A stretch of DNA of 36,624 bases from positions 1 to 36,624 of IMG/VR virus record IMGVR_UViG_3300046028_003357, one strand, 5' to 3'. This DNA comes from a virus. A model generated the notes under the pieces. The model searched no databases. It saw only the letters and a list, made by a program, of their open reading frames with translations, and had not been told where the DNA came from. Below, one piece after another: positions 1 to 36,624 of this stretch; positions within the stretch are counted from its first letter, which is position 1; every line of letters begins with the position of its first letter. A program made the translations under genes and the position numbers.

Positions 1-903
1 AATGACGGTGGGTCGACCGGGCTGACTGGGTGCCTTGGCCAGTGGGCGGGTGGCAGATGGCTTGCCCTTGGCGGACTCCTGAGCCAGACGCAACTTGCGC
101 CCGGCAATGAAGTCACCGACCAGCACCTGGTACTCCGGCAATGAGGCAATCTGCGGCAGTTGCCGCAGGACGGCCTGCGCTTCGGTGTACTCGGCAGCCG
201 AACGGTCTTTCCACCATGGGTAGAGCTGTTCCGCGATGGGCTTGATCTGCTGGTAGTTCTGCAGGAAGCGGGCGCGATTGGGGATGTGCAGGTCGATGGC
301 GTCTTCGACACGCCGTTTGATCTGCTTCACGTCCTCCGCGCTGTACTCCTTGCCCTCTACTTCGCAGCCGTCGATGTTGTCCTCGCACCACCGTTTCAGA
401 TTCCGGGCCTTGCTCCACTCATCGTTGAGCTTCGACACTTCCCAGACATCGGCAAACGGGTCTGCAGCGGACTGCACCGCGGTAGGCCTTTCGATGGTCT
501 GCTCCAGCTTGGTCTTGGCGTCGTTGAGCTCCCGCTCGAGCGCCTCGGCCTTCTCCAGCGCCTCTTTCTTCTGGCGCGTGAGCTTGTCGATGCGTTTGCG
601 GTAGCCCAGCGATTCCTCGTCGCTGTTCTCTTCAGTCTCGGAAAGAACCTCCTGCTCAGGCAACTCGGCCTGCGCATCCGTTTGTTCTGCGGTCGGCTCC
701 GCATCCTCGGCCTGATCGTCCACTGAAGTGGCTTCCGGCTCCGGCGCTTGTTGCTCGACGGCTGATGCCTTGTCTTCCTCCCCGCTGAAGCGTGACTTCA
801 GTAGCTTGGCCAACGCCGATTCGTCGAACTGCATCGGGTTGATTGGGGGCTGTGCCGTGTTTTTAGACAGGGTCGCTTCCTGTGTATTCGTCGGGATGTC
901 CAT
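1..903 (-). CDS. Putative scaffolding protein (partial at window edge)
   Basis: The reading frame is open from the ATG at 903 to position 1, so the C-terminus lies outside the window. An in-frame ATG at 939 is also possible, but 903 has a weak AGGG upstream and 939 has no Shine-Dalgarno. The N-terminal third is rich in Glu, Asp, Ala and Gln. It is followed by a strongly charged heptad-like stretch around residues 110-150, predicted by eye to be a coiled coil, and then a more ordered part containing LYPWWKDRSAAEYTEAQ. An acidic N-terminus plus coiled coil, placed after terminase and portal and presumably before the capsid gene, fits a tailed-phage scaffolding protein. This is inferred from position and composition, not from a diagnostic motif. 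Confidence 0.6.
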   Translation of the reverse strand, partial: MDIPTNTQEATLSKNTAQPPINPMQFDESALAKLLKSRFSGEEDKASAVEQQAPEPEATSVDDQAEDAEPTAEQTDAQAELPEQEVLSETEENSDEESLGYRKRIDKLTRQKKEALEKAEALERELNDAKTKLEQTIERPTAVQSAADPFADVWEVSKLNDEWSKARNLKRWCEDNIDGCEVEGKEYSAEDVKQIKRRVEDAIDLHIPNRARFLQNYQQIKPIAEQLYPWWKDRSAAEYTEAQAVLRQLPQIASLPEYQVLVGDFIAGRKLRLAQESAKGKPSATRPLAKAPSQPGRPTVI

Positions 904-982
904 GCTTTTAGACCCTGCAAGCCGGGTATGCTGCACCATGGTTGTTTAAGGCCAACCAAGAAGCCGTTGTGTGAGTGAGAGC

Positions 983-1225
983 CTAGAATTGACCGGAAGT
1001 CAACTCCCTCCCGTTTCTTAACGCACTGATTTGTGCGATCAGATCCTTGATTGCGGCTGCCCGGCCTGCGTTATAGGCACGGTCCTCCGCAGAAAGTGAT
1101 GGGAGGAGGGCACTGTGCACCTCGTCCCGTAGCGTGTCTTCGATGACCTGGCCCATAGCCTTGAGCACCGGGTGCTCCTCGGACACTGACAGGGCCTCCG
1201 AGAGTTGTTCTTCGTTGAGTTTCAT
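983..1225 (-). CDS. Small conserved-position phage protein between portal and scaffold
   Basis: This encodes 80 residues starting MKLNEEQLSEALSVSEEH. The ATG overlaps the portal stop codon (ATGA, 1222-1225) and has GGAG close upstream, so translation is probably coupled to the portal. The protein is charged and probably helical, with a segment AEDRAYNAGRAAAIKDLI that resembles the tail of small proteins often found beside phage portals. There are no catalytic motifs, cysteines or membrane segments. It may help head assembly, but that rests only on location. The function is unknown. Confidence 0.75.
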   Translation of the reverse strand: MKLNEEQLSEALSVSEEHPVLKAMGQVIEDTLRDEVHSALLPSLSAEDRAYNAGRAAAIKDLIAQISALRNGRELTSGQF

Positions 1226-3309
1226 TGGACTCCAAGGCGGCCTGTGATGGCGTTCTGCTGCTGTTGCACCGAGAACTGCAGATTCTCAATGTACTTCTGC
1301 AGGTTCGCCTGGAAGAGCGGGTCCTGCTGCAGTTGGGCTTGGTATTTCGGGTTGGATTGCAGGACCTGCTGGCTGAACTGCAGGCGCATGGGTGCGGTGG
1401 GGTCGTTCTCCCGGAGCTGCGGCGGGTTGCCGAGGCTCATCAGCGCGATCTCGTCGTTGGTCTCGTTGAACATCTTCTGCGCGGCAGGCCCCTGCTGCAT
1501 CACCAGCTCGCTGGCCAGGGTCGGGTCGATGGCTCGGAGCGCAACACTGATCAGCTTGGCACGGTCGATGACGCCAGCCGTGTCGAGGGGGAGAACGAGG
1601 GTGGAGATGGCCTTGAGCTTCTCGGTCACCAGGTCGGTCGAGAGCTCGCGGATGTCGAACTTCAGCATCACGTCGAAGTCCTGCACGTCCTGCGGGAGCG
1701 GTGTGGCCGAGGCCGTGATGCGCTGGATCTCGGCGGGGCCGATGTACTGCAGCGTGAGTGCAAGGACCTGGCGGAAGGCCTCGGTCCAGCCATGCAGCCA
1801 GTTGTTAATCAGGCGCTGCTGGCGCATCTGGGTGATCACCGGCGGGACCTTCTCGGTCGGGCGGCCAAAGTAGCGGTCGGTCTGGGCCTCGATGGCCGCG
1901 ATCAGTTGGAAGGCAACGCTGGGCTCGCGGGCTGGCGGCTGCAGAAAGCCGATCTCGCCGCGGCGCAGGACAGGGATCTGGATGGCGGGGCCAATCTTCA
2001 GATTGCCGCCGCGGGTCTTCGGGACCTCGATGGGCGGCAGGGTGGCCAGGGACGTATAGTCGAAAATGGAGTCGCGCTGGGCCTTCACCTCGTGCTGCCA
2101 GGTCGAGCAAACCTCGGGCACGCCGCGGCTCTCGGTGATCTGCCGGTGGATCAGCTCGGAGCGCCAGACAACGAAGGGATACTGGCCGTGCGTGTAGTCC
2201 AAGAGGTCGAAGTAGCCCCACTTGTCGCCCACCTGGGGGCTGAAGACGGTGTAGAACACGCCCGGGATGCCGTCGGAGTCGATTGATTTCTGGTAGCTGT
2301 AGACCACTTCGATGAGGTTCTCGCGGTCGAGGATGCTGTTCTCGGCCAGGCCGACGGCAGCGTAGGTGTAGGCCGAGTAGTCGCTGAAGCGGCCCATCGT
2401 GTTGATGGCCTCTTGAGCCCACTCGGCGTCCCAGCCTTCGACCTCGACCTTGTTCAGGAGCTCGGCCTCGGTCATGTAAAACCGGCGGAAGACTACCCGG
2501 GCACTCTGGATGTCGGTGGTCTCGGGCGGGAACACCAGCTCGTCGTAGGGTGCCAGAGCTGCGACCATGGGCTTGTTGGTGACCATGGTCGGAATCGGGA
2601 AGTCGCACTCGCCCTCGGTGCGCAGGTCGCGGATGGCCTTGAGGGCACGGCGCTTGCGGAGGTTGGGGAAGGCCGAAAGGAGAAGTTCCGCGGACTGATC
2701 GTCGGCCTCGGGGTTTGCAATGAGGTTGGGCAGGTCGGCCAGGACAGAGTCTTGGGGAGACTGCGCGGCCAGTGCCATGATCTGGTCCATGGTCAGGTAT
2801 TGCTCCTTCTGACCCATCTCCTGCTGCCAGGTAACGTGCACGCCTGCCCAGCCGTAGGTCCAGAGGTACTGCGAGAGCAGCTCGACCTCGCGGGTCAGGT
2901 CGTTGTACATCCGGGCGTTGACCGTCCAATCCATCAGGTTGTGCGCGGTGACTGCCTGGTCGAGCTGGCTGATGTTGGTCGGCGAGACCCGGAGCATCGA
3001 TCGCCAGAAGGAGGTGCTGCAGAGGTCCACGAGGCCGTTGATCACCTCGTCGGCAAGCGGGATGCGGGTGTCGGAGGCGCCGTCCCAGGGGAATGCCGGC
3101 TTGTTGCGGTTGGCATCATTCCACTTCTTGCCGTCGTCGGTCTGACCAGGCCAGCGGCAGTAGCGCACATTCTCGGCATTCTCGACACGGGCGAAGACGC
3201 CGTAGTCGGTGGCCGAACGCCGCAGCTCCTCGGTCAGTGCGCTGACATTGGGCTCGTCGCCGACCCGTGCCATCACGTCGGTTGCCTGCTTGTAGGAATC
3301 TCCTTGCAT
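1222..3309 (-). CDS. Portal protein (head-tail connector)
   Basis: The predicted protein has 695 residues if translation starts at the ATG at 3309. An in-frame TTG at 3345 would add 12 residues inside the terminase gene and is less likely. Size, position directly after the large terminase, and sequence character (FPWDGASDTRIPLADE near residues 73-88, then long helical segments and a Gln-rich C-terminus) match the P22/podovirus-type portal family. The portal forms the dodecameric ring through which DNA is packaged and to which the tail attaches. The last 40 residues are Gln-rich, which is common in podoviral portals. The gene sits 11 bases after the terminase stop and overlaps the next gene by four bases. 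I am confident of the assignment but cannot name a subfamily. Confidence 0.9.
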   Translation of the reverse strand: MQGDSYKQATDVMARVGDEPNVSALTEELRRSATDYGVFARVENAENVRYCRWPGQTDDGKKWNDANRNKPAFPWDGASDTRIPLADEVINGLVDLCSTSFWRSMLRVSPTNISQLDQAVTAHNLMDWTVNARMYNDLTREVELLSQYLWTYGWAGVHVTWQQEMGQKEQYLTMDQIMALAAQSPQDSVLADLPNLIANPEADDQSAELLLSAFPNLRKRRALKAIRDLRTEGECDFPIPTMVTNKPMVAALAPYDELVFPPETTDIQSARVVFRRFYMTEAELLNKVEVEGWDAEWAQEAINTMGRFSDYSAYTYAAVGLAENSILDRENLIEVVYSYQKSIDSDGIPGVFYTVFSPQVGDKWGYFDLLDYTHGQYPFVVWRSELIHRQITESRGVPEVCSTWQHEVKAQRDSIFDYTSLATLPPIEVPKTRGGNLKIGPAIQIPVLRRGEIGFLQPPAREPSVAFQLIAAIEAQTDRYFGRPTEKVPPVITQMRQQRLINNWLHGWTEAFRQVLALTLQYIGPAEIQRITASATPLPQDVQDFDVMLKFDIRELSTDLVTEKLKAISTLVLPLDTAGVIDRAKLISVALRAIDPTLASELVMQQGPAAQKMFNETNDEIALMSLGNPPQLRENDPTAPMRLQFSQQVLQSNPKYQAQLQQDPLFQANLQKYIENLQFSVQQQQNAITGRLGVQ

Positions 3310-3320
3310 AGTGTCTTTTG

Positions 3321-5027
3321 TTAGTATCCACCGCCGCCGCGGCAATCAAAGCCCCCATGGCCTACGAACGCAAGACCGGAGACCAAGAGCATCCCCAAGC
3401 AGTCGATGGGGTCCTTGGTCGCACCCTTCTGCCCGTCGCGCCCGGTGTGCTCGGAGAGTGCGTAGGTAAGGTTGACGCAGTCGTCGGTAATGTAGAGCGA
3501 GGGCTCGTTGAGCGGGGTGAGCGGCTGGGTGGCATCGTAGGAGAGGAGGCTGTTGATGGCGCTGGTGCGCTGGTCGACGGGCACGCCGGGTGCCGGTACG
3601 AATGCCATGGGCTCGTCCTGGGGGTTGTCGGACTCGGCCAGGAGGTCGATCAGGGTTGTGCCGCCGGCCTCGGATAGTGCGGGCGAACCGCCGGCCTTGG
3701 GGTCGATCAGGCGCATCACGGGCTCGCCGTAACCGAGCTCGGCCTCAATGGTCCTGAATAGGTTACGGTACTCGGATATCGACCGCCCGGCATCCAAGGT
3801 CTGCGCAGGCCCGAGCTTGCCGTCGGGCTTCTCGGAGGGCAGTGCCCACTCGCCAAAGTTGGAGAAGTCCGGGAACTCGCGGACAACGATGCGCTTGCCG
3901 TCCTCATACACAAGGAGCCACAGGCAGAACCAATTGCGGGCGCCCGCAGGGTCGCACACCATGTACAGCGTGCCGCCCGGGGGCACCTTGGAGGCCGGGA
4001 TGCAGTGGATATCGGGGCGGAAACGGGCGAATGCCTTGCCGATGTTGTCACTGGCCCATCCGTAGGCCCGGGTCAGGATCTGGCCCATAGGCGAGGTGAC
4101 TAGCTTCGACTTCATCTCGTCGAAGGGGTTGTAGGGGTTGTCTTCCGAGAAGAAGAACACGGTGCGCCGGTTGGTCTGGGGCTGCACCATGGTGCGGGCG
4201 GCCTTGCCGAGGGGCCAGGTGGGGAGCGCTTGCTTGCCTTTGATGAGCTCGGCGTCGTGGAAAGCGGAGATTGAGGAGCCGGCGGTGAACTCCTTGTAGA
4301 CGCTGGCCACGCCCTCGAGGGGTGTCTGGGTGACCAGGAGCTTGCCGCGGCGGGTGATGAGGCGGTAGCGGAGTGTGTCCACCCAGGACTGCGGGACCAG
4401 CTCGTCGCACCAGATCAGGTCGGCCTCCCGGCCCTCGATGGTGTTCTCGCTCTGCGTGTAGTTCAGGAAGTCGCAGCGTGATCCGTTGGGTAGGATGAAT
4501 GAGCCGTCGGTGAAACCGTTCTTGCGGCTGTAGTTCAGGTAGTGGATGCGGCCCTTCTTGGTCGCCCGGAGGGCGACGGGTAGGTAATTGTAGATTGCGG
4601 GTTGCTGAACTGTGACCGAGGTGGCGTGGCTTGTGTGGCAGCAGAGGACGCTGGCGTTTTCCTTCTCGAGGAGGGTTTGCACCACGCGGCGTGCGGCCCA
4701 CAGGGTTTTGCCGGCGCGGTTGCCGCCAGAGATAAGGAGCTCCTGGGTGGCCTGAAACTCGGTGTTGGCGATCTCCCAGTGGTCCGGGATGTAGCCGTAG
4801 GTGTAGGGGTCGGCCTTCTCGAGGAGCACGAGCTGGGTGCGCTTCTGCTTGAGCTCAAGTGCGCGGGGGTGCGAGGCGTCGACCTTGGGGATGACGGGGT
4901 GCTGCGGTTGCTCGTTCCACCAGGTGTCGTTGCAGGCGTCGGAGCAGAAGCGCTTCTGATTGGAGCCGGTGCGGACCTTGATGATCTCGAAGGGCTTGGA
5001 GCAGGTGAGGCAGAGGGGTTGGCTCAT
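3321..5027 (-). CDS. Terminase large subunit (packaging ATPase/nuclease) with N-terminal zinc-binding motif
   Basis: The predicted protein has 568 residues. Visible ATPase motifs are Walker A GGNRAGKT (101-108), Walker B LIWCDE (204-209) and the coupling motif VTQTP (232-236). The C-terminal RNase H-like nuclease is marked by acidic positions in MVCDPAG (D359), RLIDPKAGG (D442) and KDPIDCLGM (D539/D542). Large terminases use ATP to pump DNA into the prohead and cut it. An unusual extra is the N-terminus, with Cys pairs CLTC (C6, C9) and CSDAC (C28, C32), which looks like a small zinc-binding module preceding the motor. The ATG at 5027 has no Shine-Dalgarno and is preceded by an AT-rich stretch and a TTATCA half-site. 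Confidence 0.95.
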   Translation of the reverse strand: MSQPLCLTCSKPFEIIKVRTGSNQKRFCSDACNDTWWNEQPQHPVIPKVDASHPRALELKQKRTQLVLLEKADPYTYGYIPDHWEIANTEFQATQELLISGGNRAGKTLWAARRVVQTLLEKENASVLCCHTSHATSVTVQQPAIYNYLPVALRATKKGRIHYLNYSRKNGFTDGSFILPNGSRCDFLNYTQSENTIEGREADLIWCDELVPQSWVDTLRYRLITRRGKLLVTQTPLEGVASVYKEFTAGSSISAFHDAELIKGKQALPTWPLGKAARTMVQPQTNRRTVFFFSEDNPYNPFDEMKSKLVTSPMGQILTRAYGWASDNIGKAFARFRPDIHCIPASKVPPGGTLYMVCDPAGARNWFCLWLLVYEDGKRIVVREFPDFSNFGEWALPSEKPDGKLGPAQTLDAGRSISEYRNLFRTIEAELGYGEPVMRLIDPKAGGSPALSEAGGTTLIDLLAESDNPQDEPMAFVPAPGVPVDQRTSAINSLLSYDATQPLTPLNEPSLYITDDCVNLTYALSEHTGRDGQKGATKDPIDCLGMLLVSGLAFVGHGGFDCRGGGGY

Positions 5028-5180
5028 TTATCAATATTTTTCGTTTTGGGAAACCCGTCGACTTTTACCGTTCCTGCGGATTGCCTGACCCCCTCCCCCG
5101 GGGGGTGGCCTGGGGATAGCTGGATCGGGCGGACGCCGGGGTGGTTATCAGGGCCTGATAATCTATTTTATCATACTCAG
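5028..5180 (-). promoter_or_regulatory. Largest gene gap: TTATCA half-site cluster and GC-rich inverted repeat
   Basis: This 153-base gap separates the LacI-type HTH gene from the large terminase. The hexamer TTATCA, or its complement TGATAA, occurs four times, at 5028-5033, 5145-5150, 5156-5161 and 5168-5173. The middle two form a perfect palindrome with 8-base arms around one base (5145-5161), and the 5156 and 5168 copies form a second inverted pair. Starts 11-12 bases apart are close to one DNA turn. A run of C then G around 5089-5105 includes CCCCCGGGGG. I see no clear promoter or U-tract. An operator array or a terminase recognition site are both possible. Confidence 0.5.
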
Positions 5181-5795
5181 TCAGTCGGTTACATCGGGCG
5201 TCTGCTCGTCGTTCACAGGCGTCACGTCGCGCTCTTTCAAGTCCTTCATCAGGTCGCGGTGGTTCACCGAGGCGGTCATGGCGAGGTGGATACTGGTGGG
5301 CTGGCCTTTGATATTGGCAAGCTTGTCGGTTAGCACCGCTACCGCTACGGGAAGGCTGCGGTCATCGATGAACGCCATTGATTCCTGGGCTAGTCGTTTC
5401 GTGCCTTTCCATATTGCGACCTCCAGAAATCCAGTAACATCCTTGCGCCAGTCATCCTCATTTTCGGGGTAGTCGTGCGGCACTTTGACTCCCCTAATGT
5501 ACTTAAACGCAGTCTGCTCACTCAATCCAGCATCCGCTGCAATCTTTGCAAGCGACTCATTCTTGATGATGCCATCGACAATTATGTCTGCCTTTTCTTG
5601 GTCCAGCTTGGAGTTTGAATGCTGGTTAGTCGGTGGCTTACTGTAGCCAACCTCCTCTGCAGCTTTTCTGATCTTATCCTTGAACTCCTTTGGAAGCCTT
5701 GGGTCATCACGTAGTGCCCACGCTACGCGGTTTCTGTCGGTCCCAGCCTTTGCAGCGACATCACTCAGTGATGCCCTGGTCTTCTTACCCGGCAT
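5181..5795 (-). CDS. LacI-type HTH DNA-binding protein in the small-terminase position
   Basis: This encodes 204 residues from the ATG at 5795; a TTG three codons upstream is the alternative start. Residues about 9-50 read like a LacI-family headpiece: SLSDVAAKAGTDRNRVAWAL followed by a hinge-like KAAEEVGYSKP. A second helix-turn-helix-like segment, SLAKIAADAGLSEQTAFKYI, follows near residues 79-100. There is no sugar-binding domain, so it is not a full LacI repressor. Position immediately upstream of the large terminase suggests the small terminase subunit, which recognises packaging sites with HTH domains. A repressor acting on the downstream TTATCA cluster is the alternative. It overlaps the preceding gene by 11 bases. 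Confidence 0.7.
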   Translation of the reverse strand: MPGKKTRASLSDVAAKAGTDRNRVAWALRDDPRLPKEFKDKIRKAAEEVGYSKPPTNQHSNSKLDQEKADIIVDGIIKNESLAKIAADAGLSEQTAFKYIRGVKVPHDYPENEDDWRKDVTGFLEVAIWKGTKRLAQESMAFIDDRSLPVAVAVLTDKLANIKGQPTSIHLAMTASVNHRDLMKDLKERDVTPVNDEQTPDVTD

Positions 5796-6603
5796 AAGGC
5801 GCAAAGCTAAAGGGGAACTCTCCCCAGTGGTTGAGCTGCTTCTTGGGCTTCATTGAGTAGTGATTTACTCCGGCCAGGGTCATCCTGACCGCGGCAGCGT
5901 AATCCTCACTGAGATACTCGAGTTTGCCCGGCATGGAATCCATGGCAATGGGCATCCACAGGGTCGGGAACCTGTCGACCCTCACATCGTCGCACCAGTC
6001 GATCCTGTACGGCATCTGCACTCCTGACCCTCCCAGCGCATCAAGTGTCGCCATAAGGCATTTACGGGGGATTGCGAGGCATCCTGAGGCGAACATCGTA
6101 ATGGGCACCAGCTCCGCTGCGCACTCTGCGTCATTGACCTGATGCTTCAGGGCCTGCAGGTGCTCGACCTTGGGTCGCAGGGCCGGCCTGGCGGGCAGTG
6201 AGCGGCATGAGTAGGGGATGCACACCGTTGCCTGGTGCTCATGGGCCAGCTCGGCCATGCGGATGATATCGGCGGCAGTGAACTCGATGTCGTGGTCGAG
6301 CTGCACCCACACATCCTTGCCTGAGTCGAGGAACCACTTGGTGGCGCGGCAGCGGGAGCGGCTGATCAGCGCATCCTCCCGGATGGTGCGCAGATCGGTC
6401 TGCCTGTCAGAACGGGCGAAGGTGGCCGTCAGGTCGATCCAAGACATCATACAGGCGGCACTAATGCCACCGTAGGCGTATAGCGAGACATGGATGGACG
6501 GCCTGGTGCCTGCCTGGGTTGTGCCTTGCACCTTGCTGGTCGGCTGCGGTGCGTAAATAAATGGATCTTCCATCTGTGGGGATTCTGCCTTGGTTGCGGT
6601 CAT
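5785..6603 (-). CDS. Glycosyltransferase-like protein (GT-A fold)
   Basis: The protein has 272 residues. The segment ISRSRCRATKWFLDSGKDVW followed by VQLDHDIEF carries a DxD-type motif (D103-H104-D105), the metal- and nucleotide-sugar-binding signature of GT-A glycosyltransferases. A later YLSEDYA (E233, D234) and the following histidine (H248) fit the acidic pocket and C-terminal metal ligand of that fold. The Arg-rich lead-in (R82, R84, R86) is typical of phage-encoded members that begin RxxxR before the DxD. It would transfer a sugar to DNA, a virion protein or a host glycan; the target cannot be read from sequence. Its ATG overlaps the preceding HTH gene stop (ATGA, 6600-6603). Confidence 0.7.
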   Translation of the reverse strand: MTATKAESPQMEDPFIYAPQPTSKVQGTTQAGTRPSIHVSLYAYGGISAACMMSWIDLTATFARSDRQTDLRTIREDALISRSRCRATKWFLDSGKDVWVQLDHDIEFTAADIIRMAELAHEHQATVCIPYSCRSLPARPALRPKVEHLQALKHQVNDAECAAELVPITMFASGCLAIPRKCLMATLDALGGSGVQMPYRIDWCDDVRVDRFPTLWMPIAMDSMPGKLEYLSEDYAAAVRMTLAGVNHYSMKPKKQLNHWGEFPFSFAPYAG

Positions 6604-6926
6604 GGTTCAATGTCCTTCCGTTGGCTTGCGAGAAAGAGTTCATGCCCCTTGCTGATCAGGTAGACGACGCTGCCTCGGGGCACTTGGCAGGCTGCTGCGA
6701 CGTCGTTTAATGAGAGGCCACGGTCCCGGAGGTCGTAGGCCTTGCGTGCCAGATCTGGCGTATGGCGCTGCTCGGTGACCTCGGGCTCATCATGCATCAC
6801 CGGGTCTGGCGTGCCGTCTTCCTTGAATGCCATGTTCTTGGGATACGATAGCCAGCCGCGCTGCACGCCTATTTTAACAAGGTGCGGTGCCTCCATCAAT
6901 AGTTTGGTTGTGTTTGTTACTGTCAT
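6600..6926 (-). CDS. Small HTH protein
   Basis: The protein has 108 residues. The C-terminal half, from about residue 56, reads as a homeodomain-like helix-turn-helix: DLARKAYDLRDRGLSLNDVA then AACQVPRGSVVYLISKGHEL. The N-terminal part (MEAPHLVKIGVQRGWLSYP) is not recognised. It begins at an ATG in four-base overlap with the zinc-finger gene and ends in overlap with the glycosyltransferase gene, so all three are probably co-translated. It may be a transcription regulator or a DNA-packaging accessory factor. No DNA site can be assigned. Confidence 0.65.
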   Translation of the reverse strand: MTVTNTTKLLMEAPHLVKIGVQRGWLSYPKNMAFKEDGTPDPVMHDEPEVTEQRHTPDLARKAYDLRDRGLSLNDVAAACQVPRGSVVYLISKGHELFLASQRKDIEP

Positions 6927-7330
6927 AACAATGATATGTCTAATGGTGTTGCGGGCAAGTGTTGCCTCCCCTTGCCGCTTCTATCTCCTATAAGCTGAAA
7001 AATGCGTTGCCTATGTTCCTTGCCACTGATGCCGGGGTGGATTACGCAACCAAACCTTCCGTCTGCCTGGATGACAAGGTGGTTGCGCTGCTTATCACCA
7101 CCTACCTCGGCACAGGCTGGGCATTGCCCGACCAATTTCGAGCCAATTTTACGTAGGCCTACCACTGTCAAGCGGTGTCTAGCGTTTTGGACGGGAGGGA
7201 CGGCATTTCCCAACTCCATTCCTACCTTGGAGCACCTTATACCCTCTTTTACACTCCATGCACCGAGTTGAGAAGTGCCGTCCCCCGTCCCAAACGCTTG
7301 ACTACGCTTGACCAATCCAGTGTTTTTCAT
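6923..7330 (-). CDS. CHC2-like zinc-finger protein, probable primase partner
   Basis: The protein has 135 residues. Residues about 68-98 hold GQCPACAEVGGDKQRNHL, then FGCVIHPG: a CxxC pair followed by C and H, spaced as in the CHC2 zinc-binding domain of DnaG-type primases and some phage primases. The start overlaps the stop of the primase-polymerase/helicase gene (7327-7330). An obvious reading is that the zinc module, often fused to the N-terminus of primases, is a separate polypeptide here, encoded just after the enzyme. No polymerase or TOPRIM motif is present. It probably helps template recognition during priming; this is inferred from neighbourhood and the four ligands. Confidence 0.65.
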   Translation of the reverse strand: MKNTGLVKRSQAFGTGDGTSQLGAWSVKEGIRCSKVGMELGNAVPPVQNARHRLTVVGLRKIGSKLVGQCPACAEVGGDKQRNHLVIQADGRFGCVIHPGISGKEHRQRIFQLIGDRSGKGRQHLPATPLDISLL

Positions 7331-9297
7331 GCGGTCAAGGTAACTTTCATGTAGCCTCGGGACTGTTGTTGCTGACCGTCGCTACGGTGAATGTGGTTCG
7401 ACGGGATGGCCTGGTGTATCTCCAGCATGAGTTCAGCAGCACGCTTCTGGAAACGCTTCTCCGGTTCAGGCCCCCATTCCTTGTTGTTACACATCGTCAT
7501 ATAGGCACTGTATAGCTCCTCAGTAGTGATACAATCCGACGACATACTGCTGCCTCTGACATGATTGACGATAAAGTATCTAACACTATCGCTCTCGCTC
7601 AACAAGTTATCAATCATGCCGCGCTGCCTCTCGGTCACCGGGAACGGCCTTCCGGCCTGCATGACCCGGCACAGATCCTCCGCACCCTGCAGGAACCAGT
7701 TCAATATACCACTACCTTCACGCTCTATCATCACATCGTGATAATTGGGAATCACCTTCTCAGGCTTGGGCTGGCTGAAGTCGAGCAGCAGCAACCGCCT
7801 CGACCACGCACCCAGGTCGCCCTGCACATTGACCTTCAGCCGACTATTCGCAGTCACGATGACGTTCCAGTCGCCCACCACTGCCTTTGCCCCTGACTTC
7901 CCCTTGAACTCCACGCTCAGCCTATCGCCGCCGGTCAGTGCCTTGAGCTGCTGGCTCTCCTCGCAGGACAGGAAGTCCGGCGGCACGTCGCTGCCGATCA
8001 GTAACGTCCTATCGTGGAAGTTGGCCAGCTCGAACCGACTCCCCAGGTGCGCGGTCCTGAGCTCGCTGCAGTTCTCATCACCGACCAACCGCCGCACAAG
8101 CCCGGCCACGGTGCTCTTCCCGCCGCCGCCCGTGCCTGTCAGCAGCAGGATCACCTGGGGCCTGTTCCTCTGAAGCAGCGCAAGTCCGCCCCAACGCTGC
8201 AGCAGCATCTGGTCATCCTGCTCGGGCAGCGCATGATCCAGGAATGCCTGCCACATCGGGCTCTGCGCACCCTGCACGTAGCGTACCGGGGTCTGGTTCC
8301 TGCTCATCCACTCCGGGCCAAACCCGTGCATCTCATACGGCGCAGCACGCAGGTCCACCATGACATTGCTGCAGTGGACCACGCTGTCCGGCCTGGAGAA
8401 CGGATTGCGCTCGACCTGCAGCCTTCCGATCAGATCCACCACCTGATCGGCGAAACTCGCTGTGAGCCTCGTCAGCAGCGCCGGCAGCCGCGGGTCCTCC
8501 GTAGACGCCACCTGATCCAACAGAACGCGCCTGGCGGTCTCCAGGGCCTTCTGCGCCATCTCCTCGCGGCTCATGCTCATCCAGATACCCCGGTCCTCCT
8601 TGTACCAGTAGTGCATCCCGCTGACTGCATCGAAGAGGAATCGCTCCTTGTGCGCCATGTAGGCCGCGAAGAACGGTGCCTGCAGATTGCCGGTGCCGCT
8701 CCGGCCAAAGGTCCACGGCACGCCATGCTGCCGGATCAACTGCGCGATCTCATCCCGGCTGCCCGGCGCCGGCCAGCCCTCGGGCCACCGGATCTGGCTG
8801 AACTCCAGCGCCACCGGCGGCCTGTCCACCAGCACGCTATACTCGCACCCGCTCGGGTGCACGCCCTTCACCGTGCTCAGGTTCCCCGTGCTCCTCCACT
8901 CATACAGCGGCTTGCCCAGCAACCGATCTCCCACCTGCACCATCTCGGTCGTGCTGCGCTCCGCGCACGGCCCCGGGTACTTGCCCGTGATCCTCACGCC
9001 AATCTGTGCGCCCCTTTTCCCCTTCCACCTTGCCGACCCCTGCAGCACCGGGTTGACCCTCAGGAACGCCTCCAGGCTGCCCTCATCGTCGAAGTCTATC
9101 GCGCACAGCCCTCCGGAGAACTCCCCCAGCCTCACCGCCACGTTCCCATGCTCAAGCATGACCCGGTACACGTCCCGCTTAGTACTCTCCATGGTCTCCT
9201 GGGTGTACTTGACCATCGGTATCTTGGTCCCCGGGCTCTGCGGCACCAGGAACAGCGGCGTGCCCAGCCAGCCCTCAATCTCTTGCGTCGTCATCAT
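7327..9297 (-). CDS. Primase-polymerase / SF3 (D5-like) helicase
   Basis: The protein has 656 residues with two parts. The N-terminal part resembles an archaeo-eukaryotic primase: LCAIDFDDEGS contains the paired catalytic acids D68 and D70, and a basic strand follows. The C-terminal part is a D5-type superfamily 3 helicase with Walker A GTGGGGKST (388-396), a B-motif region RTLLIGSDVPP (430-440), sensor-1 asparagine in IVTANSR (N484) and arginine-finger candidates in AWSRRLLLLDF (R500/R501). Such fused enzymes unwind the replication fork and lay primers. Two ATGs are adjacent at 9297 and 9294. The start overlaps the methyltransferase stop (ATGA, 9294-9297). Confidence 0.92.
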   Translation of the reverse strand: MMTTQEIEGWLGTPLFLVPQSPGTKIPMVKYTQETMESTKRDVYRVMLEHGNVAVRLGEFSGGLCAIDFDDEGSLEAFLRVNPVLQGSARWKGKRGAQIGVRITGKYPGPCAERSTTEMVQVGDRLLGKPLYEWRSTGNLSTVKGVHPSGCEYSVLVDRPPVALEFSQIRWPEGWPAPGSRDEIAQLIRQHGVPWTFGRSGTGNLQAPFFAAYMAHKERFLFDAVSGMHYWYKEDRGIWMSMSREEMAQKALETARRVLLDQVASTEDPRLPALLTRLTASFADQVVDLIGRLQVERNPFSRPDSVVHCSNVMVDLRAAPYEMHGFGPEWMSRNQTPVRYVQGAQSPMWQAFLDHALPEQDDQMLLQRWGGLALLQRNRPQVILLLTGTGGGGKSTVAGLVRRLVGDENCSELRTAHLGSRFELANFHDRTLLIGSDVPPDFLSCEESQQLKALTGGDRLSVEFKGKSGAKAVVGDWNVIVTANSRLKVNVQGDLGAWSRRLLLLDFSQPKPEKVIPNYHDVMIEREGSGILNWFLQGAEDLCRVMQAGRPFPVTERQRGMIDNLLSESDSVRYFIVNHVRGSSMSSDCITTEELYSAYMTMCNNKEWGPEPEKRFQKRAAELMLEIHQAIPSNHIHRSDGQQQQSRGYMKVTLTA

Positions 9298-10628
9298 AGT
9301 AATTCTTTGATCAACACTCGGAAGGCCCGCTCTGCGGTGGCTGGAACGACTCCGTTGCCGAGCAGTCGGAGCTCATCCGTTCTATTGTCACAGGAGACGC
9401 ACAACTGGGCATGGTCCATCCGACCGGCAGACCCATCAGCGTCTCCACCCAGCGGGGGTTGAGTTTGCCGCATCCCATCGCCTTGGCTTCCGCTTCCGGT
9501 AGCATTGACGCCAGCTTCTCCCGATTCCCGGCTCCACCTGCTAGACCCGTCGGACCTCCTGTCACTCCCGATGAAGCCGGAGTCGGCCACGTCTCGGACT
9601 TCATCTGATTGCTCAGACCCACTTGCCTCGACTTGTCGCTCCTCCTGTCGCTCGCATCCGGTGTCGCCCAGTTCTTCACCTGCTGATCCAGCTTGTCGAT
9701 CATGCTCCCGTCCTTCTGCCGGTGCGCTCCGGTCGACACGGTGGCTGTCTGCCATTGCTTCTCCACTACATGGACCTGAGTTGTCAGTTGTGTCGCACGT
9801 TCCAACGGTCTTCCGCTCGTTGTCGCCGTCATCCCGCAAGCACCGCTCTTGGGAGTCATCCAAAGTCTCCCTTCCTGCGATAACTCTGGGCGGCTCCCAT
9901 CCATACTGCTGCTCGCCGGGGCGGCTGGGCCATACACTTGATTTGATAGAGTCAGATTGAACCCCTTCGGAAACGCTTCCGTCATTGTGTGGCCCTTCCA
10001 CTCCCTGGCTGATGGCGTTGCCCACGTCTTGACCACCACCGTCGTCAGACTCTCCTGACTCCCCTTCATGCCTCTGGAGCGATCCTGAAAGCCCTGCCGC
10101 ACCTCTGAAGCTACTGGAGACGGCCATGATGAACACCCGCTTGCGTTGGTGCGGTGCGCCGACTTCAGACGCGCTGAATATGCCCCACGTCGCTCTGTAA
10201 CCCATTCCTGCCAGGTCTTCGATGACGTCGGACAACCCCAGGCTGATATGTCCTTCGACGTTTTCAAAGAAGCAGATCCGTGGTCTGAGAAGTCGAATGC
10301 CATCTGCAATCCACGGCCAGAGGTGCCGCGGGTCTTGCTTTCCTTTGCGCTGGCCGGCTGCGCTGAAGGGCTGGCAGGGGTAGCCCCCAGTGAGGATGTC
10401 CACTCGGTCGCAAAACGCTGCCCAAGGGAAGGTCTTAAGATCCGGCCAGATAGGTGCCGGGTCCATGAGTCCCGCTTCCATTTTCGCAACCAGATTGCTG
10501 ATGGCGAAGGCTTCGATCTCACAAAGAGCGATTGTGCGCAGACTTGGGATTGCTCGTTTGAGTCCAAGCTCAATGCCTCCGTATCCAGCGCACAGGCCAA
10601 GGTGTGTAACTGCTTTGGAAGTATCCAT
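9294..10628 (-). CDS. DNA cytosine-5 methyltransferase (Dcm-like)
   Basis: The protein has 444 residues from the ATG at 10628. Motif I is HLGLCAGYGGIELGL (9-23). Motif IV is GGYPCQPFSAAG with catalytic C85. Motif VI is FENVEGH (E122, N123, V124). Motif VIII is QRKRVFI (161-167). Motif X is LLGNGVVPATAERAF near the C-terminus. It methylates cytosine in phage DNA, probably against host restriction. Between motifs VIII and X the sequence is not a normal target-recognition domain. It is hydrophilic, with recurring units such as DVGNAIS, TLDDSQ, MADSHRV, LGDTGCE and DVADSGF. The gene is overlapped almost completely by another long frame (9311-10633). A shared AGGAGG lies 10 bases upstream. Confidence 0.9.
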   Translation of the reverse strand: MDTSKAVTHLGLCAGYGGIELGLKRAIPSLRTIALCEIEAFAISNLVAKMEAGLMDPAPIWPDLKTFPWAAFCDRVDILTGGYPCQPFSAAGQRKGKQDPRHLWPWIADGIRLLRPRICFFENVEGHISLGLSDVIEDLAGMGYRATWGIFSASEVGAPHQRKRVFIMAVSSSFRGAAGLSGSLQRHEGESGESDDGGGQDVGNAISQGVEGPHNDGSVSEGVQSDSIKSSVWPSRPGEQQYGWEPPRVIAGRETLDDSQERCLRDDGDNERKTVGTCDTTDNSGPCSGEAMADSHRVDRSAPAEGREHDRQAGSAGEELGDTGCERQEERQVEASGSEQSDEVRDVADSGFIGSDRRSDGSSRWSRESGEAGVNATGSGSQGDGMRQTQPPLGGDADGSAGRMDHAQLCVSCDNRTDELRLLGNGVVPATAERAFRVLIKELL

Positions 10629-10633
10629 GTCAT
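9311..10633 (-). CDS. Overlapping frame covering the methyltransferase gene, W-x-T-P repeat protein (candidate dual-coding gene)
   Basis: This is an open frame of 440 codons in a different phase from the methyltransferase, on the same strand. Its ATG (10631-10633) is in ATGA overlap with the helicase stop and lies 5 bases after AGGAGG, better spaced than the methyltransferase ATG five bases later. The C-terminal two thirds contain recurring units WPSPVAS, WATPSARE, WMTPKSG, WATPDAS and WPTPASS, ending with LNPRWVETLMGLPVGWT. I recall this layout (W-P-T-P units, then LNPxWVExLMGxPxGWT) from phage proteins annotated near or as cytosine methyltransferases; this is from memory. The N-terminal third is composition-biased and could be a shadow. 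Translation is plausible but unproven. Confidence 0.5.
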   Translation of the reverse strand: MTWILPKQLHTLACALDTEALSLDSNEQSQVCAQSLFVRSKPSPSAIWLRKWKRDSWTRHLSGRILRPSLGQRFATEWTSSLGATPASPSAQPASAKESKTRGTSGRGLQMAFDFSDHGSASLKTSKDISAWGCPTSSKTWQEWVTERRGAYSARLKSAHRTNASGCSSWPSPVASEVRQGFQDRSRGMKGSQESLTTVVVKTWATPSAREWKGHTMTEAFPKGFNLTLSNQVYGPAAPASSSMDGSRPELSQEGRLWMTPKSGACGMTATTSGRPLERATQLTTQVHVVEKQWQTATVSTGAHRQKDGSMIDKLDQQVKNWATPDASDRRSDKSRQVGLSNQMKSETWPTPASSGVTGGPTGLAGGAGNREKLASMLPEAEAKAMGCGKLNPRWVETLMGLPVGWTMPSCASPVTIERMSSDCSATESFQPPQSGPSEC

Positions 10634-11895
10634 TCCGCCCTCCTCTCAAACGCCAACGCCTCCTCGCTGATGAACCAACCCTTCGGCCACTCGGTCAGGT
10701 AGATCCCGCCCAGTGTCCGCACCCGGCTCAGTGCCACGTAGGCCTGCCCAGGCTCCCGGGCCGCCCGTATATCAATCCTCGCGGCATCCAGGGTCAGTCC
10801 CTGCGCCCGGTGTATGGTCATCGCGTAGGCCAATCGGAGCGGGTATTGTTGGACGGTCACCCCCAGACTCTCAAAGAACCATTTGCGCCGACCCAATGAA
10901 ATCTTCTCACCGCGGCTCTCGACCACGATATACCCACCCCGAAACTCCACCACACGGCCCACCTGCCCATTGTAGAAGCCCTGCTCCGCATCGTTCGCGG
11001 TAAACATCACGGCAGCCCCGGGCTTCAACTGCAGCACCCGCGGCGTGCTCATGTTCTTCGTGGCGAACTCCACCGCCTGATCCACACCCCTGACCTCGGA
11101 GTCAAACACAGCAATCGGGCCATCAATTGAGCTCAACCGGTAGTTGTTCCACTTGTCCACCTGCACGTTGTGCGTCATCAACCGAGTGATATGCTCCGGC
11201 GGGTTCATCCTGAGTGCACTCCGCAGCAGTTGGTTGTCCCGCGGCTTCATCCTGCCCACCCGGAACCCGCTCAGCATCTGAATAAACGGCAAGTCATTCT
11301 GCCTCCGCACCTTCTCGAGCTTGATCGTCTTGAAGTCGGCCTCCTCCCAAGCCTGACTCAGGAAAGCCCAGTCGTATGCCTTGCTCTGGTCGGTCCTGAC
11401 CGGCGGCAACTGCAGGAAGTCGCCCAGGAAGATAACCTGTAACCCGCCGAAGGGCCTGCTGTCTTCTCTGATCCGCTTCACCCAGTAGTTCAGGAAGTCG
11501 AGGTGCCGGCCTGCCATCATGCTGATCTCGTCGACCACCAGCACCTCGGTAGCCCGCACCCGCTTGCGGGCTCCATGAATCGAAGGCTGCTCCTCCAGCC
11601 GCTCGGCAGCCTGCAGGAAGTCCTCGCCGTCCTGCGGCCCCAACTGCATCCCGCACCACCTATGCACGGTGGTTCCGCCCACGTTCAGCGCGGCAATGCC
11701 TGTCGGGGCTGTGATGGCCACATCCCGGACTCCTTCCACCCTGCTCAGGAACTCCCGCAGCAGGGTGGACTTGCCGGTGCCCGCCTGCCCTGTGAGGAAG
11801 ACGTTCCCAAAGGATTTTGCCCAGACCATGAAACGGTCCTCGGGCGTCGGATCGAAGTCGTCCTCGATCACTTGGACAGACGGGCTCGTAGTCAT
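10630..11895 (-). CDS. Pif1/RecD2-like SF1B DNA helicase
   Basis: The protein has 421 residues. SF1 motifs in order are Walker A GQAGTGKST (36-44), TAPTGIAAL (motif Ia), VVDEISMM (120-127, Walker B), GDFLQLPPV (158-166, motif III), TIHRAQG (360-366, motif V) and YVALSRV (386-392, motif VI). This order and spacing, including the MTIHRAQGLTLD segment, are characteristic of Pif1-type 5'-3' helicases. It probably acts in phage DNA replication or recombination beside the primase-helicase, exonuclease and SSB-like genes. Its stop overlaps the ATG of the W-x-T-P frame (10630-10633). The start ATG (11893-11895) is 4 bases after the exonuclease stop (11900-11902). Confidence 0.95.
   Translation of the reverse strand: MTTSPSVQVIEDDFDPTPEDRFMVWAKSFGNVFLTGQAGTGKSTLLREFLSRVEGVRDVAITAPTGIAALNVGGTTVHRWCGMQLGPQDGEDFLQAAERLEEQPSIHGARKRVRATEVLVVDEISMMAGRHLDFLNYWVKRIREDSRPFGGLQVIFLGDFLQLPPVRTDQSKAYDWAFLSQAWEEADFKTIKLEKVRRQNDLPFIQMLSGFRVGRMKPRDNQLLRSALRMNPPEHITRLMTHNVQVDKWNNYRLSSIDGPIAVFDSEVRGVDQAVEFATKNMSTPRVLQLKPGAAVMFTANDAEQGFYNGQVGRVVEFRGGYIVVESRGEKISLGRRKWFFESLGVTVQQYPLRLAYAMTIHRAQGLTLDAARIDIRAAREPGQAYVALSRVRTLGGIYLTEWPKGWFISEEALAFERRAE
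10639..10644 (-). promoter_or_regulatory. Shine-Dalgarno serving two overlapping frames
   Basis: A perfect AGGAGG inside the end of the helicase gene is followed by GCGGA, ATG (10633, W-x-T-P frame), AC and ATG (10628, methyltransferase frame). Spacing is 5 bases to the first ATG and 10 to the second. Both starts are therefore reachable from a single ribosome-binding site, and the first also overlaps the helicase TGA. Confidence 0.75.
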
Positions 11896-11899
11896 CGGA

Positions 11900-12562
11900 T
11901 CAGTAGGTGGGGATCAGGATATCGGAAACCTTCTGGGTGAGCTCCACGTCGCGCAGGCAGTAGGCAATGGCTGCCTCGCGGTCGGTCTTGAACAGCTCGT
12001 GGAAGTGCGCCCCGTTGCCGGCCTTGTCGCCCAGCCCGAGGTGCCTCGAGATCGCAGCAAGACTGCCGTGCGCCCGGCTGTCGCCTAGCTGCCACACCTC
12101 GCGCAGATCAACGATCAGGTCGGTCCAATACCTGCCATTGCGCATCCAGTAGGGCACGGTTAGCCGGTGTTTCCAGCTCCGCTTGAACAGGAAGGGCAGG
12201 TCGAACGGCTTGACGTTGAACCCGATCAACTGCGGCTTACGCTCGAAACTGTCGAGCAGCGACCAGAACTGCAGCAGCATGGCCTTCTCGCCATCCGTAT
12301 CGGCGCAGAGCACCGCGGGCTGCTCATGCTCGACACGGTATCCGATGGCCAGAACCTGGCCACTCAAGGCATCCAGGGCTGCGTTCTTGATGTAGTCGCT
12401 GGCGTGGTTCTCCTCGGCTGTCCTGATCTTCTCAGCGATCAGGTCCGGGTTCTTGATGTTGCCCAGCTTGACCTGGCTCGGGTCAAACGGTGGGATGACC
12501 AACTCCCCAAATGGAAGCGGTCCAGTCTCGATGTCGAAGTAAATACGTGGGTTTGCTGGCAT
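11900..12562 (-). CDS. DnaQ-like 3'-5' exonuclease
   Basis: The protein has 220 residues. ExoI motif FDIETG supplies D10 and E12, ExoII GFNVKPFDLPFL supplies N116 and D121, and ExoIII YCLRD (Y201 to D205) has the YxxxD form, placing it in the DEDDy group related to the proofreading domain of family B polymerases. There is no polymerase domain in the protein, so it is either a stand-alone proofreading or recombination nuclease, or a partner of a polymerase encoded outside the window or by the host. It follows the small HTH/zinc gene after about 96 bases that contain a hairpin. Confidence 0.9.
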   Translation of the reverse strand: MPANPRIYFDIETGPLPFGELVIPPFDPSQVKLGNIKNPDLIAEKIRTAEENHASDYIKNAALDALSGQVLAIGYRVEHEQPAVLCADTDGEKAMLLQFWSLLDSFERKPQLIGFNVKPFDLPFLFKRSWKHRLTVPYWMRNGRYWTDLIVDLREVWQLGDSRAHGSLAAISRHLGLGDKAGNGAHFHELFKTDREAAIAYCLRDVELTQKVSDILIPTY

Positions 12563-12628
12563 AAAAATGTGTTGTTGATGTGCGTTTGTCGGCGGATGCG
12601 CACCCCCCGCGTGCTTGTCCCTGAGTCC

Positions 12629-12651
12629 CCCAGCAGCAACGGGCTGCCGGG
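12629..12651 (-). other. RNA hairpin between two replication genes
   Basis: On the transcript this is a 9-base-pair stem (one G-U pair) closed by a 5-base loop, eight bases after the stop of the upstream HTH/zinc-ribbon gene. No U-run follows, so it is not a standard intrinsic terminator. It may stabilise an mRNA end or slow transcription before the exonuclease gene. Confidence 0.4.
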
Positions 12652-12658
12652 AAAGTTG

Positions 12659-13063
12659 TCAGATGATGGGCTTACCGCAGTGCGGGCACAGCTTGGGTTG
12701 CTTGGGTCGTTTCAGGAGCACCGGCACTCCCAGCCATTCGCAGATCTCGCCGTAGGACTTCCACCCAAAGCCTGTGACGGCATTGGGATGCAGGTGCCCC
12801 GACGTGTAGAGGCTCAAGGCCTCGTCTTTGTCCTTCACCGCCATGCGGTCCAGGATGTTGAAGGTGCGCGTGCTGAAGGGCCAGCCCCACTGCGCCTGGA
12901 TCTCGGACCTGGTCTTTGCCGCCCGCGCAATCTGGCTGATGCGCTGCTTGGTCAGTCCCAAGATCTCGCCGATCTCCACGATGGACTTGCCCTCGGCCTT
13001 CATCTGCATGACCTCCGGGATGAGGTGGGCCACCTTGGTGTACTTCTTCTTTGGAGTGCTCAT
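12659..13063 (-). CDS. HTH protein with C-terminal zinc-ribbon-like knuckle
   Basis: The likely start is the ATG at 13063, giving 134 residues; the longer open frame upstream lies inside the SSB-like gene. An N-terminal helix-turn-helix is seen at GKSIVEIGEILGLTKQRISQ, like sigma region 4 or resolvase HTH modules. The middle part contains a conserved-looking GHLHPNAVTGFGWKSYGEIC, and the C-terminus ends CPHCGKPII, a lone CxxC knuckle. It follows the SSB-like stop by one base. It may regulate replication genes or help load a replisome protein on DNA. I cannot assign a family. Confidence 0.7.
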   Translation of the reverse strand: MSTPKKKYTKVAHLIPEVMQMKAEGKSIVEIGEILGLTKQRISQIARAAKTRSEIQAQWGWPFSTRTFNILDRMAVKDKDEALSLYTSGHLHPNAVTGFGWKSYGEICEWLGVPVLLKRPKQPKLCPHCGKPII

Positions 13064-13064
13064 G

Positions 13065-13844
13065 TCAGTAGGGGATGTCATCCTGCTCCAACTTGACTTG
13101 AGCCTCCTCGTCGGCCTTGAACTTGGCCTGATACCAGACCAGCGCACCGATGAGGCGCTTGTCGTCCGCGGTCTGCTTGACCTCGGCCCGGGCCTTGGGC
13201 AGCCAGTGCTCGATCAGGCTCGTGATGCTCTCCTCGGTCAGCTCCCGGAGCTCGATGCCCTTGTGCTTCCCGACGTGGACCTTGACCTTAGACGGGTCAT
13301 CCGCCGGTGGCTGCCCGCCGCCTGAGGTCTTGCGGAAGCTCGAGTCGCCACCAGCCGGTGCCTTGCCCTCGGCGCCATCCTTTGCAGGCCGATCCTGCAA
13401 GCGCACCCACAGCCCGCTCGGGGTCAATGCCTCGCCGGTCTTGTGCGGCATGATCAGCTTGATGTTCGCGTAGGTCCTGCTGCCGTCCTCGCTCTGCTCG
13501 TGCCCGATAACAATGCTGGCCGGGCGCCCAAGGAGGCTTTCCAGATCCAGACTCTTGTTCTCCTGATCGGTCAACTTCCTCCCAAACCAGTCCTTGAGGA
13601 ACTTGGTGAGCGCAGCCTTCTCGTGCAGGCTCGGCACCATGGGCTTGGTCATCACCACCCAGGGCTGCACCGGGTCCCGGCTGTCGTCGATCAGGTCGAT
13701 CTCGAACACGAACTTGAACTTCTGCTTCACGCCGTACTGCGTTTCGTACTCCTTGAGTGGAGACACATCCACGCACACCGCCCTGCCCGAGAACTCGGGG
13801 CATGGTGCGAAGTCCTTCTTACCGCCTGTTGCACTGATTATCAT
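13065..13844 (-). CDS. Single-stranded DNA-binding-like replication protein
   Basis: The protein has 259 residues. The N-terminal 140 residues read like a phage SSB-type beta-rich domain: KFKFVFEIDLIDDS, PWVVMTKPMVPSLHEKAALT and KFLKDWFGRKL are typical of the proteins that accompany phage recombination and replication enzymes. A low-complexity linker (about 152-185) is followed by a helical part LIEHWLPKARAEV. The extreme C-terminus is EQDDIPY, close to the acidic DDDIPF tail with which bacterial SSBs recruit partner enzymes. It would coat single-stranded DNA and recruit the neighbouring helicases and exonuclease. Confidence 0.75.
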   Translation of the reverse strand: MIISATGGKKDFAPCPEFSGRAVCVDVSPLKEYETQYGVKQKFKFVFEIDLIDDSRDPVQPWVVMTKPMVPSLHEKAALTKFLKDWFGRKLTDQENKSLDLESLLGRPASIVIGHEQSEDGSRTYANIKLIMPHKTGEALTPSGLWVRLQDRPAKDGAEGKAPAGGDSSFRKTSGGGQPPADDPSKVKVHVGKHKGIELRELTEESITSLIEHWLPKARAEVKQTADDKRLIGALVWYQAKFKADEEAQVKLEQDDIPY

Positions 13845-13849
13845 ACGTC

Positions 13850-14065
13850 TTACTTGTTGTTGTTGTTGTGTTGAACCGAGGCCTGTTTCTCGACCTCGGA
13901 AAGTTGTTGTGCCATCCGGGCGTAGTTCGCCCAGTAGTCCGGGAAGGCATCCCGGAGTTTCTTCATATTGCTCGGATCAGCGGCTAGGGCAGCACTGCCC
14001 AGCTTGGCAACAAAGCTGCCGCCGTATTCGACCATGCACCGGGCCACGTCTCGGTCGTTGATCAC
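13850..14065 (-). CDS. Small phage protein of unknown function
   Basis: This encodes 71 residues starting with GTG at 14065, which overlaps the stop of the upstream gene as GTGA. The sequence contains AFPDYWANYARMAQQL and FVAKLGSAALAADPSNMKKL, a pattern I have seen in small proteins near phage SSB and replication genes, without known function. It ends with a run of asparagines encoded by an AAC trinucleotide repeat immediately before the SSB-like gene. It is soluble and helical, without cysteine pairs. Confidence 0.7.
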   Translation of the reverse strand: MINDRDVARCMVEYGGSFVAKLGSAALAADPSNMKKLRDAFPDYWANYARMAQQLSEVEKQASVQHNNNNK

Positions 14066-14217
14066 TTGGAGCCTTTCCCGCGCTTGCGGCGCCAGTAGCT
14101 GACATCATCGAGCTTGTAGTCCCGGGCTGCCTTGTAGATCGCTCCGGCCTGCTGCTTGCTGATGCAGTAGACGCCGTCGCCCTGCTTAATTTTCTTTGCC
14201 ACGGTATTCTCGCTCAT
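14062..14217 (-). CDS. Small basic protein
   Basis: This encodes 51 residues from the ATG at 14217, in ATGA overlap with the preceding gene (14214-14217). The longer open frame to 14265 lies within that gene. The sequence is Lys/Arg-rich (VAKKIKQGDGVYCISKQQAG and a C-terminal RRKRGKGSK), suggesting nucleic-acid contact. No family is recognised. Confidence 0.6.
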   Translation of the reverse strand: MSENTVAKKIKQGDGVYCISKQQAGAIYKAARDYKLDDVSYWRRKRGKGSK

Positions 14218-14414
14218 TGGGTTGGCTGGACGATGAAGTCGAAGTTGATGTGCCAGGTGTCGCACAGCCTGTTGTAGGTGTCGTTCTTAATGCGCCAGGT
14301 GCGCGGGTCTCTAGTGGTCCCGCTGTGCCGGCACTTGATCCGCACGTCGATGTCCTTGATCGCCGTGTTTCGGGCCGGATGGTCCGGCGGTAGCTCATGG
14401 AGTTTGGTGATCAC
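14214..14414 (-). CDS. Small phage protein, GTG start
   Basis: This encodes 66 residues from the GTG at 14414, which overlaps the upstream stop (GTGA). The start is chosen because AGGAGG lies 7 bases upstream, whereas the longer frame to 14516 has no such support. The protein begins MITKLHELPPDHPARNTAI and contains CRHSGTTRDPRTWRIKNDTY. It has two cysteines and no recognised motif. Confidence 0.65.
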   Translation of the reverse strand: MITKLHELPPDHPARNTAIKDIDVRIKCRHSGTTRDPRTWRIKNDTYNRLCDTWHINFDFIVQPTQ

Positions 14415-14602
14415 GGCTTCACCTCCTGCTCGTTCCAGAGCAGAAGATCCGCTCGCATAGCGTCGTTTTCCTCCTCCAGCCGCTTGATGCGTTCGTTGGC
14501 GGCGTTCAGTTCGCATTCAAGTTGTTCAGAAAACTCAGCATCAACGGCGGTGTCCAAATCATGAAAACCACGCTTCGCATCCGTCCTCGGTGTATCGCTC
14601 AT
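14411..14602 (-). CDS. Small coiled-coil protein
   Basis: The protein has 63 residues, beginning MSDTPRTDAKRGFHDLDTAV. The middle, LECELNAANERIKRLEEEND, is a clear short coiled coil. The MSDTPRTDA opening followed by a coiled coil is a pattern I recognise from small phage proteins of unknown function. AGGAGG lies 7 bases upstream of the ATG, and the start overlaps the preceding stop (14599-14602). Confidence 0.7.
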   Translation of the reverse strand: MSDTPRTDAKRGFHDLDTAVDAEFSEQLECELNAANERIKRLEEENDAMRADLLLWNEQEVKP

Positions 14603-14895
14603 AGCTTGGCCTCCTTCCCAATCTTAGCGTCGTCCCAGCCCTGCAATAGGTTGTCCATTCGGGTGGTTCTCATGCTCGGAGATGGAGGGTTGATGAAGTC
14701 GTACATCGCGTTTCCAGCAATTTCCAGTTGGCGGATGTGTTCGTTGTAGTACTTCCGTTCTCCTTCCAGCTTGTCCCACAGAGCGCGGAGACGGTTTTCG
14801 AGTTGTGTGACATCGGATTGAAGCTCTCGGATCTTTGTGGCCTGTGGGTCGATTGTAGTCACCGTATTCGACGTTGGTATTGTGTAGTCGCTCAT
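14599..14895 (-). CDS. Small coiled-coil phage protein
   Basis: This encodes 98 residues from the ATG at 14895. GGAG lies 5 bases upstream and the ATG overlaps the preceding stop; an ATG five codons earlier is less well placed. A coiled coil spans about residues 20-60 (IRELQSDVTQLENRLRALWD). The C-terminal part is not recognised. It sits in a run of eight tightly coupled small genes whose functions are probably host takeover or regulation; the role is unknown. Confidence 0.65.
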   Translation of the reverse strand: MSDYTIPTSNTVTTIDPQATKIRELQSDVTQLENRLRALWDKLEGERKYYNEHIRQLEIAGNAMYDFINPPSPSMRTTRMDNLLQGWDDAKIGKEAKL

Positions 14896-15080
14896 TTGCA
14901 CTCCTTCCATTTGAATTGCGGTTTACCGCTCTTGTCGGCCACCCACTCGGCATGGCCGGTGACTACGGCCTGTTGCTGCATCTCATCAATGCCCCTGTGG
15001 TATCCCTTGATCAGACCCATCGTAGACAAAAACACGAATACCAGAACACTCGGAATCACTAACCAGTATTTGTCGCTCAT
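14892..15080 (-). CDS. Small single-span membrane protein
   Basis: This encodes 62 residues from the ATG at 15080, with AGGAGG 5 bases upstream. One N-terminal transmembrane segment, YWLVIPSVLVFVFLSTMGLI, is followed by a charged, probably periplasmic or cytoplasmic tail ending KPQFKWKECK. No lysis or exclusion motif is visible. It overlaps neighbouring genes by four bases at each end. Confidence 0.7.
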   Translation of the reverse strand: MSDKYWLVIPSVLVFVFLSTMGLIKGYHRGIDEMQQQAVVTGHAEWVADKSGKPQFKWKECK

Positions 15081-15286
15081 CGCTTCCTCCTCTCCAGCAT
15101 CGCGTCGGCTAGTAAATAGCACTCATCAGCAATCTCTCTTAAACCATGGCCTTCATCCAATAATCCACGCAACGCCGCCGCTGCGAAGTAGTCGCGGAGT
15201 GTCATGCCCATGTCCCATTTTGAATATTGTGAATCGGGTGGGACGTTAGGAAACGCCGGTCCTCCGTCGTTGATCTGGATGCTCAT
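15077..15286 (-). CDS. Small phage protein of the NDGGPAFP type
   Basis: This encodes 69 residues from the ATG at 15286, chosen for GGAGG 7 bases upstream. It has the opening INDGGPAFPN followed by GMTLRDYFAAAALRGLLD, a layout widespread in small phage proteins whose function is unknown. The rest is helical. The ATG overlaps the upstream stop. Confidence 0.75.
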   Translation of the reverse strand: MSIQINDGGPAFPNVPPDSQYSKWDMGMTLRDYFAAAALRGLLDEGHGLREIADECYLLADAMLERRKR

Positions 15287-15636
15287 TTCGATTCCTCCAC
15301 CACTCCACACGGGAGCCACGTTTTACCGCCGTCGGTGCTGTACTCTCGCTCATCCAGCCACAAGTCTCTGTCAGCTTGGACAGACACCCAGCCGAGGAGA
15401 ACTCGGTCCTGCGGGTTGCGCTTGAATCTCATCCACGCCCCCAGCGGCACCTCATCCGCAGTCCACGGGCGAAACTTTGCAGTGGGTTTGATACGGTAGT
15501 CGTAGTTGAGCCAGTTCCAACTTGGGTTTTTATCGAGTACCCAATCATAAGTGCCAATCAGTTTGGATTCCACTTCCATTCCATTGATAGATGCATCCAT
15601 AACGCGGATGGTTTCTTTGGTTTGTTCGATGTTCAC
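15283..15636 (-). CDS. Phage protein of unknown function, GTG start
   Basis: This encodes 117 residues beginning at GTG (15636), with AGGA 6 bases upstream and GTGA overlap with the preceding stop. The sequence contains FRPWTADEVPLGAWMRFK and WVSVQADRDLWLDEREYSTD, reminiscent of a small beta-rich phage protein family whose members read FRPWxxxEVPxG. No enzyme motif is present. Confidence 0.65.
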   Translation of the reverse strand: MNIEQTKETIRVMDASINGMEVESKLIGTYDWVLDKNPSWNWLNYDYRIKPTAKFRPWTADEVPLGAWMRFKRNPQDRVLLGWVSVQADRDLWLDEREYSTDGGKTWLPCGVVEESK

Positions 15637-15794
15637 TTTGATTCCTTCCTCGCTAGATATTCCGCCACCGCTTCATCGGCCACATATTGCAATTTGTAGC
15701 CCTTCTTGGTTGCGTAGTCCTTCAGCTTCTTATGTATGTCGTCTGAGACGACAAATGTCTTTGCTGTGGGACGTTTGGGTTTGGTGGGAGTCAT
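15633..15794 (-). CDS. Small Arc/MetJ-like (ribbon-helix-helix-like) protein, copy 1
   Basis: This encodes 53 residues from the ATG at 15794, with GGAGG 7 bases upstream and overlap with the resolvase stop. After a Lys/Pro-rich lead, a strand TFVVSD is followed by helices IHKKLKDYATKKGYKLQY and VADEAVAEYLARK, the order expected of a ribbon-helix-helix DNA-binding fold. It is paralogous to the gene at 16243-16380, sharing KT, HK-L-DY, G-KLQ-VAD and a terminal L-RK pattern. It may be a small autoregulator. The fold is inferred from pattern only. Confidence 0.65.
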   Translation of the reverse strand: MTPTKPKRPTAKTFVVSDDIHKKLKDYATKKGYKLQYVADEAVAEYLARKESK

Positions 15795-16246
15795 TTCAGT
15801 CCCTCCGAGATCATGGCGTGCTCCAGAAGCAGCACGGCATCCGCAGTCTTCAGCGTGATCACCTGGCGCGGCTGCCGCTGCTGGGCAATGCCCTTCAGGT
15901 GAGCCTTCCATCTGGCCCCATGGGTCGCCTTGTTACCGACCCCCAGCGTCTTCTGCCAGCGCTGCGGAGGTACCTCAATCACCCGGGTCTTCGAGGCTGC
16001 AATGAGGCCGTGGAGGAAGCCCACGTTGTAGCCAAAGTTGAACATCGACGAGCCTGGGGCGCCCTTGCCGCCGACGTACCCGCCCACCTTCTCGATGTAG
16101 ACCACGTCGCTGATGGCCAGCCTGTCGCTCATCAGGATGCTGATGTCCTGGTCGGTCTCCGGCATGGAGTTCAGGATGATCCCGGAGGCGCCCAGGTAGG
16201 CTAGGCCGCCGCTCATGCCCGGATCGATGGCAAGTATCCTGGTCAC
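15791..16246 (-). CDS. RuvC-like Holliday junction resolvase
   Basis: This encodes 151 residues from GTG at 16246, with AAAGG 7 bases upstream. The RNase H-fold layout is clear: ILAIDPGMSGGLAYL (catalytic D8), VVYIEKVGG (E52), the glycine-rich MFNFGYNVGFLHGLIAA, RVIEVPPQRWQK, and LKTADAVLLLEHA (D136). Such enzymes resolve branched DNA made during phage recombination so that it can be packaged. It lies between two small paralogous Arc-like genes and overlaps both. Confidence 0.9.
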   Translation of the reverse strand: MTRILAIDPGMSGGLAYLGASGIILNSMPETDQDISILMSDRLAISDVVYIEKVGGYVGGKGAPGSSMFNFGYNVGFLHGLIAASKTRVIEVPPQRWQKTLGVGNKATHGARWKAHLKGIAQQRQPRQVITLKTADAVLLLEHAMISEGLK

Positions 16247-16380
16247 TTGGCGGCCTTTCTCAGCCAGGACAGGATGGCCTTGTCGGCCACGGCCTGCAGT
16301 TTGAGGCCGGCGGCGAGGCAGTAGTCGCGCAGGGCCTTGTGGGTGGTGGGTGTCACGTTGATGGTTTTAGGTTTGGTCAT
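16243..16380 (-). CDS. Small Arc/MetJ-like protein, copy 2
   Basis: This encodes 45 residues from the ATG at 16380, overlapping the endolysin stop at one end and the resolvase GTG at the other. The sequence is MTKPKTINVTPTTHKALRDY followed by CLAAGLKLQAVADKAILSWL and a basic end. It aligns along its length with the gene at 15633-15794, so the two are a duplicated pair flanking the resolvase. A strand then two helices fits a ribbon-helix-helix fold. It is short enough to be missed by length-filtered gene calling. Confidence 0.7.
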   Translation of the reverse strand: MTKPKTINVTPTTHKALRDYCLAAGLKLQAVADKAILSWLRKAAK

Positions 16381-16709
16381 TTCAGTTGCTTCTTAACCTT
16401 GGCCCAGTAGGCCTCGGTGGCAGATTTTCGGTCTCCAGTCGGGCCCCCATTCCATCTCCTGGCCAACTGCTCGGTGGTGGCTCCGCGGCCGTAGTGGGTC
16501 AGGTAGGCCTCGCACACCGCCCGGGCCGCCACCCGGTTGGTCATGTCCTGGTGCCGGTAATGGCTGCCGGTGATTCGGTTGACGTCCAAGACAACGGCCT
16601 TGTGGATCTGGAGGCATCCAATGGCCCGGCCTTGGTCACCGATGGCCTGATCGTTGCCGCTGCTTTCGACGATGATCAGGGCCGAGATGAGGTTGGAGAT
16701 GGTGGTCAT
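16377..16709 (-). CDS. Endolysin, transglycosylase/lysozyme-like
   Basis: This encodes 110 residues from the ATG at 16709; an in-frame GTG at 16769 is a weaker alternative. The opening LIIVESSGNDQAIGDQG carries the catalytic-type glutamate (E15) in the ES-x-GN context of lytic transglycosylases and goose-type lysozymes. It is followed by AIGCLQIHKAVVLDVN (the G-LQI motif) and RWNGGPTGD near the C-terminus. It would cleave peptidoglycan at lysis. There is no signal peptide, so export through a holin is expected. It lies away from the holin genes at 34.4-34.8 kb. Confidence 0.8.
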   Translation of the reverse strand: MTTISNLISALIIVESSGNDQAIGDQGRAIGCLQIHKAVVLDVNRITGSHYRHQDMTNRVAARAVCEAYLTHYGRGATTEQLARRWNGGPTGDRKSATEAYWAKVKKQLK

Positions 16710-16761
16710 GGTTTGGAGAGTTGTGCGCGTTGGCCAGTCGCGCCCCTGGTTGGGTGGTATT

Positions 16762-16776
16762 GGCCCCACCCGGGCC
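16762..16776 (-). other. Short GC-rich hairpin upstream of the endolysin
   Basis: A perfect 5-base-pair GGCCC/GGGCC stem with a 5-base loop lies in the 84-base gap before the endolysin ATG. No U-run follows, so termination is unlikely. It could influence endolysin translation if the ATG at 16709 is used. Confidence 0.3.
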
Positions 16777-16793
16777 TAAAGTGTCTGAACCTA

Positions 16794-17060
16794 TCAGGCT
16801 AAAGAGTTTCGCTTTTCCCATCCAGCCTGTGCCACTCGGCGAAACTCGCGATTGGCTGAGTCCTGAAGATCGACGCTCAAATGCTTGAGCGAGGTTTGAA
16901 ATCGGCCAAAGAGCAACTCGAAGTGCTTGGGGCTTTTGATTTCTCGGGCTTGCTTCATCAGCTTCATCGTCTTGTTCATGTTTTGCTTTGGTTTGCTGCT
17001 GTTGCTTTCGACGTGATCAAGATGGCCCAGACCACGTTTCCCGTCTACAGAGAAAACCAT
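16794..17060 (-). CDS. Hypothetical basic protein, uncertain
   Basis: This open frame of 88 codons starts at the ATG at 17060; internal ATGs at 16979 and nearby are alternatives, and none has a clear Shine-Dalgarno. The product is Lys/Arg-rich (MNKTMKLMKQAREIKSPKHF) and not recognised. Base composition is less GC-rich than neighbouring genes, and the proposed start lies inside an inverted repeat (17045-17070). This could be a real acquired gene or a regulatory spacer with a chance frame. Confidence 0.4.
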   Translation of the reverse strand: MVFSVDGKRGLGHLDHVESNSSKPKQNMNKTMKLMKQAREIKSPKHFELLFGRFQTSLKHLSVDLQDSANREFRRVAQAGWEKRNSLA

Positions 17061-17114
17061 TTTTCTGTAGATTTTGAAGAAACCCCAATGTTTGCAGGGG
17101 TCAAACAGGGGTCA
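17045..17114 (-). promoter_or_regulatory. Repeat-rich junction, possible control region
   Basis: CTACAGA at 17045-17051 is inverted at 17064-17070 around an A/T-rich core. ACCCC (17082-17086) faces GGGGT (17097-17101). The 9-mer CAGGGGTCA is repeated at 17095-17103 and 17106-17114, 11 bases apart. This cluster separates the tail-fibre side from the endolysin/replication side. I cannot identify a convincing promoter hexamer pair. Operator, attenuator or terminator are all possible. Confidence 0.4.
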
Positions 17115-17294
17115 CTTTTCCGTGAGCGCAGCGAACTTCAGGAAGAACTCGGCCCTCGGGCGGATGTGGATCGTGCCTGTCGAGAGGCGCCGATAGACGA
17201 TTGCCTGGCGCTTGGTTTCGGCCAGCCGTAGCTCGGCCTCGGGATGCAACACCTCGACCTCGACGGCCGGGTTGGATCGGTTGCGGTAGATCAT
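17112..17294 (-). CDS. Small hypothetical phage protein
   Basis: This encodes 60 residues from the ATG at 17294, in ATGA overlap with the upstream gene. The protein begins MIYRNRSNPAVEVEVLHPEA and appears beta-rich with a basic middle (TKRQAIVYRRLSTGTIHIRP). There are no cysteines and no membrane span. Function is unknown. Confidence 0.6.
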   Translation of the reverse strand: MIYRNRSNPAVEVEVLHPEAELRLAETKRQAIVYRRLSTGTIHIRPRAEFFLKFAALTEK

Positions 17295-17551
17295 GGCCAG
17301 CTCGTGTAGACCACTGTGCCTTGGCCATTGGCGTCGACCAGCTCGACGGCATTCACGCCCTTGAGCTTGCCCAGGGCCGCCAGAAGCTGGGTGTCATTGG
17401 TAGCATGGGTGATGCAGGTGGAGACGATATCGGCGTCGTCGTAGGAGGCCGACAGATTCTCCTTGGTGCGGTCGCGCCAGACGCGCACCACGCGCCCGTT
17501 GGAGAGGTTGACGCGCCGCATGGACTCGACGCAGGGGAAGGTGTGTTTCAT
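17291..17551 (-). CDS. Hypothetical phage protein
   Basis: This encodes 86 residues from the ATG at 17551, just after the fibre stop (TAG, 17554-17556). The frame extends upstream into the fibre gene, but that ATG is less likely. The product contains RRVNLSNGRVVRVWRDRTKE and DIVSTCITHATNDTQLLAAL. It ends YTSWP. No recognised domain. Position directly after the fibre could indicate a fibre-associated protein, but this is weak. Confidence 0.6.
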   Translation of the reverse strand: MKHTFPCVESMRRVNLSNGRVVRVWRDRTKENLSASYDDADIVSTCITHATNDTQLLAALGKLKGVNAVELVDANGQGTVVYTSWP

Positions 17552-17553
17552 TG

Positions 17554-20100
17554 CTAGTTGTTGTCGAAAGTCTTGAAGGTCCAACCGGCTACAGGGTCGT
17601 ATACATAAAGCCTCAGGTTTGTGGAATCCCAGTAGAGCGGAACCCTTTCGTTGAGTGTTCCAGATTGGCCCGGTGTTTCCGTCGGAACTCCGGCATCAGA
17701 CGGGATCCAGACAAACCCATATTCCATGTTGGTGGCCCCTGCAGGGCCATACAAGTCAGCGCCACTCTCTGCCCAACTGCTTTCCTCGATAACCTTTCCT
17801 GTGCTGTCAGCAAACTTGGCAAAATAGTTTGCATTCGCGCCGCTCGGCCCAACCACGTCTCCGGTACCTGCTCCAGTTGCTGCAATGGTGATCGTGCCAG
17901 GGCCATTCGTGATCGTGATGCCGGTGCCAGCAGTCAGCGTAGCCTTGGTCCACCCGTCATCATCCGCATTGCCGATCAGCAGCTCGCCATTGGCGAAGCT
18001 GGGGAAGCCAAGGCCGCCATTGGCGCTGCTCAGGTATCCCTGCAGCGTCATCGTGCCCGAGGTGGTGATGGGAGTGCCATCGAACGACATCCCGGTGGTG
18101 CCGCCCGAAAGCGCAACGCTCGTGACCGTGCCGGTGTTGTTGGTGTAGCCGTTGGGATTGGTTGCGGGGTAGGCGCCAAGGTTGATCAGGGCGTTTCCAG
18201 CATCCGTTGCCCCGGTGCCTCCATTCGAAACGGCCAACATCCCAGAGATTGTGATCGTACCCGACGACGTGATCGGGCCGCCGGTGGTGGTAAGGCCTGT
18301 CGTGCCGCCGTCCACACCCACCGACGTCACGCTGGCCCCTGCGGCAATGCCGTCGAGCTTGGTGGCCTGTGTGGACGTCATGTACCCGTTCTGCGTGGTC
18401 GTGGCCGGCACCTGGCTGATCACCGGGGTGGTGCTGCCGGTAGCCACCGAGATGTTGGCGCCGCCCGAGGCCGAGACGTTGGTCACGGTGCCGGTGTTGC
18501 TGGTGTACCCAGCCGGATTGGTGTCGGGGTAGGCCCCGAGGTTGGTCAGGGCTCCAGCAGCCGTCGTGGCTCCGGTGCCGCCGTTGGCAACGGCAAGTGT
18601 ACCGGCCAGCGTCAGCGTGCCTGTGGTCGTCACAGGGCCGCCCGAGAAGCTCATCCCTGTCGTACCGCCGGAAGCATCCACCGACGTCACGGTACCGGCA
18701 GCAGAGGCTGACAGCGTGGTCCCGGACATCGAGAGGCCGGTGCCCAGGCTGATCTCCTGCGTGACTCCAGCACCAGCACCAGCACCGCGGCCAAGCAGTC
18801 GGGAGGCAGCCGAAATGTCCTGAATCTTGGCGTAGGTCACCGCGCTGCTGGCGATTGTCTGGGCCGTACCACCGGCAGCCTTGGTGACGTCCCCGGTGAA
18901 GGCACTGGTCTGGATGCCGCCGGAGTCTGTGAACTCCACACCGCCGCCGACATTCAATTCCTCAACAACGCCCGTCCCCGAGGTATCGCGGCCCAGGATC
19001 TTGTCGGTGGCAATCTGCTGCACCTTGGCGAAGGTCACCGCATTGTTGGCAATGGTCGCAGCGAAGGACCCCGTGCCAGACCCGGTGACATCCCCGGTTA
19101 GCGTGATGGTCTGGTCGCCCGTGTTGCTGCCCGACAGGTTGCTGCCGGTAACCGTGCCCGAGGCAGCCACCGAGGTCGGGGTGATGGCACCCAATGCTAC
19201 GGTCAGGTTGGGCGTGCTGGTCGCATTGGTGACCGTACCGCTCACGCCGTTGGCATTGGTGAACCCGAAGGACGTCACCGTGCCGGTGTTCGACGTGTAG
19301 CCATTCGGATTCGACGCAGGGTAGGCCCCCAGGCTCGTCAAGGCAGCCGCCTCGGTGGTTGCACCGGTTCCGCCTGCCGACACGGCTACAACCCCTCCCA
19401 GCGTGATTGTGCCGCTGCTGGTGATCGGGCCGCCCGAGGTCGTCAGGCCGGTCAGGCCTCCAGAGACATTGACGCTGGTCACACCGCCGCCGGTGGGTCC
19501 CGGGGGGCCGGCAGGGCCAGTGGGGCCAGCAGGACCCTGCGGACCCTGCAGGCCGCCGGCACCGAGGGGTTTGGTTTGGCCGGTGTCGAGCCGGGTGATC
19601 TCACAGATAGCGAAGGTCTCATCAACCCCAGCAATGCTGGTCGGTACACCGAGATGATCTGCACCGTTGGCAGTGATGTAGTATTCCAGCCGGTAGACCG
19701 TGTCCTTGTGCGGTGCGATCCGCACGTTCATGTCGAGGTACTGGTTTGACTGATTGCTGACGTCGACCGAGACGCTGTAGCCGATGACGACAGCGTTCGT
19801 GACATCGTACAGCCGCATCCGGGTCTCGCGGGTGTGCTTGAAGGCAGCGATTGATCGCACCTGATAGGACCCGGCAGCCAGTTTGAAAGTGTTGCTTTCC
19901 AACTGAATGATCAGCCCGTTGGGATCGGACTGGATCGTGTTGAGCTCCCGAGTGGTCCAGGTGGTAGCCACGCCCGTCCCGCCGCTGGTTCCGCTGGCCT
20001 TGCTGTCGGTCAGCACCGCCACCTTCAGCGTCAGGCTGTCGACGTCCTTCCGCAGCTTGTTGATCAGGCTGGTTGCCGTCTGTGAATCGTAGGAGCTCAT
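17554..20100 (-). CDS. Tail fibre with C1q-like N-terminal part, collagen-like segment and repeats
   Basis: The protein has 848 residues. A short coiled coil (about 10-32) is followed by a beta-rich segment 47-171 that resembles the C1q/TNF-type jelly roll seen in phage fibres (LESNTFKLAAGSYQVRSIAA). A collagen-like Gly-X-Y run lies at about 185-204 (GPQGPAGPTGPAGPPGPTG). Then come related modules with GGPITSSGTITLGG, GGTGAT and LGAYPxxNPxGYTSNTG near residues 206-278, 469-541 and 592-661, with a decayed fourth copy to about 700. The C-terminus (YWDSTNLRLYVYDPVAGWTF) is a different compact end. It probably binds the host surface. The ATG overlaps the stop of the polyvalent-protein gene. Confidence 0.85.
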   Translation of the reverse strand: MSSYDSQTATSLINKLRKDVDSLTLKVAVLTDSKASGTSGGTGVATTWTTRELNTIQSDPNGLIIQLESNTFKLAAGSYQVRSIAAFKHTRETRMRLYDVTNAVVIGYSVSVDVSNQSNQYLDMNVRIAPHKDTVYRLEYYITANGADHLGVPTSIAGVDETFAICEITRLDTGQTKPLGAGGLQGPQGPAGPTGPAGPPGPTGGGVTSVNVSGGLTGLTTSGGPITSSGTITLGGVVAVSAGGTGATTEAAALTSLGAYPASNPNGYTSNTGTVTSFGFTNANGVSGTVTNATSTPNLTVALGAITPTSVAASGTVTGSNLSGSNTGDQTITLTGDVTGSGTGSFAATIANNAVTFAKVQQIATDKILGRDTSGTGVVEELNVGGGVEFTDSGGIQTSAFTGDVTKAAGGTAQTIASSAVTYAKIQDISAASRLLGRGAGAGAGVTQEISLGTGLSMSGTTLSASAAGTVTSVDASGGTTGMSFSGGPVTTTGTLTLAGTLAVANGGTGATTAAGALTNLGAYPDTNPAGYTSNTGTVTNVSASGGANISVATGSTTPVISQVPATTTQNGYMTSTQATKLDGIAAGASVTSVGVDGGTTGLTTTGGPITSSGTITISGMLAVSNGGTGATDAGNALINLGAYPATNPNGYTNNTGTVTSVALSGGTTGMSFDGTPITTSGTMTLQGYLSSANGGLGFPSFANGELLIGNADDDGWTKATLTAGTGITITNGPGTITIAATGAGTGDVVGPSGANANYFAKFADSTGKVIEESSWAESGADLYGPAGATNMEYGFVWIPSDAGVPTETPGQSGTLNERVPLYWDSTNLRLYVYDPVAGWTFKTFDNN
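18001..19485 (-). repeat. Repeated modules within the tail fibre gene
   Basis: Three clear copies and one degenerate copy of a module of about 70 codons lie at about 19267-19485, 18478-18696, 18118-18327 and 18001-18123. Each holds a GG-P-x-T-T/S-S-G-T strand pair followed by a GGTGAT turn and a LGAYP-NP-GY-NTGTVT stretch. Such duplications are hot spots for recombination and host-range change. Confidence 0.75.
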
Positions 20101-23100
20101 GGGCGGGTCTTGCGGCGGATGATGCGTTGTGCCTCCTCCAGGCTCGAGGCAATGCCGATCAGGCTGCCTGCAGGGCCGTAGAGGCGAAGGGAGCCCTTGG
20201 CTTTGCCCGGGATGGCCCGGTAGCCGCCCGGGAACGAATAGGCCCCGGGCATGGCGGAGTCGGGCTGGGGCATATACCGGATATCCTCCGAGGTTGCCTT
20301 GAAGCGCTGGGAGAGGGGGATGATGTTGCCGGCGTCGTCCTTGGTGATCGCATCAACCAGTTTGACCTGGCTTGAATCTGCGACGTAGTAGATACGTTCG
20401 TTGCCGGGTAATTCGACAATGCCAGCCTTGGTAGGTTGATTTTCCGCACTGAACCCAGACATCACTTGCCCAAGCGTTTGCGGTGTAGCTTGGAATACGG
20501 GAGCCCCTTCAGGAATGCGTAGGAAAACCCGCTTCACTTCGGGCACGGCCTTTGTCGAGGTCATCACCTTGGCCGCCTCAATAAAGCTGTCGGACAACCT
20601 TTTGTTGATAGGCTTCAGGTCTTTGGCGTAACCACGCAGTTCCTTGATGAACTCAGGGACGTCGTCAATGGAGCCCCAGTCGAACTCAGGCAGCATCCCG
20701 TCATCGACCGAGCTGTAGCCCTTGGACGAGAAGTACTCCTGAGCAGCCACGTCCTCGTCGAACATACGCATTGCGTCGTTGGCAACACGCAGGCCGGCGT
20801 CCAATCGCACAGCCTCGTCACCTAGGCGCTTGGAGTAGCCTTCAGCAGCCTTCTTGTCGGTGGTGAACGAGAACGCTTGGCGGGACACACCCGAGGTCTC
20901 GCCACGCATCCGCTTGTCGAATACGTTGAACCCGCCTGTAGGTGTGCCGTGGTAGACAGGACCAATGGTATACCCAGCCGCCTTCGCCGCCTCATCCACC
21001 ATCCGCTGCGCGGTGGCCGTGTCGCCAGCCTTCACCGCAGAGAGGTAGTCGGTGTCCGAGGCAGGCATATTCCGCACGCTGATTGCCGCGGCGATCTTCT
21101 TGGAAGGCACCGCCCACAGGTTCTCCGGGTCGTAGTTCTCGATCTCGTCGATCTTCTTCAGCCGGATGGGGTCTTCCATGCCGTCGTAGGGTGCGCCGTA
21201 GATCCGGTAGCCCTTCTCAAACAGGTCCATGGCCTCACGATGGGTATTGACGCCGCGGCCCGAGGCCATGTCGGATGGCATATAGCGCAGCATGGCCTCC
21301 TTGATAGGACCGTGCTCCGTGTCGGATTGGTTCAACCGATCCCACACCTCGTGGTGCAGCAACGTCTGGGCGAAGTCCTTGAATGCAGCGGGAACTTTGA
21401 TGCCAAGCTGAGTCAGACGGTCCTTCTGCTCCATCAGCACCTGCTTGGTGACAGGCACTTCCTTGCCGTAGACCAGTTTGCCCTGGCGGCTGTCGAATGT
21501 CGGGATGTCGCCGCGACCAAGCTGGCCAGACCAGAACCCAACCTTGCCGTAGCTGATGCCCTTAAAGTTGTTCCTGACGTAGTCGATGAACTTGTCCGTC
21601 GGCATCGAGTTGACCGCGTCGATGATCTCCTGCGCCTTCGGGTAGAACTGCTCGACAGCAGTCTTCATCTGCTCTTTCAGCTTATTATGGAAGCCGAACG
21701 ACCGGAACTTCTGCACCACCGCATCTGCGGCTTGCTCATCGAACACGCCGCGCTCTGCGGCGTTGAGGTACTGTTGCCCTTCAGGAGTGCCGAGAAGCTG
21801 CGCGAAAGCGTCCTCTGGGCGCACCTTGGTACCTTCAGCGAACGGAGCGTCCGGCCAGTTCTTCTTGATCGTAGAAACAGGCAGCTCCTGGCGCTGAATT
21901 GATGACAGCGTGATGCCGTAGGATTTGACCACGTCGCGCAGCGTGATGCCCTTGTCGCGCATCGAACGCATGAACGCACCAAAGGCCTTGGCCCCACCTT
22001 TTACGTCACCACCACCAACCTCGGCCGCAATCGCATTGATGTCGCGTGCGGTCAGGCTGGATGGCATGAAGCGCTCACTGGGAACCGACGGGATGCCTTG
22101 CTTCGTTTTGATCGTGTTGATGATGTTGTCCATCACCGGCATGACCGTCTGAAGTGGCTGGGCAGTCACAATTCCCTGAGCGTTCCTGATGCGCTTCTCA
22201 GTGCTCAGGTCCGATATGTTGTAGAACTTGTCGAGGTATCCAATGGTTTCGCCATGGATTGTCCAAGGATACGAGTAGTGGAACCCAGTCTTTTCCGGTG
22301 CCTGCTTCACATTGACTCCAAGCAGAGCAACGACAGATCCGAATGGGACGTCAGCCAGCTCAGGATCTGCAATGTCACGGGCAATGTCTGCCGGTGATAT
22401 TCCAGCAGCGGTCAGTTCCTTCGCGGTGATCGGAAGCGCCTTGCGCTGCATCTGGGTCAGCAGCGGCTCCATGTCAGCGAAGTTGAGCTGCTTGTTCTGC
22501 ACCGCATTCTTCAAGTCAGCCAGTGAGTTGATCTTGCTGAACTTGTCACGGGCCGACTGCTTGATCGACTTGGCCGTCGAATTGACGATGGCCGAAGACA
22601 TCGCAGCAATCTGCGAGTTCGCCGCCTTCTTGGTGATTGTTTTGGAATCAATCGCAGCCTGCATGGCCTCGATGTAGGCAAGCTGGCCTGTCTGATTCTT
22701 GAGATGATTGATGGGGCTTTGAACGGTAATTCCGACAATTACGTTGCCGTTTGGATCGGCGTCCTTCTTTAGGCGACTGATGAATCGGTCGGCAGTTGCC
22801 TGATCAGAGAACGCCCATCCACCACCGTTGAAGATGTTCATAAACCCGCGCCCACCTTGGCCTAGGACGCTGAGTTTCCGCTTCGCACCAGTAGGACCAA
22901 CGGCCATCTCTCCGATGCCCATACGGTCAGCAGCAAGCGCGATGATCTTCCTGTCCGCGTAGTCCTCCAGCTTCACCTTGTCACTGGCAGGCATGAACCT
23001 GCCAATGTCAGCCTTGGGTATGGTGAACGTCTCGGAGTCAGGAGCTATGACTACATCCCCCGCTTGTCGAACCGTCCCGACTTGGCCTTGGCCTTCCGCG

Positions 23101-26100
23101 CCACCGAGAGCGCGATCGCCACCGCCTGCTTCTGCGGTTTGCCGGCCTTCATTTCCCGGGAGACGTTGCTGCTGATCGACTTCTGGCTGTAGCCTTGCTT
23201 GAGTGGCATCTGCTTTCCTTTCTGCTTGGGTTTGGGTGTCGTAGATCCCGATGAGCTTGCCATCAGGACCGTAGAGCCTGTGCTTGGCGCCGCTGACGAT
23301 GCGGTAGCCCTCGTCGGAGTTGGTGACGAGCTTGTCGCCGATGGTCTCGGTAGGCATCCAGCGCATCTTGGACTTCTGGATGGCGTCCTCCGAGATACGG
23401 GCGCGGAAGTCCATCGGGGCTGTCGATCCGATGCGGTCCAGGCGGAAGTCGCGCACGAACTTGCGCCCGCCCTTCTCCTGCTCGTTTACGAAGTCACCGA
23501 GGAATTTTGCTTTCTCCAGACCAAAGATCTCGGCAGACCGGCGGGCGCCTTCACCGGCATCGAGGTTGGTGAAGTACGCGGCCAGGTCCGACATGAACCC
23601 GTCGACATTGTCCCACAGGCCGGCAGCCACACCGCCGTCGGGCGCCGTCAGCTTGTCCAAGGCGCCGCGGATCTTGCTGATGTCGATGGCCTTGATGACC
23701 GGGTTGTCGGCCTTGGATAGGTAGAAGCTGTAGGGCAGCACCTCGCGCTGGGAGAGGCGGATGCCGCTGTTGTACTTGCTGGTGAACTTGCCGGTCAGCC
23801 GGTTCTTCACCCGGCGGGTGGCTGCGCCGTAGTTCAGGAAGATGCTGTTGCCGGCGTCCATGGCCGCGTTGACGGCCCGGATCTTGTCCTTCATCCGGCT
23901 GCTGACCGCCTGGGACTGCTCGATGGCGGACAACTGCTGCGGGCTGAACCGGCCCAGGATCTCGCCATCGACCACGCGGGCTCCCGGAACTCCTTCAAGG
24001 ATTGTCCTGATGGCGGCGGTGTCTTTCTCCTCGCGGACGCGAATCTCCTCGTCTGAAAGGTTCCTGACGCTGCCGTCGGGCATCTTCTCAGCCACACCGA
24101 GGTCAACCAACTGCTTGGCGGCAATCGGGTTGGAGACATCCTGCGGTTTCAGGACCTTGCCCGGGCCTTCGTTCTCTATGGTGATGCGCTCATCCAGCTT
24201 GCGCCGGGCACGTACCAGATCGCGCAGCATGGCGTTCACCTGGGGCGATGCCTGCTTCAGATCAGGGAACAGGACCGAATCAGTCGGCTTCACGCCAAAG
24301 GTTCGCTCAATGGTCGCCGCGGCATCGGCCAAGGCCCGGCTGGCGTTCTGGGTCAGAGCCAGGTCGAGAAGTTGCCTGGTAAGCCCCGTGAAGCCCTTCA
24401 GCAGTGCGTCAGGCTTCTGACCTGCCAAAAGCCCGGCGAAGTGCTCTGCAGCCAGCTCCGAGGCAACGTAGCCTGCCTTCTTGTCGATGGTGTCGTACTG
24501 GGCGAGCTGGTCGGCACGCTGCTGATTGCCTGCAGCCAGCTTGTCGCGGTACTGGTTGAAGCGGGCCTCGATCTCGGCGTCATTGAAAGCGCCCTCGGCC
24601 AGCTTGCGGATGGTGTCGCCTTCCTGAATCCAACGGCCAACCAGCGCATCCTTGATCTCGGTGGCACCGCCCTCGAGCTGAGTGGTTTTCTCTAGAGCAT
24701 GGAACAGCTCGTGGCCGAGCGTGTAGAGCGGGCCGTCGCCAGTGCCCTTACCGATGATGTCGGCGTTGATGAATATGGTGGGCCGTTCAGCTTGTTCAAA
24801 CTGCACGCCACGGATGTTGTCGCCGAACTTTTCGGCCATCTGAGCGTTGGAACGGTAGAGGATATCGACATCCCCGAACTTGCCGCGCACCAATCCCTGC
24901 AGATCCATCAGCGCCGAGGCAGCATCCACACCGTGCTGATCGCGCACCCGCTCAAACAGCGCCTTGGTTGTCGGGTCTTGCTGGGCGTCAATGAACCGCC
25001 CGAGGTCTCCGGCACGTGCCTCCTTGGCGGCCTTGCCTGTGAGCCGCTCGAAACCGCGGGCACCGAGAGCACCGGCTGCGCCCTGAACAAGGCCAGATCC
25101 AAGGCCTGCAGCAGCCCCTTCCTCGCCACCGGACAAAAAGCCCAAGCCTGTACCAACCGTTGCGCCTTCAATTCCTCCGGCAAGCCCCCTCAGTGAGGCA
25201 TCCAACGCAGCGTCCCCACCGTACTGCCCGACCACACCAAGCATACGCTGGCGTAGGTTGGCACCCGGGGCAGCACCGATGGCCTCCAGAGGCCCGATGC
25301 GCGAAGGCTGGGTCATCAGGTTCTCGCCAGCCCGTGTCAGCGCTTCGCCAGCCTCGCGTGCGGTACGGATGCCGGCAGGAATGGCAGCGAAGGCTGCGGC
25401 CTCCGGTGCAATACCGAGGGCTCCTGCGATACCGGCGGTGGCCGCGGTGCTGCGGAGGCCTTCAGGGGTCATCCCCAAGGCTTCCGCTGTCATGCGCTCG
25501 GCAGCACCGGCAACGCGCTCCAGAGGCCTTGCAGCCCCGGCAATGGCACGCCCAGTGAGTTGAGTGCCTTTACCGACAGCGCGGGTGGCGAGTTTGCCTG
25601 CGCCAAATATTTCACCAACGCCTGGGAGAGCCAGCGTCGGGTCGAGGATCATGGACACGCCCTGGACAAACTCCGGGTTGGTCAGCTCTGGCGGAACGAA
25701 CAGGCCCTCCTCGCCACGCTCCAGTCGGGCTGTGGTGTTGGCAAAGTCGCGGGCCTCGAGGAACTGCTGGTAGCGGGACTCCGGTGTGCCGGTGCCTGCC
25801 ACGAGGTCCTTGAACTTAAAAAGAGGCGAGGCCGGGTCTTGAGACTGCGCCACGAGGCCGTAGAGCTGCCGGGTGCCTTGGGCCGCGCCCTCGATGTAGT
25901 TGAGCGGGTTGACGGCTGCACCCTGCGCACCCTGCGATATGGCGCTACCGATCATACCGGCAGCAGCATCGACAGACTGCGCGATGGTGTTGATCCAGTC
26001 GGTCTGCTTGTTCTTCGCGTACTCCTCGTACTTCAGGTAGTCGTCGACCGATGGTTTGTAGGCCGGGTCCTGCATGGCACCGGCAATGTCCTCGCCGGTG

Positions 26101-26198
26101 GCTGGGAACTGCTCGGACAGAATCCGCTGGGCCTCATCCTGGCCAACAGAATCAGGAAACTCAACAACCTGAGAGCCGACCTGGATCTGGTATGGCAT
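20097..26198 (-). CDS. Giant polyvalent virion protein with metallopeptidase and ADP-ribosyltransferase-like parts
   Basis: The protein has 2033 residues. The N-terminal 400 are Ala/Gly-rich with helical and possibly membrane-active stretches. A zincin-type metallopeptidase is marked by GHELFHALEK (HExxH at 496-500), with a likely third ligand in ASELAAEHF (E581 or E585). An ADP-ribosyltransferase-like module spans about 1713-1973: VYHGTPTGGFNVFD (1748-1761), then SFTTDKKAAEGYSKR. An R-x-M-P motif recurs six times (946, 1067, 1376, 1638, 1709, 1974) at module borders. Two related segments with RLYGPxGxLIGI occur at 965-994 and 1992-2026. Such proteins are packaged in the virion and injected with DNA to modify host targets. 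Residues 997-1049 are low-complexity and overlap a nested gene. Confidence 0.85.
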   Translation of the reverse strand: MPYQIQVGSQVVEFPDSVGQDEAQRILSEQFPATGEDIAGAMQDPAYKPSVDDYLKYEEYAKNKQTDWINTIAQSVDAAAGMIGSAISQGAQGAAVNPLNYIEGAAQGTRQLYGLVAQSQDPASPLFKFKDLVAGTGTPESRYQQFLEARDFANTTARLERGEEGLFVPPELTNPEFVQGVSMILDPTLALPGVGEIFGAGKLATRAVGKGTQLTGRAIAGAARPLERVAGAAERMTAEALGMTPEGLRSTAATAGIAGALGIAPEAAAFAAIPAGIRTAREAGEALTRAGENLMTQPSRIGPLEAIGAAPGANLRQRMLGVVGQYGGDAALDASLRGLAGGIEGATVGTGLGFLSGGEEGAAAGLGSGLVQGAAGALGARGFERLTGKAAKEARAGDLGRFIDAQQDPTTKALFERVRDQHGVDAASALMDLQGLVRGKFGDVDILYRSNAQMAEKFGDNIRGVQFEQAERPTIFINADIIGKGTGDGPLYTLGHELFHALEKTTQLEGGATEIKDALVGRWIQEGDTIRKLAEGAFNDAEIEARFNQYRDKLAAGNQQRADQLAQYDTIDKKAGYVASELAAEHFAGLLAGQKPDALLKGFTGLTRQLLDLALTQNASRALADAAATIERTFGVKPTDSVLFPDLKQASPQVNAMLRDLVRARRKLDERITIENEGPGKVLKPQDVSNPIAAKQLVDLGVAEKMPDGSVRNLSDEEIRVREEKDTAAIRTILEGVPGARVVDGEILGRFSPQQLSAIEQSQAVSSRMKDKIRAVNAAMDAGNSIFLNYGAATRRVKNRLTGKFTSKYNSGIRLSQREVLPYSFYLSKADNPVIKAIDISKIRGALDKLTAPDGGVAAGLWDNVDGFMSDLAAYFTNLDAGEGARRSAEIFGLEKAKFLGDFVNEQEKGGRKFVRDFRLDRIGSTAPMDFRARISEDAIQKSKMRWMPTETIGDKLVTNSDEGYRIVSGAKHRLYGPDGKLIGIYDTQTQAERKADATQARLQPEVDQQQRLPGNEGRQTAEAGGGDRALGGAEGQGQVGTVRQAGDVVIAPDSETFTIPKADIGRFMPASDKVKLEDYADRKIIALAADRMGIGEMAVGPTGAKRKLSVLGQGGRGFMNIFNGGGWAFSDQATADRFISRLKKDADPNGNVIVGITVQSPINHLKNQTGQLAYIEAMQAAIDSKTITKKAANSQIAAMSSAIVNSTAKSIKQSARDKFSKINSLADLKNAVQNKQLNFADMEPLLTQMQRKALPITAKELTAAGISPADIARDIADPELADVPFGSVVALLGVNVKQAPEKTGFHYSYPWTIHGETIGYLDKFYNISDLSTEKRIRNAQGIVTAQPLQTVMPVMDNIINTIKTKQGIPSVPSERFMPSSLTARDINAIAAEVGGGDVKGGAKAFGAFMRSMRDKGITLRDVVKSYGITLSSIQRQELPVSTIKKNWPDAPFAEGTKVRPEDAFAQLLGTPEGQQYLNAAERGVFDEQAADAVVQKFRSFGFHNKLKEQMKTAVEQFYPKAQEIIDAVNSMPTDKFIDYVRNNFKGISYGKVGFWSGQLGRGDIPTFDSRQGKLVYGKEVPVTKQVLMEQKDRLTQLGIKVPAAFKDFAQTLLHHEVWDRLNQSDTEHGPIKEAMLRYMPSDMASGRGVNTHREAMDLFEKGYRIYGAPYDGMEDPIRLKKIDEIENYDPENLWAVPSKKIAAAISVRNMPASDTDYLSAVKAGDTATAQRMVDEAAKAAGYTIGPVYHGTPTGGFNVFDKRMRGETSGVSRQAFSFTTDKKAAEGYSKRLGDEAVRLDAGLRVANDAMRMFDEDVAAQEYFSSKGYSSVDDGMLPEFDWGSIDDVPEFIKELRGYAKDLKPINKRLSDSFIEAAKVMTSTKAVPEVKRVFLRIPEGAPVFQATPQTLGQVMSGFSAENQPTKAGIVELPGNERIYYVADSSQVKLVDAITKDDAGNIIPLSQRFKATSEDIRYMPQPDSAMPGAYSFPGGYRAIPGKAKGSLRLYGPAGSLIGIASSLEEAQRIIRRKTRP
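23051..23209 (-). CDS. Nested 52-residue gene inside the giant protein gene (DUF6496-like family)
   Basis: This gene is in another frame, wholly inside the 2033-codon gene. It encodes MPLKQGYSQKSISSNVSREM, then KAGKPQKQAVAIALSVARKA and a basic tail ending RFDKRGM. This closely matches a small phage protein family I recognise by its ISSN-x(n)-G-x-PQKQAVAIAL core (DUF6496-like). An AGGA lies 6 bases before the ATG. The large protein in this stretch is a Gln/Gly/Glu-rich linker with no recognisable fold, which supports the small frame as the constrained one. It is basic and probably DNA-associated; function is unknown. Confidence 0.8.
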   Translation of the reverse strand: MPLKQGYSQKSISSNVSREMKAGKPQKQAVAIALSVARKAKAKSGRFDKRGM

Positions 26199-26200
26199 AA

Positions 26201-27730
26201 TTACTCGATGCGCTTAGTGACGGGGTTGTACTTACGGACACTGCCTTGGGTCTGACCTTCTTGACCGACGCCCATCTGGCGCAGGTAGTCATCAGCGAAC
26301 CGACCGATGCCGGCCTTCATGGACTTGAAGACAGTCGAGCGCAGGTTGGCCTTTTGCTTGAGCACCTTGTCGCTGTCGCCAGGTTGCGGGAAGTACTGGC
26401 GGTCTGCGGCGGAATACTCGTCCTTGCCAATGGCAGCGCCGGACTCCTTGCGCAAAGCAGCGGCAATCCAGTTCTCCTTGGCCGCCTCATAGATCTTGCG
26501 GTCGTCGGAACGCAGACGCTCCGGTGTAAACCCAAACTCGGTAAGGCCTCCCGGACGATAGCCACGGCCAACCACGTCGTTGATCGTGCTTTCGTTGAGC
26601 ATCATGCGCGAAGCAAAGCCTAGCGAGTTGGATTGCCCCTCGGTCAGGTCCTTGCCCTCGACCATCTTTGGCGCCGGTAGGATGTCGACCTTGCCGTCCG
26701 CACGCACCACGGTGATGCCGCCGGGCAGCGTCTGGGACTCGACCTGGATTGGCCGAGGCGTTCCGGTGGCCTCCAGCACGCTTCTGATGGCGTCAGGATT
26801 GATCGGAGCACCCAAGCGCTGGAACACGTCGACCGCTTGCTTGAAGCGTTCCTGATAGCCGACGGGCTGCGTCTCGGTGGCCGTGCGCTGGATGGGCTGA
26901 GACTCGAAAGCCGGGACTTCGCGCTGCGGGATGGGTGCAATACCGGAAGGCTGGGCTGCCTGAACCTGCGCAGAAGGAGTGAACTGCGAGCGATTAGTGC
27001 CAGCCGGGATGGGCATGATGTTGCGCCCAAGGCCCATGGTATACTGATCGGCACCACCAAAGCGCATACCGCCAAAGGTCGGGGCCTGCGGCATCTGCGG
27101 TGCCGGAGGCTGCTGGATTGTGCCGCCTGGTATCTGCTGCACCTGGTAGAACGGCGTGTAGGGCTGCTGCTCCGCGGGAAGCATCAGGCTGCTGCTGATG
27201 ATTGCCGGAGGAGCAGGCACCGTGACTTCCTGCGTGGTCGGAAGCTGTGCAACCTGGGATATGGCCTGTTCAAGCCCAAGGCGTCGGGCCTCGGCGCCTT
27301 GAGCTGTCTGCAGGTTGAAGCGGGCGGCCTCGGCCTGAATATCCTGTAGTTCCCTTGCCCGCTGCTTATCAGCCCGATCAAGGAAGAACTCAGCATTGAG
27401 CAGCGTGGCCTTCTTCTGCGGGATGGACATTGACGAGAACTTCTCGATGTCGCCAAGCAGCTTCGACTCGGGGCTGTTCTTGTCCATGATGTTGCCGCTC
27501 TGGGCAACAGTGTTCAGATACGGGGCCAGCGACTCGAGCCGGGTCTGCAGGAACTCGTTCTCCGCCTTGTTCTGCCCGTATCGAGCCAGCGACTCGCCGA
27601 TGGCATTGCCGATCTGCTGCATACCAGCACCGATGTTGCGCCCGGCTTGCGAGTAGGCCTCAATGTAGCCGGAAGGCACGGCCTGTGGGCCTCCACCTTG
27701 GTAGCCTGCTGAATAGCCGTATGTTGCCAT
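26201..27730 (-). CDS. Internal virion / DNA-ejection protein
   Basis: The protein has 509 residues from the ATG at 27730, with GGAGG 7 bases upstream. The N-terminal part is Gly/Tyr-rich then helical, and the middle is Pro/Gln-rich. The C-terminus has NWIAAALRKESGAAIGKDEY followed by RQYFPQPGDSDKVLKQK, a conserved block I recognise from internal virion or ejection proteins of many tailed phages. It likely sits in the head with the giant protein next to it and helps form the ejection channel. The giant gene ATG follows two bases after this stop. Confidence 0.75.
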   Translation of the reverse strand: MATYGYSAGYQGGGPQAVPSGYIEAYSQAGRNIGAGMQQIGNAIGESLARYGQNKAENEFLQTRLESLAPYLNTVAQSGNIMDKNSPESKLLGDIEKFSSMSIPQKKATLLNAEFFLDRADKQRARELQDIQAEAARFNLQTAQGAEARRLGLEQAISQVAQLPTTQEVTVPAPPAIISSSLMLPAEQQPYTPFYQVQQIPGGTIQQPPAPQMPQAPTFGGMRFGGADQYTMGLGRNIMPIPAGTNRSQFTPSAQVQAAQPSGIAPIPQREVPAFESQPIQRTATETQPVGYQERFKQAVDVFQRLGAPINPDAIRSVLEATGTPRPIQVESQTLPGGITVVRADGKVDILPAPKMVEGKDLTEGQSNSLGFASRMMLNESTINDVVGRGYRPGGLTEFGFTPERLRSDDRKIYEAAKENWIAAALRKESGAAIGKDEYSAADRQYFPQPGDSDKVLKQKANLRSTVFKSMKAGIGRFADDYLRQMGVGQEGQTQGSVRKYNPVTKRIE

Positions 27731-27733
27731 AGA

Positions 27734-28585
27734 TTAGCCTCCAAAGAGTTTCCCGAAACCGCCAGCAGAGCCGGCACCACTAAACAATCCGCCGCCGATG
27801 CTTCCCAAAGCACCGAGTCCGCCGCCGATGAGTCCTGACGTGGCAGACGCACCAGCAGCCCGGGCAGCACCAACCGCCTGCTGGTTGCCTGCATAGATGT
27901 TGGATGCGTAGGCGCTCTCTGGGTTGAAGAGCTGGCCAGGGTTAAATCCCGAGGCTTGGCCTACGAAGCCCTGCGAACCTGCAAAGGCCTGCGACGGGCG
28001 CCCCAGCACCTGCTGGAATACGTCGCCGTAGACTCCCTGGCCTGCCTGCAGCGCCCCCATGGCCTGCTGCTGGCGCTGCTGTTGGAGCCCGGCACCGATC
28101 ATCTGGGAGCGGAGAGCTTCTTGTAGCGCGGCATTGGGTCCCTGAGCCATACCGCGGGCGGATGCGGCCACCCGGGCCTGCTGCTGCGCCATGCGCTGTT
28201 GCTCCGGGGTCAGCCGGGAGCCGGCAAGGAGATTGGACGTGGCGTTCTGGGCCAGAATGTCGGCAATGCGGGTCTGATCAGGAGCAAAGCCTTGGATGGC
28301 TGCACGGGCTTGAGGCCCGAGCTTGGCAATGTCGGCAATGTCACCAGCCCGAGAAGAGGCACGGCTCGCAGCCTCGGTGCGTCCCATGGCCGGAGCAATC
28401 TGCTCTTCGTACAACTTCAGCAGCTCCGGGGTCGCCTGCTTCAGCATATCAATAGTCAGCGCCTGATACTTGGGCGCAAACTGTGCCTCGGCGGCGTACT
28501 TCTCCGGCGCCAGATCAATTTGGCTGCGGAGCGTGTCCCGGGTTTCCTGAGCGTAGTTGCGTGCTGGAGGTGCTTCGACTGTCAT
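27734..28585 (-). CDS. Structural internal virion protein, Gln/Ala-rich
   Basis: The protein has 283 residues. It is Ala/Gln-rich and helical (RLTPEQQRMAQQQARVAASA), with a Gly-rich hydrophobic C-terminus (GLIGGGLGALGSIGGGLFSG) that could insert into a membrane or pack against a partner. Its place between the GNAT-like gene and the ejection protein matches the first internal core protein of T7-like phages. No enzymatic motif. The stop is four bases before the next gene ATG. Confidence 0.65.
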   Translation of the reverse strand: MTVEAPPARNYAQETRDTLRSQIDLAPEKYAAEAQFAPKYQALTIDMLKQATPELLKLYEEQIAPAMGRTEAASRASSRAGDIADIAKLGPQARAAIQGFAPDQTRIADILAQNATSNLLAGSRLTPEQQRMAQQQARVAASARGMAQGPNAALQEALRSQMIGAGLQQQRQQQAMGALQAGQGVYGDVFQQVLGRPSQAFAGSQGFVGQASGFNPGQLFNPESAYASNIYAGNQQAVGAARAAGASATSGLIGGGLGALGSIGGGLFSGAGSAGGFGKLFGG

Positions 28586-28986
28586 ATCATTTTCGAGGCC
28601 ATCCTATAGATCGGCATCGAGCCTTTCTTGTAGGTGGTCAGTTTGCCGTTTCGATAGCCGATGGCCGGGAGGATTGCAGCCTCCGGTCGGTCGTGGAAGA
28701 ACTTAGCCGCCACTGCCATGGCGAATACCGCGCAGTCGGCAGCGAACTGGTGCCAGTACCAATGGTCACCGTTGGGGTCGTTGGGCTGCCATGCCCAGGC
28801 CTTGGGCTCCTGGCCCATCTGACGCCAGCCTACAAGCACGGCCACCACGTGGTCGTCCTGGCAGGCAATCTTGAGCGTGCCCTGTTCCGCATGGAACAGC
28901 ACGTAGTCATCGACTGCCTCGCGGGTCCATCCCTTGAAGCTGTCGGGCACCTTGGCCAGAAGGTAGTCTGTGATTTCCTTGATCAA
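28582..28986 (-). CDS. GNAT-like protein of the internal virion module
   Basis: The protein has 134 residues. The sequence runs from a helix through KIACQDDHVVAVLVGWRQMG and ends RPEAAILPAIGYRNGKLTTY, a layout seen in small acetyltransferase-like proteins next to phage internal virion genes. The acetyl-CoA loop is not convincing, so a catalytic role is uncertain. It overlaps its neighbours by four bases on each side. Confidence 0.55.
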   Translation of the reverse strand: MIKEITDYLLAKVPDSFKGWTREAVDDYVLFHAEQGTLKIACQDDHVVAVLVGWRQMGQEPKAWAWQPNDPNGDHWYWHQFAADCAVFAMAVAAKFFHDRPEAAILPAIGYRNGKLTTYKKGSMPIYRMASKMI

Positions 28987-29381
28987 TCTTGCGGGAGGGC
29001 TCGGGTTTGGAAGATGTAAATCTCACTCTGCTGTGAGGCTCCGGTGATCGTATCAAAGGCACGTGCCACAATGTACAGCGTGACGTAGGATGCGGCCCCA
29101 GGGAACACCGAGGTCATTGTGAACGGCGCTGTGTATGTCTGGAACGCTGACGTGTTCTCAATTTGCCTAATGTATTCGATCTCTGAATTGACATCGAACT
29201 TGATTGTCGTCGTTGCTGGTATGGTTCTACCAAAAAGATCGGCAATCGTTATAAGTGTCGAATTGGGCGCGATGATTACCTCAAGACTCTGTGGGTCGAT
29301 GGATGCGCTGTTGGAATAGATGATCGGCACCGTCGTTCCCGTCGGTGTCGCTGCTCCCTCGTTGAACCAGGCTGCGTGCAT
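28983..29381 (-). CDS. Structural or tail accessory protein
   Basis: This encodes 132 residues from the ATG at 29381, sharing TAATG with the upstream gene stop. It is rich in Thr, Ile and aromatic residues and probably beta-structured (FDVNSEIEYIRQIENTSAFQ). Position among tail and fibre genes suggests a virion component. No family is recognised. Confidence 0.6.
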   Translation of the reverse strand: MHAAWFNEGAATPTGTTVPIIYSNSASIDPQSLEVIIAPNSTLITIADLFGRTIPATTTIKFDVNSEIEYIRQIENTSAFQTYTAPFTMTSVFPGAASYVTLYIVARAFDTITGASQQSEIYIFQTRALPQD

Positions 29382-30109
29382 TAGGCTGCGAAGTTGGCCA
29401 CCTGTTTGCCGTAGACGTTGGACCCGATGCAAGTGAAGACAAACAAGTCAGCCTTGTTTGCTCCAGTGGTCAGTGTCGGGGTTACTCCACCCTGCCAGTA
29501 AATGGTCTTTCCGGTGGCTACCCAAGCAGTGATTGCAAGAGTTCCGCCTGCGGTCTGTTTCACCTTTACCAACACGGTCTTGCCATCGTCGTTGGCTCCG
29601 AACGTTAGTGTGATGGTCGGGTTGGTTGGCGGCGTCAGGTTCCAAGTAAGGCTGGTTCCGACGTTGACGGTGGGCGTTGCCGAGCTGCTGGACTGCGGCG
29701 CGGTTGAGAGCTTGGCCGATGTGATGGAGTTGTCCTTCACCCGGATGTCGGTGCCACTGGTCTCAATCGTGGTGCCGTCCGGGTTTAGGGACAGCATCGT
29801 TTTCACGTTGGCCACCGTCAGATCAAGTGCCACTGCAGTCGACCCGGTGTTGTTGCCCTTGATCGTGTTGGCCGGCATCGTCGCCAGCTTGGCGTTGGTG
29901 ACCGCGTTGTCCGCAATCTTGCTGGTGGTGACCGCCAGATCCTGAATGGCCGCGGTGTTCACCGAGCCTGACCCGAGTGTCAGCGTGCCGCCGTCAATGG
30001 TGCCAGTGATATTGACCGTGGGCGTGCCCAGCAGGTTGAGCGTCGAGGCCGACAGTGTGGTCGTCGGGCTGATCGTGGTGCCAGGGGTGACGTTTACGAA
30101 GAGTGGCAT
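29381..30109 (-). CDS. Short tail fibre-like protein
   Basis: The protein has 242 residues. Thr/Asn-rich beta-repeats ([40 protein letters not shown]) are typical of phage fibre shafts. The C-terminal part ([20 protein letters not shown] and [20 protein letters not shown]) resembles a trimeric appendage tip. It follows the large tail tubular gene by six bases. It probably forms a host-contact or decoration element. Confidence 0.7.
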
Positions 30110-30115
30110 GGTGGT

Positions 30116-32941
30116 TTAGACGTCGTTCTTGCCGTAGAGCCGGAATGCGATTCCGATGACCTTGGCGCTGTAAATCTCAAGAGACCCTTGGTCGGTGGTG
30201 ATCAGGGGCTGCACAGAGGCCGAGTGCTTCCGCAGGCGGGCCTTGTGGCTGAAGAACTGATGAAGGCCAGCCTTCCACCCGTTGTTGCCGCAGCGGAACT
30301 GGGTGGTCACCGAGTAGTCCTCGCGGTACGGGGCCAGGAAGTTGTCGGCGGTGTTGTTGGTGTTGTAGGTGCCGCTGCCGTAGGTGTAGTAGGCCGTGCG
30401 ATCCTTGGTCTGGTCGGTGGCGACTACATAGGACTCATTCACACCGTCGAACTGCGCGGTGATGGAATAGCGGGTGTTCCAGTTACCCAGCTCGAACTGG
30501 ATGTCGGTCCACTGCTTGTGGTCGACGTTGTCCTCCCCGGTGTAACCGCGGAAACGAACCTCGGTGCTGATCTGGGTCAGCACGCCGGTGCGGTCGACGT
30601 CCACAAGCCCAAGCGGGTCGAACTGATGGATCAGCCCGCTCTGGTCGGCCCAGCACAGCGTGTCGGTACCTGCCACGATCACGCGGCACCAGTACTTCGG
30701 AACGAGCAGCGAGCCCTCCCAGTAGCCCTCCCAGGCCTTGTTCAGGAAGTTGTAGACCAGCGTGCGCTGGTTGGTGCCGTCACCGCCCTCGACCGGGACG
30801 CTCAGGATGTAGCGGTTGGCGAAGTAGGTCGCGCAGGCATTGCCCCAGTAGGCCTGGTCGATGTCGTCGACGATGTTCTGGATCTGGTCGGACAACGGCA
30901 CCACCACCGACTGGCTGATGCCGAACTCGGTCTGCCGGAGGCTGATGATGCCGCGTTGGGACAGGAAGATGACGTCGGAGCCTGTGCCTGCAATGGAGGC
31001 TTGCGACACACAACCGAACTCCCGGGTGATCTCGGTCAGGCGGGTGGTCGACAGGTCGCCGTAGAGGTTCTCCACGGCCAGCACCGAGCGCTCCTTGAAG
31101 ACCAGCAACGTGGTGCTGTTGAACGGGTACAAAGCGATCACCTTGTCGTTCGACCCGGTGTTCAATTTGAACTCGTTTAAGATGGGCGAGTAGTGCAGCG
31201 GGTCCAGCACGTCGGAGACAGCCAGGTAGTCGTTGCCGTAGAGCAGCAGCAGGCGGTTCTGGAAGTACAGGCCCTCGCGGCCCGGAGGAACCGAGGAACC
31301 GGAGGCACTCGAGCGCTTGATGCTGCCGGTGACGTTGGACGTGGTGACATCCACCAAAGTCGAAGGCATGGCCACCGTTGCAGTGGGGGTCGTTGAATAT
31401 ACGCCCGCATTGACAATGGTGACTGCACTGACAATGCCGTCGGTCACGGTAGCAGTCAGACTTGCGGCCACACTGAATGTGCCAGAAACCGTGATCACCG
31501 GGGCTGAGAGGTAGCCGGAGCCCTGGTTTAGAATGGTCACACCTGTGATCGTGATATTGGGCGACGTTCCGCTGGTCGTAAGCTGGATGATCGCTCGACT
31601 GGCATCGTTCAGCGAGTCGGTCTCTTCTGTGGGGCCTGAGAACAGGCGCAGCGTGTTGTTGTCGACCGGGTAAACGTAGTAAATCTTGTTGGTTACGTTG
31701 GCCCCGCCGTTTTCAATGTTACTCAGCGTGACCTGATCGCCCGGAATAAAGTTGTGATTGTAGACCGCAATCGTGTCCGCAGTGGCATCCGAGCTGTTGA
31801 TTGAAAGAGTGGATGGGATGCGGTCGAAGCCGGCGTCCAACGCTGACGGGTTGGTTGCCGTGCTCTGCATGATCAGCGGCATCCCATCGTTCAGGTTGTT
31901 GACGATGTCCTGCGCCAGATCGTAGCCAGTCGTGTTGCTGGCCAGCTCGATGTAGTAGCGGGCGTTGTTGTCCGGGTTGAGCGGCAGCGGGTTTGATTTC
32001 GTGCGTGCGTCACTCAGCGTGAAGTGCAGCGAGACCTCCTGATTGACCACGTTGACGTAGAGCTGGAAACCCTGGCCTGAACTTGGTGAACCAATCCAAA
32101 GCGGAGTTGCGGTGCCAATCTGGCCGACATTCACGATGTCGCCAGTTGCCAAGTCGGGCACCACGTTCAACGTGATCTCGGTCGAGGCCTCCTGGGATAG
32201 CACGGCGTCGTTCTCGCACAGGATTGCGCCGCCGTCTTCCTGCTCGATGGAGTCATAGACCAGGCCGGTGATGCTGTCGAAGTAGTACCGGGCGTTACCA
32301 GGGCGCAGCATGACCACGCCGTTGGTGGCCTGAATAAGGCGCACCGGGAGGTAAATGTCGTGTCCGTTCAAGGACACTTCCACGGGCGACTGGTTGGGCC
32401 GGATGCACCAGACCTTGCCCTGGCCACCGTCGGATGTCCGCGCCTCGTTGACTGCCACCAGCAGTGCGTTGGCTCCGGTGTCCGGGTCTCGGTATGGCAG
32501 CACGCCGAGGATGTCCTCAAAGGGAGCGGTTGAGGCGTAAAACTGCACCGTTTTATTGGCAGGCGACGGCGCGAAACTGAATGCCGCAGTGCTGAAGGTC
32601 GCGTTGGTGTTGTCGTCTAGCGTGCAGAGCGTGCCGTTGGAGAAGATTTGGGTGTTGGCATCGACATCACAGACCACTTGCGAGTTGGCAGGGATCTGAG
32701 TGCCGGAGACAGGGGTGCCGCTGGATGATCCAGAGGTCAGCGTGACAACACGTGATCCGACTGACCATCGACCGCCCCACTTGGGCTGCACGATGCCCCA
32801 GCGGTTCTTGATGACCTGATCCTCGAAGCGCCGATTGACCGCGTTGGAAACGTAGGAGGTCGGGATCAGCGCAGGGTCAATGCGCGATACCACTCCAACG
32901 AATCCATCGTCGATTCCACCGATTTGAGGCAGGTCAGGCAT
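30116..32941 (-). CDS. Tail tubular protein B-like (T7 gp12-like)
   Basis: The protein has 941 residues. Its start (MPDLPQIGGIDDGFVGVVSR), the central NRLLLLYGNDYLAVSDVLDP, the LVFKERSVLAV stretch and the FLSQRGIISL stretch match the large beta-propeller tail-nozzle proteins of podoviruses, for which T7 gp12 is the reference. It would build the lower tail tube. An insertion near residues 465-530 holds two diverged copies of a GSGYLSAPVITVSG-type repeat, which also occurs as an insert in other phage virion proteins. The stop of the adaptor gene lies one base upstream of the ATG. Confidence 0.8.
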   Translation of the reverse strand: MPDLPQIGGIDDGFVGVVSRIDPALIPTSYVSNAVNRRFEDQVIKNRWGIVQPKWGGRWSVGSRVVTLTSGSSSGTPVSGTQIPANSQVVCDVDANTQIFSNGTLCTLDDNTNATFSTAAFSFAPSPANKTVQFYASTAPFEDILGVLPYRDPDTGANALLVAVNEARTSDGGQGKVWCIRPNQSPVEVSLNGHDIYLPVRLIQATNGVVMLRPGNARYYFDSITGLVYDSIEQEDGGAILCENDAVLSQEASTEITLNVVPDLATGDIVNVGQIGTATPLWIGSPSSGQGFQLYVNVVNQEVSLHFTLSDARTKSNPLPLNPDNNARYYIELASNTTGYDLAQDIVNNLNDGMPLIMQSTATNPSALDAGFDRIPSTLSINSSDATADTIAVYNHNFIPGDQVTLSNIENGGANVTNKIYYVYPVDNNTLRLFSGPTEETDSLNDASRAIIQLTTSGTSPNITITGVTILNQGSGYLSAPVITVSGTFSVAASLTATVTDGIVSAVTIVNAGVYSTTPTATVAMPSTLVDVTTSNVTGSIKRSSASGSSVPPGREGLYFQNRLLLLYGNDYLAVSDVLDPLHYSPILNEFKLNTGSNDKVIALYPFNSTTLLVFKERSVLAVENLYGDLSTTRLTEITREFGCVSQASIAGTGSDVIFLSQRGIISLRQTEFGISQSVVVPLSDQIQNIVDDIDQAYWGNACATYFANRYILSVPVEGGDGTNQRTLVYNFLNKAWEGYWEGSLLVPKYWCRVIVAGTDTLCWADQSGLIHQFDPLGLVDVDRTGVLTQISTEVRFRGYTGEDNVDHKQWTDIQFELGNWNTRYSITAQFDGVNESYVVATDQTKDRTAYYTYGSGTYNTNNTADNFLAPYREDYSVTTQFRCGNNGWKAGLHQFFSHKARLRKHSASVQPLITTDQGSLEIYSAKVIGIAFRLYGKNDV

Positions 32942-32942
32942 A

Positions 32943-33872
32943 TCACCGGGAGGGCACGATTATCTGCCGCACATACTTCTCCTGCAGCGCCACCTTGTCG
33001 ATCTCCTTGGTGAGTTCAACCTCCCCTAACTCCAAGAACTGGTTGCCCAGGTCGATCTTGCCGTCGACCCGCAGCATCTGGCCCGCGGCCTTGAGTGCGC
33101 AGATCTCCGAGAAGCGGTAGGGGAATGCGTAGGCAGAGGCCTCGGCGGCGGTCGAGAGCAGGGGAGGTGTCTTGCGGAACTCGAGCCAGACGTAGGGCAA
33201 CTGATCTCCGACCAGCACGCCGTCGTCCGTGAAGGTGTAGGTGGCCTCCTGCTGGCGCCAAGACACGCGGGGGTCACCAGGCCAGACCGAGAAGGTCTCA
33301 CCGATGGGGACGGCCCGAGGAGTGCCATCGGGGTTGTTGGTCTGCGAGATGTTGCGCAAGAACTTGTTCAGGATGCCCCAGTAGGCGGTGTTGGTGGGAA
33401 CTGTTCCAGACGGTGGTATGGAGTAGACCTGGTAGTGCTCCTGAGTCACTGGGTACAGCACGATCTGCCCGACAGTGTAGGACGTGTTGAAGTCCCAATT
33501 GCCGTCGTTGTTGCCGTAGCTAGGTTGAGCTTCCCCCCAGTAGATTGAGTTCAGTGACCCTTTTGGTCCATTGATTGTCGGTGTTTGACCCGATCCAGGA
33601 GTGATATTGATCCACTGATAGTACTTTTCCTCGACAGGATAGTAGACCACGTCGCCGGCGTTGTAGGTCGTGGCGTAGGCGTATGTGGGCGCAAAGTACT
33701 CCTGCTGATACACCGTCTGCTCGGGCCAATCGAAGCACTCCCAGGCGCTCCGTAATGACATGGAGATGAACGTGCGGAAGAAGTTGGACTCCTCGGTGGT
33801 CAGCGTTGAGAAAACGCGCCCAGTGAGCTCACAGGCGCGTTGCAGTACGTAGTCGTAGGTAACGGTTCTCAT
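32943..33872 (-). CDS. Tail tubular protein A-like head-tail adaptor with twin carbohydrate-binding-like insert
   Basis: The protein has 309 residues, larger than the roughly 200 of T7 gp11. Residues 1-65 (FFRTFISMSLRSAWECFDWP) and about 170-309 (LRVDGKIDLGNQFLELGEVE) form the usual adaptor. Between them lie two related blocks: YNAGDVVYYPVEEKYYQWI ending in YWG (about 69-113) and YTVGQIVLYPVTQEHYQVY ending in YWG (about 132-166). Their Y-x-x-G-x-x-V, aromatic and YWG order resembles CBM5/12 chitin-binding modules. The protein links portal and tail, and the insert may touch host or capsid surface sugars. Confidence 0.8.
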   Translation of the reverse strand: MRTVTYDYVLQRACELTGRVFSTLTTEESNFFRTFISMSLRSAWECFDWPEQTVYQQEYFAPTYAYATTYNAGDVVYYPVEEKYYQWINITPGSGQTPTINGPKGSLNSIYWGEAQPSYGNNDGNWDFNTSYTVGQIVLYPVTQEHYQVYSIPPSGTVPTNTAYWGILNKFLRNISQTNNPDGTPRAVPIGETFSVWPGDPRVSWRQQEATYTFTDDGVLVGDQLPYVWLEFRKTPPLLSTAAEASAYAFPYRFSEICALKAAGQMLRVDGKIDLGNQFLELGEVELTKEIDKVALQEKYVRQIIVPSR

Positions 33873-33875
33873 TGG

Positions 33876-34121
33876 CTACCAGGATTTGCACGCCCAGTAC
33901 TTGGCGGAGAGTTTGGTGCCCGGCTCGTCACAGCCGTGACGGGCGCGGAAGGATGCGCGGCGATCAGGCAGGTGCTTCTTGATCGTCATGTTGGGATCGC
34001 CGAAGCGAACCAAGGCAACCTTGTCGCCTTCCTTGGCAAGGACAGCGAACTTCTTCGACTCGCCGGGAGTGCGCTTGGGCTTGTTGTAGCCCGAGAACTT
34101 GTTGCCCTTGTAGTTGATCAT
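33876..34121 (-). CDS. Small basic phage protein of the NKPKRTP type
   Basis: This encodes 81 residues from the ATG at 34121, in ATGA overlap with the lipoprotein-like gene stop. It has GYNKPKRTPGESKKFAVLAK, then VALVRFGDPN, then RRASFRARHGCDEPGTKLSA and YWACKSW. I recognise this from a widespread phage protein family found among structural or lysis genes. It is strongly basic and function is unknown. The preserved RARH...SA-YWA pattern suggests a full-length copy. Confidence 0.75.
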   Translation of the reverse strand: MINYKGNKFSGYNKPKRTPGESKKFAVLAKEGDKVALVRFGDPNMTIKKHLPDRRASFRARHGCDEPGTKLSAKYWACKSW

Positions 34122-34336
34122 TTTGGCAGTGCGTACCAACCAGCCGGCAGCGTCACCGTGGACGGCCCGACCAGCTTCTTGTCTTTGTCGAATCCGTACA
34201 CGCTGGCCTTCACCGGCTTGGCTAGCATCACCGGGTCACCGGAAGGGACCAGGACCACCTTCGTCATCTGGCAACCGAGGCAGTCCAGCAATGCGATCAG
34301 CCAGATCGTTCTTGAGAGCCTCGGGTGCTTTTCCAT
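34118..34336 (-). CDS. Lipoprotein-like protein, possible outer-membrane spanin
   Basis: This encodes 72 residues. The N-terminus has a basic start and a hydrophobic stretch IWLIALLDCLGCQ ending at a cysteine (about residue 22) in a lipobox-like LGC context. The remainder (VVLVPSGDPVMLAKPVKASV and LPAGWYALPK) belongs to a small phage protein pattern often found next to holins. Its first 34 codons overlap out of frame with the gene at 34236-34409. A nested pair of this kind matches inner/outer spanins that breach the outer membrane. The lipobox is imperfect and the assignment is tentative. Confidence 0.65.
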   Translation of the reverse strand: MEKHPRLSRTIWLIALLDCLGCQMTKVVLVPSGDPVMLAKPVKASVYGFDKDKKLVGPSTVTLPAGWYALPK

Positions 34337-34409
34337 GTTGGATGTCGGTGGGTGGGGTCTCGCGGAACCAATCGAGCAGTGCCTTCAGGATCTGGTAGAC
34401 CCAGTTCAA
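34236..34409 (-). CDS. TTG-started small protein overlapping the lipoprotein-like gene, possible spanin partner
   Basis: This encodes 57 residues from a TTG at 34409 that overlaps the upstream holin-like stop (TTGA). The protein starts NWVYQILKALLDWFRETPPT, a short hydrophobic/amphipathic N-terminus, followed by charged helix ALKNDLADRIAGLPRLPDDE. It shares 101 bases with the lipoprotein-like gene in a different frame. I recall small phage proteins of this shape at the same place. No ATG or GTG start is available in this frame nearby, so expression depends on TTG and coupling. Confidence 0.65.
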   Translation of the reverse strand: MNWVYQILKALLDWFRETPPTDIQHGKAPEALKNDLADRIAGLPRLPDDEGGPGPFR

Positions 34410-34585
34410 GGGGCCTTCTTGTCGGTCTTCTTGTTCTTGAACACTGACCAGCCAACGCCAGCAAGAGCGATGATGGCGCCGACAACCTCGTTGACCTGGT
34501 CGAGCGTGACAACGCCCTTGGCGATGAGAAAACCACCGGCGGCGCTGAGACCGTGGCGGATGAGTGAGGCGACGTTGGGATTCAT
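34406..34585 (-). CDS. Holin-like membrane protein 1
   Basis: This encodes 59 residues from the ATG at 34585, overlapping the upstream stop (34582-34585). It begins MNPNVASLIRHGLSAAGGFL and has two hydrophobic stretches, HGLSAAGGFLIAKGVV and VVGAIIALAGVGWSVF, with a Lys-rich C-terminus. The RHGL...GG-L-A-G ... GA...G-GWS-F-K pattern fits a small phage holin family (Pam3 gp28-like, from memory). Holins form membrane holes that release the endolysin. Confidence 0.75.
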   Translation of the reverse strand: MNPNVASLIRHGLSAAGGFLIAKGVVTLDQVNEVVGAIIALAGVGWSVFKNKKTDKKAP

Positions 34586-34761
34586 TTCTTTTTGATGGCT
34601 TTGTAGAGGGCCGTGATTGCGGCGATCAGGGCGGCGAGCGCGGTCAGGAACCGCGTCCACTCGGTGAGTTCGGGGATGTAGGATGCGACTATTGCGACCG
34701 TGGCGGTCCCTAGTAATCCAACGATTCCGCCGAATCCACCGCCTTGGTTGGTCGCGTCCAT
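34582..34761 (-). CDS. Holin-like membrane protein 2
   Basis: This encodes 59 residues from the ATG at 34761. Two hydrophobic segments, GGIVGLLGTATVAIVASYI and FLTALAALIAAITALY, flank a short TEWTR turn, followed by KAIKKK. This topology is holin-like, and it directly precedes another holin-like gene, suggesting a holin/antiholin pair. It is one codon short of common 60-residue cut-offs. The stop is in ATGA overlap with the next gene. Confidence 0.75.
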   Translation of the reverse strand: MDATNQGGGFGGIVGLLGTATVAIVASYIPELTEWTRFLTALAALIAAITALYKAIKKK

Positions 34762-34762
34762 G

Positions 34763-34915
34763 TTATTCGGGCTTGTGCTGCGCGGCTGCGGTTTCGAGGA
34801 TGTCCACCAGCGGCAGTCCGACCTTCATGTTTTGGACATTTCCAGCCTTCATGCCAATGACCAGCAGCTCATAGAGTTGGTTGAACTGCTGCGGGGTAAG
34901 TTCGATCTTGATCAT
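34763..34915 (-). CDS. Small hypothetical protein upstream of holins
   Basis: This encodes 50 residues: MIKIELTPQQFNQLYELLVI, then GMKAGNVQNMKVGLPLVDIL and a polar end. It starts at the ATG at 34915 in overlap with the upstream stop and ends one base before the next ATG. It resembles short helical phage proteins of the LTP-x-x...LYELL type with unknown role. The tight coupling on both sides is the main support that it is a real gene. Confidence 0.65.
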   Translation of the reverse strand: MIKIELTPQQFNQLYELLVIGMKAGNVQNMKVGLPLVDILETAAAQHKPE

Positions 34916-35310
34916 ACGGTCGGAGCTTCGACAACGGGAGCCTCGGGCGCAACAACAACAGGCTCAGGAGCGGGAGTCACCCACGGCAGCGGCGGAGCGA
35001 TGACCGGAGGGTTGATCTGGTCGTTGATCTGCGCGGAGACGTTCGCTTCGATGGCCGACTGATCGACTCCGTTGGCATAGCACCAGTCAAGTACCTGCTG
35101 CTCGGTCAGATCGGCATAATGAGTGAAGCTACCAGTCGGCGGAGCGAACGAGCAGCTACCGTAGCAAGTGCCGCTGTAGGTCTTCGCGTCGTCTCCGGTG
35201 CCGGTGGTTTCGGTGCCGTTGCAACGCCAGTCGGCGGTGATGACGACATCGGTGTAGGAGCCTTCTACGGGTTTGCAGAGAAGGCGTTCGATGAGCCAAG
35301 AGATGTTCAT
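34912..35310 (-). CDS. Phage protein of the DUF7936 type with proline-rich tail
   Basis: The protein has 132 residues. The N-terminal 90 show a compact beta-rich domain, TDVVITADWRCNGTETTGTG then FTHYADLTEQQVLDWCYANG, a pattern I recognise from small proteins in phage structural/lysis regions (DUF7936, from memory). The C-terminal 35 residues are Pro/Val/Ala-rich (PPVIAPPLPWVTPAPEPVVV), probably a flexible arm. Function is unknown. Confidence 0.7.
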   Translation of the reverse strand: MNISWLIERLLCKPVEGSYTDVVITADWRCNGTETTGTGDDAKTYSGTCYGSCSFAPPTGSFTHYADLTEQQVLDWCYANGVDQSAIEANVSAQINDQINPPVIAPPLPWVTPAPEPVVVAPEAPVVEAPTV

Positions 35311-35316
35311 GGTAGA

Positions 35317-36261
35317 TTAGGCGAGGGTGATGTTGGCCGTGCGTGTGGTGCCGTCCGTTCCGCGAACCGAGATTCGGAGGTTGGTATTGCTGGTCAGGTT
35401 GAAGACCATCTGGCTGTTGGTTGCCAGCGTCGGAGCGGTGCCGGTGACGTTTGAGATGACGTTGCCAGATCCATCAATACGCATTGTTTCGGAAACACCA
35501 CCGTTTCCAAATATCAGATTGTTTGCTGGTGTGCCAAAAGCACTTGAAACGAACAGCTTTATCCCTGCAGAACTGTGCTGGATTTGCAGGTATGGATTGT
35601 AAGTTCCGTCAGAATTGATAAAGAAAGCGGAGTTTCCTGTTGCAGCAGTTCCAGCTCTAACATTTAAACGTCCATTTGTGGTGTCAGTCGTCCCCACGCC
35701 CAGCCCCGTGGAGTTCAGGGTCATTCGGGTGCCGCCCGCGCCGTCGTACCATGTGAACAATCCGCTTGAAGCGATTCGATATTGCTCCGCCATCGCATCA
35801 GCACCGTTGCCGCATTGGAACGACAGATAACCGACATCGGTTCCATTCAGAACGCCGTCAATCTGAGCAACCTTTTCGTTGCTACCAGCACTAAGCCATT
35901 TGATGAATGAACCGTCGCCGCCAGCACCGGCAGCAGTACGCAGTGAGATACCAGAGGTGATTCCGCTGCCGCTTGCGCGGAAAATATCCAAATCGGAAGT
36001 GGGGCTTGCCGTGCCAATACCCACCCGATTGTTCGTCGAATCAACCTTCAGGGTCGAGGTATCCACCGTCAGATCGCCGGTGATGGTGGCGGAGGCGAGG
36101 GTGGCGGTGCCGCCTGCCCCGAGGATCTGGTTGCTGGTGATCTTCTTCGTGGTGCCCGATGCAGCCATGGACGTATCCGAGATGTCCACAATCGGCAGCA
36201 CGTCCGCTGCCGGATCAACCGTAGTGATGGCCGCCAAGGCCGTGATTTTCGTGTCTGCCAT
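35317..36261 (-). CDS. Tail fibre / appendage protein
   Basis: The protein has 314 residues and begins MADTKITALAAITTVDPAAD followed by VLPIVDISD, a start common in phage appendage proteins. After a short beta-rich part comes NRVGIGTASPTSDLDIFRAS and further G-x-GT repeats (LGVGTTDTTNGRLNVRAG), typical of fibre shafts. The C-terminus (NLRISVRGTDGTTRTANITL) is compact and beta-rich. Receptor contact is likely, but no enzymatic motif for polysaccharide cleavage is seen. Confidence 0.75.
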   Translation of the reverse strand: MADTKITALAAITTVDPAADVLPIVDISDTSMAASGTTKKITSNQILGAGGTATLASATITGDLTVDTSTLKVDSTNNRVGIGTASPTSDLDIFRASGSGITSGISLRTAAGAGGDGSFIKWLSAGSNEKVAQIDGVLNGTDVGYLSFQCGNGADAMAEQYRIASSGLFTWYDGAGGTRMTLNSTGLGVGTTDTTNGRLNVRAGTAATGNSAFFINSDGTYNPYLQIQHSSAGIKLFVSSAFGTPANNLIFGNGGVSETMRIDGSGNVISNVTGTAPTLATNSQMVFNLTSNTNLRISVRGTDGTTRTANITLA

Positions 36262-36264
36262 AAG

Positions 36265-36501
36265 TTAGTTTGCTTGGATGATGAGTTTGCCTGTGTCCTC
36301 TTGGAGCAGGAAGTCCCCGTTCTCCAAGTCTAAAGAGTCGAAGGTGCCGAAGGTGATGACGATCTTGTCGCCATCCTCAAGGAAGACAAAGAAGTCGTCC
36401 TCCTGGAGCAGGTCGCGCCGGATGATAGGCAGGTCAGCGCCGCCGCCAGCCCCACCGAGGGCTTGCTGCACGCCGAGTCCTAGGCCTAGTCCGAGACGCA
36501 T
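36265..36501 (-). CDS. Small Gly- and Asp-rich virion-associated protein
   Basis: This encodes 78 residues. The start MRLGLGLGLGVQQALGGAGG is a glycine repeat, followed by two related acidic beta segments, LLQEDDFFVFLEDGDKIVI and LDLENGDFLLQEDTGKLII. The L-Q-E-D / L-E-D-G units look like a small beta-repeat. It lies between two appendage genes and is probably part of the virion surface. Function unknown. Confidence 0.6.
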   Translation of the reverse strand: MRLGLGLGLGVQQALGGAGGGADLPIIRRDLLQEDDFFVFLEDGDKIVITFGTFDSLDLENGDFLLQEDTGKLIIQAN

Positions 36502-36502
36502 T

Positions 36503-36624
36503 TTAGACCCACTTGCGGTTGTAGGCGATGATCGCCCCGGAGGATACAGCCACCGAGGTGAAGACGCCCGAGATCGAGTCGCCGGCCTGAATGGTCACGC
36601 CGGAGGGGAAGTTGGTGATGTTGG
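36503..36624 (-). CDS. C-terminal end of an appendage or structural protein (partial)
   Basis: An open frame enters from the window edge and ends at TAA (36503-36505). The last 40 residues include NITNFPSGVTIQAGDSISGV and AIIAYNRKWV. It is beta-rich, compatible with a virion protein. The start lies outside the window, so no assignment can be made. Confidence 0.55.
   Translation of the reverse strand, partial: NITNFPSGVTIQAGDSISGVFTSVAVSSGAIIAYNRKWV

Follow-up and report, generated by a model that had tools for sequence, protein, structure and literature searches.

The window analysed here, a stretch of 36,624 nucleotides from an IMG/VR virus record, carries on its minus strand two reading frames that have nearly all their bases in common. 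One, alpha, is predicted to encode the catalytic chain of a cytosine-5 DNA methyltransferase and runs from an ATG at 10628 to a stop at 9294. The other, beta, is offset by +1 from the alpha frame and runs from an ATG at 10633 to a stop at 9311. The features of the locus are listed below in window coordinates.

10630 to 11895, minus strand: upstream PIF1-like helicase (PF05970, E 6e-31).
10639 to 10644, minus strand: AGGAGG Shine-Dalgarno sequence, positioned for both starts; a single such sequence ahead of both starts recurs in relatives.
10626 to 10633, minus strand: double start ATGACATG, with the beta ATG at 10631-10633 and the alpha ATG at 10626-10628.
9311 to 10633, minus strand: beta, 440 aa, phrog_1008 family, with W-x-T-P units and a motif-IX-like signature (supported by its phrog_1008 match and, among homologues, by purifying selection and a scarcity of stops).
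9294 to 10628, minus strand: alpha, 444 aa, catalytic chain of a cytosine-5 DNA methyltransferase (PF00145 match, E 1e-29).
10563 to 10595, minus strand: alpha motif I, LCAGYGGIELG, AdoMet binding (conserved in alignment A4).
10353 to 10388, minus strand: alpha motif IV, GGYPCQPFSAAG, with the catalytic Cys (P84, C85 and Q86 invariant in the alignment).
10254 to 10271, minus strand: alpha motif VI, FFENVE (E122 and N123 invariant in the alignment).
10178 to 10267, minus strand: beta box preceding motif VIII, LKTSKDISAWGCPTSSKTWQEWVTERRGAY, the counterpart of SWKTxQxSL...TWPxWGMxxxG in other betas (alignments A1 and A6).
10137 to 10160, minus strand: alpha motif VIII, GAPHQRKR (from the sequence and a comparison of relatives).
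9578 to 10126, minus strand: variable region of beta, containing five W-x-[TS]-P units, the proposed target-recognition region (alpha is mostly at its beta-derived null here).
10115-10126, 10013-10024, 9851-9862, 9659-9670 and 9578-9589, minus strand: the individual W-x-[TS]-P units of beta, read from the sequence.
9885 to 9932, minus strand: alpha island WPSRPGEQQYGWEPPR, the principal part of the linker that is conserved in alpha independently of beta, in family A only (constraint given beta).
9413 to 9469, minus strand: beta motif-IX-like block GKLNPRWVETLMGLPVGWT (in canonical enzymes the beta signature singles out motif IX).
9321 to 9374, minus strand: alpha motif X, ELRLLGNGVVPATAERAF, at the C terminus (conserved beyond what beta explains).
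7327 to 9297, minus strand: downstream primase-polymerase/D5-type helicase (PF19263 and PF08706).

The start region reads AGGAGG-GCGGA-ATG(beta)AC-ATG(alpha), with a gap of five bases between AGGAGG and the beta ATG, and the alpha ATG 5 nt beyond that of beta. The helicase stop overlaps the beta ATG as ATGA (10630-10633), and the alpha stop overlaps the ATG of the downstream primase-polymerase as ATGA (9294-9297). The first-pass annotation, made without database searches, had described this layout correctly: two almost fully overlapping frames of 444 and 440 codons, the AGGAGG spacing and the distance between the two ATGs, both ATGA overlaps, motifs I, IV, VI, VIII and X in the methyltransferase frame, and WPSP, WATP, WMTP, WATP and WPTP units together with GKLNPRWVETLMGLPVGWT in the alternative frame. 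Its end coordinate of 10649 needs a small correction: the TTG start that it implies is a mechanical ORF start, whereas conservation is seen at the two ATGs. In most related loci the starts of alpha and beta are likewise no more than 5 nt apart, in two different orders. In two families the starts are separated by 5 or 4 nt and come in opposite orders (ATGACATG versus ATGAATG), with one Shine-Dalgarno sequence ahead; the offset was -5 in 43 related loci and, in the second family, +4 (ATGAATGAG) in 52 loci.

Alpha possesses the motifs of PF00145 C5-methyltransferases, namely I, IV (PCQ), VI (ENV), VIII and X. The PF00145 match covers only profile positions 4-164 of 324, ending after motif VIII, and a profile built from 73 alphas aligned to M.HhaI over residues 12-180 only. 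Neither a target-recognition region nor motif IX, both of which a monomeric enzyme carries in its one chain, was detected in alpha by the Pfam match or the M.HhaI profile alignment, and the alpha linker is mostly at the null given beta.

In beta, the motif-IX-like LNPxWVExLMGxP comes after the variable W-x-T-P units, which differ among betas in number and surroundings. The box before motif VIII is present in actinophages too. Repeats resembling VADS/VGNA in these methyltransferases are explained here as the shadow of the W-x-T-P units of beta. PHROG 1008 was matched by all 73 beta proteins scanned (E 2e-26 for the window beta), and small PHROGs were the only other database matches; no match was found in Pfam, NCBIfam, PADLOC profiles or PDB sequences. 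AlphaFold gave no confident fold for the window beta alone (70-sequence alignment, pLDDT 50.5) or for a compact beta relative alone (89-sequence alignment, pLDDT 53.2). It is possible that beta needs alpha to fold, or that the alignments were too shallow.

Relatives were drawn from viral contigs, GTDB genomes, annotated phages and plasmids, and the pair recurs in hundreds of phage contigs and prophages. Across the first 245 loci, 192 motif pairs placed LNPxxxExLMGxP at +1 relative to alpha motif VIII, on a beta ORF running uninterrupted past that motif, and none had it in the same frame; the two differing loci were frame breaks. When alpha was the query, an open beta frame with its motif was present in 59 of the 60 complete loci retrieved. 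A profile search of 372 loci gave 388 alpha/beta ORF pairings at offset +1, and the few pairings at other offsets were frame breaks or ORFs with pieces of both chains. Frame breaks were seen, for example, in L153, L155 and L190, and an AT-richer phage (L001) shows the same pattern as the others. Beta without alpha was encountered once, as a fragment at a contig end; apart from it, overlap with a C5-methyltransferase frame was seen for every recovered W-x-T-P protein amenable to checking. The suggestion of the first-pass annotation that the W-P-T-P family is the alternate-frame product of Dcm-like genes is thus supported, with that single exception, and the conservation of W-x-T-P and LNPxWVExLMG in the second frame, which it had set as a check, held in hundreds of loci, always at the +1 offset. 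Hosts of sequenced phages with the pair include E. coli, Salmonella, Klebsiella, Vibrio, Mycobacterium and Streptomyces, and 17 of 299 sampled Pseudomonadota genomes (about 6%) carry it. Among the BASEL phages, Bas74 has the pair, and Bas70, Bas72 and Bas73 gave related hits. In annotations, the second protein is usually missing or truncated by the no-overlap habit of gene callers. Overlapping CDS pairs are annotated in few phages (K1ind2 and further K1-type records), and actinophage annotators shortened beta to avoid the overlap (Lilbooboo gp33).

Long open alternative frames can arise by chance in high-GC genes, and beta might be no more than an untranslated by-product of codon usage, or arise where an ordinary methyltransferase gene has suffered frameshift errors; the frame breaks in the three loci named above would fit such a reading. 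We compared the stops in the beta frame with a null in which synonymous codons were permuted within each alpha gene, preserving both protein and codon usage. None of 5000 shuffles of the window alpha, from motif I to motif X, gave a stop-free beta (mean 5.6 stops, minimum 1), and the third frame of the same region contains 24 stops. In 140 non-redundant homologues, only 11 beta-frame stops were observed over the alpha catalytic half versus 402 expected, and 17 versus 249 over the remainder of the gene. The +2 frame of the same 140 genes showed no stop depletion under the same shuffles. Fourfold differences that are silent in alpha created a beta stop once versus 898 expected in one family and never versus 804 expected in another, although the pairs are not independent. 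Whether alpha-silent changes were conservative in beta did not discriminate, the control frame being shifted equally; stop avoidance alone was specific to beta. No depletion was present in the +1 frame of 11 canonical C5-methyltransferases (164 stops versus 161 expected), and none comparable in 218 neighbouring genes (2302 versus 2388). The by-product reading is all but excluded: shuffles that keep protein and codon usage yield stops in nearly every gene, the pattern is unchanged across hundreds of loci, the AT-richer phage included, and the depletion is absent from canonical methyltransferases and neighbouring genes. As a general explanation, chance or codon bias is ruled out by the synonymous shuffles and by these two controls.

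Selection was also evident at the protein level. For pairs 35-75% identical in alpha, beta conservation was compared with a null given alpha. Over the alpha catalytic half, beta identity in family A was 0.40-0.61 versus a null of 0.27-0.35, with its minimum around the PCQ loop, and same-codon identity over that half was 0.41-0.72, or 0.46-0.72 as the narrower range, versus about 0.35, rising to 0.93 over beta motif IX. Both measures drop to the null past the usual end of beta, and the neighbouring helicase stayed near its own null in the same comparison, for which only 28 pairs were available. Conversely, with beta held fixed, alpha motifs I-VIII and X were far above the null, and alpha between VIII and IX was near the beta-derived null except for the family A island WPSRPGEQQYGWEPPR. 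The alpha linker nevertheless remains open, with 58 stops versus 873 expected and none in 184 of 192 genes. Since the alpha linker is open and the beta frame is depleted of stops, both frames are kept open end to end, each with its own conserved segments. The pair thus behaves as overprinted genes on one strand should: the second frame stays open more than chance allows and is constrained at the protein level. A codon-level comparison of homologues had been set beforehand as the test of the first-pass proposal that one locus encodes two proteins; the second frame proved stop-depleted and synonymous change in the methyltransferase strongly reduced, and the proposal is supported by selection in relatives. 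It is very likely that beta is a real, selected protein, although its translation is inferred and no proteomic data are available.

The two frames also appear to hold complementary parts of one enzyme. When the beta signature was scored along 11 canonical proteins, motif IX ranked first in six of them and among the top six positions in ten. Comparing whole beta with canonical enzymes, profile against profile, gave no significant match (P 0.38); for family A the best local match was at motif IX. Of 201 non-redundant complete loci, 192 carry motif X in alpha, and in five (L046, L055, L066, L320 and L323) it is found in beta, after motif IX, with alpha ending 19-140 codons past VIII. The remaining four have it in neither continuous ORF, and a +2 reading after motif IX, that is, the alpha register, still shows it there; the alpha frame is therefore interrupted upstream in these loci. 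Both chains at once carried motif X in none of the 201. In the Streptomyces phages Lilbooboo and phiBT1, alpha stops just past VIII and beta carries IX and X. The locus thereby fits a two-polypeptide C5-methyltransferase, with motifs split over two chains and IX in the smaller, the latter by signature only. That motif X can change chains is the best indication that alpha and beta are likely halves of one enzyme, their assembly being inferred.

Two other readings of a translated beta have to be considered. First, beta could be a genuine overprinted protein yet not belong to the methyltransferase, serving instead as, say, a DNA-binding, anti-restriction or regulatory protein of its own. In favour of this, neither a fold nor an annotated domain was detected in beta, and its profile match to canonical enzymes was non-significant. 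Against it, the final conserved block of beta agrees with motif IX position by position, alpha is without motif IX and a recognition region, motif X can occupy either chain, and alpha accompanies beta at all loci except the contig-end fragment. We regard this reading as unlikely. Second, programmed frameshifting could generate one long protein, following alpha to motif VIII, beta for the recognition region and motif IX, and alpha again for motif X. This would restore the canonical order I-VIII, TRD, IX, X, and in five loci a single shift would suffice. However, the usual layout demands two shifts in opposite senses, the alpha frame stays open through the linker, beta has its own start beside that of alpha, and beta is open over the alpha catalytic half, where the second frame would be needed only past the shift. 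Because frameshifting requires neither an open beta over the first half of alpha nor a separate start, a model of two proteins with separate initiation is preferable, and the frameshift fusion is very unlikely.

Our preferred reading, to which we assign a probability of about 0.8, is a two-subunit cytosine-5 methyltransferase with alpha as catalytic and beta as specificity subunit. The first-pass annotation missed this possibility, that the frames encode one divided methyltransferase instead of a pair of unrelated proteins. One mRNA with one ribosome-binding site and two adjacent ATGs would yield two full-length overlapping polypeptides. Alpha would be the large catalytic domain, with motifs I-VIII and X joined by a mostly unconstrained linker, and beta would provide the parts absent from alpha: an N-terminal part over the alpha catalytic half, the variable W-x-T-P region, which may be where the target is recognised, and motif IX. 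Alpha and beta may then assemble into an active enzyme methylating phage DNA, most likely against host restriction. Direct support comes from three observations: selection keeps both frames in relatives, the motifs are divided between the chains, and motif X switches chain. Translation, assembly, methylation activity, the specificity role of beta and the purpose of the enzyme are all inferred. The specificity role in particular is inferred from position and motif IX, without a recognised fold, and part of the recognition region may possibly sit in alpha, given the conserved island of family A inside the linker.

A bolder reading of the split enzyme is that division between frames is an evolutionary device that places catalysis and specificity in different frames of one DNA. 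As alpha would be only an unconstrained linker opposite the beta recognition region, specificity could change with catalysis untouched. We offer this tentatively and would not bet on it, and we are similarly doubtful that the W-x-T-P units are themselves recognition elements; if the bolder reading were true, they would be a new modular type of such element. In dsDNA phages there are few established cases of long same-strand genes nested completely one in the other with selection acting on both products. If the two-subunit reading is true, single-gene tests of many phage "orphan cytosine methyltransferases" were made without the specificity subunit, and REBASE-type predictions for such phage methyltransferases need revision.

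Existing annotations cover parts of this system. PHROG 1008, labelled "DNA methyltransferase", is the beta family, and the label is silent on its second-frame partnership with a methyltransferase. Kagunavirus K1ind2 (GU196280) has the same overlap with both CDS annotated, as "C-specific methylase" and "Mte8-like protein", in annotation only; no description of the alpha/beta gene pair, that of K1ind2 included, was found in the literature searched.

Canonical monomeric enzymes such as M.HhaI and Dcm share with alpha the catalytic domain and motif X and with beta the motif-IX-like block; unlike the pair, they keep the recognition region and IX in one frame, and their +1 frame is not depleted of stops. 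Two-polypeptide C5-methyltransferases are known. In M.AquI, the large chain has motifs I-VIII and the small chain has part of the variable region and IX-X (PMC3404938). The five loci with motif X in beta and the actinophage versions divide the motifs as M.AquI does, but beta here extends upstream over the alpha catalytic half in another frame, and motif X is usually in alpha. In M.EcoHK31I, the large chain has I-VIII, X and the recognition region, the small chain has IX, and both are required (PMC3404938). M.EcoHK31I recognises YGGCCR, and its small chain is encoded in another frame within the gene of the large chain. Alpha resembles the large chain in having I-VIII and X, and beta the chain with IX, at the level of motifs only, homology not having been compared. 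The recognition region of M.EcoHK31I is reportedly in the large chain, whereas here beta appears to be the driver in that region and alpha is mostly unconstrained except for the family A island; beta here also spans the whole gene, with a start region common to both chains. Relative to the known split enzymes, the likely novelties are therefore the full-length overlap, the shared start region, the wide spread and a recognition region probably located in beta, the recognition role being inferred.

Departures from the usual organization were seen at several of the related loci. In the Kagunavirus-type loci (L002 and L442), about 45 residues are missing between motifs I and IV of alpha, the catalytic chain, ENV is replaced by EQV, and beta, the second protein, starts about 88 nt inside alpha. 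In three other loci (L153, L155 and L190), alpha and beta have exchanged their C termini through frame breaks; in L190, for example, the WVEWLMGWPIGWT tail of beta is the end of alpha. These breaks may be either sequencing errors or real rearrangements. The Methylorubrum extorquens AM1 megaplasmid (L450) encodes an alpha/beta pair in which motif IX of beta is degenerate (ATWMLGFPEAWTSL), and this pair is possibly decaying. One related locus, L242, has an extra ORF immediately upstream of a normal alpha/beta pair:

L242:1350-2442, alpha-like methyltransferase ORF without overlapping beta

Two other open frames were recorded in the window:

20097-26198 (-), 2033-aa ORF without a PHROG match
8014-9462 (+), 482-aa frame antisense to the D5-type helicase, extending into the methyltransferase

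The majority of long ORFs in the late region around the 2033-aa ORF likewise lack PHROG matches, and the phage is divergent. The antisense frame is likely a composition effect.

Beta is also encoded by two Streptomyces phages:

L437:1453-2448, Lilbooboo, annotated as gp33 with a late start
L440:1405-2337, phiBT1, unannotated

The start of Lilbooboo gp33 was placed late because the annotation avoids overlap. In phiBT1, gp9.1 carries the remark "may be inactive", whereas the unannotated beta ORF there possesses motifs IX and X.

Follow-up and report, generated by a model that had tools for sequence, protein, structure and literature searches.

A small PHROG 2423 gene nested out of frame marks the cargo border of a giant phage gene

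Introduction

Nested genes are usually viewed as new genes that were born within old ones, but at the locus described here a widespread old gene appears to be covered by a newer frame. The locus lies in a 36.6-kb phage contig of 36,624 nucleotides, which is referred to as the window. It raises the question which of the two overlapping frames is used as a protein-coding gene, what the overlap means for the longer gene and how the small gene came to lie there. A first-pass annotation had described a small phage gene out of frame within a virion gene of 2033 codons, at a position where the long frame encodes a featureless linker between two modules, and had proposed that two genes with the small gene between them were fused into one frame.

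Results

Architecture of the giant gene

The locus consists of the following parts, with positions given in the window:

20097 to 26198, minus strand: giant host gene with ATG start, 2033 aa, in the late operon; putative polyvalent-type ejected virion protein
23211 to 26198, minus strand: constant N-module of the host protein, codons 1-996
24699 to 24713, minus strand: HELFH motif in the N-module, codons 496-500; candidate zincin-like metallopeptidase, the fold match not being significant
23238 to 23279, minus strand: RLYGPDGKLIGIYD, the end of the N-module, where the C-terminal tail motif is repeated inside the protein
23216 to 23220, minus strand: Shine-Dalgarno-like sequence AAGGA, separated from the nested ATG by 6 bases; conservation confined to lineage A
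23051 to 23209, minus strand: nested small gene of the PHROG 2423 family, 52 aa, MPLKQGYSQKSISSNVSREMKAGKPQKQAVAIALSVARKAKAKSGRFDKRGM, with ATG start and TAG stop
23051 to 23210, minus strand: host-frame linker over the nested gene, codons 997-1049, free of amino-acid constraint and of stops
20229 to 23053, minus strand: exchangeable cargo region of the host protein, from the nested stop codon on
20100 to 20228, minus strand: constant C-terminal tail, GYRAIPGKAKGSLRLYGPAGSLIGIASSLEEAQRIIRRKTRP

The giant gene product would be a single long chain of the polyvalent type that is ejected into the host, as suggested by the position of its gene in the late operon, the occurrence of ART-PolyVal in the cargo and the HELFH motif. 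The domains of the cargo include ART-PolyVal and DUF7178. R[FYW]MP motifs are repeated in the giant protein, which may be one chain or may be cut at these motifs. In the window itself, the ART-PolyVal match (codons 1748-1807) was weak, with 24 bits against a cut-off of 31.2, and matches above the cut-off were obtained for the cargo of the relatives L005 (120 bits) and L108 (47 bits), the latter containing DUF7178 in addition. Complete host genes among the relatives comprise about 1,300 to 2,600 codons.

The nested gene and its family

The small gene had originally been placed at 23051 to 23263. A nested ORF is indeed present there, in frame +1 relative to the 2033-codon host frame, and it overlaps host codons 997-1049 as had been described, but this span corresponds to a longer ATG-initiated ORF of 70 aa, and the actual gene extends from the inner ATG at 23209 to the TAG at 23053-23051. 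The nested protein matched the profile of PHROG 2423 with an E-value of 5.5e-20, residues 19-62 of the 70-aa ORF being aligned with positions 1-44 of the 52 profile positions, such that profile position 1 coincides with the inner methionine; the 52 aa of the nested protein can be aligned with stand-alone members of the family. The ribosome binding site that had been ascribed to the small gene, an AGGA 6 bases before the ATG, is present as well, but it is weaker evidence than had been implied, because AAAGGA is kept only in the commoner of two N-module lineages (lineage A) and a clear Shine-Dalgarno sequence is missing from the majority of the genes of this phage. Lineage B has AGAAAAAG or a similar sequence instead, and the signal is weak in this lineage and in several other members.

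Relatives of the small protein were found in 463 GenBank phage records (E ≤ 1) and in hundreds of IMG/VR contigs. In the GenBank records inspected, the PHROG 2423 relative is a small gene of the ordinary kind, located with the head genes: it comes after the P22-type coat gene in MW202867, and in PB1-type and MyoSmar phages it lies between a head morphogenesis gene and the gene for a head maturation protease. In metagenomic contigs, the stand-alone homologue is commonly located 50-80 nt after the gene for the coat or another structural protein. Unlike the members of PHROG 2423 with their usual place in or near the head/packaging operon, which is a habit of location and no requirement for homology, the nested copy sits in a late giant gene. 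The small protein is predicted to be a basic helical hairpin of 49-56 aa (pLDDT 83), and its gene neighbourhood suggests that it may be a minor head or DNA-associated protein. A structure search yielded no PDB match, and the matches in BFVD were the family itself and fusions to prohead protease or a Nudix protein. DUF6496 (PF20106) reached 12.8 bits with the nested protein, which is under the Pfam gathering cut-off of 24, and our literature search found no paper on DUF6496.

Selection on the two reading frames

The codon positions at which the relatives vary differ sharply between the nested segment and the rest of the host gene. Among 34 sequences, the ratio of the diversity at position 3 to the diversity at positions 1 and 2 of the host codons did not fall below 1.59 in any of the scored upstream blocks of 30 codons, and only the nested gene gave lower values, 0.23 and 0.67; this signature was absent from the other parts of the 1,000-codon N-module. 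Within the nested segment, diversity was maximal at position 3 of the small frame and minimal at position 3 of the host frame. Amino-acid identity in this segment was 0.93 in the small frame, compared to 0.80-0.82 in the host frame and 0.80 in the unused third frame. The substitution counts, which are inflated by relatedness and homoplasy and are not independent of each other, amounted to 165 differences that are silent in the small frame and replacing in the host frame (47.6 expected), 20 differences that are replacing in the small frame and silent in the host frame (61 expected) and no change that stops the host frame (10 expected); all tests pointed in the same direction. An omega-like ratio of 0.14 was obtained for the small frame and of 1.5-1.9 for the host frame when conditioned on the small frame. 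Codons ending in T were never found where the T would create a stop in the host frame (0/719, as opposed to 20/1527 elsewhere), and the same comparison in stand-alone homologues gave 0.12 versus 0.19.

These substitution and codon-position patterns indicate that the small protein is conserved, that the linker is free in its sequence and that the openness of the host frame is maintained. Judged from sequence variation, the small frame appears to be selected as a protein and to represent a functional overlapping gene. The codon-level constraint analysis that the first-pass annotation had called for revealed purifying selection in the small frame and, together with the PHROG 2423 match, supports its view of a real, functional phage gene nested out of frame; its description of the host-frame segment as a featureless linker agrees with the high omega-like ratio of this segment.

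Conservation of the nesting

Relatives were gathered with the small protein, the N-module, the zincin-like region and the cargo as queries, which gave 64 distinct complete junction sequences (62 including the window, in addition to L244 and L254). All relatives are metagenomic, the L204 sequence lies in a contig of a Verrucomicrobiota MAG, and the phage collection searched yielded no close relative. The 64 loci span two lineages of the host gene that are about 27% identical. No locus combined a broken small frame with a conserved linker: the ATG, an intact ORF of 49-56 aa, its stop, the relative frame and the open host frame were kept in 64/64 complete loci, and the linker sequence was not conserved. 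The probability that a frame of the host type is open, given this protein and the codon usage of the phages, was estimated at about 0.15, yet it is open in all complete distinct sequences.

Among 31 contigs of 32-44 kb that were searched, 29 contained a single copy of the small gene, four of these in the stand-alone form. The exceptions were one contig in which a nested copy is present at either end and the L134 contig, a cargo-only match, with none. None of the contigs searched had an additional stand-alone copy at another site, the contig with two nested end copies being the only one with a second copy of any kind. Several candidate exceptions to the nesting were inspected more closely. L254, which had seemed broken from BLAST, contains an intact version of 49 aa with a deletion that is in-frame in both frames. 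L134 was considered as a degraded copy due to the sequence VRQDGLVV in its host frame, and no remnant was detected in its other frames. The sequences of L237, L245 and L255, considered as loci with the zincin region and without the small gene, end before the site. A misassembled or artificial host frame was rejected as well, as the same fusion was found in dozens of independent contigs with differing cargo.

The cargo junction

The nested gene marks the left border of an exchangeable cargo, and this is the main feature of the locus that was absent from the first-pass annotation. The N-module ends with GYR..RLYGPDGKLIGIYD, which is homologous to the C-terminal tail of the protein (47% over 34 aa); the motif common to the end of the N-module and the end of the whole protein is GYR..RLYGPxGxLIGI. 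The Shine-Dalgarno sequence and the nested ATG are located directly at the end of this internal tail motif. The sequences that had been reported to flank the linker, RLYGPDGKLIGIYD before and IAPDSETFTIP after it, were found as described. The host proteins diverge completely as soon as the nested stop codon has been passed. We counted 35 distinct cargo starts of nine residues, which are partly variants of one another, often contain V-RFMP and are all in the host frame, and a constant tail follows at the end. The same cargos are joined to other N-modules in another phage family that has no nested gene (L134, L269-L274). Cargo exchange thus proceeds without the nested gene in that family, and the nested gene is therefore not generally required for it.

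Comparison of the two lineages

The nested gene is shared by two lineages of the N-module (46 and 16 sequences; about 27% amino-acid identity). DNA identity between the lineages was 0.46-0.54 upstream, rose within the nested gene to 0.87 in one half and 0.78 in the other and was about 0.50 downstream, with 0.46 for random pairs; pairs from the two lineages that carry the same cargo reached 0.89 in the downstream DNA. At the left edge of the cargo, the nested gene is the only DNA that both diverged lineages have in common. Within lineage A, linkage decayed along the junction, from r = 0.59 between the upstream region and the 5' half of the nested gene to 0.28 between its 5' and 3' halves and 0.05 between the 3' half and the cargo. 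Incompatible sites in the nested gene gave an Rm of 12, a value that is inflated by relatedness and to which homoplasy may contribute. The island of identity and the decay of linkage argue for crossovers in or beside the nested gene, by which cargo is swapped at this site between the lineages.

Discussion

We consider it probable that the nested ORF is a true dual-coding small gene, over which the host frame runs as a free linker, and that its DNA marks and presumably also anchors the exchange of cargo. Translation of the small protein would begin internally, from the nested ATG, as suggested by the invariance of this ATG, its coincidence with the start of the family and the AAAGGA in lineage A. 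The long frame crosses the nested gene as a linker, whose residues are free and whose openness is obligatory. Because the small gene seems to be needed and is therefore conserved, its DNA may provide the homology that is available to diverged phages at the junction, and crossovers inside the nested gene would exchange the downstream cargo. Selection for an intact small protein would tend to hold both frames in register over the new joint. The anchoring role of the nested DNA could be a by-product of its conservation. A more specific and rather tentative reading is that a needed out-of-frame gene serves as a frame-keeping recombination adapter for the swapping of ejected effectors, with out-of-register crossovers being eliminated because the nested protein is under selection. 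If this were true, any cargo joined after the nested stop would be delivered in frame to the constant N-module, and phages would swap effectors via a built-in, selectable joint. The location of the nested gene at the site of cargo exchange makes the in-frame swapping of effector domains directly testable.

Two alternatives concern the way in which the small frame is used. The nested ORF might be the relic of a dead gene that was captured as a linker and stayed open by chance or by constraint at the nucleotide level, and its high DNA conservation could come from recent recombination. However, the variation is concentrated at position 3 of the small frame, changes that replace its residues are depleted and both frames are kept in the length variants; as the substitution test rejects both a relic and a chance frame, we regard this possibility as extremely improbable. 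The small protein might also be synthesized as an extension of the N-module, if ribosomes shifted frame (+1 or -2) shortly before the nested ATG. An A-rich stretch precedes the ATG, and in the members checked no stop interrupts the small frame over at least the 14 codons preceding the ATG, with a much longer open stretch in some of them. Against this stand the invariant ATG, which is the start of the family in stand-alone genes, and the diversity of the upstream codons, which fits the host frame only; a slippery heptamer common to both lineages was not found either, and frameshifting is an unlikely explanation.

The origin of the arrangement is a separate matter. In the fusion proposed by the first-pass annotation, an N-module gene with an RLYGP tail, the small gene and a cargo gene with the same tail would have been adjacent, and the first stop was lost. 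The N-module would end in the tail motif because it once was the end of a gene, and the homology of this motif to the C-terminus of the protein (47% over 34 aa) and the position of the Shine-Dalgarno sequence and ATG right at its end agree with such a history. However, none of the loci obtained with the N-module, the zincin region or the cargo as query was an unfused relative, and stand-alone homologues are located elsewhere, mostly after the coat or another structural gene. The small gene was not found between separate versions of the two host genes, and all relatives are fused. The proposed history gains from the internal tail motif and lacks an unfused relative; we rate it as plausible, with a little less than an even chance. 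A fusion is an alternative with respect to origin only and is compatible with dual coding in the present genes. The second history, in which the small gene, cargo and tail entered the end of the giant gene as a cassette by recombination at the tail motif and duplicated the tail, is also credible, although somewhat more doubtful. It accounts for the tail motif on both sides of the small gene and cargo, and it is in line with the attachment of cargo to other N-modules elsewhere and with the usual home of the small gene beside the coat gene. In contrast, neither a free cassette nor an empty site was found, and in lineage A the 5' half of the nested gene is linked to the N-module and the 3' half hardly to the cargo, which indicates that the small gene does not travel with the cargo now. 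The repeated tails fit fusion and cassette insertion equally well, and either may have occurred.

Comparison with known systems

Whatever its origin, the dual-coding gene at the cargo border shares features with several known systems. In polymorphic toxins such as CdiA and Rhs, a conserved motif precedes a variable C-terminus. The giant phage proteins have in common with them a constant N-terminal part, a sharp border and exchangeable C-terminal effectors, but their border is a separate gene in another frame instead of a peptide motif, and a constant C-terminal tail follows the cargo. Conserved boundary sequences have been proposed as recombination joints between the modules of lambdoid phages. 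These are likewise short stretches of common DNA at a module border; unlike them, the DNA shared here is part of an ORF and constitutes a gene in its own right, and for this reason selection on the small protein can explain the conservation of the border DNA.

Stand-alone members of PHROG 2423, such as PB1 gp20, Ab28 gp35 ('virion protein') and the gene after the coat gene in MW202867, have the same start, a similar length and the KPQKQAVAIAL core. The annotated relatives that we inspected are separate genes with an overlap of a few bases at most, whereas the gene described here lies wholly inside another gene, and its product differs from theirs by a C-terminus of the DKRGM type. In phage lambda, Rz1 is encoded out of frame within Rz, and the E gene of phiX174 is nested out of frame within D (PMC8227390). 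As in E/D and Rz1/Rz, a complete gene occupies another frame of a longer gene and both appear to be used. In phiX174 E and Rz1, the inner gene is usually considered the newcomer (overprinting), whereas here the inner gene would be old and the long frame newer and unconstrained. Dozens of phages with two deeply diverged host genes have retained the old small gene in intact form, and throughout this group a conserved phage gene will be overlooked by gene callers that discard nested ORFs.

The closest counterparts of the giant protein are the polyvalent phage proteins, which were described as a class by Iyer et al. (2017, PMC5512222), who already raised cassette recombination similar to that of polymorphic toxins. 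A giant, putatively multidomain protein encoded in the late operon, an HExxH motif and ART-PolyVal matches in the cargo are shared with these proteins (PMC5512222). In the text of that paper, overlap is not mentioned and 'nested' is used only for a hairpin fold (PMC5512222); our literature searches found no prior report of a nested gene combined with a cargo border. Relative to the description of polyvalent proteins (PMC5512222), a separate gene that marks the border of the cargo is new, and one short stretch of DNA combines a conserved protein, a linker and the only DNA common to both lineages at the left cargo border.

Discussion

The giant protein, the 2033-residue product of window positions 20097-26198 on the minus strand, contains five copies of the motif R[FYW]MP (codons 946, 1067, 1376, 1638 and 1974), compared with 0.01 expected from shuffling, and its relatives carry 3.0 copies each on average. 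Cargo modules of the giant protein often begin with R[FYW]MP, so the motif resembles a recurring boundary between modules or a site of cleavage. The constant N-module contains a further motif:

24699-24713, minus strand, HELFH motif in the N-module of the giant protein

The top PDB matches to the predicted fold of the HELFH region were mostly zinc metallopeptidases, none of them significant. Together, HELFH and the repeated R[FYW]MP motifs suggest possible self-processing of the giant chain.

Cargo is shared beyond this phage family. Loci of a different family (L134, L269-L274) encode a giant protein of their own with the same cargo modules, namely the VVIAP cargo of the window and the cargo of locus L095, often preceded by a constant segment ending in QRRGQAMPD; these loci lack the nested small gene. 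In one 44,050-bp contig (L088 and L004/L104) the giant-gene junction is present at both ends, in two differing copies whose nested proteins share 100% and 90% identity with that of the window; here the assembly has probably joined two strains.

Most minus-strand genes of the window phage lack a clear Shine-Dalgarno sequence upstream of the start codon, a hint that its host initiates translation differently.

The fold or sequence of the 52-residue small protein recurs as a domain in some large phage proteins annotated as prohead protease or Nudix (PHROG 3778; A0A8S5NQY6, A0A6J7W8E3), which hints at a role in head assembly.
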